Shown: piece after piece, positions 1 through 64,000 of the stretch
How positions within the stretch are numbered: the first letter of the stretch is position 1
Layout: each line of letters starts with the position of its first letter
NCBI GenBank assembly: GCA_017302835.1
Contig: JAFLCC010000014.1
Coordinates: forward strand, 1-64,000
From: Deltaproteobacteria bacterium
GTDB lineage: Bacteria; Bdellovibrionota; Bdellovibrionia; Bdellovibrionales; Bdellovibrionaceae
Length of the DNA: 64,000 bases
Direction of reading: 5' to 3'
Translations under genes and position numbers: made by a program
The notes under the pieces: generated by a model
Told to the model about the DNA's origin: nothing
The model's database searches: none
What the model saw: only the letters and a program-made list of their open reading frames with translations

Positions 1-122
1 GATTAAGAATAGCAAGAGAAAAAACCATCAATCAAAACTTGAACTGACAGTACAGATTTTTTTAAAAAAGTTAAAAATAAATTGATGAACAAAAGGGCAA
101 CTGTCAGATTAAATCCCAACTT
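1..122. other. AT-rich non-coding stretch beyond integrase stop
   Basis: No gene is visible. It holds CTGACAG at 44-50 and its inverse CTGTCAG at 101-107, which also read as imperfect direct repeats AACTG(A/T)CAG. Lying directly beyond the integrase gene, these could be recombinase arm sites or part of a weak transcript end, but nothing proves either. No copy of the tRNA-Cys 3' end found at 37505 occurs here. Confidence 0.3.
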
Positions 123-1322
123 CTACACATAAAGATTTACGACCTTCTCCATGATCCCCTGATCATTCGGTATGAAATCAAGCCCTTCCGTTGCGCCTCT
201 TTCATCCACGCCAGCTAATCGAATATATCGTTCAGCCGTTTTTAAATCCCTCCATCCACAGATTTTCATTACTGTTGTTGAAGGAACTCCGCGCGATATC
301 AGATGCGTCGCAAAACAAGCTCTTAACGTATGAAAGCGAACCGTTGGGATGCCGATTTCACGGCAAAACGCCCGAAGAACTTTTGCCTGATAGCCTTCCT
401 TCCAAGTTGAAAAGCGAGGAAGAAAAAACTGTCCATGTTCGTCAGAGCCAAAGTTTTGTTGCTTCAACTCCATCAATATCATGTAAAGCTCACTCGACAC
501 AGGAACATTTCGCCAGTATCTAGCCTTCAACGGGCCATACTTTTTTAGACGCTTGTTCCAGGATCTTGTCAGACGAATCAGACCAAAATTTCTTTCATGC
601 GGCGGCAGAGTTTTTTGTCGACTGGCTTCTTCTAAAGAAACCAACTCCACATCCTCATGCCGTAGGCCGAACACTTCACCGTTGCGACAGCCTGTTAAGA
701 CCGAGACCGCCCATATCGGATACCAAGGGTGCTGCCTATCTTTCGCTTCACGAAGAAGAGTTTTAATCTGCTCGTGAGTTAAAATCTCTGGCAGCTTCTC
801 TTGCTCTTTCTTCGTCGTATCAACCCCAAACACTGGACTATGATGAGGACCGACAATCAGTCGCTCATCAATACCCCAAAGATAAATTAGGTTGATAACG
901 CTTTTTAGCTTTTTCTGATAGGCCGACGTATTCCCAAGATCCGCAACTTGATTCAATAGCAAGCGACCCTCTCCACGAGTAATCTCTGATGCTGGCCGCT
1001 TGAGCCACGATTGCGTCCACTTGCGAGCCAGATTTGCGTATTCCCAAACCGTAGTTTTCATAATTCGAGACGATGGATAAAGCTCATTGAACTGTGACCA
1101 TCGGTCGATAATGCTTTCCCACGAACATCCTTGAGATTCAAGCCGTGCGATTTCAGATGTGATTTGCACAAGTTGAAATCGCTCTTCTTTTTCAGCTTCT
1201 TTTCTGGATTTAAAACCTCGCTGCATTCTCTGAAGACGAATGCGTGGATTCTTTTTGCTACGACGATTTAAATAATATTTCCAATATGTCTGACCATTTT
1301 CTTCATAAGATAAAATAGACAT
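123..1322 (-). CDS. Tyrosine recombinase / integrase of the mobile element
   Basis: Site-specific recombinase that would integrate and excise the element. The N-terminal half has a basic arm-binding/SAM-like region; the C-terminal half carries the full catalytic set at about R213 (in TGCRNGEV), K266 (in GPLKARYW), H331 and R334 (HTLR), W357 (in CGWRD, replacing the commoner His) and the nucleophile Y366 (in AERYIRL). The start at 1322 is chosen because AAGGAGGT lies eight bases upstream; an upstream in-frame ATG at 1349 would overlap the neighbouring gene and lacks a site. Length about 399 aa is normal for ICE and phage integrases. It follows the excisionase-like gene by 11 bases, so the two are probably one transcript. 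Family is secure; the target site is not known. Confidence 0.93.
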   Translation of the reverse strand: MSILSYEENGQTYWKYYLNRRSKKNPRIRLQRMQRGFKSRKEAEKEERFQLVQITSEIARLESQGCSWESIIDRWSQFNELYPSSRIMKTTVWEYANLARKWTQSWLKRPASEITRGEGRLLLNQVADLGNTSAYQKKLKSVINLIYLWGIDERLIVGPHHSPVFGVDTTKKEQEKLPEILTHEQIKTLLREAKDRQHPWYPIWAVSVLTGCRNGEVFGLRHEDVELVSLEEASRQKTLPPHERNFGLIRLTRSWNKRLKKYGPLKARYWRNVPVSSELYMILMELKQQNFGSDEHGQFFLPRFSTWKEGYQAKVLRAFCREIGIPTVRFHTLRACFATHLISRGVPSTTVMKICGWRDLKTAERYIRLAGVDERGATEGLDFIPNDQGIMEKVVNLYV

Positions 1323-1333
1323 TGTTACCTCCT

Positions 1334-1612
1334 TTATGCCTGAGAGCATTCAATAAGGTAAGCAAGCTCTTTTCTTTTGAAAAACAACTTACCTGAAAAT
1401 TTTCGTCTTTTAATTTTTCCTTGGGATACCAACTTGTGAACTGCATTCACCGATGGGTGCCCTCTTGGACTAAATTTTCTTAAGTATATTGCTGCTTCCG
1501 CTGTAGATAACCACTCCAAATTTTCAAAGAACAAATTACTTCTTGCATCTGAATTTACCTCGTTTTTTTCCACGTTTCCATTCCCTTCTTCTTCTCTACT
1601 TACCTGTGTCAT
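1334..1612 (-). CDS. Excisionase-like small HTH protein
   Basis: A 92-aa protein with a hydrophilic N-terminal tail and a C-terminal winged-helix segment (from about residue 33: LEWLSTAEAAIYLRKF then a recognition helix and KRRKFSGKLFFKRKEL) typical of the HTH_17/excisionase family. Such proteins bind DNA near attachment sites and steer the integrase to excision, or act as repressors. It lies directly upstream of the integrase with an 11-base gap, which supports a directionality-factor role. The start codon at 1612 has only a weak upstream purine tract, so the exact N-terminus is uncertain. Confidence 0.72.
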   Translation of the reverse strand: MTQVSREEEGNGNVEKNEVNSDARSNLFFENLEWLSTAEAAIYLRKFSPRGHPSVNAVHKLVSQGKIKRRKFSGKLFFKRKELAYLIECSQA

Positions 1613-1632
1613 ATTATTATCTCTTCTCTACT

Positions 1633-1761
1633 AACACCTAACCCGCCCGCCGCCGTTGGACCGTCTTCCTGACCACTTACAACCGTTAAACATCTTTAGA
1701 TGTAGGGTGTGAGTGGTCAGGAAGCGCAGAGGGATGACCAGCGGCGGGCGGGTTAGGTGTT
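1633..1761. repeat. 129-bp nested inverted repeat, candidate oriT or structured site
   Basis: Three nested arms are visible. The outer arms, 1633-1653 and 1741-1761, are perfect 21-base inverse copies and very GC-rich (CCCGCCCGCCGC core) in an AT-rich region. The middle arms, 1665-1677 and 1712-1724, are a perfect 13-base pair (CTTCCTGACCACT and inverse). The centre, 1690-1703, is ACATCT-TT-AGATGT. The site lies between the relaxase-like gene (1840) and the excisionase-like gene (1612), the only sizeable gene-free stretch of the conjugation module. Long inverted repeats beside a relaxase gene are typical of transfer origins, but a terminator, a replication origin or an attachment site are alternatives. 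Confidence 0.7.
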
Positions 1762-1839
1762 AATTGCTTATTTTGCTTAAAGAAAATTAAAAAAGTGGTG
1801 GCAAAATGTTTGAGCAGAAAAATCTGGGAGGGCTACCAG

Positions 1840-2682
1840 TTAAATGAGTTCTTCATCTCGCCGTTTTGTCCAACTCGTTGATGTAAGATATCCACACCAT
1901 TTTTCAAATGTAGTGGGTTTTCCACATGCATTAAAAAGTCGTGAAAGCATTGGACCACCACCATCAAGCGAATCAGAAAAGACGAAAAAATTTTCACCAA
2001 ATCTTTTTTGGCGCTGCCAACGATCCAAAAGTTTGGTTTGGTAAAGCAGTCTAATTGTTTCTGAAAGTCGTCCGCTATCGCAAATATAAATCAGCCCATC
2101 AATACTTGTTTCGCCCATATATTTTTTAAATTTTCTAATAAGTCTCTGTTCCGATTTTCTGGTTCTTTCAATTTCAAATGCAAGATGTACGACTTCAGTT
2201 GTTTCTGTTCTTGGAATCATTAGCAAGAAATCAGGTTTCAAATCAAAATCCTGATTCTTAAGTCCGAGAACATTCATAGCTATCTGATCACAGTTAATAT
2301 CGCCCTCGCGCACGATTTTAGAATCTGGAAAATGTCGTTTCATATTTAAAATCCAGTATTCACACCATTGATTATGAAACCAATCCTGCTTTCGCAGCAA
2401 TGGCTGCTTGATCTCGTCAGTGTGACATTTTAAAATTTCAGCCGACTTCATTCGGCTCGCTGGCCCCTGAGCTATCATGTAAAAAGTAATTTGAGTTGTT
2501 GATTGAACCACTTCAATTAGATTTTTATTTCTCAAAACTTGAAGAGCTTTGCGTATATTTTGCTTCGCCATTGGGGGTGTTAGCATTCTAAAAAGCAGAT
2601 CAATCGTCAAAGGACCGCTCTCCTTGATTAACCATAGAATCTCTTTCCCTCGTTTAGTTTGCTTTTGTTTTGTAACCGTCAT
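1840..2682 (-). CDS. Replic_Relax / MOBC-like relaxase candidate
   Basis: A 280-aa protein. Residues about 10-75 form a winged helix (EILWLIKESGPLTIDLLF). Residues about 130-215 show a restriction-endonuclease-like core: PDF at the second position of a PD-(D/E)XK motif, then AFEIER and a lysine-rich helix (RLIRKFKKY). This arrangement matches the plasmid 'replication-relaxation' family and resembles the CloDF13 MobC type of relaxase, which lacks the HUH fold. No other relaxase is present in the window, and the gene sits between an accessory DNA-binding protein (4-base ATGA overlap with the upstream gene) and the nested repeat at 1633. Role as the nicking enzyme is an inference; a transcription factor or replication protein is possible. 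Confidence 0.65.
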   Translation of the reverse strand: MTVTKQKQTKRGKEILWLIKESGPLTIDLLFRMLTPPMAKQNIRKALQVLRNKNLIEVVQSTTQITFYMIAQGPASRMKSAEILKCHTDEIKQPLLRKQDWFHNQWCEYWILNMKRHFPDSKIVREGDINCDQIAMNVLGLKNQDFDLKPDFLLMIPRTETTEVVHLAFEIERTRKSEQRLIRKFKKYMGETSIDGLIYICDSGRLSETIRLLYQTKLLDRWQRQKRFGENFFVFSDSLDGGGPMLSRLFNACGKPTTFEKWCGYLTSTSWTKRRDEELI

Positions 2683-2996
2683 TGTTCGATATTTTCCATC
2701 GAAAGTTGGCCACGAGAAGATTTCTTTCCGACTTTGGATTTAATATCCATCAGCGCCCGAATTGCAGAATCGATATCAATTTCCTTTTGTGATGACAACA
2801 ATCTTAAAGATTTTCTTATGTTTGTATGTTTTGCCTGTAGTCCCCGAATATCAAGTTTAGTGGTGATTAGAATTTCATTCACCACATCTGAAAAAGTAAT
2901 CGAGCCATTTACAAATCCTTCATTGGCCTCTTTCGTGAGATTTTCCAATGCAGTCCATGATTCATCACTCATAACAATTTGAAGTTTCTTTTTCAC
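2679..2996 (-). CDS. Small relaxosome accessory-like DNA-binding protein
   Basis: 105 aa, beginning with GTG whose bases overlap the TAG stop of the lipoprotein gene. The pattern of a short N-terminal strand (KKKLQIVMSDESW) followed by two helices (LTKEAN..., FSDVVNEILITT) fits a ribbon-helix-helix fold, then a basic helical tail. Proteins of this size placed just before a relaxase are often MobC-type accessory factors that bind oriT. It overlaps the next gene by four bases, so translation is coupled. The fold is inferred by eye; function is suggested only by position. Confidence 0.55.
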   Translation of the reverse strand: MKKKLQIVMSDESWTALENLTKEANEGFVNGSITFSDVVNEILITTKLDIRGLQAKHTNIRKSLRLLSSQKEIDIDSAIRALMDIKSKVGKKSSRGQLSMENIEQ

Positions 2997-3334
2997 TAGC
3001 GACCACCTTTCTTGATTTTTGGTTGTGGAATTACAAATGGACTTGGCGGAAGATCCCCAAAGTAAATTTCAGTTTGCCGAGACATTTCGTCGCGATCCTC
3101 GACAACCTGTTGGTGAATAAAGTATGAGGTGATGAGTCCAAGCCCGAGACCGATACTTGCACCAAGTCCGACCTCTTCAGCAGATGGATTTCTACCACCA
3201 GCGCCATGACCAGCGTAAGTTGCAGCAGCACCAGTCAATGCACCAGTGACAGCTCCAAGCCTAAAAGATTGATCGAGTGTCGTGCAAGATATTGAAAGAG
3301 CCATTACAAGGCTCAATAAAAATATGCGTTTCAT
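2996..3334 (-). CDS. Glycine-zipper lipoprotein (possible VirB7-like)
   Basis: 112 aa. The first 17 residues form a signal peptide ending in a lipobox (ALSISC), so Cys17 is likely lipidated. Residues 27-75 hold a glycine/alanine-rich zipper segment (GAVTGALTGAAATY, then GLGASIGLGLGL), as in outer-membrane or entry-exclusion lipoproteins. A perfect AGGAGG site precedes the ATG. It opens the small operon leading to the relaxase-like gene. A VirB7 or exclusion role in the conjugation machine is plausible but unproven. Confidence 0.6.
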   Translation of the reverse strand: MKRIFLLSLVMALSISCTTLDQSFRLGAVTGALTGAAATYAGHGAGGRNPSAEEVGLGASIGLGLGLITSYFIHQQVVEDRDEMSRQTEIYFGDLPPSPFVIPQPKIKKGGR

Positions 3335-3409
3335 TTCGCAGTCCTCCTGTTTTTAAATCAGTAAAGGAGTGGAAAAGTGGGATGGGTTAAGTTGATTAAT
3401 CTAAATTTT

Positions 3410-4384
3410 CTAAATTAATTTACGGATCGATTGCATATTAACGTTGTTAAAATGAAACTTTTCTTTTTCATTTTGGGAAAATCCTTCATGGTCTAGGTCA
3501 CCATTCAAAACTCTATCGTGATATCGATGAGATTCTTCAACAAGTTTATCTCTAAGCATGTATCCATAAGTGTTTGAAACAGGATCTGTGACGCCCTCAT
3601 TGAGCTTATCATTAATTCCAGATTCAATATCAACCAATTTGTTTGCGCCCCAAACTACCATTAAAACTAGATCTCTTGCTGTTTCTTCCTTTGAGGCAAA
3701 GTTCATTTCCATGTGGGCGAAACTACTGTTGCATACTAAGTAACGTATCTTAGTTAGCAATTCTTCAATTTTTTGAAAGCGGTCGCTTAATGTAGAAAAA
3801 TTCAGTTTATCAATTTGGTCTTTACCCTTAACTCGTTCATACTTGTGGGCACGGTGCATATTTCTGTCGTCTACAACGTCAGTAATTAAACTCTCAAATT
3901 TAAGTTTTAACTTGTCGATATCATCAGGAGTAATTTTTATTGGGCTTCTGTTTCTTGCCTCAGGAAACAAATCAAACATAGTTTCTTCATGTGATTTGAG
4001 TGCATTTTCGATAAAATTTTCTTGGATTTCTAATTCTGTCCTCTCAATTTCTTCAGCTGTCGGAACAAATCCTATACAGATGGTGCTTCCTTTCACGGGA
4101 GAAACATTTGCCGCTTTCAGCGGTTTTATTTGATGTGTGTTGGCTTTTAATTTATTAAAGAAACCTCCACTCCCCAGCATTCCTTTAGCTAAGGATGCAA
4201 AATCTACTACTAGCATATCCCATGTATCATGAAGCATTCGAAAGACAATATCGTTTTTAACTTGAAAGGTTTTACCTTTTGTAACCTCAGCGAACTGCGT
4301 TTCAACTTCAGTAAGGAAATAAAGGCGAGTCTTAATCCTAGATAAAGTATCTTCCGTTTCTCTTATAATTAGCTCAACACTCAT
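3410..4384 (-). CDS. HEPN-motif protein of a PIN-linked cassette
   Basis: 324 aa, no signal peptide or membrane segment. The central part carries R174-x5-H180 within DDRNMHRAHKYER, the R-x4-6-H signature of HEPN ribonucleases; the surrounding helices and the HRAHKYE context resemble AbiU2-like HEPN proteins. The N-terminal half is helical (HDTWDMLVVDFASLA), the C-terminus is charged. It starts 30 bases after the stop of the PIN-domain gene and lies with it inside the conjugation region. Family-level assignment is tentative; a ribonuclease or defence role is inferred from the motif and neighbour only. Confidence 0.5.
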   Translation of the reverse strand: MSVELIIRETEDTLSRIKTRLYFLTEVETQFAEVTKGKTFQVKNDIVFRMLHDTWDMLVVDFASLAKGMLGSGGFFNKLKANTHQIKPLKAANVSPVKGSTICIGFVPTAEEIERTELEIQENFIENALKSHEETMFDLFPEARNRSPIKITPDDIDKLKLKFESLITDVVDDRNMHRAHKYERVKGKDQIDKLNFSTLSDRFQKIEELLTKIRYLVCNSSFAHMEMNFASKEETARDLVLMVVWGANKLVDIESGINDKLNEGVTDPVSNTYGYMLRDKLVEESHRYHDRVLNGDLDHEGFSQNEKEKFHFNNVNMQSIRKLI

Positions 4385-4414
4385 TAAATTACCCCAATTT
4401 TCTATTAAATTATC

Positions 4415-5188
4415 TTATAGTTTCTGATCGCCCACCAGTTGAACGTTGCTTTTAGTCTGTTCTAGAATCAAAATGGCCTTGTCATTAAAAAACTCATCAG
4501 TAGAATTTGAAAATTCAAAATCTTTGTCCGCAGTAATCAGCAAAGGTAGCGCACAGGATTGAAAGAGATTAATGATCATTGCATCGGGGCCACGAACCCC
4601 AAGCTGACCCATTGTTTTGACCATATCTTTCCAATACAATGACTTCGGAAGTAAAGCTGATGTTTGTCCTTCCAATACCTCAATGAAATGAAGTCCTAAG
4701 TCCTCTTCAAGAATTTCCCATTCATTTATCAGCATTTCTCCTGCGTAGGTCGAGCAGAATTGACGCCATCCTAACTGACCAGCGGACTCCTCGATCTTTT
4801 CCTTAAGTTTTTTAAGTTGGTTTTCACCAATTTTGAAAGACTGTCCTAGTTTTTTTATTGCGGTATCATCGTCTCTAATTTTTTTAAGAAGATCATAGAG
4901 TGATTTATGTGATGACTTTGGGTTCATAGAATTGAAGGTTTTAATTGCGCCAAGGGTAAGTTGCTTTCTAAATACTAGGTCTATAAATTCCATCCTACCG
5001 ATAACATTTGTATGAATTGGAATATTTTTTTCCTCAAGAATTAGAAAGACATCTAGAGCTTGCTGATACACGCGATCATCGGTATATGAGGCCCCATAAA
5101 GGAATCCTGTGTCAGCTAGACATCCAATACTGCAATCCGTTTGACTCAAAAATTTTTTAAGCTGATCTATCCCCCTTATGATCTGCAT
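4415..5188 (-). CDS. PIN-domain ribonuclease-like protein
   Basis: 257 aa. The acidic residues expected of a PIN fold are in order: D26 (CLADTGFLYGAS), E67 (NVIGRMEFI), D202 (GVRGPDAMI) and D221/D223 (LLITADKDFEF). A helical lysine-rich insertion of roughly 100 residues separates the second and third. PIN proteins are usually RNA-cleaving toxins or processing nucleases. Its ATG overlaps the TAA of the 57-aa gene by one base (TAATG), so the two are translationally coupled like toxin-antitoxin pairs, and a HEPN-motif gene follows 30 bases later. The fold is well supported, the target is unknown. Confidence 0.72.
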   Translation of the reverse strand: MQIIRGIDQLKKFLSQTDCSIGCLADTGFLYGASYTDDRVYQQALDVFLILEEKNIPIHTNVIGRMEFIDLVFRKQLTLGAIKTFNSMNPKSSHKSLYDLLKKIRDDDTAIKKLGQSFKIGENQLKKLKEKIEESAGQLGWRQFCSTYAGEMLINEWEILEEDLGLHFIEVLEGQTSALLPKSLYWKDMVKTMGQLGVRGPDAMIINLFQSCALPLLITADKDFEFSNSTDEFFNDKAILILEQTKSNVQLVGDQKL

Positions 5189-5361
5189 TAAATTTCCAAA
5201 TCCGATGGAGGCTTCTGCGGAGTCGCAGATTTAGCTGGCTTTTCAGTTTCATTGAGAATTTTCATAAGGTCCTCTGGAGGTGTCTTTTCACCAATTTTTT
5301 TAAGTCTTTCAGACCATTTCTTGGCGGCTCCCTTTTTAGGACCTTGTTTAGTTTTGTTCAT
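5188..5361 (-). CDS. 57-aa lysine-rich protein coupled to PIN gene (antitoxin candidate)
   Basis: A short gene read from ATG at 5361 to a TAA that overlaps the PIN gene start. It encodes MNKTKQGPKKGAAKKW..., continuing with a helical amphipathic middle (SERLKKIGE, PEDLMKILNE) and a proline/alanine-rich end. AAGGGAG precedes the start. Its strong ribosome binding site and one-base overlap with the downstream PIN gene support it as real. It resembles no family I can name; size, charge and coupling suggest an antitoxin or nucleic-acid-binding partner. Confidence 0.65.
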   Translation of the reverse strand: MNKTKQGPKKGAAKKWSERLKKIGEKTPPEDLMKILNETEKPAKSATPQKPPSDLEI

Positions 5362-5436
5362 AAATGACTCCCTTGCTTTTACTTAGTTGTACCATAGCCA
5401 ATATCGTCGATCTAAGCACCTGAAAACACAGCGTTA

Positions 5437-6918
5437 TTAGCTATTGCGTAGTTCCGGAAACCGGATCTTAAACACACTTGAAGCCCCATGCGGAGTCTCA
5501 ATCCCATGTGCTATCAAAACAGCCCCCACCCCGGTCGGTAACGTCTTCAACAAGTCCGGTGACGCTCGAAATTGATGAGCATCTCTTGTGGTCCCCTCCC
5601 CGATCACCTCTGCGGAATCAATGTCCTTTGCATTAGTGATTCGTTGTGTAGTTTTCTGAATATCCTTCGTTCCAAAACACCGAGATAAAAACTCGGCTGA
5701 ATCAGGATCATTTATTCGCAAAACTATTTTTGTCGCCGCATTGTCCGTGATGCGATTTAAGAATCCTTTTGATACTTCCATTACATCACCAATACTTTGA
5801 TGAGAAAAATGAAGAGCAAATCCTGCGGATCTTGCTTTTGAAATCAGATCTGCAAATTCAGGACAGGCAAAAGTCGCAAACTCGTCAAGATAGACTGGAA
5901 CGAGTTTTCTTGGTTTTGCCTGTCCTCGTTCCCTATGCGCTGTTCCGGCCAAAAAATTTAAATGGTTAATAAGAAGTTTTCCGACAATCCCGACGATTTG
6001 GGGTGACATGAGACTTTGTAATCTATAATAAATTACCGATCCCGATTCAGAATCTGATAGATTTATCTTTGATTCACCGATTGGAGAAAGAATCTTTTTT
6101 AAATGGCCAAGTGTAAGTGATTTAACTTGATCGCGTAGTCCCGACAAATCCTGAAAATCCTTAACAGCTAAAGCCTGTGGAAAATCCCCACTATTGACGT
6201 AATGTGAAAATGAATTTGGAGTTTCAAGAATTTCTGAAATATCTATAAGATTTGGATTTTTACCATTAAGTTCATAATATCGTTGAAAGACTCTTTGAAG
6301 TGACGATAAAGCTTTTGATTTATAGTATTCTTCACTCCATGTGAGTGAAGAAAAAAGACGTTGGGCTGCCTCTAGCGGAGATCCCGACTGAAGTGGATCA
6401 TATCCAGTAGAATTTTCATCTGTCAGATCAAAAACACGAAGTCTATCTACTGGAACCCAATTGTAGAGTTCGTTCAAAAATGAAGTATCACCTTTAGCGT
6501 CCATAATAATGCTACCTAAGCCGCGCTGAACATCTTGTCTTAGAAAGTTCAGAATAACACTTTCAGTTTTTCCTGATCCCGTTGCACCTAAAATATGAAT
6601 GTGTCTGGTTCTTATTTTATCAGGAAGATAAATACTTTCATCCATTTCGCAATCTCGGCCCATTACGATTGAATTTTCTGATGGGAGCAACAGACTTTCT
6701 GGAATTTCCTTAATTTGCTCCAGTCGCTTTCTATTTGTCTTACCCCAAGGTGAAAGAAATTGAAGCGCTAGAAGAATTCCGAAAATCAACAGCCCTGTGC
6801 TTATTAAAATAACCAGAGCACGATCAATCCCAGTAAGATTCTGAAAGCCTTCGTAAAGCCAGAGACTAATAAGGCAAACCGGAATAAGCGCAAGAGTAGA
6901 ATAATTTTGATCGTTCAT
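5437..6918 (-). CDS. VirD4-like type IV coupling protein
   Basis: 493 aa. Two N-terminal membrane segments (about residues 7-22 and 33-55) precede a hexameric ATPase domain with Walker A GATGSGKT at 111-118, an acidic MDAKGD segment, Walker B YLDEFATF near residue 350, and the TraG/TraD-type motif SKARSAGFALHFSHQS. Coupling proteins bring relaxase-DNA to the secretion channel at the inner membrane and power transfer. It is the last gene of the secretion operon, sharing one base (TAATG) with the VirB10 gene. A 75-base gap separates it from the PIN cassette. Family identification is firm. Confidence 0.93.
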   Translation of the reverse strand: MNDQNYSTLALIPVCLISLWLYEGFQNLTGIDRALVILISTGLLIFGILLALQFLSPWGKTNRKRLEQIKEIPESLLLPSENSIVMGRDCEMDESIYLPDKIRTRHIHILGATGSGKTESVILNFLRQDVQRGLGSIIMDAKGDTSFLNELYNWVPVDRLRVFDLTDENSTGYDPLQSGSPLEAAQRLFSSLTWSEEYYKSKALSSLQRVFQRYYELNGKNPNLIDISEILETPNSFSHYVNSGDFPQALAVKDFQDLSGLRDQVKSLTLGHLKKILSPIGESKINLSDSESGSVIYYRLQSLMSPQIVGIVGKLLINHLNFLAGTAHRERGQAKPRKLVPVYLDEFATFACPEFADLISKARSAGFALHFSHQSIGDVMEVSKGFLNRITDNAATKIVLRINDPDSAEFLSRCFGTKDIQKTTQRITNAKDIDSAEVIGEGTTRDAHQFRASPDLLKTLPTGVGAVLIAHGIETPHGASSVFKIRFPELRNS

Positions 6919-7745
6919 TATCTTTGTCCTGGAAAATAATCAGTTAATTCAACGAAAAACTCAGTCATTGGTTTAAGAGTCAAAACCTGAGCCCGATTGT
7001 GCGCCATACTTGCATCGGATTGAAACTCTTGCATAAGCCCCGCCGCGACAGCACGAGCAACTAGAGTTTTGAAATCACCGTTATCAGCACTGGCGTCCAC
7101 TGTATTTGGATTATTTGCAGCTGAGCGAATTGCGGCCCTCGCAAATATTCCTTCTTTCTTTGCACCATTGATTCCATAGGTGCCATCTAAACTCAAAGCC
7201 CTTGCAGAAATTGGAACTGCCAAATCAATTCTTCTTGGGTGTCTAACAAATTTAAAATTCATTGTGATTCGTCCGGTTCCACTTTCGGGACTAGCATCTC
7301 CAATTATTGTCGCACCCATAAATTCAGAACCCAGGCCAGCATCCATTACTTGAACGTGAACAGGAGCATTTGAGAAAGTTTCAACAACATTCATTAAGCG
7401 AACTCGAACGATTGTTCCTGGTGAGCGTTTTGAAAAAGCATAGCCACCCTTACCACTACCACCACTTACATTTTGAGCATGAAAACTTATGATTTGGGAA
7501 TGCTTTTCTGGTCGATCAATTTTTGAATCGGCTTTACGCCTATCAGTTGGTTTTGATGGTTCATTCATTGAGGACTCCACCATCTTAAAAAATATAATGG
7601 CGCTGACGGGAATTAAAAAGAAGACAGCAACATCTTTTGCTAAAAGTGAAAGTTGGAACCTAGGTGTGCCACCAGGATAGTCTTCTTCTAACCATCGCTT
7701 AAGAAGTCGTTCTTTCTGCTTTTGAAATGACTGATTTGATTTCAT
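6918..7745 (-). CDS. VirB10/TrbI-like channel protein
   Basis: 275 aa. A short cytoplasmic N-terminus, one membrane helix at about 37-55, a charged linker (PSKPTDRRKAD), then a C-terminal beta domain from about residue 105. The stretch GTIVRVRLMNVVETF ... GSEFMGATIIG ... DLAVPISARALSLDG follows the TrbI/VirB10/DotG pattern of the protein that bridges inner and outer membranes. It is shorter than typical VirB10 because the proline-rich region is reduced. It overlaps the VirB9-like gene by four bases and VirD4 by one. Confidence 0.82.
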   Translation of the reverse strand: MKSNQSFQKQKERLLKRWLEEDYPGGTPRFQLSLLAKDVAVFFLIPVSAIIFFKMVESSMNEPSKPTDRRKADSKIDRPEKHSQIISFHAQNVSGGSGKGGYAFSKRSPGTIVRVRLMNVVETFSNAPVHVQVMDAGLGSEFMGATIIGDASPESGTGRITMNFKFVRHPRRIDLAVPISARALSLDGTYGINGAKKEGIFARAAIRSAANNPNTVDASADNGDFKTLVARAVAAGLMQEFQSDASMAHNRAQVLTLKPMTEFFVELTDYFPGQR

Positions 7746-8422
7746 CGACGGCTCCCTTTCAGTTCAGCTGTATACGGTTTTGAGATACCCTTTATAGGAA
7801 CAATAATACTTACGTCTTTAAAATCAGCTGGGATATTGGGTTTAGTAAAAATCAATCTAGCTTTAACAAATGAATCCCTTTGAGCTTCGCGCCTTTCGGA
7901 CCAAACTTTCACCGGATTAATGATTCTATCTTTATGTTTGATACGAATTAGATCCCAGCTTGGAGAAATCTTCCCTGTTGAATCTGCGGCAATTACAAAA
8001 TCAATCGTTAAGTAATCTTTTTTAGAGTCATAGTCTGATGCCTTTAAATGAAGTCCCCGCGAGTACTTGATTTGAGCAGTAACTTTTACAACTTCAGAAA
8101 CCTTCTGAAGTTCTGTATCAAACTTTTTATAATATGTAGGTTCGGACTCTTCTGAAGCCGTCAAAAGAAATAGTTTGGTTTCTTTTGACTTGAAGTAAAC
8201 AAACATGTTTGTCGTAGCATATGGGCTCAGTGGTTTAATCACAATCGAGCGATTTAGTTTTTCAACTAAAAATAAATTTTGATCTCCCAATACAACCTGT
8301 GTTGGAATCTCTTCAAATTCGAGAATAGAACTAAAGCCTTCTTTTAGGAAAACTGGAAATGCAGTTGGACCAATTGTTGAATTCGCAAATGCTTGTGATA
8401 TTAGAAATAAATATATAAACAT
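7742..8422 (-). CDS. VirB9/TraK-like outer-membrane channel protein
   Basis: 226 aa with an N-terminal signal segment (MFIYLFLISQAFA). The first half is strand-rich (LEFEEIPTQVVLGDQNLF, LNRSIVIKPLSPYATTNMFVYF), like the N-terminal domain of VirB9, TrbG and TraK, which line the outer part of the channel. The second half is also strand-rich and ends with basic residues. Placement between VirB10-like and VirB6-like genes, with one- and four-base overlaps, supports the call. Sequence similarity is weak by eye, so position carries part of the argument. Confidence 0.68.
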   Translation of the reverse strand: MFIYLFLISQAFANSTIGPTAFPVFLKEGFSSILEFEEIPTQVVLGDQNLFLVEKLNRSIVIKPLSPYATTNMFVYFKSKETKLFLLTASEESEPTYYKKFDTELQKVSEVVKVTAQIKYSRGLHLKASDYDSKKDYLTIDFVIAADSTGKISPSWDLIRIKHKDRIINPVKVWSERREAQRDSFVKARLIFTKPNIPADFKDVSIIVPIKGISKPYTAELKGSRR

Positions 8423-9300
8423 TACTTTCCTCCTTTGACTGAGTTTCGGACATGATTTGCATACCTAGCCGTATTGGCGGCCTTCATTCCAAACGATGCA
8501 GCTGCTGTTTTCGGCGTAGCCATCATCACAGTTTTTAATACTCCTTTTCGTAACGTATCTCCGACGCTTAAGTTCACTCCATCTGCCAATTGTGAAACGA
8601 TAAAAGGTGAAAACAAAAGTGCAATTGCAATAATGAGGTTCAAAGTTACTATTGTGATCAAATTTCCTTCCACAGAATATGCAGAAGCAAACGGCAGAGC
8701 TTTTAAAAACGCTGAAAGAACCGACCAAATTACAGGCCAGCACGCTACCTGAAACATAGATTTAAAAAGTCCTTTTGTGATTCCACTGGAGGACTCAAAT
8801 AGAGTTCCCAAAATTAAAAAAGGACCGAGCGCTACTAGTAAAAACCAATAAAAGTGTTGAAATGCCAAAAGAAAAAATCTAGCAACAATCAAAATCACAA
8901 AACTTATAATTACCAAAAAGCCGATTAGAAGATCACTTCCAAGATTTAAAAGCCCCTCAAGATCAAAAGAGTAGGCTTCTGCCCGCTTAGATGCCGCATC
9001 TAATACCATATCAATTCCGGTCATGTCGTCTATGGATCGCGCGACCTCAACACCAAGAATCTGGCTAAATTCTGCAATTGTCGGAAATGAAACTAACAAA
9101 AGCGCAACGATAATTAAACGCTTCAGACGAACTATCACTGCACCACTAATTCCTAAATCAGAAGTGTATCCTAGCGCTACTGAAACTAGAAAAAGTGGTA
9201 ACAGCATTTGCCAGCTCAAGTGACTTGTGTGTTCATATATTTGCCGTGCCACTGGCAATAGTTTTTCATATTCTTCGATAGCTGGTATTGAATAACTCAT
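8422..9300 (-). CDS. VirB6/TrbL-like polytopic membrane protein
   Basis: 292 aa with at least five hydrophobic segments (about 31-47, 62-80, 122-150, 152-172, 190-206, 215-240) and a conserved-looking periplasmic region between helices two and three. VirB6/TrbL proteins form the inner-membrane part of the conjugation channel. It begins in the last bases of the VirB5/TrbJ-like gene (four-base overlap), and its end touches the VirB9-like start. The C-terminal tail is basic. Confidence 0.8.
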   Translation of the reverse strand: MSYSIPAIEEYEKLLPVARQIYEHTSHLSWQMLLPLFLVSVALGYTSDLGISGAVIVRLKRLIIVALLLVSFPTIAEFSQILGVEVARSIDDMTGIDMVLDAASKRAEAYSFDLEGLLNLGSDLLIGFLVIISFVILIVARFFLLAFQHFYWFLLVALGPFLILGTLFESSSGITKGLFKSMFQVACWPVIWSVLSAFLKALPFASAYSVEGNLITIVTLNLIIAIALLFSPFIVSQLADGVNLSVGDTLRKGVLKTVMMATPKTAAASFGMKAANTARYANHVRNSVKGGK

Positions 9301-9971
9301 AAATTTTTCCTAACTCTAAGAACCAATTCTGAAAATTGAGAATTTTTCTGACTTAAATTAGTTGAAAAAGATTTGAACGAGCCACCACGAGTAGCTACAG
9401 ACCTTGTTTCCCGTTCATTTCCTTCCGCTAACATCTGAGCCAGTAAACTGGTGATGTGGCTTTGAATGACCTGAGACTGCGATTCTAAGGCAATCAAGGT
9501 TCCGACTCCTGATGCGGTAAGCTTTTGCGCTACCCCAGGAGAAGCGTCAGCTCCCCTTCGTTCCATTTCTTTGCCGGACTTAAATGTCGTGGCCGTTTCT
9601 GGACCCACGCGCGCCACAAGATTCATTGCGCGAGAAAGTTCATGCTCAATTTGATCATATTTTTCAGATCGGTATTCTTTGGGAATGGTATGGTAAACAA
9701 TCCTCAGCCGATTCAATGCCTCTCGTGGATCTTTCCATTTTTCCCATTCCGATGGTTGAACAACTTCTGCAATTGTCTTTATTCTATTTATACGGTCTTT
9801 GATTCCCCTCATTTCATCGTTCATAATCTGACTTTGGCGCTGAAGCTCATACATGGTATGTAAGGTGTTAGCAACGATCTGTACCAGCAAAGGCAAATCT
9901 CCGCCAAAAAAATCTGCCTTTGCAGAAAATGGCGCAATCCAAAATACGGCGATTAAAATTAACTTTTTCAA
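9297..9971 (-). CDS. VirB5/TrbJ-like periplasmic protein
   Basis: 224 aa. A signal peptide is clear (KLILIAVFWIAPFSAKA, cleavage after about residue 19). The mature part is almost entirely helical, with long amphipathic stretches (YELQRQSQIMNDEMRGIKDRI, then a second pair after residue 150), as in TrbJ and VirB5, the minor pilus proteins. The gene overlaps VirB4 and VirB6-like genes by four bases each. No catalytic residue is expected or seen. Confidence 0.72.
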   Translation of the reverse strand: MKKLILIAVFWIAPFSAKADFFGGDLPLLVQIVANTLHTMYELQRQSQIMNDEMRGIKDRINRIKTIAEVVQPSEWEKWKDPREALNRLRIVYHTIPKEYRSEKYDQIEHELSRAMNLVARVGPETATTFKSGKEMERRGADASPGVAQKLTASGVGTLIALESQSQVIQSHITSLLAQMLAEGNERETRSVATRGGSFKSFSTNLSQKNSQFSELVLRVRKNL

Positions 9972-12031
9972 TTTTCTTCCTTTCGTATGGAGATATTTTC
10001 GGTATTGGCCAGTTTGTAAAACTCAGGTGTCGGATATAGACGAAATATCTGACTCATGGTTGGACTGAGTGCGAAGAACTCTGAATACACTGGTTTTTTA
10101 GATGTCACAGATAAGGCTCTAGAAATATCAGAGTCCGGTAAATCAAATGTTTGCTTCAAGAATTCAGCGGCAGCTCCATTCTGGAGAAATATTTTCGTGA
10201 AACTATTTGTGAAAATCATTTTCGCAAAGGCTTCGTCACCATAGTCAGCCAAGTTCTGAGTAATGGAAACAATACCAGCTCTATATTTTCGAAGCGTTCG
10301 GTACATTTCTTCTAAGAAACTTTTGCTTTGCGCGAAGAATCTCCACACTTCATCAAATACTATGAGTGTTCGAGAATAGGTTCCCTTAAGAAGATCACCC
10401 CACAGGAGTTCCGACAATAAAAGAATTGTTGTTCGCTGCAAAACGGGATCGGCATCCAGCTCCTTGAAATCAAATGCGTTTACCTGAGCGCCGATCATGC
10501 TTTGCAAATCTTCACGGATGGGAACATCATCAAGTGCTAGATGCGGTTTTAACCAGTGAGCAATATCTTGATAAAATCGCTCGGGCTTTTCACTACCAAG
10601 CCTCACTAGCTCGGAGATTTTCAGGTTTGTGCCTTCTAAATGTCGAAGCAAGTCGTCGATGGCCACTCGATGTGAATGGGTGATATGACTTCCCGACCCG
10701 CATAGAGTTTCGATGAAAGTTCTATAAAAACCTGTTCCATTTACTGGGCGTAACCGCAAAAAACTTGCGAGCAGTCCGTGCGCTTCTTCCACCGTCAATA
10801 ATTGGCTAACTCCACCGTTGGCTTCAATGATTCGTCGATATGATCCACCAATATCAAAAATACAAAGCCTTGTTAGCGGCTCGTCTTTAAGTACTGAAGA
10901 CAGAATTGCATTCATCAAAAAGCTTTTTCCTGACCCCGATGCCCCACAGATAAAAGAGTTGAAATTCAAATTTTCTTTCGAAAATAAATTTAAATGCGAA
11001 ACCTCATTACTCCGTGACCGCAGCGCCAGAGAAGAACTATCATTAGAACGGGAAAAATCATGTAGCAGTGGCAAAACATGAGCTAAATTTTCAGAAAGAA
11101 TTGGTAACTTTCTAATCCCAAGTGTTTTGCCGCCAGGTAAGTGGCTAGCTATCACCGGAAGCGTACCAAGTCCTTCTGGATACAGTCCGGCATTTCCAAT
11201 GCCGGAAACCAATCGTTCAAAATCATTCGCTAGATCTTGAGTCTCTTGTTCAGTTCCTGAAACAGTTAAGCCGATTGAAATTTCAAAAAGCGTTTCCTTT
11301 GAAACTAGAATTCGCTCTAGGGTTTCTTCGGAAGAACTTAGAACAGAATTTGACTCAATATTTTTGACTTCAAGCGAACTCGTTACAGAAAGCGCATGAC
11401 TTACTCGACGTTTGGCTTCTAGTTGTCGTTTAATCTTCTTTCTATCTGGGATCTGAATTTTGATCGACAAAGTAAAAGGCGATAAACATTCAAACACTGG
11501 TTGCAGACAACCTTTCCATGTTACCTGCGGAAGTTCAGTCAATGAAAGTACTCTAACAGTGCATTTATCTGCACGGATACAATCTTTCTCCCAGACAACA
11601 TCTGGTAAATTACTTTTTTCAATTTTCTTACCGAAAATTGTTGAAAGATATGACTTCCACGTGTCTTCGGAAAGTAATCGTGAACTCAGTTTCAATTCAT
11701 TAAGGACTGCTTGAAAATGCGAATAACTTTCTTCCTTCTTAACTTTTTCAAAAACAAGTACAGTCGTCTTGAGTCCTGTAATTTCATGCTCCTCTCGAGT
11801 GCGAAACAAAACAATCTGAACATCAAATGAATTTGGAAGTCTTGATAACAGCTCGGACAATTTTTGAAAAAATGAATCCGAGCTAGTTCCTTCTAAATTT
11901 TCTTCAAATAGCCCAAGAGAAAGAGGCTCCATTTCAAAAGATTTAAAAATAGAGCCATCGCTAGATTCAACGATTCCATCGGAAACCCATTTCGCCTGAA
12001 TGATTGCTTTAGTTAACGAGTATTTTCTCAT
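9968..12031 (-). CDS. VirB4-like conjugation ATPase
   Basis: 687 aa, within the usual VirB4/TrbE/TraC range. The N-terminal 330 residues form the CagE/TrbE-type domain. The ATPase domain has Walker A GASGSGKS near residue 365, a DIGGSYRRI segment after it, Walker B TLIVFDEVWRFF near 560, and the motif ITQNLADYGD thereafter. It supplies energy for pilus assembly and DNA transfer at the inner membrane. It follows the VirB3 gene after one base and is the longest gene of the secretion operon. Confidence 0.94.
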   Translation of the reverse strand: MRKYSLTKAIIQAKWVSDGIVESSDGSIFKSFEMEPLSLGLFEENLEGTSSDSFFQKLSELLSRLPNSFDVQIVLFRTREEHEITGLKTTVLVFEKVKKEESYSHFQAVLNELKLSSRLLSEDTWKSYLSTIFGKKIEKSNLPDVVWEKDCIRADKCTVRVLSLTELPQVTWKGCLQPVFECLSPFTLSIKIQIPDRKKIKRQLEAKRRVSHALSVTSSLEVKNIESNSVLSSSEETLERILVSKETLFEISIGLTVSGTEQETQDLANDFERLVSGIGNAGLYPEGLGTLPVIASHLPGGKTLGIRKLPILSENLAHVLPLLHDFSRSNDSSSLALRSRSNEVSHLNLFSKENLNFNSFICGASGSGKSFLMNAILSSVLKDEPLTRLCIFDIGGSYRRIIEANGGVSQLLTVEEAHGLLASFLRLRPVNGTGFYRTFIETLCGSGSHITHSHRVAIDDLLRHLEGTNLKISELVRLGSEKPERFYQDIAHWLKPHLALDDVPIREDLQSMIGAQVNAFDFKELDADPVLQRTTILLLSELLWGDLLKGTYSRTLIVFDEVWRFFAQSKSFLEEMYRTLRKYRAGIVSITQNLADYGDEAFAKMIFTNSFTKIFLQNGAAAEFLKQTFDLPDSDISRALSVTSKKPVYSEFFALSPTMSQIFRLYPTPEFYKLANTENISIRKEEN

Positions 12032-12032
12032 T

Positions 12033-12320
12033 TTATTTTTCCTGTTTTTTTAAACTTCTGCCCGCGTGCCCCAAGTAAATATGCGGTTCGATAACAAATC
12101 TCATTAGCAATTCAAGATGGCCATTTTTTTGACCATGTGAAATGAATCGAAGTATTGCTAAAGTTCCAAGCCCAAGCCCCCAAGATAAAAACAAAGGGGC
12201 TTTCATAATATTAAGAATGACATTGGAGCCAGCAAGAACAGAAAAAGCCGTCACAATGTGACTGACTTCAAATCCCCAAAGTTGTGACCTGTTCATATTA
12301 CTTGTGGGACAGTTCTTCAT
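12033..12320 (-). CDS. VirB3-like membrane protein
   Basis: 95 aa with two close hydrophobic segments (VTAFSVLAGSNVILNIM and PLFLSWGLGLGTLAILRFI) after a short polar start, then a basic tail (GRSLKKQEK). This is the layout of VirB3/TrbD, a small inner-membrane protein that partners VirB4. The gene overlaps the VirB2 stop by four bases and is followed by VirB4 with a one-base gap. Assignment rests on size, topology and order. Confidence 0.75.
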   Translation of the reverse strand: MKNCPTSNMNRSQLWGFEVSHIVTAFSVLAGSNVILNIMKAPLFLSWGLGLGTLAILRFISHGQKNGHLELLMRFVIEPHIYLGHAGRSLKKQEK

Positions 12321-12589
12321 CGAACCACCCGCTGAATTAAATCAACAATACTTTGTGCACCAAAAAGAATTGTCGCACCCGTAACCGCATAGACCAAGTG
12401 TTGCTTGGCGTTTATATTTCCTGTGAAAAAACTGAATGCCGCAAATCCAAGCCCTAGCACTGCAAAGATTGGTAAAATAGAACCAAGAAGAACATTTTTT
12501 AGTCCCATCAATGATGACTCAACTGATGCATGTGCAAAAGGAGCTGCAATCATTATAAATATAATTAGTGCAAAATGTTTTTTACTCAT
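12317..12589 (-). CDS. VirB2-like pilin
   Basis: 90 aa from ATG at 12589, chosen because AGGAG lies seven bases upstream; longer in-frame forms lack a site. A signal peptide (HFALIIFIMIAAPFAHA) is followed by two hydrophobic helices separated by a short glycine/asparagine loop (FFTGNINAKQH), ending with a basic tail. This is the standard VirB2/TrbC pilin layout: after signal removal, the mature protein of about 66 aa would polymerise into the pilus. It lies first among the core secretion genes. Confidence 0.82.
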   Translation of the reverse strand: MSKKHFALIIFIMIAAPFAHASVESSLMGLKNVLLGSILPIFAVLGLGFAAFSFFTGNINAKQHLVYAVTGATILFGAQSIVDLIQRVVR

Positions 12590-12788
12590 GTGTTTTCTCC
12601 TCATTGTTTTGAAGTTGGATGACGTAACGCTGACTTGGCAACATATAGAGTTCAAAACTAAGTGAGCCTCCTGATTTGGATGCCCACGCACGCCCTACAC
12701 GATTCCATGCCGTTTTCTTTTCTGGTGTTCCGTTTTGTTTAGTCTCGTACTCTTTAGCGACGAGGATGTCGTAAAAACCTATATTCAT
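12582..12788 (-). CDS. Small conserved-type protein of conjugative elements
   Basis: 68 aa from ATG at 12788, which has an excellent AGGAGGAAAC leader. The protein (MNIGFYDILVAKEYETK...) holds a KKTAWNRVGRAWASKSGGSLSFELYMLP segment split by strands, a pattern (W-x-R-V-G ... GG-x-LS ... LP) seen in small proteins that recur at the front of conjugation operons. I cannot name its function. It overlaps the VirB2 start by eight bases, so it probably belongs to the same transcript. Confidence 0.62.
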   Translation of the reverse strand: MNIGFYDILVAKEYETKQNGTPEKKTAWNRVGRAWASKSGGSLSFELYMLPSQRYVIQLQNNEEKTHE

Positions 12789-12885
12789 GTTTCCTCCTGA
12801 ACTATTAGTAGCTCTGTAAATTCTGAATCTTGTTTCAGTGAAAGTTTGCCTATGGACCAAAGGTAAAAGTTGTAGCAATCGATTT

Positions 12886-13092
12886 TCATACGTTTAGATC
12901 AGACTGATTTGATGTCTGACCTAAGCGCGTTGAACATCGATTTTTTGGATACTGATAAGGAAATTCCAAACGATGCCATGACTTAAAACTACGATCTGAA
13001 TCTGGCGAATAAGTACATTCCCAACAATGCGAATGCGTTGAAAGATGTTCGAGCGTGGGACAACCACATCGGGGACAATGACTGAAGTGCAT
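12886..13092 (-). CDS. Small zinc-ribbon protein at operon start
   Basis: 68 aa from ATG at 13092 (AAAGGAGA seven to eight bases upstream; an in-frame upstream start is weaker). Four cysteines in CPRCGCPT ... CWEC form a zinc ribbon near the N-terminus; the rest is basic and polar. It is the first gene of the long minus-strand conjugation operon. It may be a regulator or may bind nucleic acid, but no family can be assigned. Confidence 0.55.
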   Translation of the reverse strand: MHFSHCPRCGCPTLEHLSTHSHCWECTYSPDSDRSFKSWHRLEFPYQYPKNRCSTRLGQTSNQSDLNV

Positions 13093-13119
13093 ACGATCTC
13101 CTTTCGGGCGCTGATCCAT

Positions 13120-13225
13120 TCAGCGCGCTCCGTTCAGTCTTTTAGATTGCAATTTTATGGGCGTGGCTGTGCCAACTCGATGATGAGTTTTAAGTATTTG
13201 AAAATTTGAATTATTTAAAGAACAA
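13120..13225 (-). promoter_or_regulatory. Probable promoter region of the conjugation operon
   Basis: The gene-free interval of about 240 bases between the DUF389 gene end and the first conjugation gene must hold the minus-strand operon promoter, since all downstream genes are tightly packed. I could not identify convincing -35 and -10 boxes. Confidence 0.3.
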
Positions 13226-13281
13226 GTCTCGAATCGTAGACTGTGAAACCCTTGCACAGTCTACGATGCGAGACTTTTTTT
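13226..13281 (+). terminator. Strong hairpin with T-tract (20-bp stem)
   Basis: Arms 13226-13245 and 13255-13274 pair over 20 bases with a single mismatch around a nine-base loop, followed by seven T residues at 13275-13281. In the plus direction this is a textbook intrinsic terminator, yet no plus-strand gene lies upstream; in the minus direction it would end the DUF389 transcript with a weaker T-rich tail. It marks the border between conjugation genes and stress genes. Confidence 0.65.
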
Positions 13282-13329
13282 GAGATTCTCGATATAAGGT
13301 TTTCGTTCACACTAAATACCTTAATGGAA

Positions 13330-14682
13330 TCAAATACCTTTTAAATGCAAGATATAAGCCTTATCAACACTTAACCGTTTAGACAAGAATTCGGATGCCT
13401 TAGCTAAATCCGACTTACCTGGAGTTGACCCCCAGTGAACCAAAACACTAACTTCAATTGTTTTATCACTTTTTTCTACATTCTTTTTACTAACAAACAC
13501 ACCGACTATTCTCGGAAAAACGACGTTCATCTCTTCGCTCACTTTTTTCGACAACGTGGCCAGATTCTTAAAACTATTTAGCTCAGCTTCGTTTTGTTTT
13601 AACTTGATTTGAAGTTCAGTTGATGCTCGTTCAGTCGTCGATAGCTTTTGTCCCATTTTCTTTTCCAGACTTTCAGAAAACGTAGACTGGCGAATTTCAA
13701 TTGATTCAGGTGAAAGCGAATAGAATTTTGCTTTATCCTTCAAAATTATTAGTTCATCATCGTCGAGTGGTTCACCAAGAAGCGCCACTTTGATTTTAGG
13801 ATTTTTGAAGTTGTAAACAATCTCGCTCTCAAGGACCAAAGATCTCTCAGAACGCAACTCTTGTGCAATGTATTTATTAGCCTGAGATTTGAAGAAACTT
13901 TCACGCTGTAAATACCATGCCATAAAAAAGCTAGGAATTAACACGACTATTCCGACGTAAGTGATCCAGCGATTAATTTTTTTACGATGTGCTGACTCCA
14001 CATCGGTTGACTTGTAAAACCCGAGATAGCGAACAAATATAAATGTCGAAATGCTTATGAACACACTATTGATAACAAATAAATACAAAGCACCAAAGAA
14101 ATAGCTAAAGTTTTGCGTCGCTAATCCAAACCCCGCAGTGCAAAGTGGCGGCATTAAGGCTGTTGCTATGGCAACACCAGGAATAGCATTACTTTTCTCT
14201 TTACGTGATATGGCAACAATTCCAGCAGCGCCGCCGAAAAATGCGATGAGAACATCAAAGAAACTTGGTCGAGTGCGCGCAAGTAATTCAGACTGCACTT
14301 CAGACAGGGGCGACAAAATAAAGTAAATCGTAGAAGCTACGATACTGATAAAAACGGCTGCAGCTAAATTCTTCGTCGATTTTTTTAATAAGGCGAAATC
14401 ATAAACGCCTAACGCAAATCCAACACCGACAATTGGACCCATAAGTGGTGAAATCAACATGGCTCCAATAATGACTGCCGCTGAATTCAAGTTTAAACCG
14501 ACTGAAGCAATTAAAATTGCAAACACGAGTGTCCAAGCATTTGCACTTTGAAACTCTACATTAGAGTTAATCAATTCGATTGTTCCAACTTTATCGGTGT
14601 CTGTTTTTAGATTGAAAAGACGCTTTAATAATTGAACTGCGCCTGTACCGTTGCTGTCGTGGATATTTTTATTTTCCTGCAT
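13330..14682 (-). CDS. DUF389 polytopic membrane protein
   Basis: 450 aa from ATG at 14682 (a TTG six codons upstream is possible; neither has a clear ribosome binding site). Five or six membrane helices span about residues 50-245 and contain the DUF389 hallmarks SAAVIIGAMLISPLMGPIVG and IPGVAIATALMPPLCTAGFGLA. The C-terminal third is soluble, with a coiled-coil-like stretch (SLEKKMGQKLSTTERAS...). The family's transport substrate is not established. It lies downstream of the MscS-type gene on the same strand with a 42-base gap, fitting an osmotic or ion-stress unit. Confidence 0.85.
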   Translation of the reverse strand: MQENKNIHDSNGTGAVQLLKRLFNLKTDTDKVGTIELINSNVEFQSANAWTLVFAILIASVGLNLNSAAVIIGAMLISPLMGPIVGVGFALGVYDFALLKKSTKNLAAAVFISIVASTIYFILSPLSEVQSELLARTRPSFFDVLIAFFGGAAGIVAISRKEKSNAIPGVAIATALMPPLCTAGFGLATQNFSYFFGALYLFVINSVFISISTFIFVRYLGFYKSTDVESAHRKKINRWITYVGIVVLIPSFFMAWYLQRESFFKSQANKYIAQELRSERSLVLESEIVYNFKNPKIKVALLGEPLDDDELIILKDKAKFYSLSPESIEIRQSTFSESLEKKMGQKLSTTERASTELQIKLKQNEAELNSFKNLATLSKKVSEEMNVVFPRIVGVFVSKKNVEKSDKTIEVSVLVHWGSTPGKSDLAKASEFLSKRLSVDKAYILHLKGI

Positions 14683-14724
14683 AGACTGAAAATATAGCAA
14701 TCACGTTGCGAGAAGTCATTAATT

Positions 14725-16050
14725 TTAAATTACGTTTTCGCCTTGATCTGGCAAATCTGATTCTCTTGATTGACGATTCAGCTCTGCAGCCTCTGCACGG
14801 ACTTCTTCTAAAAGCGGAGATCTGTTTGTTACAGATTTATTAGTTTTCTCGGTCTTAGATTTCACGTTGCGTCCGATGGACAAGCCGTTTGTAAATACAA
14901 TCTCTCGGTCAGGATCTGGAAAGCGAAACCCATTTGAAAGAAGAAGATTCTTCACTTCTAATAAGATGTGGCTTGATACTTTAAATATACTGACTTCTCG
15001 GGCATTGAGCCAAAAATAAACTCGCACATTTACTGCGGACCCAGCGAGAGCATCCACTAAAGCCCACGGTTCAGGATCTTTTAGAACAATATTGCTTTTT
15101 CCTAAAAGATCTAAGACGAGCGCTTGTGCTTCCTCTATTGAATCATTGTAATCAAGGCCAAAGACAAAATCGCAACGCATTTTCGGATTTGCCGTCATGT
15201 TCGTAACGTTGCTTTTATAAACTATACTATTGGGCATTAAAATATGGTTGCCAGCGAAATCAATAATCAAAGTTGAACGTGAAGTCACCTTTTGAACAAT
15301 TCCTTCATATTCTCCAATCTTTACCCAATCGCTAGGACGAAATGGTTTTTTAATACTTAGAAGAATACTAGCGGCGTAATCTTCAAAACTATTTTTCAAA
15401 CCCAAACCAAGTATTAGACCCAAAATGCCTGTCCCACCCAAAACGGTGAAAGCTAAACCCGCCAGACCTGAAATTCTTAATGCTAAATACAGACCTAATA
15501 AAAATATTGGTACAGACAGAATTTTGGATGTGGCGTTCAACAAGAGTGGACTTGGAATTTTTTTTACGAAGACTCGACGAAACCCATAGGAAGCCAGAAA
15601 AAACAGGAAAAATGAAATGGTAAGTACAAAAATGGCTGTTAAAATTGTTGGGAGGTGGCGCACAAGCGCTACGTTAAAAATATCAATCTCCTCCCGCGCT
15701 GGGGCAAGATCTAAGATCTGATTGGGGTGACTCTTGATTTGATTTTGAACGGCTACCACCCCGTCCATTCGATTTGCTAAATTATTAACCCATTCGATCT
15801 GTGAATCTTCGTCGACAAAACCCGACAAAATTGCAACTCCAGATATCACTTTCACCTTAACCTGATCGTATGATCCTACAGCGGATAGTATATCGGTCAA
15901 ACGCTGTTGGATCTTTTTATCGGAGATGATTTCTTCGACAGCAATTGACTTAGGCTCAGCGACGACAGGCACAGATGAATTGTCTGCCAATGAAATTGAA
16001 GACGATAGAATAGTAATAAGTAACCAGCTTGAAACCAGATTCATTTTCAT
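14725..16050 (-). CDS. BON-domain MscS-family mechanosensitive channel
   Basis: 441 aa. A signal peptide (about residues 1-22) leads to a periplasmic BON domain at about 36-105 (VKVISGVAILSGFVD, VQNQI). Three membrane helices follow; the last, GLAFTVLGGTGILGLILGLGLK, is the glycine-rich pore helix, and the beta domain starts with FEDYAASILLSIKKPF and PNSIVYKSNVTN, both typical of MscS. Such channels open under membrane tension to release solutes on hypo-osmotic shock. BON-MscS fusions occur in Proteobacteria. The C-terminal 60 residues are polar and charged. Family assignment is firm. Confidence 0.9.
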   Translation of the reverse strand: MKMNLVSSWLLITILSSSISLADNSSVPVVAEPKSIAVEEIISDKKIQQRLTDILSAVGSYDQVKVKVISGVAILSGFVDEDSQIEWVNNLANRMDGVVAVQNQIKSHPNQILDLAPAREEIDIFNVALVRHLPTILTAIFVLTISFFLFFLASYGFRRVFVKKIPSPLLLNATSKILSVPIFLLGLYLALRISGLAGLAFTVLGGTGILGLILGLGLKNSFEDYAASILLSIKKPFRPSDWVKIGEYEGIVQKVTSRSTLIIDFAGNHILMPNSIVYKSNVTNMTANPKMRCDFVFGLDYNDSIEEAQALVLDLLGKSNIVLKDPEPWALVDALAGSAVNVRVYFWLNAREVSIFKVSSHILLEVKNLLLSNGFRFPDPDREIVFTNGLSIGRNVKSKTEKTNKSVTNRSPLLEEVRAEAAELNRQSRESDLPDQGENVI

Positions 16051-16292
16051 TTACCAAAACCTCTGTCACACGATTGATCGATACCTATCTTAAATTAACT
16101 TCAACTCCCAATCCCACATGACTTCATTAATGCAATAGTCAGTCCAAAAGTTGAATTAAATAAATTTTCGAATGAGATTTTGCTGAAAAGCTCGTTTAGT
16201 GACCTCATTTCCTGCCAACTAACTCGATGCGAATTGCAGAACTATGGATTTCTTCGTATCATTTTAACGCATATAAACATTTTAGTCTAAAT

Positions 16293-16354
16293 GGGTGCAG
16301 GAGCTTCCTGTAGTTTTGGAAAGTAGGGTCGCCTTCCGATGGAGGATTACGCCT
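16293..16354 (+). promoter_or_regulatory. Structured leader A, riboswitch-like, before DapB-antiporter operon
   Basis: The leader runs GGGT, a hairpin (CAGGA-GCT-TCCTG, 16298-16310), AGTTTT, six purine-rich bases, then TAGGGTCGCC (16324-16333), then CCTTCC-GAT-GGAGG, then GCCT directly at the ATG. The second hairpin contains the ribosome binding site GGAGG. The same order with the same conserved blocks recurs at 18523-18593, with different stem sequences but preserved pairing. This is the pattern of a translation-controlling riboswitch; the antiporter downstream suggests an ion ligand such as Na+ or Li+. Confidence 0.68.
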
Positions 16355-17128
16355 ATGGAAGCTATCAATGTTGGCCTTTTGGGCTTCGGGAAAACCGGAT
16401 CAATAGTAGCTAAAGAACTAGTCAATGATAAAAGCCTAAATTTAAAATGGGTTTGTCGTAGGAATATTGTACCTGGATTCGCGCATGCGAGTCATGCTGT
16501 TGGTCATGATGATAGTTTTGCACCATTTGTCGAAGCCAAACAATTCAGTCAAGAATTCCTACGGAAAAATCCTGTAGATTTTGTAATTGATTTCTCATCA
16601 AATACAGCTAGTGGACTATATGAGCTCATCGCCTCGAGTGGGGCAAAAATCGTGACTGCAATTTCAAAGTATGATCTATCAGAAATGGAAAAAATAAAGT
16701 CAGCCTCTGCCAAAACGGCAATTCTATACTCTCCCAACATTACTCTCGGAATAAACTGGCTAATTATTGCCTCAAAAGTTTTAAAAGGAATTATTCCCCA
16801 TGCTGACATTGAAGTTGTAGAGGAACACTTTAGAGCAAAAAAGGAAGTTTCTGGTACAGCACTTAGAATTGCTGATCACCTCAATCTGACTGCAAAGGAC
16901 CATGTAAATTCGATTCGAGTCGGTGGAATTGTTGGCAAACATGAAATTATATTTGGACTACCATACCAGACAATACGACTAACTCATGAAAGCATCAGTC
17001 GTGAAGCATTCGGTACGGGGGCCATTTTTGCAGCGAAATGGCTTTTGAATAAACCGAATGGAATGTATTCTATGGAACAACTTTTTCATGAAAAATTCAT
17101 GAAGACAATTAAAGAGCTAGAATTTTAG
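16355..17128 (+). CDS. DapB-like dinucleotide-binding reductase
   Basis: 257 aa from ATG at 16355; GGAGG ten bases upstream decides this over a longer in-frame form that would cross the leader. The N-terminus has a Rossmann motif (VGLLGFGKTG), then VDFVIDFSS and the dihydrodipicolinate reductase signature EEHFRAKKEVSGTALRIAD, in which the catalytic-region His and Lys of DapB are kept but the second His is Phe and the DAP triplet is changed. It is translated upstream of the antiporter with a 13-base gap. The reaction may be tetrahydrodipicolinate reduction, but the altered motif and the antiporter partner make a different substrate possible. Confidence 0.72.
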   Translation: MEAINVGLLGFGKTGSIVAKELVNDKSLNLKWVCRRNIVPGFAHASHAVGHDDSFAPFVEAKQFSQEFLRKNPVDFVIDFSSNTASGLYELIASSGAKIVTAISKYDLSEMEKIKSASAKTAILYSPNITLGINWLIIASKVLKGIIPHADIEVVEEHFRAKKEVSGTALRIADHLNLTAKDHVNSIRVGGIVGKHEIIFGLPYQTIRLTHESISREAFGTGAIFAAKWLLNKPNGMYSMEQLFHEKFMKTIKELEF

Positions 17129-17141
17129 CGAAAGCCCACAT

Positions 17142-18416
17142 ATGACAAACGAACTCATTATTCAATATACGGCGACGGTCTTTTTTGCATTGGCCATTCT
17201 TCATACATTTTCGGTTAAATTTTTTCAAAATTTATCTCACAAGTATGTCGAAGGATCTGTTGGAGAGAACCTCTTCCACTTGCTAGGCGAAGTTGAAGTT
17301 GTCTTTGGGATCTGGGCCGGACTATTTATCATTTTTTTCATGATGGTCTCTGGCGTTCCGCAAACAATTGGATACCTAGAGGGACGAAATTTTACTGAAC
17401 CAATGTTTGTTTTTGTAATCATGGCTGTTTGCGCTTCACGGCCCATACTTGCTCTTAGCGAAAAAGTGATTCGGTTGGTCGGTAAAATTATTCCTATTGA
17501 TAGCAATGTTGGGTTTTTCGCGGCCACATTAATAGTGGGACCGATCTTAGGTAGTTTCATTACAGAACCTGCTGCTATGACCGTTACGGCACTGATTCTT
17601 CTTAAGAATTTTTATCAGCGGGACATCTCTGAGAAGCTTAGATATGCAACAATTGGACTTTTATTCGTTAATATTTCCATAGGTGGAACCTTAACTCCGT
17701 ATGCAGCACCGCCTGTTTTAATGGTCGCAGCTAAGTGGAACTGGGATTTAATGTTTATGCTTTCAAATTTTGGTTGGAAAGCTGTTCTTGCGATACTTGT
17801 GTCTACAATTATTGTGACCTATCGCTTTCGGAAAGAACTGACTACAATTGGAAAAGAAAAAAAAGTTGAAACTAAGACATTAAGAATTCCAGCTTGGGTC
17901 ACCGTACTGCACATTTTTGTTCTTATTGCGATTGTTATGTCGTCTCATTATTTGGTACTGTTTACAGGAATATTTTTATTTTTCCTTGGTATAGCTTCGG
18001 TAACTAAAGAGTACCAAAATGAACTTCAAATCAAAGAATCATTGTTGGTTGGTTTTTTCCTAGCAGGCCTTGTTGTACTTGGAGGATATCAAAGCTGGTG
18101 GCTCGAGCCCATACTAAGTCGCTTAACGTCTTTGCCGCTTTATCTTGGGTCGATTTCATTGACTGCTTTTACTGACAATGCAGCTATTACTTATCTTGGT
18201 AGCCAGGTTTCCGGTCTAACTGATGCTTCAAAGTATGCTCTGGTTGCGGGAAGTGTTGTTGGTGGAGGTCTTACAGTTATTGCCAATGCTCCAAATCCAG
18301 CGGGTTACAGCACTTTGAATTCTGCTTTTGGGCCAGATGGGATCAGTCCAGGTTTGCTATTCCGCAGCGCCATAGTACCTACAATCATTGCGGGGCTTTG
18401 TTTTTGGTTTCTTTAA
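17142..18416 (+). CDS. Putative Na+/H+ antiporter (Na_H_antiport_3-like)
   Basis: 424 aa with about ten to eleven membrane segments. Recognisable blocks are FFAATLIVGPILGSFITEPAAMTV, the glycine/proline-rich VNISIGGTLTPYAAPPVLMVAA, and near the end SISLTAFTDNAAITYLGSQ and GLTVIANAPNPAGYSTL, which match the putative Na+/H+ antiporter family of the ion-transporter superfamily. It would exchange protons for sodium or lithium across the inner membrane. It follows the DapB-like gene by 13 bases under the shared structured leader, so both are likely regulated by it. Confidence 0.83.
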   Translation: MTNELIIQYTATVFFALAILHTFSVKFFQNLSHKYVEGSVGENLFHLLGEVEVVFGIWAGLFIIFFMMVSGVPQTIGYLEGRNFTEPMFVFVIMAVCASRPILALSEKVIRLVGKIIPIDSNVGFFAATLIVGPILGSFITEPAAMTVTALILLKNFYQRDISEKLRYATIGLLFVNISIGGTLTPYAAPPVLMVAAKWNWDLMFMLSNFGWKAVLAILVSTIIVTYRFRKELTTIGKEKKVETKTLRIPAWVTVLHIFVLIAIVMSSHYLVLFTGIFLFFLGIASVTKEYQNELQIKESLLVGFFLAGLVVLGGYQSWWLEPILSRLTSLPLYLGSISLTAFTDNAAITYLGSQVSGLTDASKYALVAGSVVGGGLTVIANAPNPAGYSTLNSAFGPDGISPGLLFRSAIVPTIIAGLCFWFL

Positions 18417-18522
18417 ATAAGATTCCAAACTGCTCTCTTTGACTGGACCTGTGCGCAGATGAAAAAATTTAGCAGTAGGTATCATATTGTCAGCATCGTA
18501 TAATTAAACTAACAAAATAACA

Positions 18523-18593
18523 GGGTTTCACTCTTTTTCGGAGTGAGAGTTTTCAAGTGGTAGGGTCGCCATTTAAAAAAAGAATGGTGGCCT
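18523..18593 (+). promoter_or_regulatory. Structured leader B, riboswitch-like, before 33-aa membrane peptide
   Basis: GGGT, then hairpin TCACTC-TTTTTCG-GAGTGA (18528-18546), AGTTTT, CAAGTGG, the conserved TAGGGTCGCC (18561-18570), a hairpin CCATT...AATGG (18569-18587), then GGTGGCCT at the ATG. It matches leader A in block order and spacing, and the stems differ in sequence while keeping pairing, which is covariation. The ribosome binding site GGTGG is again next to or inside the last stem. Confidence 0.68.
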
Positions 18594-18695
18594 ATGTCTG
18601 AGAAGCTTTTTGATATCGCGACTGTGTTAATTCCGGTAGTCATTATTATCTTCATAATAATCCAATACGAAAATAGCAAGAAAAAAAAAGACTGA
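18594..18695 (+). CDS. 33-aa single-span membrane peptide
   Basis: ATG at 18594 to TGA at 18693-18695 encodes MSEKLFDIATVLIPVVIII, then FIIIQYENSKKKKD. One hydrophobic helix of about 17 residues is followed by a basic tail, giving an Nout-Cin or membrane-anchored peptide. GGTGG lies just upstream, within leader B. The fit of the start to the conserved leader and the clean membrane-helix composition argue that it is translated. It may modulate a transporter such as the adjacent antiporter, as other small membrane peptides do; this is an inference. Confidence 0.6.
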   Translation: MSEKLFDIATVLIPVVIIIFIIIQYENSKKKKD

Positions 18696-18711
18696 GTTTA
18701 GTTTTCAAATG

Positions 18712-19125
18712 TTAGCTGCCGTAGTTCACCATAGCTTGCAGGACGGCGTTTAACTTTTGTAAGTCGTTGCTCACAGGAGTTAGGCATTTCGTCCAATCTT
18801 TCTTTTGTGAAGCGATTCGTTCCATGGCTTGCTTGCCATGTATGGTGATAGAAATAATTTTCTTTCTTGAGTCCTTTGGATCTTCAGCTTGAAACAAAAA
18901 TCCTTTTTTTTCAAGGCGCTTTAAGGTTTGGGTTAAGGTGCTCGGGTGAATGCCAACAGATTTTGCAAGCGCATGCGCAGAGGTTCCTGGCATATCGATA
19001 AGCTGTTCTAAAAGACACCATTGCACTAAACTTAAACCAACTTTTTCCTCTGACTTTTTATTGAAGTTGTGAATCGAAATACCTAAGCGAAATAAGGAAA
19101 CTAGAGGCTGAACATCTTTGCTCAT
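18712..19125 (-). CDS. MarR-family regulator
   Basis: 137 aa. Winged helix-turn-helix: GTSAHALAKSVGIHPSTLTQTLKRLEKKGFL is the recognition helix region, followed by the wing EDPKDSRKKIISITIHGK. Such regulators are dimeric and often sense small ligands. The gene overlaps the otsB-like gene by four bases (ATGA), so it is the last member of the otsA-otsB transcript and may regulate it or report on it. Promoter and operator are not obvious. Confidence 0.85.
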   Translation of the reverse strand: MSKDVQPLVSLFRLGISIHNFNKKSEEKVGLSLVQWCLLEQLIDMPGTSAHALAKSVGIHPSTLTQTLKRLEKKGFLFQAEDPKDSRKKIISITIHGKQAMERIASQKKDWTKCLTPVSNDLQKLNAVLQAMVNYGS

Positions 19126-19910
19126 CTTAACTCCTCTAATTTTGAACTATCATCTCTAGGCTGGTGAAATTTAATAAGAGTTTTTATCAACCGATTAATT
19201 TCAGATTGTCTCTCTATATAATAGCTAGCTTGTGATTTGATTTTTTTTCCCACTCTGACTGACATTATTTGGCCAGAATGATAGGGCAAACTGAAAATAT
19301 CTTCATCTGTGTCGTCATCACCGATGTAAAAGGCATGTTTCATTTCTGAAATCTGCATGAGCTTTTGAAGGGCTGCGCCCTTATGGGGAGCATCCGCCGG
19401 AAGTATGTTCACCACGCATTTGCCTAAAATAATGTTAGGTTTAGGAGTGATGTAACTTATTATTGATTTGATCTGTGCTCTTGCTTTTGTTTTATTTCTC
19501 GCTTTTCTATAGTGAATAGCAATTGAATACACTTTGTCTTCAATTTCAACCCCACTCTCAAATTCTTCGTTATATAAAAGTTTCGTCCATGCAGTGCATG
19601 TTTTTTGCGCTTTTTCTAAAGAGCCATTTTTGCTTTCTATGCCCTCTAATCCATGGTTTCCTACAAGAAATTTTGGATTAAATGAAATCCGCTTCTTCAG
19701 GTCCTCGATACTTCGGCCGGAAATAATTGCGACTGGAGCAATTTTCGAGAGCTGGCTTAAAAGAACCTCTGTTGTCTTCGCCATTGCTGCGGCTTCAGGA
19801 TCACTAACAATCTTCGCCAGTGTTCCGTCAAAATCAAATGCATAAAGAGTTTTTGTAAAAGAAAGTGACTCAAGTACTACAAGACTTCCTTTTGAAAAAA
19901 GTGGTATCAC
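19122..19910 (-). CDS. otsB: Trehalose-6-phosphate phosphatase
   Basis: 262 aa HAD-family phosphatase. Motif I is FDFDGT with nucleophile D26 and acid D28, motif II appears as VAIISGRS, and GDDDTDED supplies the metal-binding acidic cluster. It removes phosphate from trehalose-6-phosphate to give trehalose, a compatible solute. It follows the synthase gene by a four-base overlap and precedes the MarR gene by the same, forming a three-gene operon. The length agrees with OtsB proteins. Confidence 0.93.
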   Translation of the reverse strand: MIPLFSKGSLVVLESLSFTKTLYAFDFDGTLAKIVSDPEAAAMAKTTEVLLSQLSKIAPVAIISGRSIEDLKKRISFNPKFLVGNHGLEGIESKNGSLEKAQKTCTAWTKLLYNEEFESGVEIEDKVYSIAIHYRKARNKTKARAQIKSIISYITPKPNIILGKCVVNILPADAPHKGAALQKLMQISEMKHAFYIGDDDTDEDIFSLPYHSGQIMSVRVGKKIKSQASYYIERQSEINRLIKTLIKFHQPRDDSSKLEELR

Positions 19911-22147
19911 GTTTTTAATAACCCCTCGCCAAATTTCTTAATATGGCCAAATAAACGAGTTCTTTGTCGAAGCCTTGCAGCATCAAGCAACATTCGCCCA
20001 GCCCATCGAAAAACATTAAATTCTTGAATAAATCCGCGCATACTTCGAATTCGATTACGTTGTTCGTCCTTAGGCATTTCGAGTGCGACATGCAAAGCCG
20101 CTGCACATTGATCAATATTATATGGATTTACAATTAGTGCTTCTAGTAACTCTCTAGATGCTCCTGTGAACTGACTCAAAATCAAAACTCCTTGTTCATC
20201 ATCGCGAGAGGCCACAAATTCTTTTGCTACTAAATTCATTCCGTCGTGAAGGCTACTGACAAAACAAAGATTGGAGCCTCTGTAATATTCATACACTTGA
20301 AGTGGTTCATGATGCTCTACTTTCAAAAGGATTGGCTCATAACCATCTCTGCCGAATCTCTGGTTAATTTTTATTGCTAGCGCGCGAACTTCCGATTCGA
20401 ATTGCTGGTATTGAGGTATTGTCGATCGCGATGGGGCCGCAATTTGTATGAAAGTAAATCTTCCAATCCACTTTGGTTCCAATTCAAATAGACGTTCCAC
20501 CGCTAAAAATCTTTCCAGAATGCCCTTTGTGTAATCAAGTCGATCAATTCCAATCCCTATAAGCCGATCAGTTGGAAAATTATTGAGTTGGCGAATGTGT
20601 TTTTGACACTCTTTGACTGACTTTTGTGATTTGATCCACTTAACTGGATACTCGATAGAAATCGGATAGTGGGCGACAGCAGTAAGTTGACCTTTATATG
20701 AAACAGTCGAAGTTTCTCGGTCAATTCGGCTTTCGATAAAGCGATCAACGGCATCAATAAAGTTATTGCAATGAAATCGTGTATGAAAGCCAAGAATACT
20801 GCTTCCCAGAAGTCCGTCGATTAACTCTTCTCGCCAAGGACAAATACCAAACACTTCCGGATTCGGAAATGGAATGTGCCAAAAGGTAATGACTGTCGCC
20901 TTCGGAAGACGTTCACGAATCATTTTTGGCAAAAGCGCCAAATGATAGTCTTGAATCAAAATTACGGGGTTGTCTGTTTTGGCTTCCTCGACAACTGCTT
21001 TTGCGAATTTTTCATTTGCGGATACGTATTGCGCCCAATCAGCTGATCTAAATATTGGCCGCACATGTGCAATATGACATAAGGCCCATATGCCTTCATT
21101 CGCAAAGCCATAGTAGTAACCTTGTTCTTCCTCTTTGGTCAGCCAGACTCTTCTAATCTGATAAGAGGGATCTTCAGGTGGTACACGTACATGATCATGC
21201 TTGTCCACAACTTCTCGGTCCGCATTTCCACTTCCATGAGCGATCCATGTTCCTGAGCAGGCTCGCATGATCGGTTCTAGTGCCGTTACTAAACCGCTTG
21301 CCGGAAACTGAATTTCAATTTTTTCATTTCTACGGACATGGATGTAGGGCTCTCGATTGGAAACGACAAGTATCTCGTCTCCAGTTAGTTCATTGTTCAA
21401 AATTTCTTTCAAAGTTTTAGAGTTCCAACTGATCTGATTTTCATCTCTGGTCCGTCGCTCAGTTTCTAAATCACGGATAAGAAGTCGAAGATCTTTAACA
21501 ATCGGTCTTAACTCAGGAGATTCTATTTGCGAATTTGGCCGAACCAACCCTTCACCTTTGAGGATGGCTCGAATTCCCTTCACCCAACCACGCCAACTCA
21601 TTTGGGCAATAAAAACCGTAATCAGCGATATCAGCGTCGCAAGACCTGCGAACAAATAGAAGATATAAACTTTTGTGTCAGCACTTCGTTTTTCTAAAAA
21701 ACTCATGTCATGAAGAAGAACCAGTTGTCCAAATCGTTTTCCGGCATCGTCAATAGGATGAAAAGCAATATGAATTGGCCCTTTCGACAATTGCAACACG
21801 CGACTATGGGACTTGCGTGAGTCGTCCGCAGCCTCACACAAAATTTGGTCCGGGTACGTTTGGGTTTTATAGATCAGTCGATTTTCATTATCACAAAATG
21901 CCAACGCATAAAGCCGTTCGTCTTGAATGGCTCGGTCAAAAATTTTTTGCATCTTTTTTTCGGAAGGATTTTCGATAATTGAAACAATCGATTCTTGTAG
22001 AGTATTCGTGATGAGTTTTGTTCGAATATCAATATCGCGACTGAACCATTTGTTAAAAATCAACGAGTCGACCAATGGCACGATACCATAGGCGACTAAT
22101 CCAATAACGAGCATAAGTGGAACGATGAAGCGAAGCGATAATCTCAT
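19907..22147 (-). CDS. otsA: Trehalose-6-phosphate synthase with N-terminal membrane sensor
   Basis: 746 aa, against about 470 for a plain OtsA. Residues about 5-28 and 164-188 are membrane helices enclosing a roughly 135-residue periplasmic domain (LITNTLQESIVS..., ALAFCDNENRLIYKT, GPIHIAFHPIDD), like a sensor-kinase input domain. A linker with coiled-coil character follows, then the GT20 domain from about residue 255: VVSNREPY, IQDYHLALLPKMIR, FWHIPFPNPEVF, GIGIDRLDYTKGI and LHDGMNLVAKEFVA. The enzyme joins UDP- or GDP-glucose to glucose-6-phosphate. The fusion suggests membrane location and extracellular control of trehalose synthesis. The gene heads the otsB and marR transcript. Confidence 0.9.
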   Translation of the reverse strand: MRLSLRFIVPLMLVIGLVAYGIVPLVDSLIFNKWFSRDIDIRTKLITNTLQESIVSIIENPSEKKMQKIFDRAIQDERLYALAFCDNENRLIYKTQTYPDQILCEAADDSRKSHSRVLQLSKGPIHIAFHPIDDAGKRFGQLVLLHDMSFLEKRSADTKVYIFYLFAGLATLISLITVFIAQMSWRGWVKGIRAILKGEGLVRPNSQIESPELRPIVKDLRLLIRDLETERRTRDENQISWNSKTLKEILNNELTGDEILVVSNREPYIHVRRNEKIEIQFPASGLVTALEPIMRACSGTWIAHGSGNADREVVDKHDHVRVPPEDPSYQIRRVWLTKEEEQGYYYGFANEGIWALCHIAHVRPIFRSADWAQYVSANEKFAKAVVEEAKTDNPVILIQDYHLALLPKMIRERLPKATVITFWHIPFPNPEVFGICPWREELIDGLLGSSILGFHTRFHCNNFIDAVDRFIESRIDRETSTVSYKGQLTAVAHYPISIEYPVKWIKSQKSVKECQKHIRQLNNFPTDRLIGIGIDRLDYTKGILERFLAVERLFELEPKWIGRFTFIQIAAPSRSTIPQYQQFESEVRALAIKINQRFGRDGYEPILLKVEHHEPLQVYEYYRGSNLCFVSSLHDGMNLVAKEFVASRDDEQGVLILSQFTGASRELLEALIVNPYNIDQCAAALHVALEMPKDEQRNRIRSMRGFIQEFNVFRWAGRMLLDAARLRQRTRLFGHIKKFGEGLLKT

Positions 22148-22227
22148 ATTTTTCTTACTTTACTTTGATATCAAATGAAAGTATACATTTTAATGAATTT
22201 ATCTACAACTTTAGGAACAAACAACGC

Positions 22228-24003
22228 ATGTATCCATACGGGCTAATTGGAAATTGCCAAACCGCTGCATTGATTAACAAGTCTGGCTCAATTGATTGGC
22301 TTTGTTTTCCGAGGCCAGATAGTCCGCCAGTTTTTGGACGCATCTTAGATCCCGAAGGTGGACACTTCTCTATTGAAGGAAAAGGCAGATTCGAAGGTCA
22401 GCAAAACTATATTCCTAATACAACAATTTTAAAAACGACAGTAACCAACGAAGACGGAAGTCAATTTGAAATCACCGACTTCAATCCACGGTTCTATCAA
22501 CATGGTCGCGTCTATCGCCCAATATCACTTTTTAGAATTGTAAAACCAATTAAAGGAAACCCTGCAATTTGTGTGAGTTGCAAACCGGTGGATGGATGGA
22601 CAAAAAAACCTGTTAAACCAATTCGCGGGAACAGTCACCTTAGATTCGAACTGCAAGACGATCACATGCGATTAGCTACAAATATGCCGCTTACTTATTT
22701 ATGCGAAGAAACGCATTTTATTTTGAATGAACCTCTTTATTTTGGACTGACTTGGAGTTTAGGAATCGAAGAAGACTTAGTCAGTGTTTCAGAACGGTTT
22801 TTAAGCCAGACTCTGGATTACTGGACAACGTGGGTTAAGCATTGCTCAATACCGAGCCTCTATCAAAAAGAAACAATTCGATCAGCGCTAACTTTAAAAC
22901 TCCATTGTTATGAAGACACCGGCGCAATCCTTGCCGCACTAACTACAAGTCTACCGGAAGAGCGAAATCAGAACCGCAATTGGGACTACCGCTTCTGCTG
23001 GCTTCGCGATGCGTATTTTGTACTTTCGGCTTTTCAAAACCTTGGGCATTTTGAGGAAATGGAAGGATTCATAAAATTCATTCTTAATATTGCCGAAAAG
23101 CACGAACATTCGCGCGAGCGACTTTGGCCCGTTTACCGACTCGATCAAACTCTCCCTCTCCCCGAGGTCGAACACTTAAACTGGCAAGGTTTTGCTGGAA
23201 GCAAACCTGTACGTAGCAACAATCAAGCGGCCGAGCACGTTCAGAATGATGTGTACGGCGAAATGATTCTAACCTTGGCTCCCATTTTTATTGATGAAAG
23301 ATTTCATCACTTAAGAACCAAGGACCTCGAACGACTTCTCGCTCATCTGGGAAAATTTTGTGCCCAAAGCATTTCAAAGCCTGATGCCGGACTTTGGGAA
23401 ATCCGAGATGGTTGGCAAGAGCATTCTTTTTCAAATTTAATGTGCTGGGCGGGGCTTGATCGCATCGAAACTATAAGATCGCTGGGATTTTTACCGGAAC
23501 TGAGTTTCGATTTAACTTCGGCAAAAAAATTAGCTGAAAAATCTATTCGGTCTGCTGTCATCAATGGTTCTCTACGCAATGCCCCTAACGATGAGAGTTT
23601 CGATTCATCGTTGCTACAAATTTCTAACTTAAGATTTCCCGATGAGGACGTTGTAAAAAAAACGGTCGAACAAATTCAAGAAAACCTAAAATTAGAAGCA
23701 AGTTCTTCTACCGCCAGCTTTCTTTACCGCTACCTTCGAAATGATGATTTCGGCCAGCCTAAATCGGCGTTTCTTATTTGCTCTTTCTGGCTGATTCAGT
23801 CGCTGAGTCGAACAGGACAAATAGAAAAAGCGCGCGAAGTGACCAAAAACGTGATGGTTGCCGCTAATTCTCTTGGTCTATTTTCAGAACACTATATTCC
23901 GTCCGAAAGAATGCAGACCGGTAACTTCCCACAAGCATATTCTCACGTCGGACAAATTAATGCAGCCTTTGCGGTGAGTCCGCCGTGGGGCGATGTCCTT
24001 TAA
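22228..24003 (+). CDS. GH15 glucoamylase/trehalase-like glycosidase
   Basis: 591 aa from ATG at 22228 (MYPYGLIGNCQTAALI); a TTG at 22165 would add 21 residues without a good site. The N-terminal block SGSIDWLCFPRPDSPPVFGRIL and the catalytic-domain motif NWDYRFCWLRDAYF, plus LWEIRDGWQEHSFSN and later the ending FPQAYSHVGQINAA, are characteristic of bacterial GH15 enzymes, which include trehalases in Actinobacteria. The inner (alpha/alpha)6 barrel is complete. It is transcribed divergently from otsA across an 80-base gap, so turnover of trehalose or glucans is likely. There is no signal peptide, so it is probably cytoplasmic. Confidence 0.88.
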   Translation: MYPYGLIGNCQTAALINKSGSIDWLCFPRPDSPPVFGRILDPEGGHFSIEGKGRFEGQQNYIPNTTILKTTVTNEDGSQFEITDFNPRFYQHGRVYRPISLFRIVKPIKGNPAICVSCKPVDGWTKKPVKPIRGNSHLRFELQDDHMRLATNMPLTYLCEETHFILNEPLYFGLTWSLGIEEDLVSVSERFLSQTLDYWTTWVKHCSIPSLYQKETIRSALTLKLHCYEDTGAILAALTTSLPEERNQNRNWDYRFCWLRDAYFVLSAFQNLGHFEEMEGFIKFILNIAEKHEHSRERLWPVYRLDQTLPLPEVEHLNWQGFAGSKPVRSNNQAAEHVQNDVYGEMILTLAPIFIDERFHHLRTKDLERLLAHLGKFCAQSISKPDAGLWEIRDGWQEHSFSNLMCWAGLDRIETIRSLGFLPELSFDLTSAKKLAEKSIRSAVINGSLRNAPNDESFDSSLLQISNLRFPDEDVVKKTVEQIQENLKLEASSSTASFLYRYLRNDDFGQPKSAFLICSFWLIQSLSRTGQIEKAREVTKNVMVAANSLGLFSEHYIPSERMQTGNFPQAYSHVGQINAAFAVSPPWGDVL

Positions 24004-24069
24004 AGATTTAGTTTAATAGTGCTTGAGTGATATTGCTAAATGCCCAAAAGTTATAAGTTAAAAAATTGC

Positions 24070-24102
24070 TAAGACAAATTTTCCATGCCTAAATTTGTCT
24101 TA
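24070..24102. repeat. Perfect 12-bp inverted repeat
   Basis: TAAGACAAATTT at 24070-24081 and its exact inverse at 24091-24102 enclose a nine-base loop. It lies 66 bases after the GH15 stop. Plus-strand downstream lacks a T-tract; on the minus strand a six-T run lies nearby. It might end the GH15 transcript or be an operator. Confidence 0.5.
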
Positions 24103-24174
24103 AACACGACGGTGTGTCATAAGTACGTGGGTCTTCCTCAAATTATAAAATCAAAAAAAAGATGGCCGTAATAA

Positions 24175-24200
24175 ATTATATATGGTATCCCATATATAAT
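24175..24200. promoter_or_regulatory. Palindromic operator overlapping MarR start
   Basis: ATTATATATGG and CCATATATAAT form perfect 11-base inverse arms with the spacer TATC between them. The right arm ends inside the ATG of the MarR gene. This fits an autoregulatory MarR operator, and the absence of a conventional ribosome binding site upstream suggests a leaderless or very short transcript. Confidence 0.65.
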
Positions 24201-24699
24201 GAAAAGTAGATCAAAAACGAAATTAGAACCAGATGCACAGATAGTCCTCGATTCGATTAGAAAAATAGTTAGAACACTTCGTCAAACATCAAAGTTTACA
24301 GAAAAAAACTTAGGCTTGAGCACAGCTCAAATTTTCGTACTTCAGAAGTTAGCAGCCAGCAAAGTTCCGCTATCTATAAACAAGCTAGCCGCCGCCACTC
24401 TAACCCATCAAAGCTCGGTATCGGTCGTGGTATCTAAACTAGTTTATCGTAAACTGATAGACAGAGTAGAATCAGAAACCGATTCACGGTCTGTCGAACT
24501 AAGCATAAGCAAGCATGGTCAATCCCTACTTACCAAAAGCCCAATGTCTATTCAGGAACGCCTTATGAATGGTTTAGCCCAATTGAGTGAAACTCAGCGA
24601 ACCGCTCTTGTAAAAGGTTTACAAGCTTTGGTTCAAAAGTCAGGAATGGAAAATGAGGAGCCTTCAATGTTACTTGAGGACGATACTGAAAAGAAATAG
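24199..24699 (+). CDS. MarR-family regulator (autoregulated)
   Basis: 166 aa. Winged helix-turn-helix: LSINKLAAATLTHQSSVSVVVSKLVYRKLIDRVESETDSRSVELSISKHG, with DxRxVELS wing typical of MarR. It has an acidic C-terminal tail. A 26-base palindrome covers its start codon, indicating self-repression. The stop is followed within 50 bases by the hybrid kinase gene, so the two are likely co-transcribed; control of a kinase by a MarR protein is unusual. The family is secure, the ligand unknown. Confidence 0.82.
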   Translation: MKSRSKTKLEPDAQIVLDSIRKIVRTLRQTSKFTEKNLGLSTAQIFVLQKLAASKVPLSINKLAAATLTHQSSVSVVVSKLVYRKLIDRVESETDSRSVELSISKHGQSLLTKSPMSIQERLMNGLAQLSETQRTALVKGLQALVQKSGMENEEPSMLLEDDTEKK

Positions 24700-24750
24700 G
24701 TGAAAGATTTAATTGGGCGTTTATCCAAATTACAAAGCGGAGGTAACGTA

Positions 24751-26313
24751 GTGAGCCTAAAAACCAAAGACTTTGAATCATCCAAGTCCATTCGTCTTTT
24801 CGGACAATTAGGTGCATCTTTTGTCCTTCTTTATTTTGTCTATTTTCTTCGACAAACGGCACAGCCTATTCTGGGTGAAGATGCCGCGCTTCTTCCATTT
24901 TTGCTAGCCGTTATTTTTTCCGCCTGGTTCGGCAGTATTGCCTCTGGAATTGCTACGGTAATTGGTGGTGCTATCATAGGGATTTACTTTTTCATCAATC
25001 CGATCAATCATTTTGGAATTGATAGCGTTCCCGATATTATTCGCCTAGCATTATATTTAGTCGAAGGGGTTTTAATTAGCATTATCATTGGATCGCTGAA
25101 AGCCGCCAAGAAAAAACTGCTGCAAAATTCACTTGAATTGGCACAAGCAAAAATTAAGGCCGATACGGCAAATCAAACAAAATCTCTATTTTTGGCAAAT
25201 ATGAGCCATGAAATTCGCACTCCGATGACGGCTATTTTAGGATTTGCAGAAATTCTAAAGCATGACGATCTGAATCCAGTGCAAAGGAACGAGTTTATAA
25301 GTATTGTTCAAAAAAACACCCAGGCACTTTGTAACCTGATTGATAATATTCTTGATTTATCCAAAATTGAGGCGGGAAAATTACAAATCGAAGCGATCCC
25401 TTTTTCGCCAAAATTAATTCTTGAAGAAATTTTTTCTTTGTTATTCATCAAGGCCCAAACGAAGGACATTCAACTTCTTCACGCCGAGGTGGCTCTCCCC
25501 GAGACTATTTCTTCTGATTCAAATTTAATTCGTCAGATTCTTATAAATATTGTTGGCAATGCAATTAAATTTACCATGCAAGGCTCCGTCGTAGTCACAA
25601 CAACTTTTAAGCCCCTAAACGAAAAGAAGGGCATACTCGAAATTGAAGTTCAAGACACTGGCATTGGCATTAGTTCAGAACAAAGAGATCGACTATTTCA
25701 GGACTTTGCTCAATCCAACACTTCCACGTCAAGACGATTTGGGGGATCAGGCCTTGGATTGTCGCTCTCACGTCGTCTTGCACAGAAACTTGGTGGTAAC
25801 GTCGAACTGATTGATTCCAAAGATGGATCCGGCAGCAAATTTTTAATAACGTTGTTGGTTGAAACTGTTGGCGCGAGTAAAATCAGTAAATCAATTGAAA
25901 AATCCGAATACTTAAAAGAATTACGAGGGAAACATATTTTACTTGTCGAAGACGCACCAGAAAATCAAATGCTAATCAAATACTTTCTCAAATCATTTGG
26001 CATCGAAGTTACCGTTGCTTCAGACGGACTAAGCGGTGCAAATTTGGCCTTAAAAAATGCATATGATCTTGTGTTAATGGACATTCAAATGCCCGGCATC
26101 GACGGCTTCGAAGCACTGCAAGTTCTACGTAAAAAATTATATCCAGGCAAAGTTTTTGCTCTAACTGCGCATGCAATGGTGGAAGAACGTAAAAAGTGTT
26201 TGGATGCAGGATTTAATGGTTTTTTATCGAAACCAATTTCTCGCGAAATTTTAGTCACATCGATTGCCGAAGCGATCCTTTCGAAATCTGAGGACCATAG
26301 AGATGTTCGGTAA
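24751..26313 (+). CDS. Hybrid histidine kinase with DUF4118-like membrane domain
   Basis: 520 aa from GTG at 24751, chosen because GGAGG lies seven bases upstream; a longer frame reaching 24700 has no site. Four membrane helices (about residues 20-110) resemble a DUF4118/KdpD-like sensor. Then come a coiled coil, HisKA with MSHEIRTPM (phospho-His), HATPase motifs [16 protein letters not shown] and [11 protein letters not shown], and a receiver domain from about 405 with [16 protein letters not shown] (phospho-Asp) and KP near the end. It likely senses membrane or ionic state and passes phosphate to an unlinked protein. It follows the MarR gene. Confidence 0.9.
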
Positions 26314-26342
26314 AATTCAACATCAGACTTTATTTAGGCTCT

Positions 26343-26387
26343 CTCTTTCAAAACAACAGCAATTTTTGAATCCGATTCTTGAAAGAG
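26343..26387 (+). repeat. Hairpin before ClC gene
   Basis: CTCTTTCAA at 26343-26351 and TTGAAAGAG at 26379-26387 are exact inverses separated by 27 bases, ending eight bases before AGGAAAAA and the ClC start. It may affect translation of the channel. It does not fit the fluoride (crcB) riboswitch. Confidence 0.3.
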
Positions 26388-26401
26388 GGAAATAGGAAAA
26401 A

Positions 26402-27739
26402 ATGGATATACTAAAGGAATCACATGAGCTTTACCGGTTCGGATCGAAAAAGATTTGTGAAATCAGAGACCACTTCCAAAGACTGTTGCCTTTTTGGATT
26501 GCCGGAGCACTGACTGCACTTTTTGCGACAGGATATGCGCACTTATTTTCTTGGGCCGAAGAGGTTTCTAAGAAAATATTTAATTTTTCTGGATTGTGGT
26601 TTGTTGCGATACCACCGATTTTCTTTTGTATTTCGTGGCTTCTCGTTGAAAAATTGGCACCGAAGGCTAACGGCAGCGGAATTCCTCAATTAATGGTTGC
26701 AATTGAAAAAGCACACCAAAAGCAAATTGATTCGATTGATAATTTTTTGAGTTTTAGAATTATTTTGGTCAAAATAATCAGCTCGATCTGTGGAGTATTA
26801 GGAGGAGGAGCGATTGGTCGTGAAGGGCCAACTTTACAAATTTCCGGTTCAATTTTTCATTTGGTAGGAAAGAATTGGAAGTGGGGAGAAATACAAAATA
26901 GATCAGCTTTTTTGATGGCTGGCGCTGCTTCGGGCTTAGCCTCGGCCTTCAACACCCCCCTTGGTGGGATTGTATATGTTATCGAGGAACTCGCCAAATC
27001 TCATCTAAGTTCGTTTAGAACCGGCGTACTTCATGCTGTCATTTTCGCAGGTATTATCTCTCAGATGATTATGGGGCCATACCTATATCTTGGATACCCT
27101 AAGATCCCAAATTTTGAATATTATTTAGTTTGGCAATATTTAACAATATCTTTGATTTCGGCGGCTGTAGTTACCGTTTTTGCTCAGTCGTTAAAGTATG
27201 TGGTTCGCTGGCGCACTGACTTGAATTCTATTTCGAAAAAGGCAATTTTTACGTTAGCATCCGGCCTACTTTTTGGATTGCTCGTTGTCTTACTTTCATC
27301 TCACGGCAAAGGATCTGGAAAAGATTTGCTGACCAGTATGCTTTTTAACTCTCAAAATGCGAGTTTATCTGATTTTGTATCACGCTTTTTTGGCAGCATA
27401 CTTACATATGCAAATGGCGGAGCAGGAGGGATTTTCGCCCCGACTCTAAGTTTAGGTGGATCATCAGGATCTTATTTCAGTAACTTATTCAATTTTGAAC
27501 TTGGCCCTCTCGCCGTGCTGATTGGGATGACTGCAGGACTTGCGGCTCTAACCCATTCACCTTTGACTTCTTTTATTCTTGTCCTTGAAATGACTGATAG
27601 ACACAGCTCAATTTTTCCTTTGATGTTGTCCGCAATTATTGGTCATGGCTTATCAAAACTAATTTCTAAAAAATCATTCTATGAATTCGTATATGAGAGA
27701 TTGTTAAAGGAAATGGATTCAAATGAACGTAATAGTTAA
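26402..27739 (+). CDS. ClC-family chloride channel/transporter
   Basis: 445 aa with about ten membrane segments. All anion-filter motifs are present: GSGIPQ, GREGPTLQ with the gating glutamate, and GGIFAP. NTPLGGIVYVIEEL and HSPLTSFILVLEMTD support the family. The gating glutamate suggests H+/Cl- exchange rather than a passive channel, and the filter sequences are not those of the fluoride type. It precedes a small membrane zinc-ribbon gene whose start overlaps or follows it. Role in ion homeostasis agrees with the neighbourhood. Confidence 0.92.
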   Translation: MDILKESHELYRFGSKKICEIRDHFQRLLPFWIAGALTALFATGYAHLFSWAEEVSKKIFNFSGLWFVAIPPIFFCISWLLVEKLAPKANGSGIPQLMVAIEKAHQKQIDSIDNFLSFRIILVKIISSICGVLGGGAIGREGPTLQISGSIFHLVGKNWKWGEIQNRSAFLMAGAASGLASAFNTPLGGIVYVIEELAKSHLSSFRTGVLHAVIFAGIISQMIMGPYLYLGYPKIPNFEYYLVWQYLTISLISAAVVTVFAQSLKYVVRWRTDLNSISKKAIFTLASGLLFGLLVVLLSSHGKGSGKDLLTSMLFNSQNASLSDFVSRFFGSILTYANGGAGGIFAPTLSLGGSSGSYFSNLFNFELGPLAVLIGMTAGLAALTHSPLTSFILVLEMTDRHSSIFPLMLSAIIGHGLSKLISKKSFYEFVYERLLKEMDSNERNS

Positions 27740-27755
27740 AGTAGAGGGGCAAATT

Positions 27756-28112
27756 ATGCCCTGCCCTGATATCCCCATTGAAATATATGGAACTACTCAA
27801 AGAATACAGCGGTCTATTAAATTATTCATTTTACTTTTCTTTGCGGCCGTTTTTTCACTACTCATTCCTGTTTTGCATTTTGTGCTGGTGCCAGGCTTTT
27901 TAATTTCTGCAATTGCATTTGGTATTATGAAATTCAAAGAAGTCTATGGTTTAAATCTAAGTGGCGTAAAATGCCCTTCGTGTCAGTCTCCACTAAATGA
28001 GTCCCAAATTAATTTAAGCAAAGCAAAAGCCACTTCGAGAGTCTTTTGCTTTGAATGTCGTAAAAATATTGATTTTCAGATTATTAAAAACAACAACCTC
28101 ATTGCTAATTAG
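27756..28112 (+). CDS. Membrane zinc-ribbon protein
   Basis: 118 aa from ATG at 27756 (GAGGGG seven bases upstream); an ATG at 27723 would overlap the ClC gene by 17 bases and add 11 residues. Two hydrophobic helices (about 25-65) are followed by a C-terminal zinc ribbon, CPSCQSPLN and CFECRKN. Function is unknown. It probably shares the ClC transcript. Confidence 0.65.
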   Translation: MPCPDIPIEIYGTTQRIQRSIKLFILLFFAAVFSLLIPVLHFVLVPGFLISAIAFGIMKFKEVYGLNLSGVKCPSCQSPLNESQINLSKAKATSRVFCFECRKNIDFQIIKNNNLIAN

Positions 28113-28329
28113 CAAGGTAAGTTAAAAACTAGTTAAGATGAAAAACAGCAGTGCCGAAGAATGTCTTGACCACACCGCATCCAATGTAAAATTGGATCGG
28201 ATGTGCCTTATAAAGTGATATAATTGATTTGATCGCCCGACAAGTCCATATAAATAGACTTACATTTTTTTCTAGAGACTTATTTTTATTTAGTGTATTC
28301 CCTTGGACAATGTTCTGGGGGAACCTACT

Positions 28330-29799
28330 TTGAAAACGGCTTTTAAGATCCTACTAGTAGAAGATATGGAATCATTTCGAGCGGCCGTGTCGCAGATGCT
28401 GGGCGTTTATAATGATATTACAGAAGCCGGTTCCTTAGCTTCGGCCCGATCCATCTTACTAAAAGAGTCTTTCGACATCGCAGTCTTGGATAAAGCCCTT
28501 CCTGATGGCGATGGAATCGAGTTACTGACCGAGATTAAAGCGTCCTACCCAAATACAATAGTAATCATGTTAACTTCAGATTCTGATTTCTCTTCGGTCA
28601 AACATTGCATGGCCCGAGGAGCAGACGACTACGTTGTAAAATCAGAAAATATTATTCCAGACCTACTTGTTCGTATTCCAATTGCGGTTTCTAAATCTGC
28701 TTCGACGAGAAGGCTTCAAAGTTTAGAAACTTTAGTGCGCGAAGTTTTTCGCTATGAAATAGTTGGCAAATCGCCAGCAACAATGGAACTCAGAGAGACC
28801 GTTTTAAGCCTAAAGGGCTCTGGAGCAAATGTACTTATAACTGGGGAAACCGGGACTGGTAAAGAGCTAGTCGCCAGAAGATTGAATTCAATTGAGGATG
28901 AAAAGAATAGGCCTTTTGTCGCTCTGAACTGTGGCGCAATCGCAGAAAATATCATTGAGAGTGAACTCTTCGGTCATAAGAAAGGTTCTTTTACCGGCGC
29001 CATTCAGGATCGCCCTGGAAAATTTGAACAAGCTAATGGTGGCGATATTTTTCTTGATGAGATCGGTGAACTTCCTTTATCTGCCCAAGTTCGTTTATTG
29101 CGAGCCATTCAAGAAAATGAAATTTGCCGCGTTGGTGATAACCGAATAATAAAAATTACTTGTCGAATTCTTGCGGCAACCAATCGAAGTTTAGAACAAA
29201 TGGTCCGTGAAGGGAAATTTCGCGAAGATCTGTATCATCGGTTGAATGTAGTTCGCATTTCAACAACTCCTTTGCGACATAGACTTTCAGACATTTCCGA
29301 CTTGGCAACTATGTTTACTCTGCAAATTGGCGGAGCAAACTTTAAAATTTCAGAACACGCTATTCGCGCACTCAAAGATTATGACTGGCCTGGAAATATC
29401 CGTGAACTTCGCAATGCAATCGAACGCGCTGTTATTTCGGCTAAACGAAGAAAATCATCAGAAATTAAATTTGATGACATCACCGTTCACAGCCCTCCTG
29501 AAACCACGCTCCAGAGTATGAGAAAACTAGAAGCGTCGTTACCAATTCAATTATCGGATCTAACGCCTAATAACTACCGTGAGTTTTTAGAAAGTCTAGA
29601 ACGTGAATATCTAAAGTCTGCAATAGAACTTACTGGCGGTAGTGCTATCGAAATTTCAAGTCGATTAGGACTTGCACGAAGCACAACATTTAAAAAATTA
29701 AAACAACTCCAAATCAATGACGGACGAAAAAATACTGAGGAGTCGAAAAATAGAGCGATAAAGAATAAAAACGAGGGGTTGCCGCAGAGACTTATGTAA
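28330..29799 (+). CDS. Sigma-54-dependent response regulator (NtrC type)
   Basis: 489 aa from TTG at 28330 with GGGGGA eight bases before; a TTG at 28303 is an alternative. Receiver domain (about 1-120) with phospho-Asp near residue 54 (IAVLDKALPDGDG), then an AAA+ domain with Walker A GETGTGKE, the sigma-54 contact loop as GSFTGA instead of GAFTGA, and Walker B DIFLDEIGELP, then a Fis-type helix-turn-helix (SAIEISSRLGLARSTTFKKL). It activates sigma-54 promoters when phosphorylated, most likely by the kinase at 30352. Ser in the loop is a known tolerated variant. Confidence 0.92.
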   Translation: MKTAFKILLVEDMESFRAAVSQMLGVYNDITEAGSLASARSILLKESFDIAVLDKALPDGDGIELLTEIKASYPNTIVIMLTSDSDFSSVKHCMARGADDYVVKSENIIPDLLVRIPIAVSKSASTRRLQSLETLVREVFRYEIVGKSPATMELRETVLSLKGSGANVLITGETGTGKELVARRLNSIEDEKNRPFVALNCGAIAENIIESELFGHKKGSFTGAIQDRPGKFEQANGGDIFLDEIGELPLSAQVRLLRAIQENEICRVGDNRIIKITCRILAATNRSLEQMVREGKFREDLYHRLNVVRISTTPLRHRLSDISDLATMFTLQIGGANFKISEHAIRALKDYDWPGNIRELRNAIERAVISAKRRKSSEIKFDDITVHSPPETTLQSMRKLEASLPIQLSDLTPNNYREFLESLEREYLKSAIELTGGSAIEISSRLGLARSTTFKKLKQLQINDGRKNTEESKNRAIKNKNEGLPQRLM

Positions 29800-29824
29800 T
29801 TTGTGGCTATAAAGAGGAGGAACT

Positions 29825-30352
29825 ATGAAAAAGGCTATCGACGTTATCAAACAGCTTGATCTGAAGCCACTACCTGAAGAAGGTGGATATTACAGAGAAA
29901 CCTATCGCGACAATGCAGTTAAATTATCTGCGAAATCGTATGGCATAGAATCAGAATCAGCTAGAAGCATCTGTACTGGCATTTATTATCTAGTCGTTCC
30001 GGAAAGCTTTTCAGCTCTTCACCGAGTTAAAAGTGATGAAGTTTTTCACTTTTATTCTGGCGATCCCGTTGAAATGATTCAAATAGACCAATCAGGAAAT
30101 TTAAAAAGATTTACCCTTGGCGCAGATATATTTTCCGGCCAAGCTCCACAGGTCGTAGTCCCACGCGGAGTATGGCAAGCCCTTCGTCTGAAAACCGCAG
30201 GAAAATGGGCATTGATGGGCACAACTGTTGCTCCAGGCTTTGAATTTGAAGATTTCGAAGTTGGTACTCGTGAAGCAATGACTAAACAATTCCCTCAACA
30301 CCAGAGCGACATTATCAGATTTACAAGGGAGCCCAACGAGAAGGTGCACTGA
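29825..30352 (+). CDS. Cupin (DUF985/Cupin_5) protein
   Basis: 175 aa. The cupin signature is clear: LPEEGGYYRETYRD near the start, YYLVVPESFSALHRVKSDEVFHFYSGDPVEM in the middle, and the second motif GQAPQVVVPRGVWQALRL, followed by ALMGTTVAPGFEFEDFEVG. Family members are single-domain beta barrels, some with sugar-isomerase-like activity; the substrate here is unknown. AGAGGAGG precedes the ATG. Its stop shares one base with the kinase start (TGATG). Its placement between a response regulator and its kinase is noteworthy. Confidence 0.85.
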   Translation: MKKAIDVIKQLDLKPLPEEGGYYRETYRDNAVKLSAKSYGIESESARSICTGIYYLVVPESFSALHRVKSDEVFHFYSGDPVEMIQIDQSGNLKRFTLGADIFSGQAPQVVVPRGVWQALRLKTAGKWALMGTTVAPGFEFEDFEVGTREAMTKQFPQHQSDIIRFTREPNEKVH

Positions 30353-32175
30353 TGACCTTCGCTAAAAAAATATTTATTGCAGTATTTTTATCTACTCTAA
30401 TGGTTGGTTCAATTTTAATTTGGGCCGCCTACAAGTATACGGTGAATCGCTCCGAAGAAGACTTCGTGGCCCGCTATCAGGTTTTTTCAAAAGTTCTTGC
30501 TGATACATTGAACCGTTTGGATACCAGCACTGAAGCATTAATGTTGAATGCGGCTAAGGTCGTTGCTGAACATGATGAAAAACACGGGCTACTTTCGACA
30601 GAAAAACTAAGGACCCTCCAAAGTGAATTAGGAATTACTCACCTTTTTATGATTGATCGAACTGGAAAGTTCACCAGATCCACAAATGACGACCCCGCTG
30701 GAATTCCGAATTTATTTTCATTCTGCGAAAACTATCAAAAACTGATAACTGGTAGTCTTGATGTTGAAGCCACACCAATTATCAAACCAAATCCAGAGCC
30801 GAAGCCTTTCAAGTTTTTGTCGATTCCAAATAAAGACAGAAGTCGAATCGTTGAGGTTGGGGTTCGAGTTGATTTCATTACTAAAACTCTGGCCGAAGCG
30901 ATTAAGTCCGACGTGAATGTGATTTCAATGTCTTTGTATGCCCCAGATGGAACTCCGTTTGGTACTTACTCAGATCAGAACGTAGCTTTTGAAAGTAAAA
31001 AAGCAAATTTGCCAGGGTCATTTGACATGGCAATCGCGTCTCCCGACAGTACCAGCTTTTTTACGAAAGTTATTTCTTCTCATCCAAGATGCTGCCAATG
31101 TGATGTCTCTGGTACTTCTAAAAACGGCGAATACTACTATGTTCTCGAGAGCAAAGTTTCGAAATCTGAACTGAAAGCAATTCAGGCCCGCGCCGGTATT
31201 ATGTTTTTCCTAATTGGATTTGGCAATGCTTTATTATCCTATATTTTAGCCCGTCTACTTTCTCGTAGACTCGTCAGAAATATTGAGATCGCAGTTAATA
31301 AAGTTAGAAAAATAAAAGATCAAGGTGATGTTACCGATAGAATTAGAATGAATCGAGGCGATGAGATTTCGTTTTTAACACAAGAATTTGATCGGCTTTT
31401 GGATTCATTGGAAGAGTCGCAGAAAAAACTGGTTGAAGCTGAAAAAGCTCAGTCAAAAGTCGAATTGGCAAAGATCGTGGCTCATAATATACGTTCTCCT
31501 GTAATTGCAATAGAAATGATGCTGCCTGGGCTTATCATGGTGCCCGAGAGGATGAAACGGATTTTGAAGAAGGCCGTTTCAGAAATCAAACAGCTTTCAG
31601 AAAAACTAAGAACACAATCTGAATCCGTAACAAGTTATTTGGCTAAAGAACTAGATACCGACTTGGTTTTCGTACCAATTTTATTAGATGATTTAGTTCG
31701 ACAAAAAAATATCGAATTTTCAAACAAATGCAAATCTTCCATTATTTTAAAGTCCACAACCGGATCTGAACGCCTTTTTGTAAAAGCAAGCTCTCTGGAA
31801 CTGACTTGCGTACTTTCGAATATAATCAACAACGCTTTTGAATCATATGGTAATTCTGGTGGTATAGTCGAAATATTGGTTTTCGAAGATTCGGGATATT
31901 GTAAAATTCAGATCCTAGATTATGGCTCAGGTATCCCCGAAACTAATTTGGCCAACTTGGGAAAAAAGAATTTTTCTCTTAAAGAAGGTTTAGGACGAGG
32001 ATTAGGGCTAGTTCATGCATATAACGCAGTCGAATCGTGGGGCGGGTCTATTTCTGTAGATACAAAATTTGGTGTTGGAACGAAAATTTTGATGGCAGTT
32101 CCCATTTATGATTCGAAAATGGTGTTACCAAAGAACTATTCAGCTCAGGAAGCTCATTCAAATGCACTTTTGTAA
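30352..32175 (+). CDS. Membrane sensor histidine kinase
   Basis: 607 aa. Membrane helix at about 7-27, a 250-residue periplasmic sensor (dCACHE-like, with HLFMIDRTGKFTRSTND), second membrane helix at about 283-303, HAMP-like linker (ISRRLVRNIEIAVNKV is altered), then HisKA with AHNIRSPVIAIE (phospho-His), and the ATP domain with NIINNAFESYGN, LDYGSGIP and GLGRGLGLVHAY. It is likely the partner of the sigma-54 regulator 500 bases upstream. The cupin gene overlaps its start, so they are co-translated. Confidence 0.88.
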   Translation: MTFAKKIFIAVFLSTLMVGSILIWAAYKYTVNRSEEDFVARYQVFSKVLADTLNRLDTSTEALMLNAAKVVAEHDEKHGLLSTEKLRTLQSELGITHLFMIDRTGKFTRSTNDDPAGIPNLFSFCENYQKLITGSLDVEATPIIKPNPEPKPFKFLSIPNKDRSRIVEVGVRVDFITKTLAEAIKSDVNVISMSLYAPDGTPFGTYSDQNVAFESKKANLPGSFDMAIASPDSTSFFTKVISSHPRCCQCDVSGTSKNGEYYYVLESKVSKSELKAIQARAGIMFFLIGFGNALLSYILARLLSRRLVRNIEIAVNKVRKIKDQGDVTDRIRMNRGDEISFLTQEFDRLLDSLEESQKKLVEAEKAQSKVELAKIVAHNIRSPVIAIEMMLPGLIMVPERMKRILKKAVSEIKQLSEKLRTQSESVTSYLAKELDTDLVFVPILLDDLVRQKNIEFSNKCKSSIILKSTTGSERLFVKASSLELTCVLSNIINNAFESYGNSGGIVEILVFEDSGYCKIQILDYGSGIPETNLANLGKKNFSLKEGLGRGLGLVHAYNAVESWGGSISVDTKFGVGTKILMAVPIYDSKMVLPKNYSAQEAHSNALL

Positions 32176-32464
32176 AGCATGACGCAATGTATTTTGAATC
32201 AATTAAATTCAAGCACATTGCTTTAGTCTGTAAAAATAAAAATATTTTATACCTGTTCAATGTGTTCGACTTTACTTGTTAAGAGTCGTCAGCGAGAATT
32301 TTGAGTGTATCTCGTAACAAATGTAACCTATTTGTATCCTACTGTAAGAGATACATTTTTCCTTGGATCTCGAAGCCGTTTAGGAAATTCTTGTACGATT
32401 GAGGCTTGAGACCGAGAAATATAATGATGCATTAAATAAGTTTTTCTAAGCGGAGGCAGAGACT
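32176..32464. other. Intergenic region before RloC-like gene
   Basis: No gene is visible. It holds GTATCTCGTAACAAA near 32308 and an imperfect hairpin built from GTATCT...AGATAC. AGCGGAGG lies close before the ATG at 32465. The regulatory motif is listed separately. Confidence 0.4.
32308..32322 (+). promoter_or_regulatory. Shared motif copy 1 (GTATCTCGTAACAAA)
   Basis: A 15-base motif that matches GTATCGTGTAACAAA at 35361 with two mismatches, placed 142 bases before the RloC-like gene in the same orientation. It may be an operator for the tandem-HTH regulator encoded at 36521-37162. Confidence 0.4.
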
Positions 32465-34777
32465 ATGTTCGATAAAATTATTGAAATTAAAAATATTGGA
32501 AAATTCACAAGTTTTGCCGCAGCCGGTGATCTCAAATTCGGAGTATTTAATTTAATTTATGCTGATAATGGAACTGGTAAGACAACTTTATCTTCTACGG
32601 TTCGATCACTCTCGTCGAATAATCCGAAAATAGTAGTTGGACGTAAAACACTAGGTAATGATGATGTCCAATCAGCAAAATTACTGATAAGCAACGCCAT
32701 GGTTGAATTTAAGAACAACTCTTGGACAAAGTGCGAACAAAAATTTGAAATTTTTGATTCTCAGTTTATTGTGGATAATGTTTTTTCAGGAAACATAGTT
32801 GATCATGATCACCGTCGAAATCTTCATAAATTTGTAGTGGGTGAAAAAGGCGTCGCTATAGCTCATAAGATTGAATCACTAGATGCCGAAATTCGTCGGA
32901 CGACCTCAGAAGCTAGCGGTTTTAACAAAGAAGTTAGTAAAGCAATTTTGGGAGCACTTAGTTTCATTGATTTTCTAGCTTTGCCAGAAAATAACAATGC
33001 CTCTACGCTGGCGTCTGAATTAGAGAGGGAGATACAATCTTTAGAAAAATCGGAACAAATTCGCACATCTCAGCTGCTCTCTAGGTTGTCCTTGCACCTC
33101 GATTTTAAAAAATTAGAAGAAGTGCTCACAAAAACATTTGAATCGATTTCAAGTGATGCGCAATCCAAATTAGATTTGCATCTAAAAACTCATGGAATGA
33201 GTGGCCTCGCATGGATTGAGCAAGGACTCCTATCAGCAAAGAAGGACGAGTGTCCTTTCTGTAGTCAGCCCCTTACAGGATCGGAACTGATCGAGATCTA
33301 TAGGTCGATCTTGAATAAAGAATACAAGAGCTATCGTTCTGAGCTGGCATTTCTTACTTCCAAGTATTCCAAGCAGGAGCAAACTCGCATTGCGGAAAAG
33401 ATAAAGTCCGACATTAAAACTAATCAAGCCATGCAACAGTTTTGGTCGAGTTTTATTAATGTAGAAGGACTAAATCAGTCTATTGCTGACGATGTTATTA
33501 CCCAATTAAATGAAACTATGACAGGCATTGAATATCTAATCCAAAAAAAGCTTTCTGCAAAGGACAGTCAGGTCACTGAGCAGGAAGTTGCGCAAATTCG
33601 GGAGGGGTCTTATAAACAAATTACCGAAAAGATTGATGGGTATAATTCTGAGATTGTAAGAATCAATACATTGATTGAAGTTTTAAAGGCGCAGAGTTCA
33701 ACTTCGAATCTAAAAGAAAAAAAAGCGCAGTTGCTGAAACTCTTAAACACACCTATTAGGCACAGCACTATCGTTAAAGAACTTTGCGACAAAGTTCTTA
33801 TTCTTCAGAAGGAAAAACTGACCTTTGAGAATGAGAAAGAACAGGCTCGGATCGAGCTAGATAAGTATGCTAAGGGTATTTTTGAAAAGTACCAGAGTTC
33901 GATAAATGCTTTGCTTTCAGACTTTGGAGCAACTTTCACCATTGCAGATAAAAAAGAAAATTATTCTGGCGGAAAACCAAGTACGACGTACAAGCTTTGC
34001 ATAAACGGAACTAAATTTGATCTTGAGGATTCAACAAATGACGAATCAAAACCTAGCTTCAAGAATACGCTTAGTGAAGGAGAAAAATCTACGTTGGCAT
34101 TTTGTTACTTTCTTTCCAAACTACGCGACGACAGCAATATAGGTGAAAAGGTCATTCTCTTTGATGACCCACTTTCAAGTTTCGACCTGTTCCGACGGGA
34201 GAAAACGGAGCAAGCGATTACTGAACTGGCTTCAAAAGCAAAGCAAGTAATCGTATTTTCACATGATCGATTTTTTTTAAGATTAATCTGGGACTCAACC
34301 CAAGATATTAAAGCAAAGTGTTTTAACCTTTATCGAAAAGGTGAAGGAACATCAATGGCACTTTGGGATATCGAGAAAGAAACTCGAAGTCGATATTTGC
34401 AGGATTACCATAGTCTTGTGGAATACCTCGAGAATGGTGTCCCGAATGGTAGCGAATCTGCAATGAGAGATGTCGCAAGGTGTATTCGCCCCTTAATCGA
34501 ATACAATCTACATCTTAGATTTCCAAAGGATTTTAAAGAAAATGAATGGCTGGGTAATTGTATTGAGAGTGTTCGCAATTCGACTGAAAATTCAGGGATT
34601 GCGTCACTAAAACCTCAACTTAATATGTTGAGTTCAGTTAATGATTTTTCTAAGCGGTTTCATCACAGAGATAATAGAAACAGCGAAACTGAGCCAATTA
34701 ACGATTCTGAGTTACGACAATTTGTTAAACAGGGCTTTCAAATTATTTCTGGCATAGCATTGGCACATCTCTCCTAG
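32465..34777 (+). CDS. RloC/PrrC-like AAA ATPase, candidate anticodon nuclease
   Basis: 770 aa SMC-like ATPase of the AAA_13 type. Walker A is YADNGTGKTT (about residue 32-41); the middle is coiled coil interrupted by a zinc hook CPFCSQPL; near residue 540 comes the signature LSEGEKSTLAF, then Walker B ILFDDPLSSFD and the switch VFSHDRFF. The C-terminus has CIRPLIEYNLHLRFP and later KRFHHRDN, giving an R-x3-E ... H arrangement like the catalytic triad of PrrC and RloC. RloC-type enzymes cleave tRNA anticodon loops after phage or DNA-damage signals. The nuclease assignment is inferred from domain order and residues; some AAA_13 proteins lack activity. Confidence 0.62.
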   Translation: MFDKIIEIKNIGKFTSFAAAGDLKFGVFNLIYADNGTGKTTLSSTVRSLSSNNPKIVVGRKTLGNDDVQSAKLLISNAMVEFKNNSWTKCEQKFEIFDSQFIVDNVFSGNIVDHDHRRNLHKFVVGEKGVAIAHKIESLDAEIRRTTSEASGFNKEVSKAILGALSFIDFLALPENNNASTLASELEREIQSLEKSEQIRTSQLLSRLSLHLDFKKLEEVLTKTFESISSDAQSKLDLHLKTHGMSGLAWIEQGLLSAKKDECPFCSQPLTGSELIEIYRSILNKEYKSYRSELAFLTSKYSKQEQTRIAEKIKSDIKTNQAMQQFWSSFINVEGLNQSIADDVITQLNETMTGIEYLIQKKLSAKDSQVTEQEVAQIREGSYKQITEKIDGYNSEIVRINTLIEVLKAQSSTSNLKEKKAQLLKLLNTPIRHSTIVKELCDKVLILQKEKLTFENEKEQARIELDKYAKGIFEKYQSSINALLSDFGATFTIADKKENYSGGKPSTTYKLCINGTKFDLEDSTNDESKPSFKNTLSEGEKSTLAFCYFLSKLRDDSNIGEKVILFDDPLSSFDLFRREKTEQAITELASKAKQVIVFSHDRFFLRLIWDSTQDIKAKCFNLYRKGEGTSMALWDIEKETRSRYLQDYHSLVEYLENGVPNGSESAMRDVARCIRPLIEYNLHLRFPKDFKENEWLGNCIESVRNSTENSGIASLKPQLNMLSSVNDFSKRFHHRDNRNSETEPINDSELRQFVKQGFQIISGIALAHLS

Positions 34778-34794
34778 ATATTTTAGGGCCGAAT

Positions 34795-35322
34795 TTAATA
34801 TTTATCTTTTTTACGTTTCTGTCTGACTCGAAAGAGAGAGCCGCAGGACTTGGAGCACCACTTCCTATTGGGAGGGCCAATAAAAAACTTTTGGCAGTCT
34901 TTCATCTCACATCGTTTTAAATTCTTGAGTGCACCGATAGCCAATAAATGAGTAATGCCATAAGCCGACTGAAGCTCAGGATCAACCATTATTGACTCAG
35001 AATTTGCAATGTATCGCCAATAAGGAAGACCCTCTTTTGAATGCATTAGAATATGATGGTAGCGAATGTGCGATAATCTATGATTTAGATGTTTGACGAC
35101 TTTTTCGGTGATGCCGTCATTTACGAATATCTCGAACCAGTCGTGAATAATGATTTTAAAATATTCGTCGTAGGTCAATTTTCTGCTTTTTGTTTCCTCG
35201 TCTATGACGGCTTCGTTCGCTGCTTTGAGTAAATTTTTAACATCATCCGTTCCCCAACCAATCAGTTGACCTTCTTTATACAGCAAAAATGGACCTTTTT
35301 CTTCATGTTGCGCTTTTTTCAA
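34795..35322 (-). CDS. CGNR zinc-finger protein
   Basis: 175 aa from TTG at 35322 with GGGGG seven bases upstream. The C-terminus has the CGNR-type zinc finger: LKRCEMKDCQKFFIGPPNRKWCSKSCGSLFRVRQKRKK. The N-terminal part (WGTDDVKNLLKAANEAVID) is helical and resembles ABATE-like domains of these putative stress regulators, though not strongly. It is convergent with the RloC-like gene (18-base gap) and divergent from the CoiA-like gene across 83 bases that hold a shared motif. DNA binding is expected. Confidence 0.68.
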   Translation of the reverse strand: MKKAQHEEKGPFLLYKEGQLIGWGTDDVKNLLKAANEAVIDEETKSRKLTYDEYFKIIIHDWFEIFVNDGITEKVVKHLNHRLSHIRYHHILMHSKEGLPYWRYIANSESIMVDPELQSAYGITHLLAIGALKNLKRCEMKDCQKFFIGPPNRKWCSKSCGSLFRVRQKRKKDKY

Positions 35323-35360
35323 AATTTAGCCCCCTTGAAGGTGTTACGCATTTTATGGTT

Positions 35361-35375
35361 GTATCGTGTAACAAA
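35361..35375 (+). promoter_or_regulatory. Shared motif copy 2 (GTATCGTGTAACAAA)
   Basis: Same motif as at 32308 with two mismatches, 31 bases before the CoiA-like gene. It forms an inverted pair with TGTTAC at 35342-35347 (inverse GTAACA), so it may bind a dimeric regulator between two divergent genes. Confidence 0.42.
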
Positions 35376-35405
35376 CTTTAAAAGAATAAAGAAGGAGAAT
35401 TTTGA

Positions 35406-36254
35406 GTGATGTTATCAATAGTTAATGGTGAACGCCGCGAGCCTGAAAAAGGCTTATTAGGTAGCTGTATTGGATGTGGGCAGCCAATGATCCCAAAATG
35501 TGGTCCCATCAAAATTTGGCATTGGGCGCATAAGTCAGATTGCGAGTGTGACCATTGGTGGGAAAATGAAACTGAATGGCATCGTGCTTGGAAAAATAAT
35601 TTTCCTACTGAATGGCAAGAAATACGTCATAAAGCTGACAATGGTGAGTGGCATATCGCCGACGTAAAAACCGCCCAAGAAAATATAATAGAGTTTCAAC
35701 ATTCGTTTTTAAATGCTGAGGAACGACAAGCTCGAAATAAGTTTTACAGCAGTAATTTGGTTTGGGTTGTAGATGGATTAATGCGAAAAAAAGACCGACT
35801 ACAGTTTGAGATCATTTTGAAAAATGCGAATCAAATAACCCAGAATTTCCCTTTAATACGTCTTCCATCTGTTTTTGATGAATGCTCACTTTTGAAAGAA
35901 TGGTCTGAATGCAACGGGCCTGTATTTTTCGATTTTGGTGTTGAATTACCGCTATGGTGTCTTTTGCCTAAAAGTTCCAAGTCTGCGCTCTATGTCGGGC
36001 CTTTTTCACGTCAGACTTTTGTTGAACTTCACAATGGCAAGTTAACGAATAGCGGACAAACTTTCTCAGATTTAATGAAGGTTCTGAATGATTTAGTATT
36101 TGCGTATGAAAATCCCAAGCAAGCTATTGTTCGGCAAAATCGAGTACAGCACATTCAGCAGCCAGTTATGCAAAGACAAATAGTGATCCCTCAAAATCCA
36201 ACTAGAAAACAATTGTACTATCTAAATCGGACACCGCGACGTGGCAGGTTTTAA
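35406..36254 (+). CDS. CoiA-like nuclease
   Basis: 282 aa starting at GTG 35406 (AAGGAG upstream; ATG one codon later is equally possible). It shows a zinc-type IGCGQPMIPKCG, then HWAHKS, ETEWHRAWKNNF, and the PD-(D/E)XK-like core HIADVKTAQENIIEFQHS, as in the CoiA nuclease domain that acts in competence and is common in accessory regions. The C-terminal third is less conserved and polar. It lies beside the RloC-like and CGNR genes, which suggests a defence role rather than natural transformation. Confidence 0.72.
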   Translation: MMLSIVNGERREPEKGLLGSCIGCGQPMIPKCGPIKIWHWAHKSDCECDHWWENETEWHRAWKNNFPTEWQEIRHKADNGEWHIADVKTAQENIIEFQHSFLNAEERQARNKFYSSNLVWVVDGLMRKKDRLQFEIILKNANQITQNFPLIRLPSVFDECSLLKEWSECNGPVFFDFGVELPLWCLLPKSSKSALYVGPFSRQTFVELHNGKLTNSGQTFSDLMKVLNDLVFAYENPKQAIVRQNRVQHIQQPVMQRQIVIPQNPTRKQLYYLNRTPRRGRF

Positions 36255-36323
36255 GGATGAGAATATGGGAGTCTTGAACCTAAACTCAAAAACTCCCGTC
36301 GCTAATCTTTCAAAAATATTGAA

Positions 36324-36512
36324 TCATCGAAATCGTTTTGCCTCTTCCGGAAAAACAGAGATAGGCTTCCAGTCGATCTTAATAACCTTTTTGGACGCTT
36401 TCTGAATCTGATTCCAACAAGCACGAGACGAACAGTCTTCCATTTTGGAAAAGCTGATTCCCAAATCCAGTAATGCAGCTGCGATGATAAGTTTGATAAT
36501 AATGTTGTACAT
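36324..36512 (-). CDS. Small secreted or membrane-anchored protein
   Basis: 62 aa (AGGAG seven bases upstream). A hydrophobic N-terminus (IIIKLIIAAALLDLGISF) may be a signal or membrane anchor; two cysteines and a basic tail follow. It directly follows the tandem-HTH gene on the same strand with an eight-base gap, so it is likely co-transcribed. No family is recognised. Confidence 0.45.
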   Translation of the reverse strand: MYNIIIKLIIAAALLDLGISFSKMEDCSSRACWNQIQKASKKVIKIDWKPISVFPEEAKRFR

Positions 36513-36520
36513 AGTTACTC

Positions 36521-37162
36521 CTATTTTTTGGCTAAAGCTTTGATCATGATTAAAATTGAATGCAGGGCCGAGTCGTCCAGCAGTTCAAGCAGACTTGTGA
36601 TTTCAGTAATTACTTCGTCAGCGATCAGGTCGGCGCGAACGATTTTATCAAAATCCTGCCGCTTATAACCGAGTGAACGTAAAATCTGATCAATTCTATT
36701 ATCAGTTAAATCCGTTCGACCTGCTTCAATAAGACCGAAAGTGCATTCTTTGAATCCGCAAAGTTCAGAGGCTTTGTATTGAGAAACTCCACGCCTCTTT
36801 CGCAAAATGCGAATTGCACGGACTTCTTTGGTAACGATTTTATAAAGATTGCGTCTTGGTTTTCGCGATAGCGTTCTTTCAAGATTGTAGGCATCAATTT
36901 GAGCGAGAGCCTTTTCGGGGGAATTTTCGATCTTGTGAAATTCGTCCCACTCCATTCCCATTTTTCTAACTAGTCGCCTAATGCGATCTTCGGTGTAGTT
37001 ACAACGACCATTCTCAAGCTGCTCAAGAGCTCTGACTGAGCACGAACATCGTTCGGCAGCCTGCCGACGGTTCAAACCCAACGACAGTCTTGCGGCCTTA
37101 AAGGCCAACAAGGTCTTCGTTACTTTTTTAGTGGATGAGCGTTTCGTTTCATCTTCTTGCAT
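36521..37162 (-). CDS. Regulator with two XRE-type HTH domains
   Basis: 213 aa. Two cro/C1-type helix-turn-helix segments are visible: about 26-75 (LSLGLNRRQAAERCSCSVRALEQLENG) and about 115-165 (LRKRRGVSQYKASELCGFKECTFGLIEAG). The rest is helical and could be a dimerisation region. AAAGGAG precedes the ATG. A GTTACAAG motif 19-33 bases upstream of the start matches sites before the RloC-like and CoiA-like genes, so it may regulate itself and them. Two XRE domains in one chain is uncommon but known. Confidence 0.75.
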   Translation of the reverse strand: MQEDETKRSSTKKVTKTLLAFKAARLSLGLNRRQAAERCSCSVRALEQLENGRCNYTEDRIRRLVRKMGMEWDEFHKIENSPEKALAQIDAYNLERTLSRKPRRNLYKIVTKEVRAIRILRKRRGVSQYKASELCGFKECTFGLIEAGRTDLTDNRIDQILRSLGYKRQDFDKIVRADLIADEVITEITSLLELLDDSALHSILIMIKALAKK

Positions 37163-37180
37163 CTGACACTCCTTTCAAGA

Positions 37181-37195
37181 GTTCGTTACAAGAAG
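37181..37195 (-). promoter_or_regulatory. Shared motif copy 3 (minus strand)
   Basis: On the minus strand it reads CTTCTTGTAACGAAC, which resembles the two plus-strand motif copies (TGTAACRAAC). It sits just upstream of the tandem-HTH gene and fits autoregulation. Confidence 0.38.
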
Positions 37196-37504
37196 CAGTT
37201 TGTTTTTACTAAAAATGTGGATATGGTTCTACAGCGAGCTGGCTAAAAATAGCAATTTTGCCAGCGATCTAGTACGAGTGAAATTCAATACTTAACGTCC
37301 ATCCTGCTATTCAGTCATAGCAACATCTGACACAAGTACCAAAAGCCAAACGCAAGCCATTCATAAGCCAATTCGAGGCTGTGAACGACAGTTCTAGGCA
37401 GGTTTCAAAAGCGAAGCTTTGCCCCTTTTGATGTCTCTAAGGCTTTAATTTGTTTTTATTTTTTATAATTTTCTCAGAAACTCAATCTTCCTTGATCGGA
37501 AAAT
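37196..37504. other. Gene-free stretch between regulator and tRNA
   Basis: About 300 bases without a convincing gene. It contains an imperfect AAAAGCG-like hairpin around 37400 and no clear terminator or promoter. It sits at the likely right end of the mobile region. Confidence 0.4.
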
Positions 37505-37578
37505 TGGAGGTGGGTGAGGGCTTCGCACCCCCGTAACAGCTTTTGCAGAGCCGTGCCTAACTCCTCGGCCAACCCACC
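37505..37578 (-). tRNA. tRNA-Cys (anticodon GCA)
   Basis: A 74-base cloverleaf with genome-encoded CCA: acceptor GGTGGGT/ACCCACC, three-base D stem GCC/GGC, anticodon stem CGGCT/AGCTG with loop CTGCAAA (anticodon GCA), T stem GGGGG/CCCTC. Discriminator base U fits tRNA-Cys. Two usually invariant positions differ: D loop A at position 18 (normally G) and T loop G at position 55 (normally T), the pair that normally contact each other. The 3' end faces the mobile region, making it a possible integration target. Confidence 0.88.
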
Positions 37579-37646
37579 CGTATGTATTTTTTCTTGAAAA
37601 AAAACTTGGTTAAAAAATATCTTTAAAATTAATTGGAGTCAATTTT

Positions 37647-39137
37647 TTATATTTTTAGTTCCAGGAATGCCTGCCATGTATATTCTAAAGACTCAACCAT
37701 TTCTTGATCTTCGACATGATCCTTTCCGTGAAGAATGGCCAGAGTTTTGGCAATTTCTATCGACGCGCGAAGTCTTCTAAATGAATTTAACTCTGAATCA
37801 AGACGATACGTTAAGGCCTCCGAAAGACTCTCCTTATTAAAGACTATTTGTTCTCTTTGTCTTTCGAGGGACTCATTGTTCTTCCTTTTTCCGTCAATTT
37901 TCTCCTTTAGGCTTTCCAAGGAAACATTGAAAGAATCTTTTTTTTGTGGTTTTAGGAAATATAAAATTTCAAACCTGTCCAACATGGGGCCAGAAAGTTT
38001 TTCTCGGTACTTATGGCATCTAGCTCCGGAATAATTACATTCTACCAGCTCTCCTGGAAGCCATTGCCCACAGGGGCACAAGTTGGTTGTTGCTATCAGT
38101 TGGAAATCTGATGGGTAGGTATGAAATTTTCTACCGCGAACTAGATGAACCTCTTTAGTTTGAATTGGCTCCCGCAGAGCCTCTTGGCATTTGCCATCAA
38201 ACTCTAACATTTCATCAAGTAATAATATTCCCCCGTGCGCCCTCGTGACCTCTCCGGGTGAGCATTGGGCGCCACCTCCGATGAGGGCCAAATGGGAAAT
38301 GGAATGATGTGGTTTTACAAAGGGACGCCAAAATTCATTTCCATGATGATGAAAGTATTTTTTATAATGAGTGTACACAGAGGGGGTCGGCTCTGATGAT
38401 AGATAATTTAGTGCTTCTGCCAAGGTGCTTTTCCCCAGACCTCGTGGTCCCATTAATAATAACGAGTGCCTTCCCATAGTTACAAGCTCTAAAAGCTTAG
38501 CTTCTTCTTGGGAAAATTTTAATTTTTTAAATTCCTGCTGGTTTTTTAAATTAATTTCAATTTTTCTTTTTTTAAAAAACGCTTTATTCTGATTGCCTAA
38601 CACTCCAGAAGAAGAATTCATCTCTGGAATTCCCTTATTAATTGAATCCAAGTTTTTTAAATCTTTAAGTTGTTTTAATTGAAAATGATTTTTAGCTCGC
38701 AGAGGGGAGTCGATCTCTCCGGAGAAAAATTTATTTTTGCTTACATTAATATTATCTAATAACAAGTTATCTAAAACGGTATCCTCTAGTTGAAAGACTT
38801 CACCACTTAAACCCAACTCACCAAAGGCAAAGATATCATTTTCAAAACCTGGTAGAATTTGATTGGTTTTAGTCAGAATTCCTAGTGCCATGGGCAAATC
38901 CAAACCTGGAGATTTTTTTTTAAAATCTCCGCCTCGAATATTAATAATAATTTGTTTTGCCTTTGGGAATTCAAAGTTTTGACTTCTCATTGCAGACTTA
39001 ATTTTGATTGAGCTTTCTTTAACCGCCTGATCAGGCAATCCTAAAATATGAATCAGAGGTAAACCAGGAATTAAGCTCACTTCAATTTCAACCTGGACCC
39101 AATTGTTAAAGTGCTGACAAAAACCAAATATTTTCAT
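37647..39137 (-). CDS. comM: ComM/YifB-type Mg chelatase-like AAA protein
   Basis: 496 aa. An N-terminal Lon-like domain (VEIEVSLIPGLPLIHILGLPDQAVKESSIKIKSAM, GGDFKKKSPGLDLPMALGIL) precedes AAA+ core with Walker A MGPRGLGKST and Walker B GGILLLDEMLEF, then the cysteine cluster CPCGQW...C and a C-terminal lid. ComM promotes branch migration during natural transformation. Normal length for the family. It is the first clearly chromosomal gene beyond the tRNA. Confidence 0.92.
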   Translation of the reverse strand: MKIFGFCQHFNNWVQVEIEVSLIPGLPLIHILGLPDQAVKESSIKIKSAMRSQNFEFPKAKQIIINIRGGDFKKKSPGLDLPMALGILTKTNQILPGFENDIFAFGELGLSGEVFQLEDTVLDNLLLDNINVSKNKFFSGEIDSPLRAKNHFQLKQLKDLKNLDSINKGIPEMNSSSGVLGNQNKAFFKKRKIEINLKNQQEFKKLKFSQEEAKLLELVTMGRHSLLLMGPRGLGKSTLAEALNYLSSEPTPSVYTHYKKYFHHHGNEFWRPFVKPHHSISHLALIGGGAQCSPGEVTRAHGGILLLDEMLEFDGKCQEALREPIQTKEVHLVRGRKFHTYPSDFQLIATTNLCPCGQWLPGELVECNYSGARCHKYREKLSGPMLDRFEILYFLKPQKKDSFNVSLESLKEKIDGKRKNNESLERQREQIVFNKESLSEALTYRLDSELNSFRRLRASIEIAKTLAILHGKDHVEDQEMVESLEYTWQAFLELKI

Positions 39138-39219
39138 AGCTTCTTGGTGTCAGCAAATGAGAGTCCTAGGTTGGACTTAATTTATAAAAAGAGAATAAAA
39201 TAGAAAAACAAACTACGGA

Positions 39220-40134
39220 CTAATTTTCAATTTCAGGTTCTTTTTTAAGATCTCTTACCTCTGACTTCACTTCAGATAAAGGATGATGCTCATCAATAAC
39301 CTGAGCGATGTTTTTAGTGGTGACACTCGTGTAAACTTGGGTGGTTTGAATGCTTGCATGACCCAACAACATTTGAATAGACCTCAAATCAGCACCACCT
39401 TCTAACAAAGCTGTCGCACAACCGTGGCGAAATCGATGGGGATTAACGGTCTCTGGAAAGCCTGCTTTCTGAGACCAACTGTCTAACCAACGCCAAACAT
39501 CGACTCTTGAAGGGCGATTTCCCCTATCATTGATTAAAATAGCTGGAGTGGCTTCCCCTACTAAATGTTGTCGCACTTCTCGCAAGTAATAATTTAAACT
39601 TTCATTTAAAGTATCCGTCAAAGGAACCAATCTTTCTTTATTAGCCTTTCCTAGAATTTTAACCCAACGATCGGTCGGATTAAAATCATTGACGTTCAAT
39701 CCAATAAGTTCTGTCACCCGACAACCCAGTCCATATAAAAGTAAAAGTGTGATTTTATTTCTAGAGGTTTTATTTGGATCCGAAACAACACAGGAATCAA
39801 ACAATTTTTGAAATTCATCTTGATTTAATGACTTAGGCAAAGACAATTTTATTTTAGGTGGTTTTAATTCTCTCAACTCTGGGGCCTTCACTCCACGAGA
39901 CTCACAAAATCGAAAATAGGTTCTTAAGGAAGAAATAACCCTGGCTTGTGACCGCGGAGATAAATTTTCTTTTTTCATGAATTCATAGAAATCAACAACC
40001 TGAGCCGTTGGACTCTGTATTTTAAACTTGATCCACAACTCTAGGTCTCGTCGATAGGCCATCACTGTATTTTGAGACCGACCCCTCACGTTCTGCAACT
40101 CATCAAAAAATTCAACCCATAAATTTAATTCCAT
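39220..40134 (-). CDS. XerC/XerD-type tyrosine recombinase
   Basis: 304 aa, the usual Xer length. SAM-like N-terminus (VMAYRRDLELWIKF), then catalytic R in GLGCRVTELIGLN, K in LGKANKERLVPL, HRFR, GHASIQTTQVYT with His and the nucleophile Tyr. Xer recombinases resolve chromosome dimers at dif; no dif-like site was identified nearby. It lies alone between ComM and lipoprotein genes. Whether it is XerC or XerD cannot be said from this sequence. Confidence 0.88.
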   Translation of the reverse strand: MELNLWVEFFDELQNVRGRSQNTVMAYRRDLELWIKFKIQSPTAQVVDFYEFMKKENLSPRSQARVISSLRTYFRFCESRGVKAPELRELKPPKIKLSLPKSLNQDEFQKLFDSCVVSDPNKTSRNKITLLLLYGLGCRVTELIGLNVNDFNPTDRWVKILGKANKERLVPLTDTLNESLNYYLREVRQHLVGEATPAILINDRGNRPSRVDVWRWLDSWSQKAGFPETVNPHRFRHGCATALLEGGADLRSIQMLLGHASIQTTQVYTSVTTKNIAQVIDEHHPLSEVKSEVRDLKKEPEIEN

Positions 40135-40194
40135 GGCACATTAAAGATTTTTTTTTTTTGAATGTCAAACACTCAGAGCATCACTGAGTCATGA

Positions 40195-40866
40195 TCACTG
40201 AATGTACACACCCATGTCATTACATGAAACTGTTCCACCATTGAATATCACTTGCATAGGAACTAACATTCCTGCAATTCGATCCACTTGCCCATCACCG
40301 TTTGGATCTTCAACAATGGCATTTCTTAATTGAAAAACAATTCTAAAGGCGCCCTGTGTTTGTATGGCTTCAAATTGAGGCAATTCAAAACTACCCACGC
40401 TCATCATTCCTGGCTGGATGAGATTTAGATTGTACTGTCCTGAAGGTATCTGACATGGACCTGCTATCACACCTGCAGCACTTTGGGCTCCAGCAATGGT
40501 CAAACCGCCTCGAACTGAAATCATTCCTGAATAGGTCTTTTGTGGATTCCAACCCATGGAGAGAGCTTGCTGAATTTTACTTGTCTCTCCCAACAGTTGC
40601 CAGTTAATAGTTACCGGAAAAGTACTTGTCCCTTGAGAAACGGCTTGTAGCAAAGGAGTTTGTGGAAAATTACATTGAACGCAAGTACCTGGCACAATTT
40701 GGTTTTGATTATAGTAACTTGGGTTCGCGGGTGAGGCGACCAGCTCATTTGAAGAATTATTCTTTTGACAGGCGGCAAAAAATATTAATGAAAATAACAC
40801 GGTAAAAAAATATCTAAAGTAATACTTTAAGTATTTTAATCTTGTTTGAAGTTTAAATTTTTTCAT
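40195..40866 (-). CDS. Secreted lipoprotein
   Basis: 223 aa from ATG at 40866 (TAGGAG upstream; a longer in-frame form is not supported). A basic N-terminus and hydrophobic stretch end in a lipobox (FFAACQKN), so it is probably a lipoprotein. The mature part is strand-rich and asparagine/glutamine-rich, with two cysteine pairs (CVQC, later C). It follows the neighbouring lipoprotein gene on the same strand with a 39-base gap. No known family. Confidence 0.7.
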   Translation of the reverse strand: MKKFKLQTRLKYLKYYFRYFFTVLFSLIFFAACQKNNSSNELVASPANPSYYNQNQIVPGTCVQCNFPQTPLLQAVSQGTSTFPVTINWQLLGETSKIQQALSMGWNPQKTYSGMISVRGGLTIAGAQSAAGVIAGPCQIPSGQYNLNLIQPGMMSVGSFELPQFEAIQTQGAFRIVFQLRNAIVEDPNGDGQVDRIAGMLVPMQVIFNGGTVSCNDMGVYIQ

Positions 40867-40905
40867 ATATTCTCCTAAATTTATTTTTTTCTTTATAAAC
40901 ATATT

Positions 40906-41685
40906 CTATAAATTGAAGGCCTTCTTCTTGGACATTCCACTAAATGTTCCAAGCTTTCGATATCCTTCTGCCTCTGTGGGATACAGACCACTTTTATTGA
41001 TCACATCGGTAGACCTGCAGTTATAAGGCCCTATATAGATAAACCAACATTTTCTGTCACTACTTTCTATCGCCATGGACTGAGCAAAGTTTTTAAAATA
41101 TATAGAACCTCCAACATAGCTACCACCTTGCCCATCACCTTGGTCAACCGTGCTATCAATAACTAATACAATCGAACCAAGGGAGTCTTGAAAAAATCCA
41201 GAAAAGACAACCTTACCTCCGCTGTTATACCAATAATTATATTGAGACTCCAAAACACCATTATCTAAACCATGACTGAATGTGGAATTAACTCCAGAGC
41301 CCACATCAAAGGATCCTTGAAATGTTTGCCCATTATCAACATAGGATATTTTTATATTTCCGTAGTAATGAAAGCCTCCAGCATTATTTAAATTAACCGT
41401 TAGTTTAAAATCCTTCGGACTGTTCAAAGGATGGGTTCCTACATAGGAATTAAACAAAGAAAAACTTGTTGGCACAAAGGTCACAACATCTCCGGCACTT
41501 GCAGCTAGACTTCCCGTGGTGCCTGTTCCACTTCCGGCGGGACCACCCGTATTTGGATCTGCCACAACTGGCGCCACAACTGGCGCTGGTGGGGCCGCTA
41601 TATCCACCGGATCACTCTTTTTAGAAGAGCACCCTATTCCAAGCAGGATCGCAATAAGTAAAAAAACACCGTTTACGTTTTTCAT
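40906..41685 (-). CDS. Secreted lipoprotein with Pro/Ala linker
   Basis: 259 aa. The signal ends in ILLGIGC (Cys19), followed by a flexible linker of APPAPVVAPV type and a glycine-rich stretch (GGPAGSGTG), then a strand-rich domain with aromatic/glycine patterns (GSVIYFKN). Likely an envelope or outer-surface lipoprotein. Forms a pair with the next lipoprotein gene. No family could be named. Confidence 0.7.
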   Translation of the reverse strand: MKNVNGVFLLIAILLGIGCSSKKSDPVDIAAPPAPVVAPVVADPNTGGPAGSGTGTTGSLAASAGDVVTFVPTSFSLFNSYVGTHPLNSPKDFKLTVNLNNAGGFHYYGNIKISYVDNGQTFQGSFDVGSGVNSTFSHGLDNGVLESQYNYWYNSGGKVVFSGFFQDSLGSIVLVIDSTVDQGDGQGGSYVGGSIYFKNFAQSMAIESSDRKCWFIYIGPYNCRSTDVINKSGLYPTEAEGYRKLGTFSGMSKKKAFNL

Positions 41686-41873
41686 ATAGTTTCCTTCTTT
41701 TTTGAAGGCTCCTTTTACCTTTACGTATTGCGAAGCTCATACCAATTTCTAAAATGAGGATAAGTTATTAATAGATTTTGATTTTTTTGATAAGTCTCAA
41801 GGTGAGACAGCTGTTCAGAAACGGAGATTGAATGAAAGGTGACGCAAAATTGTCAGTCTTGTCTCAAATCAAA

Positions 41874-41901
41874 ACACTTTGTTCTAGACACTTTGTTCTA
41901 T
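41874..41901. repeat. Tandem 14-base repeat at queG stop
   Basis: ACACTTTGTTCTAG and ACACTTTGTTCTAT stand back to back; the second covers the queG stop codon. It may be a slippage product. Confidence 0.55.
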
Positions 41902-42950
41902 GGCCGTGACATCTCTGCCAATGTCCATGCGGCTAAGCTGCCAATCCCATCCTCACTCAATAGGGTCTCCACTTCAGGCCTTAGTTCTTCTATCCTTTGA
42001 TTGGCAATAACAATAAGAGCATTTCTTTTTAAGCCAAAGGCTTTAGATCTTGAAAGGGCTGTCGTTTTAAATTTTTCCTTTAATAACTCAGCTGAAGCTT
42101 CTAAAATAAATCTCAAATCGCTGGCTAACAAATCATTTGTCTTAATGGGTATCCCTACTTTTTGATTCCAAGGACAAACCGTTTGACAAATATCACATCC
42201 AAAAAAATGATCACCGATCTTATTTTTGATCTCGTCAGGAGGTATGGATTTTGATTCAATCGTCCAATAAGAAATACATCTCTTTGCATCTAAAGTTCGA
42301 TTCTCCTGAATTGCTGATGTGGGACAGGCCTCGATACACCTATTACATTTCCCACAAAAATCATGAAGGGGCGTTGGGACCTCTGACTTTAAATAAAGAC
42401 TTGAAAGGATATTTCCAATTAAAAAAAAGGAACCTCGCTTGGGATGAATAAGGCATGAGTTTTTACCAATCCACCCCAATCCATTCTGATAAGCAAAATC
42501 TCGCTCAAGTATTGGAAAACTGTCCGTTGTGGCCCTAAAAAATTCATTCGGAAAAAATACTTGAAGCTCCCTGATGAGAGCCTCGAGTTTCTCCAGCAGC
42601 CAAACATGATAGTCCTCATCCTGGGCATAGTGTGCGATCTTCAAAGAAGAGATCTTTAAAGAAGAGTTTAATGGGGTGTCTTTATTTTTTTGACTTAAAA
42701 CCCGATAGGGATGAGTTAAAGAAAAAATAGATTTAATCTGAGGATTAATCTCTTGCAGGTTTTGCTTTATTTGCAGGTGCTTTTGCAAATAAAGCATCTC
42801 CCCATGATAACCTTTCTCAAGCCATTGTTTATACTTTTCATAGTTCAATGGCCGAGTCACCGCAGAGTAGCCACAGCTGCTAAAGCCAAGATCCAGAATC
42901 TTATCTTTTAGAAATAATAAATCTTCTGGTAACCTTACCTCACCTATCAT
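41898..42950 (-). CDS. queG: Epoxyqueuosine reductase
   Basis: 350 aa cobalamin- and iron-sulfur-dependent enzyme that makes queuosine in tRNA, the last step of the pathway. The N-terminal domain contains FSLTHPYR and RDFAYQNGLGWIGKNSCLIHP. Two [4Fe-4S] clusters are clear: CGKCNRCIEACPTSAI and CDICQTVCPWN. Its C-terminus ends in HEAT-like helices. Length and motifs match QueG. It is transcribed alone from about 42950. Confidence 0.94.
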   Translation of the reverse strand: MIGEVRLPEDLLFLKDKILDLGFSSCGYSAVTRPLNYEKYKQWLEKGYHGEMLYLQKHLQIKQNLQEINPQIKSIFSLTHPYRVLSQKNKDTPLNSSLKISSLKIAHYAQDEDYHVWLLEKLEALIRELQVFFPNEFFRATTDSFPILERDFAYQNGLGWIGKNSCLIHPKRGSFFLIGNILSSLYLKSEVPTPLHDFCGKCNRCIEACPTSAIQENRTLDAKRCISYWTIESKSIPPDEIKNKIGDHFFGCDICQTVCPWNQKVGIPIKTNDLLASDLRFILEASAELLKEKFKTTALSRSKAFGLKRNALIVIANQRIEELRPEVETLLSEDGIGSLAAWTLAEMSRP

Positions 42951-42978
42951 GACTAAAAAACCTTGTATTCAATATTTT

Positions 42979-43000
42979 AGTGTGTGTTTGAAAAGTCTTA
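42979..43000. repeat. Half copy of the intergenic repeat
   Basis: AGTGTGTGTTTGAAAAGTCT with TTA corresponds to one arm of the palindromic element at 50937-51063. It overlaps the stop of the PuuD-like gene. Confidence 0.55.
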
Positions 43001-43699
43001 GAGAATTATCTCCATTAAGAGATAAATTAGCAAAGTAAATGCAAATCCTGAAGAAATCACACCTTTGACCGTTGTCAATGGACCCAACTTTCCTTTGAAC
43101 ACATTCAATTCAATACCTGCCCAAAGAAGAAGTAAAACCACCCAGTAAATTATAACCTTATCCATATTCATCTGTATGGGCAAATGAGCGGCTCCAAGCA
43201 TATAAAACAACATGGGAATAGAAAATAATGTATTGGTTCGCGAAGCGAGTAAGGCCTTTGCCCCAGCGCTTGCAACCGCCGGGTTTGCAGGCTTTCCCTC
43301 GGCTACGTCTTTAGCATTCTGAATCACAATTTTTTGATTAGGCCAAATAATAAACCAAACATTAAACCACATAGTGATTCCAAATAAACTTCCTGTCAGG
43401 ATCTTAACGCCCCAATCCCCAGAAAGACTAAATCCTGTTGAGCTTGCTGTATGAAGCATTAACAAGCCAGTCACCAAAGTCCACATGGCACCCCAACGAA
43501 ACCACCACAGGGCGATTGGCAAAAGTTTTTGCTGAACCTGAGATTTGGCAGGAGCATCCGTTTGATTCATAAATGCACCTTGAGTGAAATTAAAATAATA
43601 AAGATGACCAATCCAAAGTATTCCAAAAAACAGATGTAACCATTTTAGTATAAAATGTACCCCTGACATATTCAATATTGCTAAATCCATTCGCGCCAC
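42998..43699 (-). CDS. PuuD/urate-oxidase-N-like membrane protein
   Basis: 233 aa with six or seven membrane helices. The motifs HFILKWLHLFFGILWIGHLYYFNF and FIIWPNQK follow the urate hydroxylase PuuD membrane domain, but the C-terminal cytochrome c domain of full PuuD is absent. It may be a haem- or quinone-linked membrane protein of unknown substrate. It lies alone, its end covered by a repeat arm. Confidence 0.68.
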   Translation of the reverse strand: MARMDLAILNMSGVHFILKWLHLFFGILWIGHLYYFNFTQGAFMNQTDAPAKSQVQQKLLPIALWWFRWGAMWTLVTGLLMLHTASSTGFSLSGDWGVKILTGSLFGITMWFNVWFIIWPNQKIVIQNAKDVAEGKPANPAVASAGAKALLASRTNTLFSIPMLFYMLGAAHLPIQMNMDKVIIYWVVLLLLWAGIELNVFKGKLGPLTTVKGVISSGFAFTLLIYLLMEIIL

Positions 43700-43808
43700 C
43701 TTTCTATAATGAAAAACCTAATTGAAAGGTGACGATATATAAAGATCATATATTGATCAAGCCATAAAATAATAAATCAAGGAAACCTAATTACAGTAAT
43801 CTGTCATA

Positions 43809-44228
43809 CTATTTACAGTATTGAGTACTATAATAATGAGATAACTGAACTCTCGATGAAATGCCTTGACTCATGGGATTAAATATCATGCCATTCCCAG
43901 CTGATTCGGGATACAAAACCGTTTTCACTTCATCATTGTAATAAGGATCACTCAAACCTTTTGACCGCATTTCAGTCACTTTTGCCTGAATTGAAATTGG
44001 ATTTGTAAATACCTTCATTTCCTCTAAGAAGCCCCAAGAAAAAATTTGATCAAAATCTGATGTTACTTGATTCTTCTTATAAATGTTAAAGGCTCCTCTT
44101 TCCGACATTTGAATTTTAGTTATCACAAGTAATAATTCATTTCCTTTTGAATCGCATATTTTACTAGTAAAAAGGGGGGCGGCAAACAAACTGGTACAAA
44201 ATAAAAAGATCGATAATATTATTTTCAT
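43809..44228 (-). CDS. Small secreted protein
   Basis: 139 aa. A signal peptide (IILSIFLFCTSLFAAPLF) precedes a mainly polar mature domain with two cysteines (one near the start, CDSKGNE, and one at the extreme C-terminus, TQYCK), likely forming a disulfide. No domain is recognised. It stands alone. Confidence 0.58.
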   Translation of the reverse strand: MKIILSIFLFCTSLFAAPLFTSKICDSKGNELLLVITKIQMSERGAFNIYKKNQVTSDFDQIFSWGFLEEMKVFTNPISIQAKVTEMRSKGLSDPYYNDEVKTVLYPESAGNGMIFNPMSQGISSRVQLSHYYSTQYCK

Positions 44229-44338
44229 ATATTTCCTTTGATTGAGTTATTCGCTCAATATAAATTAACTCTTCAGTTTTTTCACCTGTAGATTTTTAGT
44301 CAGAGAAGCGCTTTTTTGTTTGTTTACATTGTTGACAG

Positions 44339-45232
44339 TCAGTTTAAGCTCTGACGGTAGAGCTTGGTTTTTATTTCAGTTAATTTTTCCAAGGAAACCT
44401 CGTAGGGTCGTCCGCATACTTGACAGCGAACCTCTGCTGTTTCTTTGCTATGAACCATATCCTCAAGCTCTTGTAATCCTAGTGTTTCAATCGCTTGAAG
44501 AACTCGGTCTTGGGTGCAGGGACAAGAATAGGAAAGCGGGAAATGATGCTCGAGTTCTGTATAAGGAATCCCTTGTAAATAAGGTTTTATAAACTCGGTA
44601 GCTAGCGTTCCTTTTAATATTTCTTGGGATATACTCGCCTTCATCGCAGCTGCATTTCTTTCCAGTATTTGAACGACTTCATCTTCAACACCTGGCATGA
44701 CCTCCACAAGGACTCCCCCTGCCGATTGAACTTTGCCATAGGTGTCTAAGTAGACTCCTACAGAAATCACGCTGCGAATCTGATGGGATTGGATCAGATA
44801 ATGCGCAATATCTTCGCCAATCTCAGAAGAAACTAATTCCACCGTTCCATGGTGGGGTTGCTTTTGAAAGGGCATATGGCGAGTCACCGAAAGGGTCCCC
44901 TCACCGATATATTCCTTCAGCTTCAGTCCAGGCACATATTTTTCAGGCTCAAAATAGGTATGAGGAGTGTAGCCCCGCACTTGCCCTTCAAAGTGGGCTT
45001 CAGCATAAATCCGACCCATGGGCCCCATGCCCCGAACATAAATCCCAACCTGTTGCTTTTCTTTTAAATGGCTTGCTAACAACAAAGCGCCAACCATAGC
45101 TCTGCCGACGGCCATGGTTGGGAGAGGACTGGTGTTTTGAATTTTTTGCATTTCTTTGACAACCGTCGTTGCATTCACTGATGCGGCTCTGAGGGTAAAG
45201 TCATTGGACACAAATCGGTGAACTCTTTCCAT
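44339..45232 (-). CDS. hslO: Hsp33 redox-regulated chaperone
   Basis: 297 aa from ATG at 45232, the start that best aligns with Hsp33 (MERVHRFVSNDFTLRAA); a TTG at 45268 is longer but has no site. The C-terminal redox switch is complete: CPC (SYSCPCTQDR) and CQVC (RCQVCGRP) bind zinc when reduced. Middle strands GIYVRGMGPMGRIYAEA and the linker fit. It prevents aggregation under oxidative stress. Confidence 0.93.
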   Translation of the reverse strand: MERVHRFVSNDFTLRAASVNATTVVKEMQKIQNTSPLPTMAVGRAMVGALLLASHLKEKQQVGIYVRGMGPMGRIYAEAHFEGQVRGYTPHTYFEPEKYVPGLKLKEYIGEGTLSVTRHMPFQKQPHHGTVELVSSEIGEDIAHYLIQSHQIRSVISVGVYLDTYGKVQSAGGVLVEVMPGVEDEVVQILERNAAAMKASISQEILKGTLATEFIKPYLQGIPYTELEHHFPLSYSCPCTQDRVLQAIETLGLQELEDMVHSKETAEVRCQVCGRPYEVSLEKLTEIKTKLYRQSLN

Positions 45233-45318
45233 GAAAAACAGTGAATCATTTTTTAAGAATACATGCAATATTTAAGATGCTTGCCAGATCGAAAAAAGAA
45301 ATCTAGCATCAAAATCCT

Positions 45319-45801
45319 ATGAAATTTTTAATTTTTAGACATGCAGATAAAAAAGGCGGCCTAGAGAAAGATTCACCCCTAAGCCCCCTGGGTATAAAAC
45401 AATCCCAACACCTTTTAGAACAAGTTAAAAATAGAAAACTCCCTCGCCCTTCAAAAATTTATTGTTCTCCACGAAAAAGAACCAGCTTGACCATGGGCCC
45501 TCTAGCTGAAAACTCTCAGGTTCGAATTAGTGAAACCTCTCTGTTGGATTTGAAACAGCCCCAGGAATCCAATAAAGATTTTCGCTTAAGGATTCAAGAA
45601 TTTTTAGTCAGTTTCCAATTAGAAGGAGAAGTTCCCTGCGTCTATATTTGCACCCATCAAGACTGGATCGAAGAATTTTTAAGTGTGATTGAGTCTTCAA
45701 CTGATTTATTAAAACCTGAATATTCATTTTGGCCCTGTGGACAATACATGTATTTCGAGAAGAACGACTTATGGGATCTTCTTGAATTCCAACAGATCTA
45801 A
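45319..45801 (+). CDS. SixA-type histidine phosphatase
   Basis: 160 aa. RHADK at residues 7-11 has the catalytic His of the RHG/RHA branch, SPRKRT replaces the family SP..R box, and CTHQDWIEEF supplies the second catalytic His. SixA removes phosphate from phosphohistidine of phosphorelay proteins. It lies directly before putA with a 30-base gap on the same strand. Confidence 0.82.
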   Translation: MKFLIFRHADKKGGLEKDSPLSPLGIKQSQHLLEQVKNRKLPRPSKIYCSPRKRTSLTMGPLAENSQVRISETSLLDLKQPQESNKDFRLRIQEFLVSFQLEGEVPCVYICTHQDWIEEFLSVIESSTDLLKPEYSFWPCGQYMYFEKNDLWDLLEFQQI

Positions 45802-45831
45802 AATCTAACCTTATAGAAGAAGGATTTATTT

Positions 45832-48825
45832 ATGGATGCCCCCTACAAAAACCCTCAACCGTTTCCTTCGATCTTCTCTGCTGAAGATCAAAAAAATATC
45901 CTCTCACTGGGAGAAGATATTTTAAAAAAAATGGAATCTCATTCTAAAGTTTCCCTATTTTCAAAAGATTATTGGTACGGCTCTATTATGGATTGGAGCA
46001 TGAAAAATGAGAGTTTTAAAACCAATATGTTTCGCTTCGTGGATGTATTGCCCTCCCTCAACACCAGTCAAGATGTCGCCAAGCATTTGAAGGAGTACTT
46101 CAGTGAAAATGGCAACGATCTTCCCAGTGTCTTTAATGTGGGCTTGGGACTTGGAAGCCTCGCCCCGGGATTGATGGCTAGCGCGATTAAAAAAAATGTC
46201 ACTCAAATGGCAAAAATGTTTATTACAGGTGAAAATCCCCAAGAAGCTTTGAGCTCTTTAAAAAAAATGCGAAAAAATAAAATGACTTTCACTGTCGACA
46301 TTCTTGGTGAGGCGACTCTTTCAGAAAAAGAAGCCTTCGATTATTCGAATCGCTATAGAGAACTCATGAATGGGCTCGCTAAAGACGCAGAGACCTGGGA
46401 GACGATTCCCCAATTAGATCAAGACTGTGATGGCCTCATTCCAAAGGTCAATGTCTCCATTAAAGTTTCCGCTTTATACTCTCAAATTAATGACAAAGCC
46501 TGGGACGAATCCAAAACCATTCTTAAAGAAAGACTTAGACCTCTTTTTGAATTAGCCATGACAAAGAATATTTTCCTCAATTTGGATATGGAACAATATT
46601 CAATGAAGCATTTAACTTTAGAGGTTTTTAAAGAACTTATTCATGAAGAGAGATTTAAGAAATACCCTTTCTTTGGCTGTGTGATTCAAGCCTACCTTCT
46701 GGATTCCTTCGCAGATATTAAAGATCTTTGTGAACAGGCAAAAAAACGTGGCACTCCCTTCACCGTACGCCTAGTTAAAGGCGCTTATTGGGATTATGAA
46801 ACAGTCGAGGCGGAACAAAGATCTTGGCCTCTTCCCGTCTATACCATCAAAGCGGAAAGTGATGCCAATTACGAGGCTTGCGCCAAATGTCTCATCGATC
46901 ATTTTCCATTTATTAAGTCGGCTTTTGCCTCTCACAATGTCCGAACTCTTGCCGCCTGTTTAACCTATGCTCAATCTAAACAAGTTCCCAAAAATGGTTT
47001 TGAAATTCAAATGCTCCATGGAATGGCAGAGCCCATAAAAAAAACCTTTGTTGATTTAGGTTACCGCCTCAGAGAATACGCTCCTGTGGGAGAATTACTT
47101 CCCGGAATGGCCTATCTTGTTCGAAGATTGCTTGAAAACACTTCGAATGAATCCTGGCTCAAGGGGAAATTTGCTGACAACAAAACAACTCAGGAGCTCC
47201 TTAAGGATCCCCTTCAAATGATTCAAGAACAAGGGTCTAAAAACGCTCAACAGAAATCAAATCGTTTTATAAATGAACCCTTGCTTGATTTTGCTGTGGA
47301 ATCCAATCGAAAGAATTTATTACAGGCTTTAGGTCATTTCAAACCTGATCAGGTCAAAATGGTTTTACCACAGATTAACTTCCAACAACAGAATCCCAGC
47401 GAATTCCTAAACCGCACGAACCCTTCCATGAAAAATCAAGTCCTTGCAAAAATCGGATTGGCCTCTACAGACATGGCAGAGAAAGCCATCCAAACGGCCC
47501 ATCAATTCTATCCACAATGGCGAAAAACTTCCCCAGAAACGCGATCACAATATTTATTTAAACTCGCAGATCTTATGAATCAAAAACGATTTGAATTGAT
47601 AGCCACTCAAGTCTATGAGGTCGGTAAACCTTGGGCCGAAGCCGATGCTGATATCGCCGAAGCCATTGATTTTTGTAAATACTATGCTCAGCACCAACTA
47701 GAAATTTCCAAACCCCTTCGCGTGGGCCACATTCCTGGGGAAAACTCGCAATACATTTATAAACCTCGCGGTGTTTGTGTGGTGATCGCTCCGTGGAACT
47801 TCCCCTTGGCTATTCTTTGTGGCCAAGTGGTTGCCGCTTTAGTCACTGGCAATACGGTCATCATGAAACCTGCAGAACAAAGCTCTTTAGTAGCCCTTGG
47901 GCTCTTTGAAATGCTCAAAGAGGTAGGATTTCCCTCTGGAGCCCTGCAGTTTCTTCCCGGTCTTGGAGAAATCGTTGGCGAGTATTTGGTCAATCATTCC
48001 CTTACCACGACCATTGCTTTTACGGGTTCTAAAGCTGTTGGCTTACATATTTTAAAACAGGCCTCTTTGGTTCACCCACAACAAAATCATGTTAAAAAAT
48101 GCATTATTGAAATGGGTGGCAAAAACGCACTCATCATCGATTCTGATGCGGATTTGGATGAGGCTGTTGAGGGAGTTCTCTACTCCGCCTTTGGTTTTTC
48201 TGGGCAAAAATGCTCTGCTGCAAGCCGAGTTATTCTTCTTGAAGATATCTACGAAAAATTTTCAGAACGACTTGTAGAGGCGACTAAATCCATCACTGTC
48301 GGATCTTCTCTTTATCCCCAACACTACCTGGGACCCGTTATTGACGAAGAAGCCTATGACCGTATTCAAAGTTTGATTTCAACTGATTCTGCCAAATACA
48401 AACTCTTGTATAAATCTCAGGTTTCCAGTGAGGGCTATTTTATTCCTGCAACCTTATTTGGAGAAGTTCCTCCCGACTCTGAACTAGCCCAAGAAGAAAT
48501 TTTTGGGCCCGTGGTCGCCTTAATCAAAGTTAAGAATATAGATGAGGCCATCGCTGTGGCGAACAACACAAAGTACGCCCTCACGGGAGGACTATTCTCA
48601 CGAAGCCCTGCTCATATTCAAAAAGTAAAATCAGAATTTGAGTGCGGAAATTTATATATTAACAGAGGAATCACAGGAGCCATGGTCGATCGTCATCCTT
48701 TTGGTGGGTATAAACTTTCTGGTATCGGCTCAAAGACCGGTGGACCTGATTATTTAAAACAATTCGTTGAGCCTATTTGTATCACTGAAAATACCTTGAG
48801 AAGAGGCTTTGCTCCTCAAGAATAG
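45832..48825 (+). CDS. putA: Bifunctional proline dehydrogenase / P5C dehydrogenase
   Basis: 997 aa, the type-B PutA length. Residues about 60-460 are the FAD proline-dehydrogenase barrel (VNVSIKVSALYSQIN, NLDMEQYSMKHLT, FTVRLVKGAYWDYETV, VPKNGFEIQMLHGM). Residues about 520-990 are aldehyde dehydrogenase (VVIAPWNFPLAILCG, FTGSKAVG, IEMGGKNALI, catalytic Cys in FSGQKCSAAS, EEIFGPVV). It oxidises proline to glutamate. No DNA-binding ribbon-helix-helix, so not a repressor. It converges with the rhomboid gene with a ten-base overlap. Confidence 0.95.
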   Translation: MDAPYKNPQPFPSIFSAEDQKNILSLGEDILKKMESHSKVSLFSKDYWYGSIMDWSMKNESFKTNMFRFVDVLPSLNTSQDVAKHLKEYFSENGNDLPSVFNVGLGLGSLAPGLMASAIKKNVTQMAKMFITGENPQEALSSLKKMRKNKMTFTVDILGEATLSEKEAFDYSNRYRELMNGLAKDAETWETIPQLDQDCDGLIPKVNVSIKVSALYSQINDKAWDESKTILKERLRPLFELAMTKNIFLNLDMEQYSMKHLTLEVFKELIHEERFKKYPFFGCVIQAYLLDSFADIKDLCEQAKKRGTPFTVRLVKGAYWDYETVEAEQRSWPLPVYTIKAESDANYEACAKCLIDHFPFIKSAFASHNVRTLAACLTYAQSKQVPKNGFEIQMLHGMAEPIKKTFVDLGYRLREYAPVGELLPGMAYLVRRLLENTSNESWLKGKFADNKTTQELLKDPLQMIQEQGSKNAQQKSNRFINEPLLDFAVESNRKNLLQALGHFKPDQVKMVLPQINFQQQNPSEFLNRTNPSMKNQVLAKIGLASTDMAEKAIQTAHQFYPQWRKTSPETRSQYLFKLADLMNQKRFELIATQVYEVGKPWAEADADIAEAIDFCKYYAQHQLEISKPLRVGHIPGENSQYIYKPRGVCVVIAPWNFPLAILCGQVVAALVTGNTVIMKPAEQSSLVALGLFEMLKEVGFPSGALQFLPGLGEIVGEYLVNHSLTTTIAFTGSKAVGLHILKQASLVHPQQNHVKKCIIEMGGKNALIIDSDADLDEAVEGVLYSAFGFSGQKCSAASRVILLEDIYEKFSERLVEATKSITVGSSLYPQHYLGPVIDEEAYDRIQSLISTDSAKYKLLYKSQVSSEGYFIPATLFGEVPPDSELAQEEIFGPVVALIKVKNIDEAIAVANNTKYALTGGLFSRSPAHIQKVKSEFECGNLYINRGITGAMVDRHPFGGYKLSGIGSKTGGPDYLKQFVEPICITENTLRRGFAPQE

Positions 48826-49739
48826 AGAGCAAGGCTTTTTCTTAAGCTCAATCCCAAGAGGCCTCCAAAAAGAGCGCCTCCAATATGAGCTGTGAACGCG
48901 ACACCACTAGAAAGTCCGGGTATTTGACTTAGAAAAGAAGATAAATCCGTAAGTAAAAACATTGGAACTATCAGTAAGGTGGGAAGATAAATATAACCGT
49001 AGTAGTTTTTTTGTGGTGACAAAAAATAAAAGAACCGCGTTCTTAATTTGGGTTCAAAAAAACAATAGAAGGCAATCATACCACTGACCGAGCCACTAGC
49101 TCCCACCATGGGCAGCAAGGTGTTGGGGCTAAAATAGAGATAGAATAAACCGCCGGCAATTCCACTAAATAAATAGAGGAGGACAAAGCCCAAACTGCCA
49201 AGGGCTCCTTCAATCCAATACCCGATTAAAAAAACAAAAATCATATTACTTACTAAATGAAGAAAGGTCATATGGGAAAATTGATAGGTAATCCAAGAAA
49301 AAGTTCTTTTATTCCCATGGGACAATCCCATGATAAATAAAACTTGTTCTTTAACCTCGGCTTTATATTTATCAATCAATGAAATCCAAAAATCCCACTT
49401 TATCGAATCTCGATCAAATTTTCTTTTTTCAATTTCATTCATAAAAAATTGATCTCTGACAGCAAAGGAGGAGATAAGGTAATGGTGTTTTGGGTTGGAA
49501 AAATCAAAAGTAGAGAGTAAATCTTTATAATGCTTCTGATCCCTATTTACCAACACGTGTTTCTGGTAATATTCGGTTGTCAAGCTAACTCCGAAAGAGT
49601 TAAACAACTCTGATTTTATTTTTTCTGAATCTGAATCTAAAAAAAAGGTTAAATAGAGAACCATATTCAGGAGAATAAAAATATTTGTAAAATTAATATC
49701 TTTTCTACTTAAAAAAGTTCTTGGCCAAGGAAAAATCAT
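48816..49739 (-). CDS. Rhomboid-family intramembrane protease
   Basis: 307 aa. Six to seven membrane segments with the catalytic Ser in GASGSVSGMIAF and His in AHIGGALFGGLLGL; HMTFLHLVSNMIFVFLIGYWIEG is the typical transmembrane-2 region. An N-terminal cytosolic extension of about 100 residues is present. It cleaves membrane-anchored substrates, which are unknown here. It overlaps the upstream RDD gene by four bases. Confidence 0.9.
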   Translation of the reverse strand: MIFPWPRTFLSRKDINFTNIFILLNMVLYLTFFLDSDSEKIKSELFNSFGVSLTTEYYQKHVLVNRDQKHYKDLLSTFDFSNPKHHYLISSFAVRDQFFMNEIEKRKFDRDSIKWDFWISLIDKYKAEVKEQVLFIMGLSHGNKRTFSWITYQFSHMTFLHLVSNMIFVFLIGYWIEGALGSLGFVLLYLFSGIAGGLFYLYFSPNTLLPMVGASGSVSGMIAFYCFFEPKLRTRFFYFLSPQKNYYGYIYLPTLLIVPMFLLTDLSSFLSQIPGLSSGVAFTAHIGGALFGGLLGLSLRKSLALYS

Positions 49740-50881
49740 TTGAGAATTCCCATTCTTTTTTTAAAGGGAACAAAATCAATAAAATCCTTTGGGTTTTCGC
49801 CGGCCGGTTTGCGATCAGAATTTTCCTGAATTTTCAAATAGGATTTCATGTAAATCTTTTCAAGATGGTCTGTCCTATCTAATTTTTCAGTGAATTTTTC
49901 ATAGAGTCCATCCACTATTAAAAAAGCTTCTAAATAATCATTATCCTCAATGTATTTAGATAGAGAATAAGCATAATAAACAAAATCCTCATCCGTTACC
50001 TGACTCAAACTCTTATTTGAACTTTCCTGGCATAATACATTTTCTTTTTGAATGTCACAGAATTTTTTTAGATAATCCGTTCTTAAGTTCTTATTTTCAG
50101 CAAGCGCGTACCTGGCAAAATAAGTTAATCCCGTTTCATTTTCCTTATCGAATTGATGATTGGTGATTCTTAATATGCACTCTTTGTCTTTAATATTTCT
50201 TTTATCCTGAAAATAATCAATTAAGTATTCTTCCAATTTTTTTGAACAGGTCATAACCGAATGTTTTTCCGAGGGCTGTTGATTCTCTATGCTTGTCAAA
50301 AAGAAAAAACCCAATCCCATGATAGAGAATCCAACCAAAAGAATGACCTTCACCCACTGCGACAACCAAATCTTAAAATAAATAGAAAGATCATCATTTT
50401 GATTTATTTTTTTTAACGTTATCATTCTGGTAAAACTAATTCGATCATAATAAGTTCTTCTATCCGGGCGAAGAAGAATCTCCACAAAAGGAATAAATAT
50501 AAAAACAAAAGAGAGAAATTTAAATAGAGATCTAAAAAAGAGCGATAAAAAGCTTAAGTCCTTCGGATCTTCGGAAACTAATCTTAGATACAAAAAATAG
50601 TGACCCGGGCTGGCTCTTAAAAAATAATTAAACAAAGTTTCATAAAGTACAAAAAGCGAAAATGAAATAAATAAATATTGAAAAATCAAACTTCCATTCG
50701 ATCCACTTTGCGCATTCAAACTTTGAAGTTTAAGATCGCTCACTATTCCTGAAGTAAAAAGACCTATTAATGGAGTCAATATTAATAAATCAATCACTGT
50801 AGCAAATAGCCGGTCTATATGTGGCGGAACATGGCTCTCTGATTTTTTGTTCCTCTTATTTGAGATATCTTCAATAACCAT
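49736..50881 (-). CDS. RDD-family membrane protein with extended soluble domain
   Basis: 381 aa. The N-terminal half contains RDD motifs (HIDRLFATVIDLLILTPLI; ASPGHYFLYLRLV; RTYYDRIS) and four membrane helices. After a further helix near 180-200 comes an about 180-residue soluble domain with paired cysteines. RDD proteins are often transporters or envelope factors. The stop overlaps the rhomboid start by four bases, suggesting a functional pair. Confidence 0.78.
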   Translation of the reverse strand: MVIEDISNKRNKKSESHVPPHIDRLFATVIDLLILTPLIGLFTSGIVSDLKLQSLNAQSGSNGSLIFQYLFISFSLFVLYETLFNYFLRASPGHYFLYLRLVSEDPKDLSFLSLFFRSLFKFLSFVFIFIPFVEILLRPDRRTYYDRISFTRMITLKKINQNDDLSIYFKIWLSQWVKVILLVGFSIMGLGFFFLTSIENQQPSEKHSVMTCSKKLEEYLIDYFQDKRNIKDKECILRITNHQFDKENETGLTYFARYALAENKNLRTDYLKKFCDIQKENVLCQESSNKSLSQVTDEDFVYYAYSLSKYIEDNDYLEAFLIVDGLYEKFTEKLDRTDHLEKIYMKSYLKIQENSDRKPAGENPKDFIDFVPFKKRMGILK

Positions 50882-50936
50882 GATTAAGGATCGGAAAAAT
50901 CTAAAACAAATCGAGGTCTAGTTGTCACAAAAGAAG

Positions 50937-51063
50937 TAAGAGTGTGTTTGAAAAGTCTAAAATCGAGGCCGCAGGAGGGAGGCAACTGAGGCTTGGCACA
51001 GCCAAGTCGCAGGGAGTCCGACCGACGAGAACGAAGATTTAAGACTTTTCAAACATACTCTTA
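50937..51063. repeat. 127-bp intergenic palindromic repeat element
   Basis: Left arm 50937-50964 and right arm 51036-51063 are 28-base inverse copies with two mismatches; the core AGTGTGTTTGAAAAGTCT is the distinctive part. Inside lie CTTGGC-ACA-GCCAAG (50992-51006) and a GC-rich segment quite unlike the surrounding DNA. The right arm ends exactly on the stop of the next gene. A second half copy lies at 42979-43000. It resembles a MITE- or REP-like intergenic repeat. Confidence 0.7.
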
Positions 51064-51669
51064 TAAGATTTCTAAGGATGATAGCTTGCCATGGGAATCA
51101 ATGGAAACAGAAAGAGTATCAACAACTAGACCTTTGCTGTCTAGAAGCTCATAAACCTCCTCGCTATTAAAGTCTTTGGTAATTTTATCTTTAAGTTTGT
51201 AACTAATGGCATTCTCATTAAATAAAGAAATATACTTTTTTAAAATCGTCTCGCCCTCCTTAACCAAGACCAATTCTTCAGAAGGTCTAATCTGTTTGAT
51301 ACGATGACTTTCACTTTGTACATTATATTTACCCTCTAAGAATGAAAATAATAACTCATCTTTTAAAGATGGTTGAGATGAGTTAATAAAACGAACGTCG
51401 TTTTCTTTAGCCGCTAGCCTCTTCGCCAAGGCCTGTTCGTTCAAAATATCATATTTAATCTCTTGTTTTAAAGAGGCAATTCCACGATTTGAATTTTGCA
51501 TAATAGAGTAATCACGAACCCATTGATTCACTGCCAACGTAAATATAAATAGGCTCAGAATAGACAATCCAAAAACAGCTTTCTGTTCTCTATTTTTCTG
51601 AAAGGCTTTTTGACGAATCATTTTTTTTATTGGAAAGTCTAAAATATTTGATCTTTCTTGCTCTTTCAT
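51061..51669 (-). CDS. Membrane-anchored protein of unknown function
   Basis: 202 aa. One membrane helix (about residues 28-48, AVFGLSILSLFIFTLAV) after a basic N-terminus, then a periplasmic helical/strand region of about 150 residues containing several acidic and basic stretches. No family recognised. Its stop is inside the palindromic repeat. Confidence 0.6.
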   Translation of the reverse strand: MKEQERSNILDFPIKKMIRQKAFQKNREQKAVFGLSILSLFIFTLAVNQWVRDYSIMQNSNRGIASLKQEIKYDILNEQALAKRLAAKENDVRFINSSQPSLKDELLFSFLEGKYNVQSESHRIKQIRPSEELVLVKEGETILKKYISLFNENAISYKLKDKITKDFNSEEVYELLDSKGLVVDTLSVSIDSHGKLSSLEIL

Positions 51670-52025
51670 AAATTCATCACCCTTTCTTATTGTACTTTTC
51701 CTATCGTCTATATCCTAGAAAAAATATAGCTTTTCTTTGCTTTACAAATTCTTGTTTAAACAGACTCAAGACTAACGTATTGATCAAACTCGCCGATACC
51801 ATGACTAGATAATCATGCGAATTCAATACCAACCAGAAGGACATTGGTTTCATTTAAAGAGGTTAATTTTATCTACACTTTTGACACTCGAAACATTTTT
51901 TTAAACAGTAGTGAAAATGAATTCAGATTTCTCAAAACGAGCTAATCATTATGAGACACTCAGGATTAAAATTGTCATTTCATTGACCGAGTGATTTTTT
52001 GTCCTTATCCTAATAGAGTGGTGAG
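51670..52025. other. Gene-free interval before pilin-like gene
   Basis: About 350 bases without a convincing gene; a 29-codon frame at about 51816 lacks a ribosome binding site. It contains divergent promoter space only. Confidence 0.4.
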
Positions 52026-52988
52026 GTGCTTTTGAATCTCCAATTTAAAACAAGTAGAAGTAATAAAGGCATAGGCCACAAAGGCATAGGCCTTATAGAA
52101 ATATTAATTTCGCTGGCACTTCTTGGCATTGTTTCATCCACCTTCTTGAGTGTGATATTTAACCAGCAAAAACAATTACGTTTAATTAATCAAAAACAAG
52201 AAATCGCAGATTTAAAGTCCTACTTGCAATCAACTTTTACCAATTCAGACTCCTGTACTTGCTCCTTAAGACCTACAGATCCTAATAACCCTGGCTCACT
52301 GGTTTTTGATAGCACTATCACAGATGGCTCTCAAACCATGACGATACCCAAATTACTGGAAGGCTGTGCTGTTGGCGCAAATAGCCTGGCCACTTCTGGT
52401 GATTTTGTTCCTGGGACTCAGACCCAATTAAAAATCAACGATATTAAAATGGTTAAAATTCAACCTGGAGGTAATCCATTAGAGTGGTTTGGCTACATTC
52501 AAATTTCATTTGATCCATCTTCAACTGTTGCCAGTCTTAAACCTCTTCAAATTAAACAAAGATTTACCATCGATACGATAGCTCCATCGACAGATTCAAA
52601 TAGACTTCTTAAATCCTGCATTGCCACAGATCGACTTGAATTCGGCTCTTATCTAAATGTACCGCAAAATACGGTACAAGTTGCTCCCTGCGATGGCTTT
52701 TTAAGTACCTTTATTGGTGGGAATGGTATTACCTTCGAACATGGCTATATATGTTCGGGTACGGATCTCGCTAAGGTAACTGAATGCTATGACTATGACG
52801 GCGGCGGCCCAGGTGCTAGTACCATATTATCACGAATGAAGGTAGGAACTGGAACCATGGGTATGATTAAAAAAGGTTACTATTATCAAGTGCAGTACTT
52901 AGGTGCAGTTCATGATGACACTGGTCCACATAGATGGGCCATCCCTTTTGGAGGGGCCGCAAGCACGTTGGTTTGCCTCACAAACTAA
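52026..52988 (+). CDS. Type IV pilin-like prepilin protein
   Basis: 320 aa, from GTG at 52026 (TTG at 52032 is also possible; AGGTG precedes it). The N-terminal KGIGLIEILISLALLGIVSS is a prepilin peptidase/methylation motif with cleavage after Gly and Glu at position 5 of the mature protein. A strand-rich C-terminal domain with several cysteines follows (CTCSLR, CDGF, CSGTDLAKVTECY, CLTN). Likely a minor pilin or pseudopilin. Upstream the sequence contains a duplicated GGCATAGGCC, giving the KGIGHKGIG repeat in the leader. Confidence 0.82.
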   Translation: MLLNLQFKTSRSNKGIGHKGIGLIEILISLALLGIVSSTFLSVIFNQQKQLRLINQKQEIADLKSYLQSTFTNSDSCTCSLRPTDPNNPGSLVFDSTITDGSQTMTIPKLLEGCAVGANSLATSGDFVPGTQTQLKINDIKMVKIQPGGNPLEWFGYIQISFDPSSTVASLKPLQIKQRFTIDTIAPSTDSNRLLKSCIATDRLEFGSYLNVPQNTVQVAPCDGFLSTFIGGNGITFEHGYICSGTDLAKVTECYDYDGGGPGASTILSRMKVGTGTMGMIKKGYYYQVQYLGAVHDDTGPHRWAIPFGGAASTLVCLTN

Positions 52989-53071
52989 CTCACTAACCAA
53001 AATAGCTCTGTGACAAATTTTAGTTGTCACCTAAAATTTGTCAATCAAAGCAAACATTCAATTAAGAGTAC

Positions 53072-53515
53072 CTAAGCTGCCTGGTAGGATTTTCTTCGTC
53101 GAGCCTGGGAAGGATCAATCTGATATTGCTTCACCTTACGATACAAAGTGGCACGGCCAATCCCTAAGGCTTTGGCGGCCTCTGTCAGATTTCCTTTATA
53201 TTGAGAGATCGCATTTTCAATCGCCTTTGCCTCCAGATCATCCATTTTTTGAACTTTAGGATCTGAGTTGTTTGCTGTCGGAAACGGAAGAACATTTCCA
53301 GGCACACTCGTCAAATTGGGGGCGTTATTAAATCCTGGAGAAAGTGTTGGATAGTCTTGAGACAAGTGCTGTCGAAACAAAGGACTTTCTAATCCCGTTC
53401 TCCACTGTTCAGGTGAAAACACTTGAACAAGTACATCTGTATGTTCCCAATATTTTTTTGCATTTTCTATAGCTTCATGGTTATCACTAACCATCATAAT
53501 TACTGTTCGAGACAT
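53072..53515 (-). CDS. Fis-type HTH regulator
   Basis: 147 aa from ATG at 53515 (AAGGAG seven bases upstream). N-terminal 45 residues look like a degraded receiver segment (TVIMMVSDNHEAIENAKKY), a flexible linker follows, and the C-terminus is a Fis/NtrC-type helix-turn-helix: AIENAISQYKGNLTEAAKALGIGRATLYRKVKQYQI. It probably binds DNA and may act in sigma-54 regulation without an AAA domain. Confidence 0.75.
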   Translation of the reverse strand: MSRTVIMMVSDNHEAIENAKKYWEHTDVLVQVFSPEQWRTGLESPLFRQHLSQDYPTLSPGFNNAPNLTSVPGNVLPFPTANNSDPKVQKMDDLEAKAIENAISQYKGNLTEAAKALGIGRATLYRKVKQYQIDPSQARRRKSYQAA

Positions 53516-53703
53516 GCTTTCTCCTTTTTGCATCTGATTGACACATTATTAAGCGACAGGATTCTTATCGGTGAATCATTTGTAGAATTTAGGGGTCGAT
53601 GAAAAAAAAAAGAGAAAATAATTAACTGTTGTTTTCAACAAGTTAGGGTCTTAATGGGACGATCGTCCCATTTTGAGACACCATTTCAAACTGGTTCTAA
53701 TAC

Positions 53704-54270
53704 CTATCTTCTGCCAGATTTGATTTTCAATTGCAGCTTAGATATTAAATGAACTGCCATTTTTTCCTGAACTTTACACATTTTTAATTCATCTCGTCGA
53801 TAAGATCTTTGCGAAGGAGTTAAGGTTCCTGTTTCGAGTTCCATTTCATAATCTAACTTAGAAGAACGGATTCCCTCAAGCTCTTTAGTTTGTTGCTTGA
53901 AGAGCTTGGTGACTCCACTGAGCGGAGCGACTTCAATCCATTCTTCTTTATTTCGATACCAGCTCACCATTCTTAAAAATCTGGCTTTATTTTTTGCCAA
54001 AGTAAACTTAGGAAATTGAGTGTCTGATAATTCCAAAATATTATCAATTTCATCCAGATTCATTGAATCTTCTTCATCTTCTCCTAACAACAAAGTAGGA
54101 TTTTTAAGAATTTCTGCTGCCATGTTTTGATCTTCAAAATCTAAATCAAAAGCAGATTGAATCTTGCCTTTTTTCTCGCCCTCATCATCAGCGTCTGAAT
54201 CTAAGTCAACATCTAATTCTCTTTCCATTTCAATACCACCATTACCACCAGAAATTTCATTTGCTGACAT
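53704..54270 (-). CDS. Acidic-N-terminal protein of unknown function
   Basis: 188 aa. A strongly acidic first half (DVDLDSDADDEGE, GEDEEDSMNLDEIDN) followed by a basic helical half (LTPSQRSYRRDELK, LQLKIKSGRR). No signal peptide or membrane segment. Possible nucleoid- or polymerase-associated factor, but I see no family. Confidence 0.5.
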   Translation of the reverse strand: MSANEISGGNGGIEMERELDVDLDSDADDEGEKKGKIQSAFDLDFEDQNMAAEILKNPTLLLGEDEEDSMNLDEIDNILELSDTQFPKFTLAKNKARFLRMVSWYRNKEEWIEVAPLSGVTKLFKQQTKELEGIRSSKLDYEMELETGTLTPSQRSYRRDELKMCKVQEKMAVHLISKLQLKIKSGRR

Positions 54271-54471
54271 ACTTTATTCCCTCCCAATTAATTTTGATGA
54301 CTTCTTATACAACACAAATTCAAATGACACAAGACAGAAAGGCCCCTTTTTGTCACCCTGTCTTTTTTATCATCAGCGATGATTTGAAATAATTCTAATA
54401 GCCTTTTTAAATGGCAATAGGAAAAATTACTTTGGCCCTGGGCTTGCTAAACTTAATGAGCAGGAGAATCT

Positions 54472-54915
54472 ATGAAGAAATTAATTTATATTCTTACTTC
54501 CAGCTTTCTATTCTGTTTTGCCTTATTTTTTTCAGCTTGCACCCCTAAGGATGAAGGCAATAAAGATTTTGAAGTGAACCAGGCTCGACAGGCCTACGAA
54601 CGCTGCTCTCAGCTCAAAGGCCAAACTTATTGTAACACGGCGAAGGTTGGCAACGTGGTTTCCATATCTGAATTTTATGGGCAAAGTTACTATTATAATT
54701 TTTATGGATATAATTCTTACTTATCTGGCGCCCCTCAGGTTAATCAACTTACTTATGAACAAGTTAATACTTATTTTGAAAACTATGTCAAAAAAGCTAG
54801 TAAGCAAGAAATACTTACCATGAGCAATCGTTGGCTTCAAATGAGCACCGAAATTAATAATGTAAATACGTTAAACTATCCAGTCACTAGATGCACAGTC
54901 TACGGCTGTTTTTAA
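54472..54915 (+). CDS. Lipoprotein
   Basis: 147 aa. Signal ending in a lipobox (LFFSACTPKD) at Cys23. Mature part is tyrosine-rich (YYYNFYGYNSYL) with three further cysteines, including the C-terminal CTVYGCF. It precedes a small secreted protein by 30 bases. No known family. Confidence 0.7.
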   Translation: MKKLIYILTSSFLFCFALFFSACTPKDEGNKDFEVNQARQAYERCSQLKGQTYCNTAKVGNVVSISEFYGQSYYYNFYGYNSYLSGAPQVNQLTYEQVNTYFENYVKKASKQEILTMSNRWLQMSTEINNVNTLNYPVTRCTVYGCF

Positions 54916-54945
54916 TCCCAATAAAATTTAAGAAAGAAGGACATT

Positions 54946-55410
54946 ATGAAAAAAAAATTCGTCATAGCATTATCAACCCTCTTATTTTCCTTTTCAAGCA
55001 TTGCCTGTCCAGGAGCAGGTCAGATTAAACTGAAAGCTAAAGATACCGGTGACGTGGTTGGTACTCTTAATACCTATTCCTCGACTCTTCTGATTTCAGA
55101 AGGCAATGAAGTTGGCGGAGTTTCGTCTCAGTCATCTTCACTTTCAAAGGGTGTATTTCCTAATTACGGACACAATCTAAGGTGGGTCTGTAATAATTTT
55201 AACACTGCAAATGTTAAATCATGTAATGAACTTCTTACTGAACGCCCTAAGGAATACTCGATGCCAGAAGGCGACCAACATTTTGTCATATCGGTTATAA
55301 GGACTTCCGACCAGAGTTATAAGGTTTTTACAATAGACAATGTAAAAATGGACCGCAATCAACCCATGGCAAAGGGCGGTTGTGGAATTATTGTTGAGTC
55401 ATCTAATTAA
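54946..55410 (+). CDS. Small secreted protein
   Basis: 154 aa with a signal peptide (VIALSTLLFSFSSIACPGAG). Mature part is strand-rich with four cysteines. GAAAGAAGGA precedes the ATG. No family recognised. Likely periplasmic or extracellular; co-transcribed with the preceding lipoprotein. Confidence 0.6.
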   Translation: MKKKFVIALSTLLFSFSSIACPGAGQIKLKAKDTGDVVGTLNTYSSTLLISEGNEVGGVSSQSSSLSKGVFPNYGHNLRWVCNNFNTANVKSCNELLTERPKEYSMPEGDQHFVISVIRTSDQSYKVFTIDNVKMDRNQPMAKGGCGIIVESSN

Positions 55411-55446
55411 ATCTTAAAACAATTTAACGAAGGCATGTAGGTTAAC

Positions 55447-55478
55447 AAAGCAGGTTCATTAAATTTACAACCTGCTTT
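55447..55478. terminator. Hairpin between convergent genes
   Basis: AAAGCAGGTT at 55447-55456 and its inverse AACCTGCTTT at 55469-55478 form a perfect ten-base stem with a 12-base loop, followed after ten bases by a T-run. It sits between two genes pointing at each other and may end both. Confidence 0.5.
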
Positions 55479-55491
55479 CCAAAAACTGTTT

Positions 55492-57165
55492 TTAATCCTG
55501 TGACAAAGTAACTTCATGAACTGCTTTTTCAGCATTCACTAATCCTGCACCCATTTCATTGTTTTCATTTGGTCCCAACGGGGTCGCCGTTTTTTGCAGA
55601 ATCATTTTTACTTGCGATGGGGTTAAATTTTTATTTGCTGCTTTCATTAATGCCACAATACCTGAAACATGAGGAGTTGCCATACTTGTTCCATTAAAGC
55701 TGTCCTGATTGGTAACTAAAATTTCATAGGTGGAATTTACAACCATTCCTTTTTCTAATGACTCCTTTAAGGATTCACCCACTTTTTGTTCCACCATAAA
55801 CACACCTACGGGCAATTGACTTCCATCGCTGGTAATAGCTCCTTGAATCAAGCCCTCTGTATTGTTATAAAAAATAACGCCAGAGGCTTTGGCTTGAATG
55901 GCATTTTTTACTTTATCAATGAACTTGATTTCTCCCCTTTGAATTAAAGCCACTTTGCCTTCAACATTTATTTTGGAAAAATCCTCTTCTTTCCCTAGGC
56001 CTGCAAATACCATTTCGTAGGACTCAGGAGTCAAGACTGTTTTGCCGCCCTCAAAAGTAACGCTTCTCACTGTTTGAACGGAACCTTCACCCACAGTGAA
56101 TGAAACAACTGGAGCTCGGCCATGACCCATGGGTACGGAAGAGACCACATCCACACCAGGGGCAACCACAGCCAGTTCAGGTCCATACTGAGAAAAACTT
56201 GCTTTTTTAAATTGAGAATCGATAGCTCCAACAGCAATGACTTCAGGCAAGGCGGCAGGATAACTGATGGAATTTGAGCCATCGTTACCGCTGGCGGCGA
56301 CTATGGTGACCCCCTCTTTCGAAGCCTTACTGACAGCAAGTCTTTCTGCCGGAGAAGCCCATGCCCCTCCTAAAGACATGCTGATCACATCCACCTTTTG
56401 CTGCATTCCCCATTCAATCCCTTCAGCCACGGCCAAGTTAGAACAACCTTCAGGAGCACAAACCCTTCCTGCAAGGATTCTGGCTTTGGGAGCCACTCCC
56501 GAAAATCCAGTGGAATCTAAGACTCCGGCAATGGTTCCCGCAACGTGGGTTCCATGGCCAATTGTATCTTTGTAGGGATAACCATCCTGGTCGTCACCTA
56601 CAAAGTCTTTTCCCAATTCTAAATTTGGTCTTAAGGAAGGGTGATCTCTATCAATTCCCGTGTCCAAAATTAAAACTCTTGCACCCGCTCCTCCCATGGA
56701 TTCATTCCAGGCTTCGGGAGCTTTGACAGCCAATATCCCCCACGGGGTCATTGAAAAAAAAGAACTGATTTTCTGACTTAAAGGTAAGGCTATTTTTTTA
56801 AAATTTCTTACAAGAAAGGGTAAGGGTCGGATCACCTCGGTATCGATCAATAGAACATTTTTATTTTTTCTTAATTCCAAAATTTCTGTATCTTCAAGTT
56901 GATCAACAATTAATGAATTTAAACGACTCAATGTTTTTTTAATTTGGGAAACTTTTATCTGATTTCCTAACGACTGAACTAACTTGTCTGCTTGATTTCT
57001 TTGTTCAACTTGATTCTTGCTTATCAAATTTTGAGTTAGGCCAAAAGTAACTACTTCCTTTCTAGCTGACTCTTTCATAAAGATAATGACTCGTTTAGCT
57101 TCAGAATTCAGGACTAACAGAGTGACTGCAAAAAATAGAAACTTTCGTTTAAAAATTAAAAACAT
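55492..57165 (-). CDS. Subtilisin-like serine protease with PA domain
   Basis: 557 aa. Signal peptide (about 1-24), an inhibitor-type propeptide (to about residue 130), then the S8 triad: Asp in VLILDTGIDRDHPSL, His in TIGHGTHVAGTIAG, Ser in FNGTSMATPHVSGI, with the oxyanion Asn in AASGNDGSN. A protease-associated domain is inserted before the catalytic Ser (GKVALIQRGEIKFIDKVKNA). It is a secreted protease, in keeping with a predator or saprophyte. Confidence 0.93.
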   Translation of the reverse strand: MFLIFKRKFLFFAVTLLVLNSEAKRVIIFMKESARKEVVTFGLTQNLISKNQVEQRNQADKLVQSLGNQIKVSQIKKTLSRLNSLIVDQLEDTEILELRKNKNVLLIDTEVIRPLPFLVRNFKKIALPLSQKISSFFSMTPWGILAVKAPEAWNESMGGAGARVLILDTGIDRDHPSLRPNLELGKDFVGDDQDGYPYKDTIGHGTHVAGTIAGVLDSTGFSGVAPKARILAGRVCAPEGCSNLAVAEGIEWGMQQKVDVISMSLGGAWASPAERLAVSKASKEGVTIVAASGNDGSNSISYPAALPEVIAVGAIDSQFKKASFSQYGPELAVVAPGVDVVSSVPMGHGRAPVVSFTVGEGSVQTVRSVTFEGGKTVLTPESYEMVFAGLGKEEDFSKINVEGKVALIQRGEIKFIDKVKNAIQAKASGVIFYNNTEGLIQGAITSDGSQLPVGVFMVEQKVGESLKESLEKGMVVNSTYEILVTNQDSFNGTSMATPHVSGIVALMKAANKNLTPSQVKMILQKTATPLGPNENNEMGAGLVNAEKAVHEVTLSQD

Positions 57166-57334
57166 TGGACCCCTCTTCCTTGAGTTATCCCTATTTCAAA
57201 GAACTTATATTTTAATAGCAACGAAAAAATTTTATCGTTAAATATAAATTATTTTTATATCCTTTGGAATCAGGTCAATAAAATATATAATTTAAAGAAA
57301 ACTTGTCAGTTACGTTAATTCTTGAGGCGGAAGT
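57166..57334. other. Promoter-side gap before degenerate frame
   Basis: About 170 AT-rich bases; no gene or clear structure is visible. Confidence 0.3.
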
Positions 57335-57605
57335 ATGTTGAATAAATTAGTTCATGTTGTCGCGATTTGCAGCGATAAAATTATCAAACTAATTACCCAC
57401 TTTGATTTTCCAATGAAAATTGAAGATTTAGACCATAGTCTGGCTTCGAAAAAGTTTTTACTGGCTGCGACCTGGCACAATTAAAACACCACCAAAAATC
57501 AAAATGGAAATCTGATCCTTGGGATTAGCGGTGCCGAAAATATTAACATGCCTGAAATAGGCGGATTAGATGCTATCTTTCAGCTCAAAGAGATTTTCAA
57601 AAAAA
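57335..57605 (+). pseudogene. Degenerate frame with an internal stop
   Basis: From ATG at 57335 (GGCGGAAGT upstream) 49 codons run to TAA at 57482, after which the same frame stays open for about 60 codons (LILGISGAENINMPEIGGL and so on). One stop-codon change would give a continuous protein of over 110 aa. It looks like a decayed gene or a natural fragment; no family recognised. Confidence 0.35.
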
Positions 57606-57839
57606 CTAAGCTGCTTTCAATTTTTTCAATCCATCAGAAATTAATAACCTCATCAAAACTTGGTAGGGAATTCCTTTACTAGCTGCAATTTCTTTTAGTT
57701 CACGAAGCATTTCTTCTTCTAAGGCGATGCTAGTTGGTTTGCGACGAGCGCCTTTTAGGCGACTAAGTCCGGCTAGAACTTCTTTAGTGTCAAATTGAAT
57801 GCGATCATAAATTTTTAATCGTCTTACTGATTTCTTCAT
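57606..57839 (-). CDS. CopG-type antitoxin of a BrnT-like pair
   Basis: 77 aa from ATG at 57839 (AAAGGAC upstream). The C-terminus follows the CopG-antitoxin pattern: RKPTSIALEEEMLRELKEIAASKGIPYQVLMRLLISDGLKKL, a strand followed by two helices, the basic N-terminus contacting DNA. It overlaps the toxin gene end by 35 bases. It would neutralise BrnT-like toxin and repress its own promoter. Confidence 0.8.
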   Translation of the reverse strand: MKKSVRRLKIYDRIQFDTKEVLAGLSRLKGARRKPTSIALEEEMLRELKEIAASKGIPYQVLMRLLISDGLKKLKAA

Positions 57840-58104
57840 ACAAAGTCCTTTCTTTTTTGCTGGCAGCGCGACCACTGATTGGACGAACACGACCATCTCG
57901 TAATGTAAAAACAACAGATAACATTCGACCCATTTTTGTTGGACCAATTAAGCAAAGACGCTCTTCTTCTACGGAAGGTGAAATTTGTCTGCCTAAAGGA
58001 ACAGCCATTTTCATTTCAAAAACAGATTCAATTTCATCTAAATCCACATCATGCTTTTTTAAACTTTTTTGACTATTACCAGCGTCCCATTCGAATTCAA
58101 AACG
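57805..58104 (-). pseudogene. BrnT-like toxin with lost start frame
   Basis: The frame from 58104 to 57805 encodes a BrnT-like protein (FEFEWDAGNSQKSLKKHDVDLDEIESVFE, later EEERLCLIGPTKMGRMLSVVFTLRDGRVRPISGRAAS). It has no ATG, GTG or TTG before GTG at 58047, and a TAA precedes it at 58105-58107. An ATG at 58157 lies in another frame; adding one T in the TTTT run near 58099-58102 would join them. So the toxin is probably frameshifted or starts at GTG 58047 and lacks the first 20 residues. Confidence 0.6.
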
Positions 58105-58185
58105 TTACCTTGCTGATACCAATAAGCGAGCCAAAGTAAAAATTTAAACTGAGCCATATCTTATAAAATCCTTACTGGTCAACAA

Positions 58186-58214
58186 ACACTATAACAACAC
58201 TATAGTACACTATA
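58186..58214. promoter_or_regulatory. Three phased ACACTATA repeats (operator candidate)
   Basis: ACACTATA occurs at 58186, 58197 and 58207, spaced 11 and 10 bases (one helical turn), around a palindrome ACTATAGT at 58199-58206. It precedes the toxin-antitoxin pair and is a likely autoregulatory operator of the CopG antitoxin. Confidence 0.55.
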
Positions 58215-58274
58215 CTAAAAGTCAATACTAATATACTCAGACTCACGACTTGCCAATACGCTACTGACCTTGAA

Positions 58275-61200
58275 TCAGCAGCAATTGGTATTCATTATCA
58301 ATTTGATCTGATGAGTCCCCTCATCATCAACTAAGGGAACTTCTACAGATGGCAATGTTTTTCCATCCAGCTTCAAAATATGACTAGCCACTTTCTCCTC
58401 ATTTAATTGTGGCAATTGTTGAATCACCTCAATTTCATAAATGGTTTTTCCATGTTGATAGCGGAGTTCAAATCCCTTCCAGGATTTCGGCAGGCACGGA
58501 TGAAGCCGCAGTTTCTGACCACGCAATTCAAATCCAAGCAAGGACTCTAGCCCTGCACGGTACATCCAACTTGCAGAGCCGGTGTACCAAGTCCAACCAC
58601 CTCTCCCCGTATGGGGTGATTGGCCATAAACATCAGCGGCTATCACATAGGGTTCCACTTTGTATTTATTTAAACCCACTAAATTAGCTGCATGGTTGAT
58701 GGGATTAATCAGAGCAAATAATTCAACAGCCTTGTCAGCTTCGCCTAAGGCCGCAAAGGCCATCAAGGTCCAAATCGCCGCATGGGTGTATTGTCCTCCA
58801 TTTTCGCGAACACCTGGAACATAACCTTTGATATACCCAGGATCGATGATTCCTTTATCAAAGGGCGGATCGAAAAGTTGTATTAAAGAATCTTCTTTCC
58901 GTATCAGATATTTTTCAACCGCCTTCATCGCCTGCGCGCTTCTTTCTAAATTTCCAGCGCCTGAAAGAACGGACCAAGACTGAGCAATGGAATCAATACG
59001 ACACTCCTCATTCTTTTGACTTCCCAGAGGTGTCCCATCATCAAAAAAAGCCCGAAGATACCAATCTCCATCCCATGCATTCTCCTCAAGAGCTATAGAT
59101 AATTTATTTCTATGTTCTTGATAAATAAAGGCCCGCTCAAACTCCTTGGCAGATTCTGCCAAAGGAATAAACTGTTCCAATGTTTTATTTAAAAACCAGG
59201 CCACCCAAACACTTTCACCTTGCCCTTGATTTCCAACTCGGTTCATTCCATCATTCCAATCACCCGAACCCATCAAAGGCAATCCATGACGACCGACTTT
59301 TAAACTCAAATCCAAAGTTCTTGCACTGTGTTCATAAATCGTCGCTGAATGTATCGAAGTCGATGGTTGAGTGTAAGCATCGTCCTGTCCTGATTCCAAT
59401 GGTGGAGCTTCAATAAAGGCCACTCTTTCTTCCAAAATACTGCGATCTCCGGTTGTGGCAACATAGAAACTAAGAACATAAGGTAGCCAAATGAGATCAT
59501 CTGAAAAACGAGTCCTGACACCTCTGCCTGTGGGTGGGTGCCACCAATGCTGAACGTCCCCTTCCTTAAATTGGCGAGCCGAGGCGCGAAGAATCTGTTC
59601 ACGTGCTATTTGCGGTTGGCTATAAACAAGAGCCATCACATCTTGGAGTTGATCACGAAATCCGTAGGCCCCTCCCGATTGATAAAAAGCAGACCTTGCC
59701 CACAGACGACAAGAGAGGGTCTGATATAGCAGCCATCGGTTCATCATGATGTCCATAGATAAATCGGGGGTCTTAATCTGGATCGTTCCTAAAACTTTGT
59801 CCCAGTGATTCTTCACCTTCTCTAAAGTTTCTTCAATAAGAATAGGTTGACGGTATTTCACCGCAAGTTCTTTTGCCTCCGTGTAACTAGCTCCATCCCC
59901 AAGTAAAAAGACTATTTCTCGTTCTTCCTGAGGCTCTAACTGGATTTGACTTCGAAAAGCGGCGCAAGGATCATAGCCAGCACCGGATCGTCCCGAAAGA
60001 TCTTTATTCCTCATGGCCTCTGGCTTGGCAAGACTTCCATTTCTGCCAATAAATTCTTTTCGATCACATGTAAAACTGGATTCCTTTTCATTGGTCGCAG
60101 CAAAAACCACTCTGCCAGCAAATTCATTATTTGTTGGATTACGAGCAAATACCAATCCTCCAATGGGATCATTTTCAGTAATGACATAGGGAGCGGTGTT
60201 CCCTCGATAAAATCCCAGGACCCACTCTACATAATGAGTTACGGAAATATTTCTGGATTCTTCACCTCTATTTTTTACTTTAAGTCGGCTTATTTTTACG
60301 GGAGAATCCATGGCCACAAATACAGTTAACTCTTGATCTATCCCATGACTTGCGTGACGAAATTCCGTATACCCATGACCATGGGTAATTTTATATGGCT
60401 GATCGTCACGAATGGGTAAAGGTGTTGGTGTCCAAAACTCCCCACTGTCCTCATCTCTGAGATAGATAGCCTCACCCGCGGGATCACTGACAGGGTCATT
60501 GGACCAAGGAGTTAATCGATTTTCGCGGCTATTAACTGACCACGTGTAGCCCGCCCCTGACTCTGAAATAAGAAACCCAAAATCATGACTGTTAGCTATC
60601 ACGTTGATCCAAGGAGCTGGCGTCCACTGATCCTTCTTCTTTAAAAATATAATATATTCATGCTGTTTTTTGGTAAAGCCTCCAAGTCCATTAAAAAATA
60701 AAAGTTCCTGTCGATCCTGATGTCGATCCTGGAACGGCGAGCTTGCGGAAATTTTATTAAATGATCTATTGCTGGCTCCTGCATCAACACTGGGCATGAG
60801 CCTTTCAGGACGCTCGCTCTCTATAGCTCGACGCTCAATTTGTTCGGTTAAAGTTCCCTTTTCGGCACTCAAGCTGACCCGAGCCACTGACTTGATAAGT
60901 AATAAATCCTCGGCCGTCATCAAATCAGAACGACGAATAAAAATACCACCTGGCTTGTCGATTAACGATTGAGCTCCACTCATGCGGATTTGCCTTTGCA
61001 ACTCGTCTTGCAGGGACTGAATATAACTGGTGGTATGCTCATTTAAAATGACTAAATCAAATTGGACTCGTTTTAATCGAAGGTACTCATGGGCCCGCAA
61101 TAATTCCCTAACCATTTCGATGTCCTTCTCATCACTAATACGAACTAAAAGGAGGGGGTGATCGCCACTGATCCCGTAGGCCCAAAGATTAGAAATAGGT

Positions 61201-64000
61201 TTGGTGTTTAAAGCCAGCACCCGAGAACGTGGTCGCAATGAAGGATCTGAGTATATAAGTCGAGCCGCCAATCGTTGAAAAGTATCTGCCATATCCAGAC
61301 TCACATTAAGATGGCGCAATTGAACCCTGGCCCGAGTCCAAGCCAAATCAGCTTCTCGCGAAAAAATATGATAGTCATGATACTTGTCTGCCAAGCGCAA
61401 TGCTTCTTCTCTGGTTGAAGCCATGCCTGTTGCAAAAATAATTCGAAGTGTTTCTCCGGGGGGAATGCGAACGACTTGCCTTAAAGAAAAAATGGGATCC
61501 AGCACCGCACCGACGGTCTGCGAAAGCGGCCGATCCTCACTCATCGCAAAAGGCGCAGAAAGATCATGACCTCTTCCAACAAAACGAGATCGATCGGTTT
61601 CATATTGTAATGGACCAATCGCCTCACCCTCTGTTACCAAAACATGAAACCCCCAAATAGAAGTTTGGTTCTCCGATCTCTTTCTTCTGGTAGCTATTAA
61701 AGCCCCTTCTTCAGAAGCAAATTCAGTCTGAACGAATAAATTACTAAAACTAGGATGAGCGATATCGTCTGCTGACTTAGCAAGAACCACTTCCATAAAA
61801 CTTGTCACTTCATACTCACAAGCCCGGCTTGAGTTATGACTCAATGAAATCCTACGAAGTTCCACATTGTCTTCGGGAGAGATAATTATTTCCGAATGAG
61901 TTGTTGTTTTGATTCCTTGCTCTTTGTCTTCACGCCAAAATTCAGCTTTATCTTCGGTAAAGGTGACCTCATAACTTTGAGGTTTCATTCCTATGGGCAA
62001 ATAGGTGGCCGACCATATTTTTCCCGAGGACCGCTCGCGGATATAAAAATATTGTCCCCAATGATCTTTCGTCACATCCTCTCGCCAACGGTTAACGGCA
62101 AGACCATCACAGATCGAAAATCCCGAACCGGCTGAAGTGATCATCACTGAGTAGTTTCCATTGGATAGCAACTGAGTTCGCGGCGTTGAAAGATGAACAT
62201 CCGTGTACTGACGAGGCTTTTCATTTACGGAGTAAAGAAAAAATCCTTTAGTGGCACTGACTTCTTCAGCCCGCGGGCGAGTCAAAGCCACATCTTGAGG
62301 TACTTTTTCTTGAAGTAAAAGTTGTGTCGCTTGAACCAAGGGTTCCGAGTGAAATCGCACCTGCATGATGTTTTGATTCAACAAATTATTCATCGCCACG
62401 AGGCTCATCCCTTGGTGATGAGCCATAAAAGATTTTAGAATCACATGCTTTTTATTCTTGGGAAGTCTTTCAGAAGTGTAATCAATGGATTCAAAAAAAC
62501 CGAATCGGGAAAAGGCCCCCATATGTTCTAAGCGTTGCAAATTGCTTAAGGCCTGCCAGGGGTCAATCATTGCCGCCAACATCGTTGAGTAGGGCGATAT
62601 CACCAGATCATCACTCAATCCTCGTTTTAAACCAAAACCAGGAATCCCAAAAGGAGCGTATTGATAATTTAATTGCAGATCTCGAGTGTTATATCCCGCC
62701 TCAGAGACCCCCCAAGGAACCCCTTGCTCTTGCCCATATTGAATTTGTCTCTCGACAACGGAATCGTAGGTTTGATCTAACAAGGTACCTTCATAACGAC
62801 GCATGACCAGTAAGGGCATTAGATACTCAAACATCGTCGCCGTCCAAGCCACCAAGGCTCGATTCCCTTGAACTGCGGTCATTTGCCGCCCCAAACGGTG
62901 CCAATGTTCCTGAGGCACATCCCCCTTCGCAATAGCAACAAAACTAGCCAGCCGAGATTCCGATGCCAGAAGATCATAGTAAGAATTATCTTTTCGACTG
63001 TTGGCTACATCATAACCAATTGAAAATATTTTTCGACGATCATCAAATAAAAATCGAAAGTCCATTTTATGAACGAGCTCATCACAAATATCCATCAAGG
63101 ATTCCAACCTCCATAAAAGCTTGGTACCCGAAAAATCAATCTGTATTTCTCTAAGAATATCCCGTTCAAATTCATGAGCCTGATTCAGCAGGGCCTTCAT
63201 CCAAAAACGAGCTTCCACTGACTTTTCAGAAGCCCCTTCCATCGCTAAGGTATTTAAAATATCTTCAGCCTCTATGAGCTTTTCAAACAAAATCACCATA
63301 AAAGTGTTTTTCTCTTCAGGACTGGTGATTTGACAACTTTCTGTATACTTCGAAATAGAGTCGATAGATTCTTGCATCAAACTCATGGTGATAGTGCCAG
63401 AACTTAAACTTGAAATTTTAAGCAGATCCACTTCCTCTTTGAGGATAAAGAGGGAATCACGAAAACCACTCAGCTTTAGAGGCTGTGGTTTAAGTTGAAT
63501 GCCCGCAAGAACTTGTTTTAAGGTCAACAAATGCCCTGCCAAATTACCACTATCCACCGTTGATATATACTCCGGTTTTAAGGGCTCCAAAGTGATCGTG
63601 TCATACCAATTAAAGAAATGGCCATGAAAGCGCTTCATTTTCTGAAGGGTATTCAAGGTTTTTTCCAAAGACTCGACAAATTGAATCAGCCCGAGATATC
63701 CCAAATCAAACGCCGAAGCGGTGGAAAGTAATTGCAAACCCACATTTGTAGGTGAGGTCCTGTGGGCCAGCACGGGAAATGGGTCTTCTTGAAAGTTATC
63801 TGGAGCCAACCAATTATCTTTTTCTCCAACAAAAGTTTCGAAGAAGTGCCAAGTCCTGCGAGCATAAAGACGATAACTTTGAATTTCCTGAGCCCCTAAG
63901 GGAACCCTTTTCAGTCGGCGTTTGGTTCCCAAGAATTCTTGAATCAGGGGACCAGATATCCACGCCAATAAAAAAGGTGAAGCGACCCAAAAAGATTCCA
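58275..64000 (-). CDS. ndvB: Cyclic beta-1,2-glucan synthase, 5' end outside window
   Basis: At least 1907 aa are visible and the frame runs through the window edge without a start, so the N-terminal glycosyltransferase and membrane part is missing. Visible are the glycoamylase-like region (PWGVSEAGYNTRDLQLNYQYAPFGIPGFGL, MAHHQGMSLVAMNNLL), two tandem GT36/GH94 beta-sandwich modules and the GH94 catalytic domain with GDWNDGMNRVG (acidic residue) and FRDQLQDVMAL. It elongates and cyclises periplasmic glucans for osmo-adaptation. TTG at 63968 is not a real start. Confidence 0.93.
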   Translation of the reverse strand, partial: ESFWVASPFLLAWISGPLIQEFLGTKRRLKRVPLGAQEIQSYRLYARRTWHFFETFVGEKDNWLAPDNFQEDPFPVLAHRTSPTNVGLQLLSTASAFDLGYLGLIQFVESLEKTLNTLQKMKRFHGHFFNWYDTITLEPLKPEYISTVDSGNLAGHLLTLKQVLAGIQLKPQPLKLSGFRDSLFILKEEVDLLKISSLSSGTITMSLMQESIDSISKYTESCQITSPEEKNTFMVILFEKLIEAEDILNTLAMEGASEKSVEARFWMKALLNQAHEFERDILREIQIDFSGTKLLWRLESLMDICDELVHKMDFRFLFDDRRKIFSIGYDVANSRKDNSYYDLLASESRLASFVAIAKGDVPQEHWHRLGRQMTAVQGNRALVAWTATMFEYLMPLLVMRRYEGTLLDQTYDSVVERQIQYGQEQGVPWGVSEAGYNTRDLQLNYQYAPFGIPGFGLKRGLSDDLVISPYSTMLAAMIDPWQALSNLQRLEHMGAFSRFGFFESIDYTSERLPKNKKHVILKSFMAHHQGMSLVAMNNLLNQNIMQVRFHSEPLVQATQLLLQEKVPQDVALTRPRAEEVSATKGFFLYSVNEKPRQYTDVHLSTPRTQLLSNGNYSVMITSAGSGFSICDGLAVNRWREDVTKDHWGQYFYIRERSSGKIWSATYLPIGMKPQSYEVTFTEDKAEFWREDKEQGIKTTTHSEIIISPEDNVELRRISLSHNSSRACEYEVTSFMEVVLAKSADDIAHPSFSNLFVQTEFASEEGALIATRRKRSENQTSIWGFHVLVTEGEAIGPLQYETDRSRFVGRGHDLSAPFAMSEDRPLSQTVGAVLDPIFSLRQVVRIPPGETLRIIFATGMASTREEALRLADKYHDYHIFSREADLAWTRARVQLRHLNVSLDMADTFQRLAARLIYSDPSLRPRSRVLALNTKPISNLWAYGISGDHPLLLVRISDEKDIEMVRELLRAHEYLRLKRVQFDLVILNEHTTSYIQSLQDELQRQIRMSGAQSLIDKPGGIFIRRSDLMTAEDLLLIKSVARVSLSAEKGTLTEQIERRAIESERPERLMPSVDAGASNRSFNKISASSPFQDRHQDRQELLFFNGLGGFTKKQHEYIIFLKKKDQWTPAPWINVIANSHDFGFLISESGAGYTWSVNSRENRLTPWSNDPVSDPAGEAIYLRDEDSGEFWTPTPLPIRDDQPYKITHGHGYTEFRHASHGIDQELTVFVAMDSPVKISRLKVKNRGEESRNISVTHYVEWVLGFYRGNTAPYVITENDPIGGLVFARNPTNNEFAGRVVFAATNEKESSFTCDRKEFIGRNGSLAKPEAMRNKDLSGRSGAGYDPCAAFRSQIQLEPQEEREIVFLLGDGASYTEAKELAVKYRQPILIEETLEKVKNHWDKVLGTIQIKTPDLSMDIMMNRWLLYQTLSCRLWARSAFYQSGGAYGFRDQLQDVMALVYSQPQIAREQILRASARQFKEGDVQHWWHPPTGRGVRTRFSDDLIWLPYVLSFYVATTGDRSILEERVAFIEAPPLESGQDDAYTQPSTSIHSATIYEHSARTLDLSLKVGRHGLPLMGSGDWNDGMNRVGNQGQGESVWVAWFLNKTLEQFIPLAESAKEFERAFIYQEHRNKLSIALEENAWDGDWYLRAFFDDGTPLGSQKNEECRIDSIAQSWSVLSGAGNLERSAQAMKAVEKYLIRKEDSLIQLFDPPFDKGIIDPGYIKGYVPGVRENGGQYTHAAIWTLMAFAALGEADKAVELFALINPINHAANLVGLNKYKVEPYVIAADVYGQSPHTGRGGWTWYTGSASWMYRAGLESLLGFELRGQKLRLHPCLPKSWKGFELRYQHGKTIYEIEVIQQLPQLNEEKVASHILKLDGKTLPSVEVPLVDDEGTHQIKLIMNTNCC

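Follow-up and report, generated by a model that had tools for sequence, protein, structure and literature searches.

The two similar leaders that sit 2.2 kb apart in the genome of this member of the Bdellovibrionaceae raise the question of what they sense and which genes they control. Both lie on the forward strand of the window, the whole stretch of 64,000 nucleotides that was analysed. A preliminary description had found GGGT, AGTTTT, an identical 10-mer and GCCTATG in both leaders, read them as a translational riboswitch of the Na+ or Li+ type, and asked whether they belong to DUF1646, nhaA-I, nhaA-II or a new class. To our knowledge, few RNAs are able to tell alkali metal ions apart. The leaders are present as earlier described: both have GGGU, a hairpin with covarying arms, AGUUUU and UAGGGUCGCC. 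Across the 3,628,733 bases of the assembly, exactly two sites match the pattern TAGGGTCGCCN{3,30}GCCTATG, leaders 1 and 2, and reversed-pattern controls have no match. Candidate –10 boxes, TATAAA in leader 1 and TATAAT in leader 2, lie about 20-25 nt 5' of GGGT, and among 33 examples hexamers resembling a –10 box show a modest enrichment between –30 and –20 relative to GGGT. This spacing suggests that the element probably lies at the very 5' end of its own transcript.

Leader 1 precedes a dapB-like gene, which is separated by 13 nt from the gene of a putative Na+/H+ antiporter, and leader 2 begins 106 nt 3' of the antiporter gene, before a 33-codon ORF (Table 1). Both dapB and Na+/H+ antiporters are reported targets of the Na+-I riboswitch (PMC9337991). 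The wider region at window positions 13330-24003 holds an MscS-type channel with a BON domain, a DUF389 protein, the antiporter operon, a trehalose-phosphatase, a trehalose-phosphate synthase and a GH15/trehalase-like gene, and looks like an osmotic/ion-stress neighbourhood. Separately, a TraG/VirB4-like ATPase is encoded at 9968-12691 on the reverse strand of the window. Small membrane ORFs lie upstream of it, which suggests a set of genes for conjugation or type IV secretion.

Table 1 Positions of the leaders, their structural elements and the associated genes in the window
Feature	Position	Strand	Detail or evidence
Leader 1	16293..16357	+	
Candidate –10 box TATAAA, leader 1	16272..16277	+	sequence
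Leader 1 aptamer	16293..16337	+	R1 43.5 bits, E 7.6e-11 (is R1 seed); R2 14.2 bits
Leader 1 aptamer parts	GGGU 16293-16296; P1 16297-16302/16306-16311; AGUUUU 16312-16317	+	
Leader 1 P2 parts	16318-16323/16332-16337; loop UAGGGUCG 16324-16331	+	
Leader 1 OFF hairpin (predicted)	16324..16357	+	MFE fold and partner-swap test
dapB-like gene (PF05173/PF01113)	16355..17128	+	Pfam; TIGR00036 just below cut-off
Putative Na+/H+ antiporter, PF07399 (weaker: DUF1646 family PF07854)	17142..18416	+	Pfam E 3.5e-175
Leader 2	18523..18596	+	
Candidate –10 box TATAAT, leader 2	18499..18504	+	sequence
Leader 2 aptamer	18523..18574	+	R1 63.1 bits, E 1.4e-16 (is R1 seed); R2 22.4 bits
Leader 2 aptamer parts	GGGU 18523-18526; P1 18527-18533/18541-18547; AGUUUU 18548-18553	+	
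Leader 2 P2 parts	18555-18560/18569-18574; loop UAGGGUCG 18561-18568	+	
Leader 2 OFF hairpin (predicted)	18561..18596	+	duplex –18.9 kcal/mol; MFE fold
33-aa one-helix membrane peptide (leader 2 product)	18594..18695	+	alignment, codon changes, genome search

The full unit consists of GGGU, a helix P1, the linker AGU(UUU) and a helix P2 with the loop UAGGGUCG. P1 is GCAGGA/UCCUGU in leader 1 and UUCACUC/GAGUGAG in leader 2, in agreement with the earlier observation of a first hairpin that differs in sequence and keeps its pairing. P2 is formed by the bases directly 5' of TAGGGTCG paired with the CC-NNNN directly 3' of it, and excludes the SD hairpin. It reads AAGUGG[UAGGGUCG]CCAUUU in leader 2, GGAA.G[UAGGGUCG]CC.UUCC with one A.C mismatch in leader 1, and AAACGG[UAGGGUCG]CCGUUU in loci L007 and L102. 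In the alignment of R1, a covariance model built from 14 seeds including leaders 1 and 2, double-sided changes occur at 12 of 12 modelled pairs. Pairing is seen in 91% of the pairing cells, compared to 68% in shuffled alignments, and none of 500 shuffles reaches any of five measures; slid structures bring pairing down to 36-53%. Since the R1 alignment is fitted to the structure, we repeated the test on 33 non-redundant sequences with GGGT, AGT and TAGGGTC as the sole guides to where the arms lie; own arms paired far better than arms swapped between sequences (z 11.4 for P1 and 7.0 for P2). Both results exclude chance or local duplication of a repeated sequence, a reading suggested by two copies 2.2 kb apart in one genome and with next to no probability: in P1 as in P2 the two copies have different arm sequences that nevertheless pair, and dozens of copies precede related genes in other genera, some of them in a second phylum.

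Among the loci searched, R1 detects 37 sites of at least 29.6 bits and a few weaker ones. Three of the 37 are in Verrucomicrobiota (Opitutia) and the others in Bdellovibrionota, so that the search for further copies in relatives, proposed earlier as a check, yielded confident sites in other genera and a second phylum. Matches at E <= 4e-4 are found in 27 of 141 genomes of the order. Genomes of the f17 family, in the same phylum, have either this element or nhaA-I, and three Opitutia MAGs carry the element without a nearby start codon. Two genomes (G004 and G010) have one confident copy each, before the small peptide, and one Bacteriovoracaceae contig (L089) has three copies in 2.4 kb, at 3651-3707(+), 3993-4044(+) and 6021-6073(–), in a genome (G284) with five matches at E<=0.01. 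The viral contigs searched contain no copies. Many relatives have PF07399 genes without a leader, and the element is therefore a patchy regulator. A pattern scan across genomes gave 23 stretches; those outside Bdellovibrionota and Opitutia were taken as chance, because they had only a 12-mer or less than 20 bits and the genomes tested gave no model match at E<=0.01. In other genomes, weak model matches under about 26 bits were taken as chance or ordinary nhaA-I RNAs, except for the weak Verrucomicrobiota site L160, which looks like a true copy.

The genes downstream, among them a new family of one-helix peptides of ~34 residues, fit Na+/Li+ physiology. An nhaA gene (PF06965) follows at six loci (L086, L069, L074, L075, L077 and L096), and a PF07399 antiporter gene in the window and at L006, L007, L087, L101 and L145, as well as behind a GCS2 gene in L009. 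A dapB-like gene is found downstream in the window and at L061, a GCS2-type ligase at L105, L079 and L085, and a Na+-type nucleoside transporter behind one of the three copies of L089. The set of ion-linked targets is widened by a DUF4118 (KdpD-like) histidine kinase and by a PHO4-like transporter, the latter below the Pfam cut-off, which also follow copies of the element (L114:1562-2707 and L116:359-1483).

To which class the leaders belong is answered in part by Rfam 15: scans at the gathering score, and at E<=10 with short stretches as query, gave only chance matches, and the leaders matched none of nhaA-I, nhaA-II and Sodium. A model built from 22 nhaA-I RNAs (R2), comprising Rfam-recognised ones from Bdellovibrionota and Desulfobacterota and two Verrucomicrobiota copies that were found via R1 and judged nhaA-I by eye, behaves differently. 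When R2 is run unfiltered over the whole window, its best match is leader 2 (22.4 bits, E 6e-4), followed by leader 1 (14.2 bits, E 0.065); the third match has 8.6 bits. Conversely, R1 picks up nhaA-I RNAs. The leaders share with nhaA-I/Li+-I (RF03057) the GGGU, P1, the A-G linker, a P2 with a GG-U-N-GGG-N-C-G-CC loop, a P2 3' arm that doubles in the expression platform, and nhaA and other antiporters downstream. In contrast, nhaA-I/Li+-I has AGG and the loop CGGGCC where the leaders have AGU and AGGGUC, the spacing from P1 to P2 is often shorter here, and the small peptide, dapB-like and GCS2 genes are additional targets. C43 and C47 are invariant in 22 of 22 nhaA-I RNAs and AGG is aligned in 19 of 22. 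The copies described here keep the nhaA-I layout, GGGU and GGG, and no confident one has AGG, C43 or C47. Instead A27-G28-U29, A43 and U47 are present in 37 of 37 copies of at least 29.6 bits, which came from R1 without these bases being required, though the R1 seeds carried them. A separate tally of 39 copies used AGT and TAGGGTC as anchors, and for that reason it is no proof by itself that the core is fixed.

These bases bear on the proposal that the leaders are ordinary nhaA-I (Li+-I) riboswitches overlooked by the Rfam model, with core differences due to neutral drift and Li+ as ligand. The common layout, GGGU and GGG loop, the U at loop position 42, which Li+-I also has where Na+-II-like RNAs have C, and nhaA among the main targets all agree with it. 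Neutral drift would, however, give mixtures, whereas AGU, A43 and U47 are fixed in copies of at least 29.6 bits and their nhaA-I counterparts C43 and C47 are themselves invariant; the targets also include, besides nhaA, genes of Na+-coupled transport and dapB, which is reported as a target of Na+-I. We therefore regard an ordinary nhaA-I riboswitch as unlikely, and Li+ or Na+ binding is not to be assumed from kinship, since core bases fixed in nhaA-I differ here. A weak site with an AGG linker and the loop CAGGGGCG before an 84-aa ORF (L080:1501-1562, 26 bits) is a possible intermediate between nhaA-I and the present RNAs. Canonical nhaA-I RNAs in the f17 family of Bdellovibrionota and in Verrucomicrobiota (L051, L052 and L162) precede a predicted membrane protein of about 108-121 aa with similar N-terminal regions, possibly an unrecognised nhaA-I target.

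The remaining classes are more distant or differ in other bases. Na+-II RNAs, rare nhaA-I variants of Deltaproteobacteria, have the same layout, a P2 3' arm engaged in a competing hairpin and an ON response to ligand; their platform is a terminator, whereas that of the leaders is translational. Among the retrieved sequences, nhaA-I copies with C at the first base of the loop segment read GGCCGGGCCG and probably correspond to the Na+-II type. This C (C54 in D. propionicus, its position judged from retrieved sequences) is absent here, with U in 37 of 37 high-scoring copies, and three other core sites also differ from the GGCCGGGCCG copies. Na+-I/DUF1646 (RF03071, 'Sodium') has in common with the leaders the order GGU-P1-A-G-X linker, a U.G-closed GGG loop in P2, a U after GGG, and dapB and Na+/H+ antiporters as targets. 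The Na+-I consensus, as displayed by Rfam for Sodium in a weak match from Verrucomicrobiota, differs in carrying A at X, G at both 43 and 48, and a P1 with a bulge, in contrast to U, A, C and a simple P1 here. Aligned by layout, the base after A-G and loop bases 43, 47 and 48 are U, A, U and C in our copies, G, C, C and C in nhaA-I, and A, G, U and G in Na+-I. With AGU and AGGGUC the leaders lack the AGA linker and gGGGUG loop of Na+-I and do not match its Rfam model, which has no confident example in Bdellovibrionota or Verrucomicrobiota. nhaA-II/Li+-II also governs nhaA-type genes, is reported to have no sequence or architecture in common with nhaA-I (PMC9646797), and gives no Rfam match here. 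To the class question of the preliminary description the answer is thus divided: the leaders are kin of nhaA-I and remoter kin of DUF1646/Na+-I, and no Rfam model matches them. The lack of a match, the nhaA-I kinship and the leaders' own fixed core differences make them a new variant within the superfamily of alkali-ion riboswitches and not a plain nhaA-I member. The variant is undescribed in the open-access literature searched, whose coverage is incomplete, and some copies may sit in published alignments.

The second hairpin of the preliminary description, with the ribosome binding sites GGAGG and GGTGG, exists and is supported by MFE folds and a partner-swap test, but it is a competing SD-blocking fold, and the aptamer helix P2 had been overlooked. 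The P2 loop and 3' arm are complementary to the stretch from the SD through CCUA 5' of the start codon, as in UAGGGUC/GACCCUA of L067. In leader 1 they pair with the SD GGAGG (16341-16345) and the GCCUA 5' of AUG; in leader 2, UAGGGUCGCCAUU pairs with AAUGGUGGCCUA, covering the SD GGUGG (18586-18590) and the start codon region. Over 30 leaders the mean energy of the SD-blocking duplex is –13.4 kcal/mol with its own partner and –11.9 kcal/mol with swapped partners (z –5.4). The SD-blocking hairpin occurs in 26 of 27 MFE folds, with a mean advantage of 7.3 kcal/mol over the P2-enforced fold, whereas in leader 1 the predicted energies of both folds are almost the same. As expected of a translational riboswitch, the aptamer and SD-blocking folds are mutually exclusive and both conserved. 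The predicted preference for the competing hairpin suggests that the ground state is OFF and that ligand-held P2 would turn translation on, a direction we infer from the folds.

The nearly universal stable SD-blocking hairpin would also agree with a protein-binding or temperature-sensing SD hairpin that has no ligand aptamer. This is improbable, as GGGU, AGU and the P1-P2 arrangement are strongly conserved outside the hairpin, P1 covaries far from the SD, and the core is common with validated ion riboswitches. Among these, Li+-I (nhaA-I) is reported to be activated by Li+ and is believed to regulate mostly at the ribosome binding site; Na+-II is reported to be activated by Na+, and an nhaA-I variant that bears a terminator is switched on by ion (PMC9646797). 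Homology to nhaA-I, covariation, the SD hairpin and the gene contexts all favour the translational Na+/Li+-type riboswitch first proposed. Both leaders are likely translational ON riboswitches that represent a variant of the alkali-ion superfamily with its own conserved core; from these comparisons we infer ion binding, with Na+ the most likely ligand and Li+ possible. At low ion levels, pairing of the loop UAGGGUCG and the P2 3' arm with the SD region and CCUA would block translation. A rise in the ion would stabilise GGGU-P1-AGU-P2 and keep the 3' arm in P2, leaving the ribosome site free, so that both the antiporter operon and the gene of the small membrane peptide could be translated.

The 33-aa membrane peptide behind leader 2, proposed earlier as a gene, proved to be a real one: relatives encode a conserved one-helix peptide (L086:5909-6010, L069:1383-1484, L075:1578-1679, L077:1382-1483 and L074:1568-1669), and codon differences are commonest at third positions in five of five pairs compared. 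Members of this unannotated family have roughly 33-67 residues, one hydrophobic segment and a basic tail, and no Pfam match above cut-off. They often stand directly 5' of nhaA: at five loci the distance from the end of the peptide gene to nhaA, or to the longest upstream frame of nhaA, is 6-53 nt. When 141 genomes were searched in six frames with a profile, strong peptide matches lay behind the riboswitch motif, with the sole exception of one genome (G011), whose peptide lacks the motif. The peptide may be a partner of the antiporter.

We suggest tentatively, with somewhat less than even confidence, that a distinct ion specificity arises from the changes G29 to U, C43 to A and C47 to U, and that the variant would form a further functional class in the superfamily, controlling antiporters together with riboswitch-linked membrane peptides of ~34 residues as their partners. 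The variant presents the scaffold of Li+/Na+ switches with other fixed core bases, and comparison could reveal the bases on which ion specificity depends. It also draws attention to a family of small membrane proteins, unannotated and linked to Na+/H+ antiporters, and it suggests a way in which predatory bacteria sense sodium, in strains open to culture and manipulation.
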